From Patescibacteria group bacterium (lineage in GTDB: Bacteria > Patescibacteriota > Kazan-3B-28 > UBA10110), in the NCBI GenBank assembly GCA_003524745.1, contig DQGN01000010.1:1743-12600 (forward strand): a stretch of 10,858 bases of DNA, written 5' to 3'. The stretch's first letter is position 1. Each line of letters opens with the position of its first letter. Position numbers and translations under genes: made by a program. Under the pieces are notes generated by a model that was given only the letters and a program-made list of their open reading frames with translations, had not been told where the DNA came from and did no database searches. Shown here one piece after another: positions 1-10,858 of this stretch.

Positions 1-1086
1 TGCGATATTTCTGGAGTTTTCAAGAAATATGGCCAGGCTTCCCTTGGCGTGATCTTTGGCTTGGCGCAGCTCTTTTTCAGTAATGCCGTGTTCTTTAATT
101 TTCCGTAATTCGTCTATAACGACTTTAATCGCTTCGTGGGTCTTGTCCTTATTTACCCCGGCCCGGACGGTGAATATTCCGGTGTCGGTAGACATATCGG
201 CATCGCTCCCCACGTAATATGCCAGGCCTCTTTTTTCCCTAACCTCCTGGAATAACCGCGAGCTCATGCCACCCCCCAATATCATTGCCAAAAGACTTTC
301 GGCATATCTCTTTTCATCGAACATATGATATGCCCGCAAACCAATGTAAAAATGGGATTGGTTCGTATCTTTCCATGAAATCAATATTTCCGGTTTTTCC
401 TGGGCTTCGATTACCGCCGGCTTGCCAACGGGTTTGCTTTCTCTCAAATGCTCAAATGTTTTTATGACTTTTTCTTTCGCCTCCTCGATGTTTATATTGC
501 CGGCAACAGCAATAACGGTATTTCCGGATACATAGTGGGTATTAAAATAATTGACAAAATCTTGCCTTTTCAGATTTATTATCGTTTCTTTATTTCCCGC
601 TATTTCCCATCCGGCCGGCTGGTCGCCGTAAATCAGTTCTTCCAACAGTTCAGCGACATGAGAAGTGGGGTCATCATGCCTCATGTTTATTTCCTCCAAA
701 ATAACCCCCTTCTCCATCGTAATATCTCTCTCGTCTAATTTTGAATTAAGATAAATGTCGGACACGACATCCAGTATCAAATCGAATTTGTCGGAGCTGG
801 AGCGGGCGTAATATGCTGTGTTTTCTTTGCTGGTAAAAGCGTTGTAGTCGGCTCCGATGGATTCCAACTCTTGAGAAATATCCAGCGGTCCGGGCCGGCG
901 CGACGTTCCTTTGAACATCATGTGTTCTAGAAAATGGGATATGCCGCTTATTTCTTTGGTTTCATATTTGGAACCGGTTCCGGCGATTACCATGACAGTC
1001 ACGGTTCTAGTTCCTTCCATCGGCACCAAAACGAGCCTTAGGCCCGAAGACAAAGTTTCAAATGTGTATTTAGAATCCATGTTCAT
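1..1086 (-). CDS. M16 family zinc metallopeptidase (partial, C-terminus outside window)
   Basis: Reading the minus strand from the ATG at 1086 gives 362 codons with no stop before the window edge. The inverted zinc motif HFLEH lies at residues 51-55: His51 and His55 are ligands and Glu54 is the catalytic base. Glu132, 77 residues after His55 inside VILEEINM, is the expected third ligand. A second typical block, EVREKRGLAYYVG, lies in the inactive-like second half. Family members run to about 410-430 residues, so roughly 50-70 are missing. There is no obvious signal peptide, so a cytosolic peptide or protein-processing enzyme (mitochondrial processing peptidase/PqqL type) is likely; the substrate is unknown. 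The start at 1086 is preferred over the ATG at 1080 because a TATAAT ends 6 bases upstream. By hand count 14 of 30 isoleucines use ATA, unlike the core genes further right. Confidence 0.93.
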   Translation of the reverse strand, partial: MNMDSKYTFETLSSGLRLVLVPMEGTRTVTVMVIAGTGSKYETKEISGISHFLEHMMFKGTSRRPGPLDISQELESIGADYNAFTSKENTAYYARSSSDKFDLILDVVSDIYLNSKLDERDITMEKGVILEEINMRHDDPTSHVAELLEELIYGDQPAGWEIAGNKETIINLKRQDFVNYFNTHYVSGNTVIAVAGNINIEEAKEKVIKTFEHLRESKPVGKPAVIEAQEKPEILISWKDTNQSHFYIGLRAYHMFDEKRYAESLLAMILGGGMSSRLFQEVREKRGLAYYVGSDADMSTDTGIFTVRAGVNKDKTHEAIKVVIDELRKIKEHGITEKELRQAKDHAKGSLAIFLENSRNIA

Positions 1087-1092
1087 ATTCTG

Positions 1093-1120
1093 ATTATACC
1101 GAATTAAGAGATTATGTAAT
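1093..1120 (-). promoter_or_regulatory. Putative leaderless promoter of the M16 peptidase gene
   Basis: On the minus strand a perfect TATAAT (1098-1093) is followed by six bases and then the ATG at 1086. An ATTACA (1120-1115), 4/6 to the -35 consensus, lies 16 bases upstream and abuts the 3' end of the tRNA gene. Transcription starting about 7 bases after the -10 would begin on the A of the ATG, and no Shine-Dalgarno is present. Confidence 0.6.
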
Positions 1121-1121
1121 G

Positions 1122-1193
1122 TGCCGGTGAATGGAGTTGAACCATTTTCTGAGCGTTATGAGTGCTCCGTTCTAACCGTTGAACTACACCGGC
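1122..1193 (-). tRNA. tRNA with anticodon CAT (elongator Met or Ile2)
   Basis: The 72-nt cloverleaf has acceptor GCCGGTG/CACCGGC with discriminator A, a GTTC/GAAC D stem, an anticodon loop CTCATAA (anticodon CAT at 1160-1158), a four-base variable loop, and a T arm AATGG-TTCAACT-CCATT. The pyrimidine11-purine24 pair marks it as elongator type. Position 31-39 is an A-C mismatch in the anticodon stem. CCA is not encoded, since the discriminator is followed by C-A-T. The sequence alone does not decide between elongator Met and the lysidine-modified Ile2 tRNA. Confidence 0.9.
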
Positions 1194-1210
1194 CGCCAAA
1201 ATACCATATT

Positions 1211-1238
1211 ATTTTACACTTTTTCTTGATTTCTTCAA
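1211..1238 (-). promoter_or_regulatory. Putative promoter of the CAT tRNA at 1193-1122
   Basis: On the minus strand, TTGAAG (1238-1233) and TAAAAT (1216-1211) are separated by 16 bases. This puts transcription start near 1204, about 11 bases before the tRNA 5' end. It overlaps the divergent promoter of the initiator tRNA. Confidence 0.5.
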
Positions 1239-1254
1239 ATTGAAGGAGTATGAT
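1226..1254 (+). promoter_or_regulatory. Putative promoter of the initiator tRNA gene
   Basis: TTGATT (1226-1231) and TATGAT (1249-1254) are separated by exactly 17 bases. The predicted start near 1261 gives a tRNA 5' leader of about 12 nt. Confidence 0.6.
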
Positions 1255-1272
1255 ATTAAGGTAATTTAATAT

Positions 1273-1344
1273 CCCGGGGTGGAGCAGTGGCAGCTCGCCA
1301 GGCTCATAACCTGGAGGTTGGAGGTTCGAATCCTCCCCCCGCTA
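1273..1344 (+). tRNA. Initiator tRNA-fMet (anticodon CAT)
   Basis: The cloverleaf has D stem GAGC/GCTC, anticodon arm CCAGG-CTCATAA-CCTGG and T arm GGAGG-TTCGAAT-CCTCC. The A11-T24 pair, the TGGAGCAG run and an unpaired 1-72 position (C1, T72) are initiator hallmarks. Two things are unusual. Position 2-71 is C-C, so the top two acceptor pairs are both open. The usual three G-C pairs at the base of the anticodon stem (29-31) are reduced to A-T, G-C, G-C. The 3' end reads A-C-C-G, so full CCA is not encoded. A promoter lies upstream and a terminator downstream, suggesting a single-gene transcript. Confidence 0.93.
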
Positions 1345-1348
1345 CCGA

Positions 1349-1379
1349 GCGAAGCCACTCTTTTTGAGATAAGCTTTGC
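1349..1379 (+). repeat. Small hairpin after the initiator tRNA
   Basis: GCGAAGC (1349-1355) can pair with GCTTTGC (1373-1379) with one G-U pair, and an inner CTC/GAG encloses five T. It lies in the 3' trailer between the tRNA and its terminator, so it may affect 3' processing. A GCGAAGC core also occurs in the hairpin near 2057. Confidence 0.35.
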
Positions 1380-1384
1380 CTATC

Positions 1385-1418
1385 AGCCCCACCAGTATAA
1401 CTGTGTGGGGCTTTCTTT
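1385..1418 (+). terminator. Rho-independent terminator of the initiator tRNA
   Basis: AGCCCCAC (1385-1392) pairs perfectly with GTGGGGCT (1405-1412). An inner CAG/CTG with one bulged T closes a TATAA loop, and TTCTTT follows. In the other orientation the stem is equally strong but no U-run follows, so termination of the minus-strand tRNA is less certain. Confidence 0.75.
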
Positions 1419-1449
1419 AAATGGAAATTACTTTGGAGTAAGTTCTTAC

Positions 1450-1524
1450 TGGTGGGCTCGGCAGGGATCGAACCTACGACCAACCCCTTATGAGGGGGCT
1501 GCTCTACCGCTGAGCTACGAGCCC
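1450..1524 (-). tRNA. tRNA with anticodon CAT (candidate tRNA-Ile2, or elongator Met)
   Basis: This is a 75-nt gene including an encoded CCA (1452-1450). The acceptor GGGCTCG/CGAGCCC is fully paired with discriminator A. The D stem is GCTC/GAGC, the anticodon arm GCCCC-CTCATAA-GGGGT (anticodon at 1492-1490), and the T arm GTAGG-TTCGATC-CCTGC. The fully paired C-rich anticodon stem with a CTCATAA loop is why I lean weakly towards the lysidine-modified AUA-reading tRNA-Ile2. It lies 42 bases after the ftsB-like gene on the same strand and could be processed from a shared transcript. Confidence 0.93.
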
Positions 1525-1566
1525 TCCGCTATGCTCTGGGTCAAAGACCCGTTCCTTTAAATTATA

Positions 1567-2004
1567 CTATCCCAAGATGTAATCCCACCATTTTTGTGGG
1601 TTAGACAGAATGGGTTTGTTGTTTGGAGTTTCATCGGTCTCCGTGGTGCCGGGATCAATATACAAAAAATTGTCTTGAGGAATGGCAACCACAGTCTCTC
1701 CGGTTTTTTTATAGCCTAACTTGCGCCGGGCTTCCTTTTCTCGAAATGACTCGGTTTTTAAGTAAGCAATCAAGTTTTTGTATTGGATGTTTTGTTGTCC
1801 TAATTGGGTAATTTCATCCTTTAAGCGCACGATTTCTTGATTGATTTGCAGATTTTGCCAGAGAGCTTCGCCAGTCGCGAAAAACATATACCCAAATATT
1901 GCCCAAGCTACCAAAAAACTGATGCGAAAACGCAACTTCTTTTGGCTAATAAACCGCGCAATCGGATTGATTTTCCATGGGATCTTCATAAGCAAACCCA
2001 TCAT
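1567..2004 (-). CDS. FtsB/DivIC-family septum formation initiator protein
   Basis: From the ATG at 2004 the product is 145 residues. It has a short basic cytoplasmic N-terminus, one membrane helix at about 28-45, a coiled coil at about 48-83, and the conserved block ESFREKEARRKLGYKKTGET at 86-104 followed by VVAIP. The C-terminus ends NPQKWWDYILG. This order is that of FtsB/DivIC bitopic proteins, which bridge FtsL and FtsQ/DivIB in the divisome outside the membrane. FtsB and DivIC cannot be separated here, so no symbol is given. The reading frame opens further upstream to a TTG at 2028 (153 residues), and an ATG at 1989 (140 residues) is also possible. The ATG at 2004 is favoured because a -10-like TACCAT lies 6 bases before it. 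The gene lies between two CAT tRNA genes on the same strand. Confidence 0.88.
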   Translation of the reverse strand: MMGLLMKIPWKINPIARFISQKKLRFRISFLVAWAIFGYMFFATGEALWQNLQINQEIVRLKDEITQLGQQNIQYKNLIAYLKTESFREKEARRKLGYKKTGETVVAIPQDNFLYIDPGTTETDETPNNKPILSNPQKWWDYILG

Positions 2005-2010
2005 CCCATA

Positions 2011-2016
2011 ATGGTA
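2011..2016 (-). promoter_or_regulatory. Possible leaderless -10 element of the ftsB-like gene
   Basis: On the minus strand TACCAT (2016-2011; 4/6 to TATAAT, including the first two and last bases) ends 6 bases before the ATG at 2004. This is the same geometry as three other genes in the window. No convincing -35 is visible, so this is weak, and readthrough from the tRNA upstream is an alternative. Confidence 0.3.
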
Positions 2017-2051
2017 TAACCCAATCAATTTATATTGAAGGTTGGCGCAAG

Positions 2052-2083
2052 CCAGGCGAAGCTACGAATGTAGCGAAACCTGG
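2052..2083 (-). repeat. Inverted repeat overlapping the 3' CCA of the tRNA
   Basis: CCAGG (2083-2079 on the minus strand) pairs with CCTGG (2056-2052), and GCTAC (2074-2070) with GTAGC (2065-2061). They are separated by a 4+4 internal loop and closed by a 4-base loop. The first three bases of the outer stem are the tRNA's own CCA end, so the trailer could sequester it before processing. No T-run follows, so it is not a classical terminator. Confidence 0.45.
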
Positions 2084-2155
2084 TGCCAGGGATGAGATTC
2101 GAACTCACGACCAATGGCTTATGAATCCACTGCTCTACCACTGAGCTACCCTGGC
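2081..2155 (-). tRNA. tRNA with anticodon CAT (candidate elongator tRNA-Met)
   Basis: This is a 75-nt gene with CCA encoded (2083-2081). The acceptor GCCAGGG/CCCTGGC is fully paired with discriminator A. The D stem is GCTC/GAGC, the anticodon arm GTGGA-TTCATAA-GCCAT (anticodon at 2123-2121), and the T arm GTGAG-TTCGAAT-CTCAT. Pair 31-39 is an A-G mismatch. It shares the D-arm and variable-loop (TGGTC) design of the tRNA at 1524-1450, suggesting related origin. It is divergent from tilS across a 162-base gap. Elongator Met is my preferred reading, but Ile2 is not excluded. Confidence 0.93.
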
Positions 2156-2171
2156 ATAACCCACTGCATTT

Positions 2172-2200
2172 AGATTAGGCAAAAAAATCGACTTTGTAAA
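2172..2200 (-). promoter_or_regulatory. Putative promoter of the CAT tRNA at 2155-2081
   Basis: On the minus strand TTTACA (2200-2195; 5/6 to consensus) is separated by 17 bases from TAATCT (2177-2172; the three most conserved -10 positions match). Start would be near 2165, about 10 bases before the tRNA. The -35 touches the inner edge of the 14-bp arm at 2200-2213. Confidence 0.5.
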
Positions 2201-2297
2201 CCCCGTTAGAAGCAAAAAATAAGCATGGCAACCGCATTATTTGATGATATACTAACCCATGTTTTAATTAAGATTATTTTCAAGCTTCTAACGGGGT
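2200..2297. repeat. 98-bp imperfect palindrome between divergent tRNA and tilS promoters
   Basis: ACCCCGTTAGAAGC (2200-2213) is the exact reverse complement of GCTTCTAACGGGGT (2284-2297). After a small 2x3 internal loop the stem continues with AAAATAA (2216-2222) against TTATTTT (2274-2280), and CATGG (2224-2228) can pair with CCATG (2257-2261). The arms face outward towards the two divergent promoters, so the same 14-mer stands upstream of both transcription units. It could be a pair of operator sites, a cruciform or structured RNA, or a small MITE-like insertion. I see no clear target-site duplication. Confidence 0.8.
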
Positions 2298-2305
2298 AAA
2301 TCACC

Positions 2306-2311
2306 TATAAT
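2306..2311 (+). promoter_or_regulatory. Putative leaderless -10 element of tilS
   Basis: A perfect TATAAT ends 6 bases before the tilS ATG at 2318, so transcription would start on the A of the start codon. No recognisable -35 exists at 16-18 bases; that position is occupied by the inverted-repeat arm (2284-2297). This suggests that the arm may bind an activator or another factor. Confidence 0.6.
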
Positions 2312-2317
2312 AGAGAT

Positions 2318-3313
2318 ATGAGATTAATAGACAAGTTAATTAATCAGATTGATAATAAATATCTTCCTCCTCAAGGAACTGATTTGGTAGTGGCTGTATC
2401 GGGCGGGGTAGATTCGGTGGCATTGGTGCATTTGCTGCTGAGGTTGGCCAACCAATATGATTGGGATTTAACGGTAGCTCATTTCGATCATCAATTAAGG
2501 AAAACATCCCAGAGAGATGCTGAATTTGTGCAAAAATTAGCCAAGAATTTAGGGTTGGATTATGTGTCTGCTAAAACTAATGTATCTGTTTTAGCCAAGC
2601 GAGAAAGATTGACTATCGAAGAGGCCGCCCGCAAAGCCCGCTATGATTTTTTACAGCAAGTGGCGCGTCGGCGCAGAGCATTGATTGTGACCGGGCATAC
2701 CGCCGATGATCAATTAGAGACTGTCGTGATGAATTGGTTGCGCGGGGGCGGAGTCCGGGCATTAGCCGGTATGCGCGATCTAGACAATAATATTTGGCGG
2801 CCGCTCCTATCCATCACCAAAACACAAATCAAAGAGTTTGTCCGGCAATATCAGCTGACTTATAGGGAAGACGAGACTAACCAGCAGACCAAATTTAAGC
2901 GCAATTTGATTCGACATAAAGTTATGCCGACCCTGCGATTAGTTAATCCATCGCTGGAACAGGTCTTATTGCGCAATGCCAAAGTGATGGCAAGTTTGGC
3001 AGATTTTGTCGGCCAAGAAACGGCTAGGTTATACAAAAAAATGGCTAAAAGCCAGAAGGATGCAATTTGGTTGGACCTGAAAAAGTTAAATCAATTACCG
3101 GAATTTTTGCGTAACGAAGTTATCTTATTTACTATCCGCCAATTGCAAGGACATCAGCAAGATATCAAGAAAATCCATTTGGATGAGGTGCAAAAAATTA
3201 TTAATAGCGCTGAGGGTAAGGTGTGGAAGCAGCTACCTGGTAAATTGTTTGTGAGCAACAGGTATGGTAAAATTGGTTTTAGCCGTTATCGGCCTAAATT
3301 TCTTAATCGATGA
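2318..3313 (+). CDS. tilS: tRNA(Ile)-lysidine synthase TilS
   Basis: The protein has 331 residues. It contains the N-type ATP-pyrophosphatase P-loop SGGVDS at 28-33, AHFDHQLR at 54-61, the GHTADDQLET block at 126-135 followed by a glycine-rich loop (GGG, 143-145), and a conserved RNLIRH at 195-200. TilS uses ATP and lysine to convert C34 of tRNA-Ile(CAU) to lysidine, changing its reading from AUG to AUA and its charging from Met to Ile. It acts in the cytosol. The length is nearer the short TilS of Aquifex than the 430-residue E. coli type, so the C-terminal tRNA-binding region is reduced. The stop overlaps the ftsH start as ATGA. The gene lies divergent from a cluster of CAT tRNAs, one of which should be its substrate. 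No Shine-Dalgarno is seen. Confidence 0.95.
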   Translation: MRLIDKLINQIDNKYLPPQGTDLVVAVSGGVDSVALVHLLLRLANQYDWDLTVAHFDHQLRKTSQRDAEFVQKLAKNLGLDYVSAKTNVSVLAKRERLTIEEAARKARYDFLQQVARRRRALIVTGHTADDQLETVVMNWLRGGGVRALAGMRDLDNNIWRPLLSITKTQIKEFVRQYQLTYREDETNQQTKFKRNLIRHKVMPTLRLVNPSLEQVLLRNAKVMASLADFVGQETARLYKKMAKSQKDAIWLDLKKLNQLPEFLRNEVILFTIRQLQGHQQDIKKIHLDEVQKIINSAEGKVWKQLPGKLFVSNRYGKIGFSRYRPKFLNR

Positions 3314-5124
3314 GACTAGCTGGCAGAACAATTGGGTATATTATTATCGCCTTATTGGTGGGAAGTTTGCTCTACAATCTATTTGGTTTTAGCCCCACCG
3401 AAATCCAAGAGATACCCTTAAGCCAGGTGGTCGAAGATGCCTCGGCAGGGAGAATAGAAAAGATTACGGTCAAGGGTGATAATCTTAGTATTATCGATCG
3501 CAATGGCACGGAGTATCGGTCGCGCAAAGAACCCAATACCTCATTATTCGATGCCGGCATTAATCCGCAAAAAGTAACGGTAGAAGTTAAAGATGTTTCT
3601 ACGAGCGAATTGTGGTTGGGGCTTTTATCCTCGCTGATTCCTTTCTTGTTAATAGTCGGGTTTTTATGGTTTATGTTGCGCCAAGCCCAAGGTGCTAACA
3701 ACCAAGCCTTATCATTTGGACGCAGCCGGGCAAGGTTAGTGCCATTACAAGGTAAAAATCGGATTACCTTCAAAGATGTAGCGGGAGCATACGAGGCCAA
3801 GCAAGAACTGATGGAAGAAGTAGAATTCTTGAAATATCCTAGCAAATTCTTAAGCATGGGTGCCCGCATTCCGAAGGGCGTTTTATTAATGGGTCCTCCC
3901 GGCACCGGCAAAACACTCCTCGCTAAAGCTGTCGCTGGGGAAGCGGGGGTACCCTTCTTTCATATTTCTGGTTCCGAATTTGTAGAGATGTTTGTGGGAG
4001 TAGGGGCATCTCGGGTCAGGGACTTATTCGCTAAAGCTAAACGCAATGCCCCAGCTATTGTTTTTATTGATGAAATCGATGCCGTGGGTCGTCAGCGCGG
4101 AGCTGGCCTTGGCGGATCGCATGATGAACGGGAACAAACCCTGAATCAAATTTTAGTGGAGATGGATGGTTTTGAAACCGAAACCAATGTTATTGTTATC
4201 GCAGCGACTAACCGTCCCGATGTTTTAGATCCGGCACTGTTGCGTCCGGGGCGTTTTGATCGCCGGGTGATGTTAGACCGGCCAGACATCAAAGATCGCC
4301 GGGCTATTTTAGATGTGCATGCTAAAAACAAGCCCTTGGACGATGACATCAACTTAGACAAGATTGCCAGCCAAACTCCCGGGTTCACCGGAGCGGATTT
4401 ACAAAATTTAATTAACGAAGCAGCAATTCTGGCAGCGCGTCATAATCGCAAGCGCATCAATCAAATTGATCTTAACGAAGCTTTAGAAAAGGTAGTGCTG
4501 GGTCCCGAGCGCCGCAATAAACTTTTAACCGAACAAGAAAAAAAAGTAACGGCTTACCACGAAGCGGGCCATGCCGTTGTTTCTCATATAGTGCCTCATG
4601 GTGAGCCGGTACATAAAATATCGGTCATCTCGCGGGGGATGGCGTTGGGTTACACCTGGAATATGCCATTAGCGGATAGATATCTACATTCCAAAGCCCA
4701 ATTTATGGATGAAATAGCGGTAATGATGGGAGGGCGAGTCGCCGAGCAATTAGTCTTTGCCGAAATTACCACCGGAGCTGCCAATGATTTGCAACGAGCC
4801 ACCGAACTGGCTCGCCAAATGGTGATTAAATTTGGCATGAGCGAAAAATTGGGGCCGATAGTATTCGGCAGCAAGGACGAGTTGGTGTTTTTGGGACGCG
4901 AGATTCATGAACAGAAAAATTACAGCGAGAAAATCGCTGCCACTATTGATGAAGAAGTAGCGAAAATCATTAAAACAGCCGAAGATCAGGCCACCAATGT
5001 GTTGAATAAGCATAAACGAGAATTAGAAGCGGTGGCAGAGCGGTTAATCAAGGAAGAAATAATCGAGAGAGAAGATTTCGAAGCATTTTTCCCGGATATT
5101 CCCAGCAAAAAAAGTTCTCAATAA
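3310..5124 (+). CDS. ftsH: ATP-dependent zinc metalloprotease FtsH
   Basis: The 604-residue product is a full-length FtsH. It has membrane helices at about 7-25 and 101-123 flanking a short external domain. The AAA+ module has Walker A GPPGTGKT at 195-202, pore residues FVG at 228-230, Walker B VFIDE at 251-255, and a second region of homology with arginine fingers R312 and R315. The M41 protease domain has HEAGH at 417-421 and the third zinc ligand D493. FtsH hexamers extract and degrade membrane and short-lived cytosolic proteins. A helical region at about 535-590 precedes the polar tail. The start overlaps tilS by four bases, so translation is probably coupled. The tilS-ftsH order is conserved in many bacteria, often with hpt between them; hpt is absent here. 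Confidence 0.98.
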
Positions 5125-5126
5125 AC

Positions 5127-6710
5127 ATGATCCAAAACCTTATAAAACGGAAATCCAGCGTGTGGGAAGCAACCGTAGTGCTGGCGGTGGCTTTTTTGGT
5201 CAGCCGGCTGTTTGGGTTGTTTAGAGACAGAACATTAGCTGCTCACTTTGGCGCGGGCGACGTGCTGGATGCTTATTTTGCCGCTTTCAAAATTCCGGAT
5301 TTCATTTTTAGCCTCTTATTATTAGGGGCGCTGTCGTCGGCCTTCATTCCCATTTTTACTGAATATATTCAAAAGAACGGGAAAGACGAAGCCTGGAGTT
5401 TTGTGAATACTTTGGTCAATCTTGGCATTATTATATTGACGGTAGTGCTGCTCCTGATCGCCATATTTGCTCCCCAGTTATCGCATTTAGTCGCTCCAGG
5501 GTTTGATGATGCGAAGCGCCAAGTGACGGTAAATTTGATGCGGGTTATGTTATTTTCCCCGCTCTTTTTTGGCTTAAGTAATTTAGCCGGGGGAATTCTT
5601 AATTCGTTCCGTAATTTTATTGCTTATGCGATTGCTCCCATTCTGTATAATATAGGCATTATTTCCGGTGTCATTTGGTTGGTGCCGAGATTCGGTTATA
5701 TGGGTTTAGCCTACGGGGTAGTATTGGGAGCCTTTCTACATATGCTGATTCAAATCCCGAGCGTGTTTAGTTTGGGTTATAAGTACCAAATGCATCTGAA
5801 TACGAAACATCCCGGCTTAAGAAAATTAGCCTTTTTAATGTTGCCGCGGACTTTGGGGATTGCGGCCCAACAAGTATCCGTGTTAGTTAACACCATCATT
5901 GCCTCAACCTTGGCGGTAGGGAGTATCGCGGTGTTGAATTTGGGAGATAACCTGTATAGCTTGCCGGTCAGCATATTCGGCATTTCATTCGCGGTGGCGG
6001 TCTTCCCGGCGCTGACCGAAAAATATACCTTGCAGAAGTTAGATGAGTTTAAAGAAGATTTTGTGCGCACATTCCGCCAAATTATGTTCTTTATTTTGCC
6101 GACAATGATGCTGTATTGGCTGCTGCGGGCCCAAATTGTTCGACTGGTCTTAGGGGCGGGGCAATTTGGCTGGGAGGATACGCGGTTTACTGTCTCAGTT
6201 TTGGCTTTCTTGGTCTTTGGTATGTGGGCGCAAGCCATCGTTCCGCTTCTGGCCCGATCATTCTATGCTTTACAAGACACTAAAACCCCATTTTTCACCA
6301 GTATACTATCTTTAATCGTTAATATTATCTCGGCGCTGCTCCTTGTCAGTTACTTCCAAGTGGTGGGCTTGGCCATGGCAATTTCGATAGGGGCGATTAT
6401 TAATGCCGTGGTGCTGTTTATTATTTTACATTTCCGTTTAGAGGGGTTGCCTCTGCGTAAATTAGGCAAATTAATTTTACAAATTGGGTTAGCGAGCTTG
6501 ACTATGGGGTTATTCGGTTATGGAGCATTGCAGGCCATGAGTTGGATTATCAACACCCATACTTTTGCCGGACTATTAATTCAAACCATTGTCGCGATCG
6601 GCGTGGCTGTCTTAACTTATTTAGTAGTGGCACGCAAGTTTGGTTTACCGGAACTCAAAATGGTCATGGCAATATTAAAAAGAGTCCGGTTAATTAAATC
6701 AGCCTCATGA
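5127..6710 (+). CDS. murJ: Lipid II flippase MurJ (MviN family)
   Basis: The protein has 527 residues, with hydrophobic segments throughout, consistent with the 14-helix MurJ/MOP-exporter fold. The N-terminal signature is clear: SRLFGLFRD at 26-34, DAYFAAFKIPD at 49-59 and GALSSAFIPIFTEY at 68-80. MurJ flips lipid-linked peptidoglycan precursors across the inner membrane. Arg27, Arg33 and Asp49 align by motif with E. coli Arg18, Arg24 and Asp39. The E. coli Arg52 and Glu57 positions are hydrophobic here (F62, L67), which I believe is common outside Proteobacteria. The gene begins two bases after the ftsH stop without a Shine-Dalgarno, and its stop overlaps the next gene as ATGA. It implies that the organism makes a peptidoglycan wall, consistent with the ftsB-like gene upstream. 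Confidence 0.95.
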   Translation: MIQNLIKRKSSVWEATVVLAVAFLVSRLFGLFRDRTLAAHFGAGDVLDAYFAAFKIPDFIFSLLLLGALSSAFIPIFTEYIQKNGKDEAWSFVNTLVNLGIIILTVVLLLIAIFAPQLSHLVAPGFDDAKRQVTVNLMRVMLFSPLFFGLSNLAGGILNSFRNFIAYAIAPILYNIGIISGVIWLVPRFGYMGLAYGVVLGAFLHMLIQIPSVFSLGYKYQMHLNTKHPGLRKLAFLMLPRTLGIAAQQVSVLVNTIIASTLAVGSIAVLNLGDNLYSLPVSIFGISFAVAVFPALTEKYTLQKLDEFKEDFVRTFRQIMFFILPTMMLYWLLRAQIVRLVLGAGQFGWEDTRFTVSVLAFLVFGMWAQAIVPLLARSFYALQDTKTPFFTSILSLIVNIISALLLVSYFQVVGLAMAISIGAIINAVVLFIILHFRLEGLPLRKLGKLILQIGLASLTMGLFGYGALQAMSWIINTHTFAGLLIQTIVAIGVAVLTYLVVARKFGLPELKMVMAILKRVRLIKSAS

Positions 6711-7609
6711 TACCCTGGTATATATTTGCCTTAGTAGCAGCCGGCGCCATCGGCGTAAAAACTGTTTTGCAAAAAAGCGAGCTCAAAAAAGAGCATTCAT
6801 TAGATTATGTGGTGGCGATGTCGCTGATTGCAATGATCATCACGCTCTTTCTATGGCCCTGGGTGAGCTGGGGCACCATCACTTGGTCCGTGGTAGGCTA
6901 CATTTATTTGGCTTCGATTTTAGGCTCTCTGTCTATTTGGCTCGGGTCGAAAGCTTTGCGTCATTTGGATATCTCGCTGGTGTCTCCTCAAGAAGTTTTA
7001 ACCACGGTATTTACTTTAGGGTTCGCTTATTTATTACTGCATGACACTTTGACTACCTTGCAATGGGTGGGTGTCGGCGTATTGTTGTTAGGCGGATTGA
7101 TGTTAACTCGCGATTCGTTTGTAAATACGCACTCGTTCGGCTGGTTAGTGTTTGGGAAAGGGGAGAAAACCCATCGACCCGATCAGGTAATTTTTTACGA
7201 AATATTATTACTGGGTTCGATGGTGCTGTTAAGTTTGGCCAGTATTGTGGATAAGGTTATACTCAATAGCACAGACACTATTACCTTTATTTTTATCGTC
7301 AGCATCTTTTTGTTTGTTAATCATTTAATTGTCTACGCTATCGTGGCGGGAGATGTTCGGCAAATTCCAGCCAAAGTAGAGCACCTGGGCTGGCTATTGG
7401 TGTTTATTGCCGTCCTTACTACTTTATCGAGACTGGCTTATGCAGAAGCGTTGAGTTTGGCAGAATTGTCTTTGGTGATCCCACTCAAAAAAAGCTCGAT
7501 TCTAATCGCAACTATTTGGGGAGGCAAATTATTCAAAGAAGACCATCTGTGGTTTAGGGTGGCGATGGCCATTTTGATGATAGCGGGAGTTTGGTTAGTG
7601 GTGAAATAA
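6707..7609 (+). CDS. EamA/DMT-superfamily membrane transporter
   Basis: The 300-residue product is almost entirely hydrophobic and can be divided into two EamA repeats of about five helices each (roughly 1-136 and 160-300). Repeat one has KALRHLDISLVSPQEVLTT, ending in a glycine-rich last helix (VGVGVLLLGG at 121-130). Repeat two has the matching AEALSLAELSLVIPLKKSS (residues 246-264) and the last helix with WLVV. The family exports or imports small metabolites; the substrate here cannot be read from sequence. It overlaps murJ by four bases and is the last gene of the tilS-ftsH-murJ operon. This hints at an envelope role but does not prove one. Confidence 0.88.
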   Translation: MIPWYIFALVAAGAIGVKTVLQKSELKKEHSLDYVVAMSLIAMIITLFLWPWVSWGTITWSVVGYIYLASILGSLSIWLGSKALRHLDISLVSPQEVLTTVFTLGFAYLLLHDTLTTLQWVGVGVLLLGGLMLTRDSFVNTHSFGWLVFGKGEKTHRPDQVIFYEILLLGSMVLLSLASIVDKVILNSTDTITFIFIVSIFLFVNHLIVYAIVAGDVRQIPAKVEHLGWLLVFIAVLTTLSRLAYAEALSLAELSLVIPLKKSSILIATIWGGKLFKEDHLWFRVAMAILMIAGVWLVVK

Positions 7610-7633
7610 AAAACACCTATTTAGGCGTCTTTT
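7608..7633. terminator. Hairpin terminator after the tilS operon, better formed on the minus strand
   Basis: An 11-position stem (7608-7618 with 7623-7633, loop 7619-7622) has A/T-rich ends. On the plus transcript two positions are A-C mismatches and TTTTGG follows. On the minus transcript those become G-U pairs and six U follow. It may work in both directions. The plus-strand operon has no other terminator candidate. Confidence 0.5.
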
Positions 7634-7644
7634 GGTTATAGGTT

Positions 7645-7709
7645 GCCTGCGAGCCCATGTATCCAAGGTTTTATCCTGTTGGATTGACCTTAGAGCGGAG
7701 CTCGCAGGT
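7645..7709. repeat. Long bulged hairpin, possible structured RNA or DNA site
   Basis: CCTGCGAGC (7646-7654) pairs perfectly with GCTCGCAGG (7700-7708), with a possible extra G-U pair outside. Inside, AAGGT (7665-7669) pairs with ACCTT (7687-7691), and ATCC (7673-7676) pairs with GGAT (7681-7684) around a TGTT loop. The pairs nest into one long hairpin with two internal loops. No T-run follows, so it is not a classical terminator, and it does not fold as a tRNA. I cannot assign it to a known RNA family. Confidence 0.5.
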
Positions 7710-7768
7710 CAAGTGCATTATAGTACAAACTTTGCTGTGGGTCAAGGTTTTTTAATTTTTCAAGATTG

Positions 7769-7777
7769 TGATAGGAT
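7769..7777 (+). promoter_or_regulatory. Possible extended -10 promoter of the small-gene pair
   Basis: TG-A-TAGGAT (7769-7777) fits an extended -10, with a poor TTTTTA at the -35 distance. Start near 7784 would give a 5' leader of about 33 nt containing the Shine-Dalgarno at 7801. The leader could pair with upstream DNA-encoded sequence (TCAAGGT at 7742-7748 against ACCTTGA at 7787-7793) only if transcription began further upstream. Confidence 0.35.
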
Positions 7778-7800
7778 GTAGCCACTACCTTGAAATTACA

Positions 7801-7809
7801 AAGGAGGTG
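7801..7809 (+). promoter_or_regulatory. Strong Shine-Dalgarno of the cysteine-rich protein gene
   Basis: AAGGAGGTG is complementary to the canonical 16S rRNA tail over nine bases, with 7 bases to the ATG at 7817. It fixes the start. It is unusual here because the neighbouring housekeeping genes have none. Confidence 0.85.
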
Positions 7810-7816
7810 GCAATAA

Positions 7817-8149
7817 ATGTCACCGACAGCGCTGGATATGAAATGTCCTGTTAAGGGATGTAAGTTACCGCTATGCGTTGTCCTTACTGATAACGAGTAT
7901 GTGATATGCGAATGCGCCAACGGGCACAGAAGACAATACACAAGGGGGTACTTTCGTCGGTTTCAGTCGCCCGATAATGTGCGGGGAGATTTGGCGCAGG
8001 AATGCCCAAGATGTCACAAACCTATCAGAGAACGCAGCCGTACGGCACAGAATGATGCCAAGGGGCTCGGTAGGATTGAGTGTAGTTGTTGCCAAACAGC
8101 CTTGCTTTACGATTCGAACACCCAGAAGTGGGTCATAGCCGATGATTAA
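7817..8149 (+). CDS. Small cysteine-rich protein with two putative zinc-binding clusters
   Basis: I do not recognise this 110-residue protein. It has ten cysteines and several histidines in two groups. Group one has C10, C15 and C20, then C31, C33 and H37 (CECANGH). Group two is CPRCHK at 63-68, then C89, C91 and C92 (CSCC). The spacing suggests tandem zinc ribbons. Basic stretches at 38-48 (RRQYTRGYFRR) and 69-76 fit nucleic-acid or ribosome contact, but that is inference. There is no signal peptide or membrane helix, so it should be cytosolic. A strong Shine-Dalgarno sits 7 bases upstream. The stop is 24 bases before the next small gene, which has its own Shine-Dalgarno, and the two probably form one transcript ending at the terminator near 8450. 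Confidence 0.8.
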   Translation: MSPTALDMKCPVKGCKLPLCVVLTDNEYVICECANGHRRQYTRGYFRRFQSPDNVRGDLAQECPRCHKPIRERSRTAQNDAKGLGRIECSCCQTALLYDSNTQKWVIADD

Positions 8150-8159
8150 ATATCACCGG

Positions 8160-8166
8160 AAGGAGG
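8160..8166 (+). promoter_or_regulatory. Strong Shine-Dalgarno of the small membrane protein gene
   Basis: AAGGAGG lies 7 bases before the ATG at 8174. This is the same motif and spacing as the preceding small gene, which supports both being real and translated independently. Confidence 0.85.
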
Positions 8167-8173
8167 AATAATT

Positions 8174-8398
8174 ATGACGAAGAAACTATTGGGTTGGGTG
8201 GTAGTCGGGCTGGTTTTGTCTGGCGCCTTTTTAGTGACCAGCACTAATAATCATGTTCGGTTGGTAGGATTTGCTTTATGGGTTATTACCAACTCTTATT
8301 GGATGGTCTACAACTACCGCGGGAAAGAATACCCGCTCTCGGCGCAGTTTGCAGCCTGCTTGATCTTAGCTATAGTCGGGGTGGTGAACAACCTGTAG
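8174..8398 (+). CDS. Small three-helix membrane protein of unknown function
   Basis: This 74-residue protein has three hydrophobic segments at about 6-21, 29-47 and 55-71. A basic N-terminus (MTKK) suggests that the N-terminus stays in the cytoplasm. Between helices two and three lies a polar loop, YNYRGKEYPLS. I do not recognise a family; the WVITNSYWMVYN segment recalls small aromatic-rich membrane proteins found in many genomes and phages, but this is only an impression. It shares a probable transcript with the cysteine-rich gene upstream and ends about 30 bases before a terminator. Confidence 0.75.
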   Translation: MTKKLLGWVVVGLVLSGAFLVTSTNNHVRLVGFALWVITNSYWMVYNYRGKEYPLSAQFAACLILAIVGVVNNL

Positions 8399-8425
8399 CT
8401 GCACCTTGTTTTAAAGCTAATTCTT

Positions 8426-8460
8426 AAAAAAGTGGCCTTTCAAAGGTCGCTTTTTCTTTT
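8426..8460 (+). terminator. Rho-independent terminator of the small-gene pair
   Basis: AAAAAGTGGCC (8427-8437) pairs with GGTCGCTTTTT (8445-8455) through eleven positions including two G-U pairs, with a TTTCAAA loop. The T-run continues as CTTTT. It separates the small-gene unit from the methyltransferase gene. Confidence 0.8.
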
Positions 8461-8461
8461 C

Positions 8462-8470
8462 TGGTACGAT
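8462..8470 (+). promoter_or_regulatory. Putative leaderless extended -10 promoter of the methyltransferase gene
   Basis: TG-G-TACGAT (8462-8470) is an extended -10 ending 6 bases before the ATG at 8477. No -35 is evident, as is usual for extended -10 promoters. The element directly abuts the upstream terminator. Confidence 0.55.
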
Positions 8471-8476
8471 AGTTCT

Positions 8477-9220
8477 ATGGAGAACGAGTGGGACACAGCC
8501 GCTGAAGAATACAGCCAGCTGGTTGGAGAATCAGGTGATGTTTGGCGTCGGATGTTGAATAATCCGGCGATACTTCGTGAGGTGTCAGGATTGTCCAAGA
8601 GCAGCAAGGTTTTAGATTTAGGTTGTGGTGAAGGTTATCTATCAAGACTGTTGTCTCAATACAATTGGGAATTGGTAGGGGTGGATAACAGCCAGACCTT
8701 GTTAGATGAGGCAAAACGCAAACAATCTCCGGGTGATTTTATTTTGGCTGATATTACCCAGCCTTTGTTATTGGGCGATGATTTTGATGTAGTTATAACC
8801 AATATGGTATTAATGTCGGTACCAGACATAGAGCCAGTCTACCGTAATGTTTATAATTGTTTAAAAAAAGACGGTAAATTTATAGTTGTTATTATTCACC
8901 CGGCGTTTCGGCGTCCAATAGCTGAATTTGCCAAAACTATTATTGATAAAGTATTTCGTCGGGAGCCTTTTATGAAAATAGTAAATAATTATATGGTAGT
9001 CGCTAAATATTCTCGGCGGATTATGCAGTGTGTGAATGCCACCAGGACATGGCATCGTCCGATGTCTGTTTATATACAAAAGGCTATCGATTGTGGTTTT
9101 AAATTAATCAAGATTGATGAGATAGCTCCGAGCGTTTCCGATCTAAATAAGTGGCATCAACCAAAATTTTTAGCTAAATATCCGAACCTACTATTTATGG
9201 TGTTTACCAAAAATGAATAA
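8477..9220 (+). CDS. Class I SAM-dependent methyltransferase
   Basis: The protein has 247 residues from the ATG at 8477. The Rossmann methyltransferase fold is clear: motif I VLDLGCGEG at 45-53, the acidic end of strand two VGVD at 67-70, AD at 91-92, strand four FDVVITNMVLMSVPD at 103-117, and strand five KFIVVIIHP at 134-142. It resembles the Methyltransf_11/UbiE-BioC-like group; the acceptor substrate is unknown. The later segment RTWHRPMSVYIQKAIDCGF (190-208) is typical of small-molecule or lipid methyltransferases of this kind, which is weak evidence. A longer frame from a GTG at 8432 is rejected because it runs through the terminator hairpin. The last 8 bases overlap the lepA start. By hand count 8 of 18 isoleucines use ATA, more than in its core neighbours. 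Confidence 0.92.
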   Translation: MENEWDTAAEEYSQLVGESGDVWRRMLNNPAILREVSGLSKSSKVLDLGCGEGYLSRLLSQYNWELVGVDNSQTLLDEAKRKQSPGDFILADITQPLLLGDDFDVVITNMVLMSVPDIEPVYRNVYNCLKKDGKFIVVIIHPAFRRPIAEFAKTIIDKVFRREPFMKIVNNYMVVAKYSRRIMQCVNATRTWHRPMSVYIQKAIDCGFKLIKIDEIAPSVSDLNKWHQPKFLAKYPNLLFMVFTKNE

Positions 9221-10858
9221 GATAAGAAACTTCTGTATAATTGCGCACATTGATCACGGTAAATCCACTTTAGCGGATCGGCTTTTGGAGATTACCGGCA
9301 CGATCGAAAAACGCAAAATGAAAGAACAGCTTTTAGATACGATGGATTTAGAACGCGAGCGGGGGATTACCATCAAGCTCCAGCCAGTACGCATGAACTA
9401 CAAAGGGTACGAACTTAATTTAATTGACACTCCGGGTCATGTTGATTTTAGTTACGAAGTTTCCCGGTCGTTGGCGGCAGTCGAGGGAGCGATTTTATTG
9501 GTGGATGCTACCCAAGGCGTAGAAGCCCAAACATTGGCTAATTTATATTTAGCCAAAGAACTTAATTTAAAAATTATCCCAGCAGTCAACAAGATCGATT
9601 TACCGGGAGCCAATGTTGAGCAAACCAAGCGCGAATTAGCTAATATTTTGGGGGTGGAAATATCCGATGTTATCGGGGTTTCCGGTAAGACAGGGGAGAA
9701 TGTGGCCTTGTTGTTAGATCAAGTCATTGCTGAAGTGCCGGCTCCGACTGGAAACGAAAAAGGCAATCTTAGAGCGCTAGTTTTTGATTCCGTCTTTGAC
9801 AAATACAAGGGAGTTATTGCCTATGTGCGGGTAGTGGACGGGCAGATCAAAGCAGAAGAGATCATTAAATTAATGGCGGCCAATGCTACCTCGGAAGTTT
9901 TGGAGGTGGGCATATTTATTCCCCAGTTGCAAAAGACCAATCAATTAAATACCGGAGAAATCGGGTACATTGCCACAGGTTTAAGGGAGGTAAGCAAGGT
10001 GGGTGTAGGGGATACGATTACTAAGATGAATAATGGAGAGAAAATGGAACCATTGCCGGGATATAAAAAAGTGATGCCGTTTGTTTATGCCGGTATTTTT
10101 ACGGCTAATAATGCTGATTATCCAAAATTGCGTGATGCCTTAGGCAAATTAAGCTTAAGCGATGCGGCGTTGGTTTACGAACCAGAGAATTCTCCAGCGT
10201 TGGGCTTTGGTTTTCGCTGCGGATTTCTGGGACTCTTACATTTAGATATTGTGCAAGAAAGATTAGAGCGGGAATTTGGGATTAATTTAGTCGCCACCAC
10301 TCCCAGCGTTAATTACGAACTCACTTTTGCTAACGGCGACAAAAAGATTATTAATAACCCCACCGAATTGCCGGAGGTAAACAGGTTTACAACGATCGCT
10401 GAACCGTGGATCAAATTGGAAGTGCTTACGCCCAGTAAATTTATGGGCGGAATTATGCAATTATTGCAAGATCGGCGGGGAGCGCAACAAGATATCAAAC
10501 ATTTTGATAACGACAAGGTGCTGTTGATTTATGAAATTCCATTAAGCAGTATCGTGATTGATTTTTATGATGCCCTCAAAAGCACTTCTTCGGGTTATGC
10601 CTCGATGAATTATGAGTTTTTGAGTTTTCATGAAGCCGATTTAGTACGATTAGATATTTTGGTGGGCGGCAATTTAGTGGATGTGCTATCGGTAATTGTG
10701 CATCGGTCGCAAGCGGCGGGTATGGGCAAGAAATTAGTCGCTAAATTAAAGGAATTAATTCCACGCCAGAATTTTGAAGTAACTTTGCAAGCAGCTTTGG
10801 GTAGTAAGATCATCGCCAGAGAGGACATCCCGCCCCTCAGGAAGGATGTCTTAGCTAA
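9213..10858 (+). CDS. lepA: Translation elongation factor 4 (LepA), 3' end outside window
   Basis: 548 full codons are visible and the frame is still open at the window edge. LepA is about 600 residues, so roughly 50 are missing. GTPase motifs are G1 AHIDHGKST at 11-19, G2 RGITIK at 50-55, G3 DTPGH at 72-76 with catalytic His76, G4 NKID at 126-129 and G5 SGK at 157-159 (usually SAK). Later come the domain with GFRCGFLGLLH, the PLSSIVIDFYDALKSTSSGY block and, close to the edge, the LepA-specific C-terminal start SKIIARED..PLRKDV. LepA is a ribosome-binding GTPase involved in translation or late ribosome assembly. The ATG at 9213 starts inside the end of the methyltransferase gene (8-base overlap, no Shine-Dalgarno), so translation is probably coupled. 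Confidence 0.97.
   Translation, partial: MNKIRNFCIIAHIDHGKSTLADRLLEITGTIEKRKMKEQLLDTMDLERERGITIKLQPVRMNYKGYELNLIDTPGHVDFSYEVSRSLAAVEGAILLVDATQGVEAQTLANLYLAKELNLKIIPAVNKIDLPGANVEQTKRELANILGVEISDVIGVSGKTGENVALLLDQVIAEVPAPTGNEKGNLRALVFDSVFDKYKGVIAYVRVVDGQIKAEEIIKLMAANATSEVLEVGIFIPQLQKTNQLNTGEIGYIATGLREVSKVGVGDTITKMNNGEKMEPLPGYKKVMPFVYAGIFTANNADYPKLRDALGKLSLSDAALVYEPENSPALGFGFRCGFLGLLHLDIVQERLEREFGINLVATTPSVNYELTFANGDKKIINNPTELPEVNRFTTIAEPWIKLEVLTPSKFMGGIMQLLQDRRGAQQDIKHFDNDKVLLIYEIPLSSIVIDFYDALKSTSSGYASMNYEFLSFHEADLVRLDILVGGNLVDVLSVIVHRSQAAGMGKKLVAKLKELIPRQNFEVTLQAALGSKIIAREDIPPLRKDVLA

Follow-up and report, generated by a model that had tools for sequence, protein, structure and literature searches.

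Why do four tRNA genes with one and the same anticodon stand together beside tilS, the gene of tRNA(Ile)-lysidine synthetase, and does the enzyme explain the grouping? In the window (the whole stretch of 10,858 nucleotides that was analysed, from a Patescibacteria bacterium of the lineage Kazan-3B-28), ARAGORN found four tRNAs, all with anticodon CAT and all within 1121-2155, which agrees with the four CAT genes in about 1 kb reported in the initial annotation; RNA families besides tRNA gave no match above the Rfam gathering score in the window. Our answer, which we hold at a probability of roughly two in three, is a joint one: a native Kazan decoding cluster, its upkeep by inertia and co-expression, and a fourth tRNA that is foreign or chimeric.

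The native CAU set and its gene neighbourhood

The labels fMet, eMet and Ile2 used throughout are our own and come from sequence-derived profiles (leave-one-out 81/81); in the E. coli and phage annotations compared with the Ile2 and eMet labels, tRNA names were mixed. The initiator tRNA-fMet (1273-1346, plus strand, Rfam tRNA 57.1 bits) scored 100 as fMet, against 41 as eMet and 2 as Ile2. The tRNA-Ile2 (1450-1524, minus strand, 69.0 bits) scored 102 with its own profile and 35 and -17 with the other two, while the elongator tRNA-Met (2081-2155, minus strand, 69.7 bits) scored 83 as eMet, with 21 and 3 for the other classes. The Ile2 gene combines a CAU anticodon with an elongator body, falls among the Ile2-type genes of its relatives and is identical to that of locus L114 at 68/72 positions; the eMet gene groups with relatives' eMet (68/72 identical to that of L118) and carries an A31.G39 mismatch, which leaves an anticodon stem of 4 bp. 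That one of the four genes is an initiator and the other three are elongator-type, as proposed, is borne out by the tRNA features and by our profiles, and the native CAU set is the normal three, namely the initiator (1273), Ile2 (1450) and elongator Met (2081). The tRNA at 1450-1524 is predicted to be the TilS substrate and to read AUA.

The gene at 2318-3313 (plus strand, 331 aa) is identified as tilS by NCBIfam, Pfam and solved-structure matches: its product scores 200.8 bits against TIGR02432 (cut-off 93.6), has E 5.7e-55 against PF01171, and matches the structures 1wy5, 2e21 and 2e89 at E 4e-47, the closest being Aquifex TilS (1wy5). The N-terminal PP-loop domain with the SGGxDS motif is present, and S28, G29, G30, D32 and S33 are invariant in 35 aligned sequences; judged from these features, the product is TilS and is predicted to make lysidine on tRNA-Ile2. 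Versions of this tilS at 92-95% identity are present on other contigs. Between eMet and tilS lies a measured spacer of 162 bases (2156-2317) from which the two genes diverge, exactly as first described.

A DivIC/FtsB septum formation initiator gene (1567-2028, minus strand, PF04977 E 6e-13) sits between the Ile2 and eMet genes and shares their strand; divIC separates eMet from the other two tRNAs in all seven Kazan-order loci. On the other side, ftsH (3310-5124, plus strand) overlaps the end of tilS and adjoins it in 7/7 of these loci, and murJ, for the lipid II flippase (5127-6710, plus strand), comes after ftsH in 6/7, the contig of the seventh stopping inside ftsH. The native Kazan cluster would thus have fMet, Ile2, divIC and eMet on one side and tilS-ftsH-murJ running divergently on the other. 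From spacing and strands, eMet-divIC-Ile2 may form one transcript started in the 162-bp spacer shared with tilS, and such a shared spacer would keep the enzyme, its Ile2 substrate and the similar eMet in proportion.

The same spacer holds a short element (2200-2297) with perfect 14-nt inverted ends (ACCCCGTTAGAAGC/GCTTCTAACGGGGT). Its 11-nt end CCCCGTTAGAA has 42 copies in the Kazan-order genome G076 and 26 in G090. Like bacterial MITEs, these units are 96-135 bp long and dispersed, with inverted ends; unlike them, one such unit in G076 and G090 has an intact eMet gene within it and itself lies in a disrupted eMet gene.

Linkage of CAT tRNA genes to tilS in other genomes

The genomes compared are assemblies of unstated completeness. 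In the seven Kazan-order genomes with tilS, ARAGORN found 25 CAT tRNAs in the tilS regions, none of them more than 5 kb from the gene. A genome-wide search of these seven with a tight anticodon pattern (an earlier loose one gave mostly chance matches) returned 36 matches, of which 25 are those ARAGORN tRNAs, 7 yielded no tRNA when their loci were examined, and 4 have no locus. These last are one each in G026, G076, G146 and G044. The G044 and G076 matches are absent from the tRNA listing; leaving aside the unchecked matches in G026 and G146, no further CAT tRNA was confirmed genome-wide. In G062, a single contig, 3 of 50 tRNAs are CAT and all lie within 2 kb beside tilS, and in G044 all 4 CAT among 45 tRNAs are at the tilS locus. 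Two more Kazan-order assemblies gave no detected tilS: G104 has no CAT among 40 tRNAs (ARAGORN), and G119, with 42 tRNAs (Rfam), has one CAT pattern match at which ARAGORN finds no tRNA. Lack of both is expected if one locus holds all the CAT tRNAs and is absent from the assembly. A scan of genome contigs for further Kazan loci gave none titled Kazan among the loci listed (at least 80).

For Patescibacteria (CPR) as a whole, we took the best 60 of 98 tilS matches (loci L112-L171; the 38 weaker were left out), of which 7 are the Kazan-order loci. In the 53 other genomes, 47 of 131 CAT-like sites fall within 10 kb of tilS where 2.8 are expected from 20 kb over the rounded genome size; these sites are 26-letter rows only, with other lengths excluded by eye and a variable-loop rule then applied, and most are pattern calls without an ARAGORN check. 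The tRNAs within 1 kb of tilS are 25 CAT and 0 others in the 53 loci, and for the other bacteria they are 14 CAT and 2 others in 78 loci (the best 80 of 582 by TilS similarity, with two CPR loci among them set aside), the CAT ones spread over 13 of the 78; the binomial values for these counts ignore kinship among loci. The tRNA-tilS linkage is thereby shown to be far above chance in the Kazan order, in the further Patescibacteria sampled and in loci from six additional phyla, and the first impression that the grouping is non-random stands. The question whether tilS neighbours CAU tRNAs in relatives has a mixed answer: a CAT tRNA lies within 10 kb in 7/7 Kazan-order and 25/53 other Patescibacteria genomes, and is missing at that distance in 28/53, some on short contigs. 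No published description of tilS-CAU tRNA linkage was found in literature titles or abstract openings.

The cause of the linkage is less plain. The first idea was that the enzyme's need to choose among CAU tRNAs explains the grouping, and this is not supported, given the unlinked 28/53, the identity of the nearest tRNA and the genome G284, in which tilS is undetected. In G284 the order ftsH-fMet-eMet-divIC is retained, and therefore the Met-tRNA linkage does not need TilS. The tRNA nearest tilS is eMet, a non-substrate, in 21 of the 32 linked Patescibacteria loci; within 1 kb of tilS outside CPR, 13/14 CAT tRNAs are elongator Met and none is Ile2 by our labels. A purely inherited order, in which divIC-Met-tRNA-tilS-ftsH descends from an early bacterial ancestor and TilS and the tRNAs are functionally unconnected, would fit the nearest tRNA and G284, and we place it somewhat short of even odds. 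Further for it, the clostridial loci L002, L021 and L057 have tRNAs for Met and Glu at 4-6 kb from tilS, and linkage declines with distance from the query TilS (17/27 among the most similar, 8/26 among the least similar), so shared descent accounts for part of it. The gene order of Bacillus subtilis is divIC-tRNA-spoIIE-tilS-hprT-ftsH. Against inheritance alone, the 32 linked loci show 18 order and strand patterns (some differing only by an absent member), the linkage persisting though order and strands shift, and the nearest tRNA is Ile2 in 6/32.

A stronger functional claim would make the tilS locus a CAU-decoding island, in which selection holds the enzyme, its substrate and the two look-alikes as an inherited and expressed unit that predates the split of Patescibacteria from other phyla; we regard this as doubtful. 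In our joint reading, the old divIC-tRNA-tilS-ftsH neighbourhood would have been retained partly by inertia and partly through the joint inheritance and expression of tRNA and enzyme.

The fourth tRNA gene and the adjoining M16 gene

The fourth CAT tRNA (1121-1193, minus strand, Rfam tRNA 64.7 bits) has an A31.C39 mismatch and a 4-nt variable loop, and CCA is not encoded. Its profile score is 37.1 as eMet and -3.3 as Ile2, where the normal eMet of the window scores 83, and it is 90% identical over 68 nt to a sequence of G091 and 80% to one of G284. It appears, on these features, to be of an elongator-Met-like type of other Patescibacteria. A 4-bp anticodon stem occurs in 27.3% of bacterial eMet genes according to the part of Fakih et al. 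2026 (PMC13092985) drawn on here; the eMet and the fourth tRNA of the window resemble these genes, both being unpaired at 31-39, whereas tilS linkage is not mentioned in that part of the paper.

The suggestion that the extra gene is a second Ile2 does not survive the Ile2 profile and the closer matches obtained elsewhere in CPR. That it is a native second Ile2 or an unusual variant is very improbable: over 54 bases it is 85% identical to a mycobacteriophage tRNA whose annotation reads tRNA-Ile (anticodon GAT by ARAGORN), and odd extra CAT tRNAs occur 4-5 kb downstream of tilS in Kazan-order G044, G076 and G090, which makes a native extra tRNA possible in the lineage, but the fourth tRNA is without an Ile2 acceptor stem and, among the matches obtained, the closest are CAT tRNAs from further CPR genomes. 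We also considered and rejected an origin from a virus or plasmid, since of a 131-base query two phages match only 54 bases and seven plasmids only 38; an exact-pattern scan of IMG/VR for this tRNA gave no matches.

Its neighbour is an M16-family peptidase gene (1-1086, minus strand, 3' end beyond the window) whose closest listed proteins are one at 89% identity and then others at 58-65%. Kazan is absent from the named sources among the 120 M16 proteins listed, which are Yanofskybacteria, Paceibacterota, 'Patescibacteria' and 'bacterium'. Identity is 58% to the G077 protein and 39% to that of the Kazan-order single contig G062, where the gene is located elsewhere in the genome. In G077, a CAT tRNA of the same type stands 33 bases before the M16 gene, and the distance in the window is 35-41. 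FtsH, MurJ, DivIC and TilS all have their best matches in Kazan among the loci compared, and EamA was matched only in Kazan. The fourth tRNA and M16 would therefore be a block from another lineage, either an import or, with greater likelihood, the product of a chimeric join close to the initiator's 5' end; the favoured junction between foreign block and Kazan sequence is 1194-1275, reaching 1449 if the initiator is also foreign.

The initiator itself matches Kazan-order G146 in position and orientation, and is 65/72 identical to the G146 gene and equally to two other CPR genes; it has G9, where seven Kazan-order initiators have A9, and its own sequence thus leaves its Kazan origin unsettled. 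Positions 1 and 72 are unpaired (C1.U72), an initiator feature, and table 2 of PMC5143459 gives C.U at 1-72 for 626/4438 initiators. Base 2 is C, so that a C2.C71 mismatch confined to the window replaces the G2:C71 pair found in 21/21 other initiators compared. Formylation needs G2:C71 in the initiator tRNA. We read the mismatch as a probable sign of a sequence join and of no new initiator class.

The alternative is that the Kazan lineage truly gained the fourth tRNA and M16 horizontally, the tRNA acting as a second elongator Met or as a TilS substrate. Its fold is complete, the tRNA-M16 pair occurs together elsewhere (G077) and G+C across the window has no break at the join, all of which suit a true transfer; we nevertheless consider it unlikely, because C2.C71 stands at the junction in the window's sole initiator and would be damaging if real. 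The M16 protein cluster is listed on 38 contigs of up to 199,728 bases and the window's TilS on 2 of up to 23,566, which also speaks for a chimera, but this is a weak point, as the best match for divIC (99%) is likewise listed on one 780-base contig only. In the preferred reading, the fourth tRNA is outside the native set. It would have been attached together with M16 at about 1194-1275, either through horizontal transfer or, likelier, through chimeric assembly.

Relation to known systems and meaning

The locus resembles the known TilS/tRNA-Ile2 lysidine system in a TilS above the NCBIfam cut-off, a full Ile2-type gene and the three CAU classes, and differs in that enzyme, substrate tRNA and both look-alikes adjoin. 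In E. coli, metY-nusA-infB and tRNA-tufB are operons that combine a tRNA gene with genes for its handling proteins; the likeness is that a tRNA gene neighbours one whose product acts on tRNA, whereas the Kazan protein is an RNA-modifying enzyme, the arrangement is divergent and not co-directional, and the nearest tRNA is a non-substrate.

A surplus of tRNAs at a tRNA cluster can reflect an assembly join. Since neither of the two Kazan-order assemblies in which tilS went undetected showed a CAT tRNA, the locus suggests itself as a possible completeness check. If selection keeps the linkage, gene neighbourhood would become evidence for assigning CAU tRNAs, which the anticodon alone distinguishes poorly, and the balance of TilS against its substrate and a near-identical non-substrate would become testable.

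CAT tRNAs of the window and their classes

The 10,858-base window carries, in order, an M16 peptidase (- strand), four tRNA genes with anticodon CAT (CAU), DivIC (-), TilS (+), FtsH and MurJ, followed by an EamA transporter, two small unknown proteins, a methyltransferase and LepA. In a protein search, the TilS of Kazan GW2011_GWA1_44_22 is the second closest other TilS to that of the window (95% identical), which puts the source in or close to candidate division Kazan (Patescibacteria). Isoleucine codons in ten frames of the window are 52 AUA, 71 AUC and 136 AUU, so a tRNA able to read AUA is required.

Judged by their acceptor stems and their D and anticodon arms, the tRNAs are an initiator (fMet, start 1273), an Ile2 tRNA (predicted TilS substrate, start 1450), an elongator Met tRNA (eMet, start 2081) and an odd fourth tRNA (start 1121). 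With a home-made class profile (84 labelled genes, the window's own three kept out of training), the first three score 100, 102 and 83 bits in their own classes, and the odd one 37 bits as eMet. Leave-one-out was right in 81/81 cases, which, as the labels are author-assigned, reflects separation of the classes and not agreement with an outside classifier. Arms and profile thus bear out the initial annotation of one initiator and three elongator-type tRNAs, the gene at 1121 being eMet-like; its suggestion of a second Ile2 is disfavoured there, because the profile prefers eMet and the best relatives are elongator-like CAT tRNAs.

Linkage of tilS and CAT tRNAs

A tilS match is present in seven of the nine genomes of the Kazan order, and to the question of whether tilS neighbours CAU tRNAs in related genomes the answer is yes: in all seven, the CAT tRNAs detected by ARAGORN in the tilS regions (25 in total) lie within 5 kb of tilS. 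A tight anticodon/T-loop pattern applied to these whole genomes confirmed no further CAT tRNA, with one pattern-only match each in G026 and G146. The common map is fMet and Ile2, divIC, eMet, then tilS-ftsH in divergent orientation, with murJ and lepA after ftsH in 6/7 loci (the seventh contig stops in ftsH). Single-contig G062 has 50 tRNAs, of which three are CAT (27,018, 27,924 and 28,863; tilS at 29,155), while all four CAT tRNAs among the 45 of G044 are at the tilS locus. The two relatives with no match to tilS, G104 and G119, have 40 and 42 tRNAs; ARAGORN calls none of the 40 CAT, and does not call a tRNA at the single whole-genome pattern match of G119. The simplest reading is that the tilS/CAT tRNA locus is absent from both assemblies.

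At E 1e-3, 98 of 379 Patescibacteria genomes gave a match to the Kazan TilS. The 53 genomes outside the Kazan order among the 60 strongest matches have 131 CAT-like sites, 47 of them no farther than 10 kb from tilS (2.8 expected), so the proposed non-random grouping holds. Such sites number at least one in 25/53 genomes and include all sites in 11/53; a pattern search found a CAT-like site nowhere in the genome in 3/53. Linkage is commoner where TilS is nearer to that of the window (17/27 in the nearer half vs 8/26 in the farther). The 32 linked CPR loci show 18 order/strand arrangements, some differing just by an absent or remote member. Within 1 kb of tilS, these 53 loci hold 25 CAT tRNAs and no other tRNA, and 78 non-CPR loci (the best 80 of 582 by TilS similarity, minus two CPR) hold 14 CAT tRNAs in 13 loci and two others, with no CAT tRNA found within 1 kb in 65/78. 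All 14 are upstream of tilS on the same strand, in records from Omnitrophota, Latescibacterota, Atribacteria, Armatimonadetes, Gemmatimonadetes and Ignavibacteria; by author-assigned labels, 13 are elongator Met, one initiator and none Ile2. The titles and abstract openings listed by literature searches contained no description of the linkage, although subscription papers lay mostly outside the search and it may be in print elsewhere; six gene-context terms were absent from PMC12514573, and term look-ups also covered parts of PMC13092985, PMC5143459 and PMC8450103.

The initial annotation connected the grouping with the need of TilS to choose among CAU tRNAs, and as a reason for it this idea fares poorly. 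The tRNA nearest tilS in the 32 linked CPR loci is mostly eMet (21; Ile2 6, fMet 5), and in 28/53 other CPR genomes no CAT was found within 10 kb of tilS, some tilS contigs being short; the 65 non-CPR loci with none within 1 kb also count against it. Furthermore, G284 has the order ftsH-fMet-eMet-divIC with no tilS match genome-wide or in the 15.7 kb round the Met tRNAs; therefore, Met tRNAs can remain with divIC-ftsH without tilS. Its tRNA with anticodon TAT (L409:9890-9963, 3.6 kb from divIC) would, judging by the anticodon, read AUA as Ile(UAU).

Origin of the fourth tRNA and the M16 gene

Across the 379 genomes, the best relatives of the fourth tRNA are CAT tRNAs (G091, 90% over 68 nt; G284, 80%; G367, 79%); these belong to an elongator-like type in which 31-39 is mismatched. 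In G077, a tRNA of this type lies 33 bases ahead of an M16 gene whose product is 58% identical to the window M16; the window pair, on the same strand, is 35-41 bases apart, according to which start codon is taken. YfmF/YfmH-type models match the window M16 protein with scores below their cut-offs. Its protein search gave a top match of 89%, then 58-65%, with Yanofskybacteria and Paceibacterota among those named and no Kazan M16 among the 120 matches listed; the one M16 found in the pieces of G062 has 39% identity and lies well away from tilS. In the same loci comparison, DivIC, TilS, FtsH and MurJ have their closest counterparts in Kazan-order loci, the only ones that EamA matches; neither the methyltransferase nor LepA separates the lineages.

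In position and orientation the initiator corresponds to that of G146, and it has C2.C71 where 21/21 other initiators compared have G2:C71. As it is equally close (65/72) to G146 and two other CPR genes, its sequence may belong to either side of a join. A join at its 5' end (about 1194-1275) would account for both C2.C71 and the fourth tRNA/M16 block. We favour a chimera over transfer as its origin, because transfer would leave a damaged initiator and, as a weak point, because the M16 cluster is on 38 contigs listed (up to 199,728 bases) and TilS on 2 (up to 23,566). We put at roughly two in three the probability of the main reading as a whole, a conserved Kazan cluster of three CAU tRNAs with tilS, kept partly by inertia and partly by shared inheritance and expression, and joined to a fourth tRNA and M16 from another lineage, slightly lowered because of the ambiguous closeness of the initiator.

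The eMet-tilS region and proposed joint expression

The eMet beside tilS is nested in G076 (L112:8356-8599), G090 (L114:8110-8290) and G026 (L116:6638-6891), as a complete eMet gene within a second one broken in the anticodon loop. Inverted ends CCCCGTTAGAA/TTCTAACGGGG bound it in G076 and G090, and those of G026 have diverged. Over 35 and 41 bases, the two broken halves in G076 match the intact window eMet at 97% identity. A dispersed 96-135 bp element with CCCCGTTAGAA ends has a window copy at 2200-2297, between eMet and tilS; such ends number 42 in G076, 42 in G024, 26 in G090, 10 in G026, 5 in G044 and 0-2 in the remaining 33 of 38 genomes searched. In three Kazan-order genomes, four additional, unusual CAT tRNAs lie 4-5 kb downstream of tilS (L112:2783-2940, L113:12881-12953, L114:1991-2068), none encoding CCA and two with discriminator G73; that of L113 shares 80% identity with a Pseudomonas phage tRNA annotated as Met. 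In G077 (L412:8000-9120), an intron-like insert, at a guess of group I type, apparently splits the anticodon loop of an initiator-like tRNA; ARAGORN does not read across it.

In the window, TATAAT at 2306-2311, six bases ahead of the tilS ATG, is not among the promoters listed by a consensus scan. The eMet, divIC and Ile2 genes are consecutive on the - strand, 52 and 42 bases apart, and a 162-bp spacer separates eMet from the divergent tilS. This layout suggests that eMet-divIC-Ile2 would form a single transcript, which may be fired jointly with tilS.
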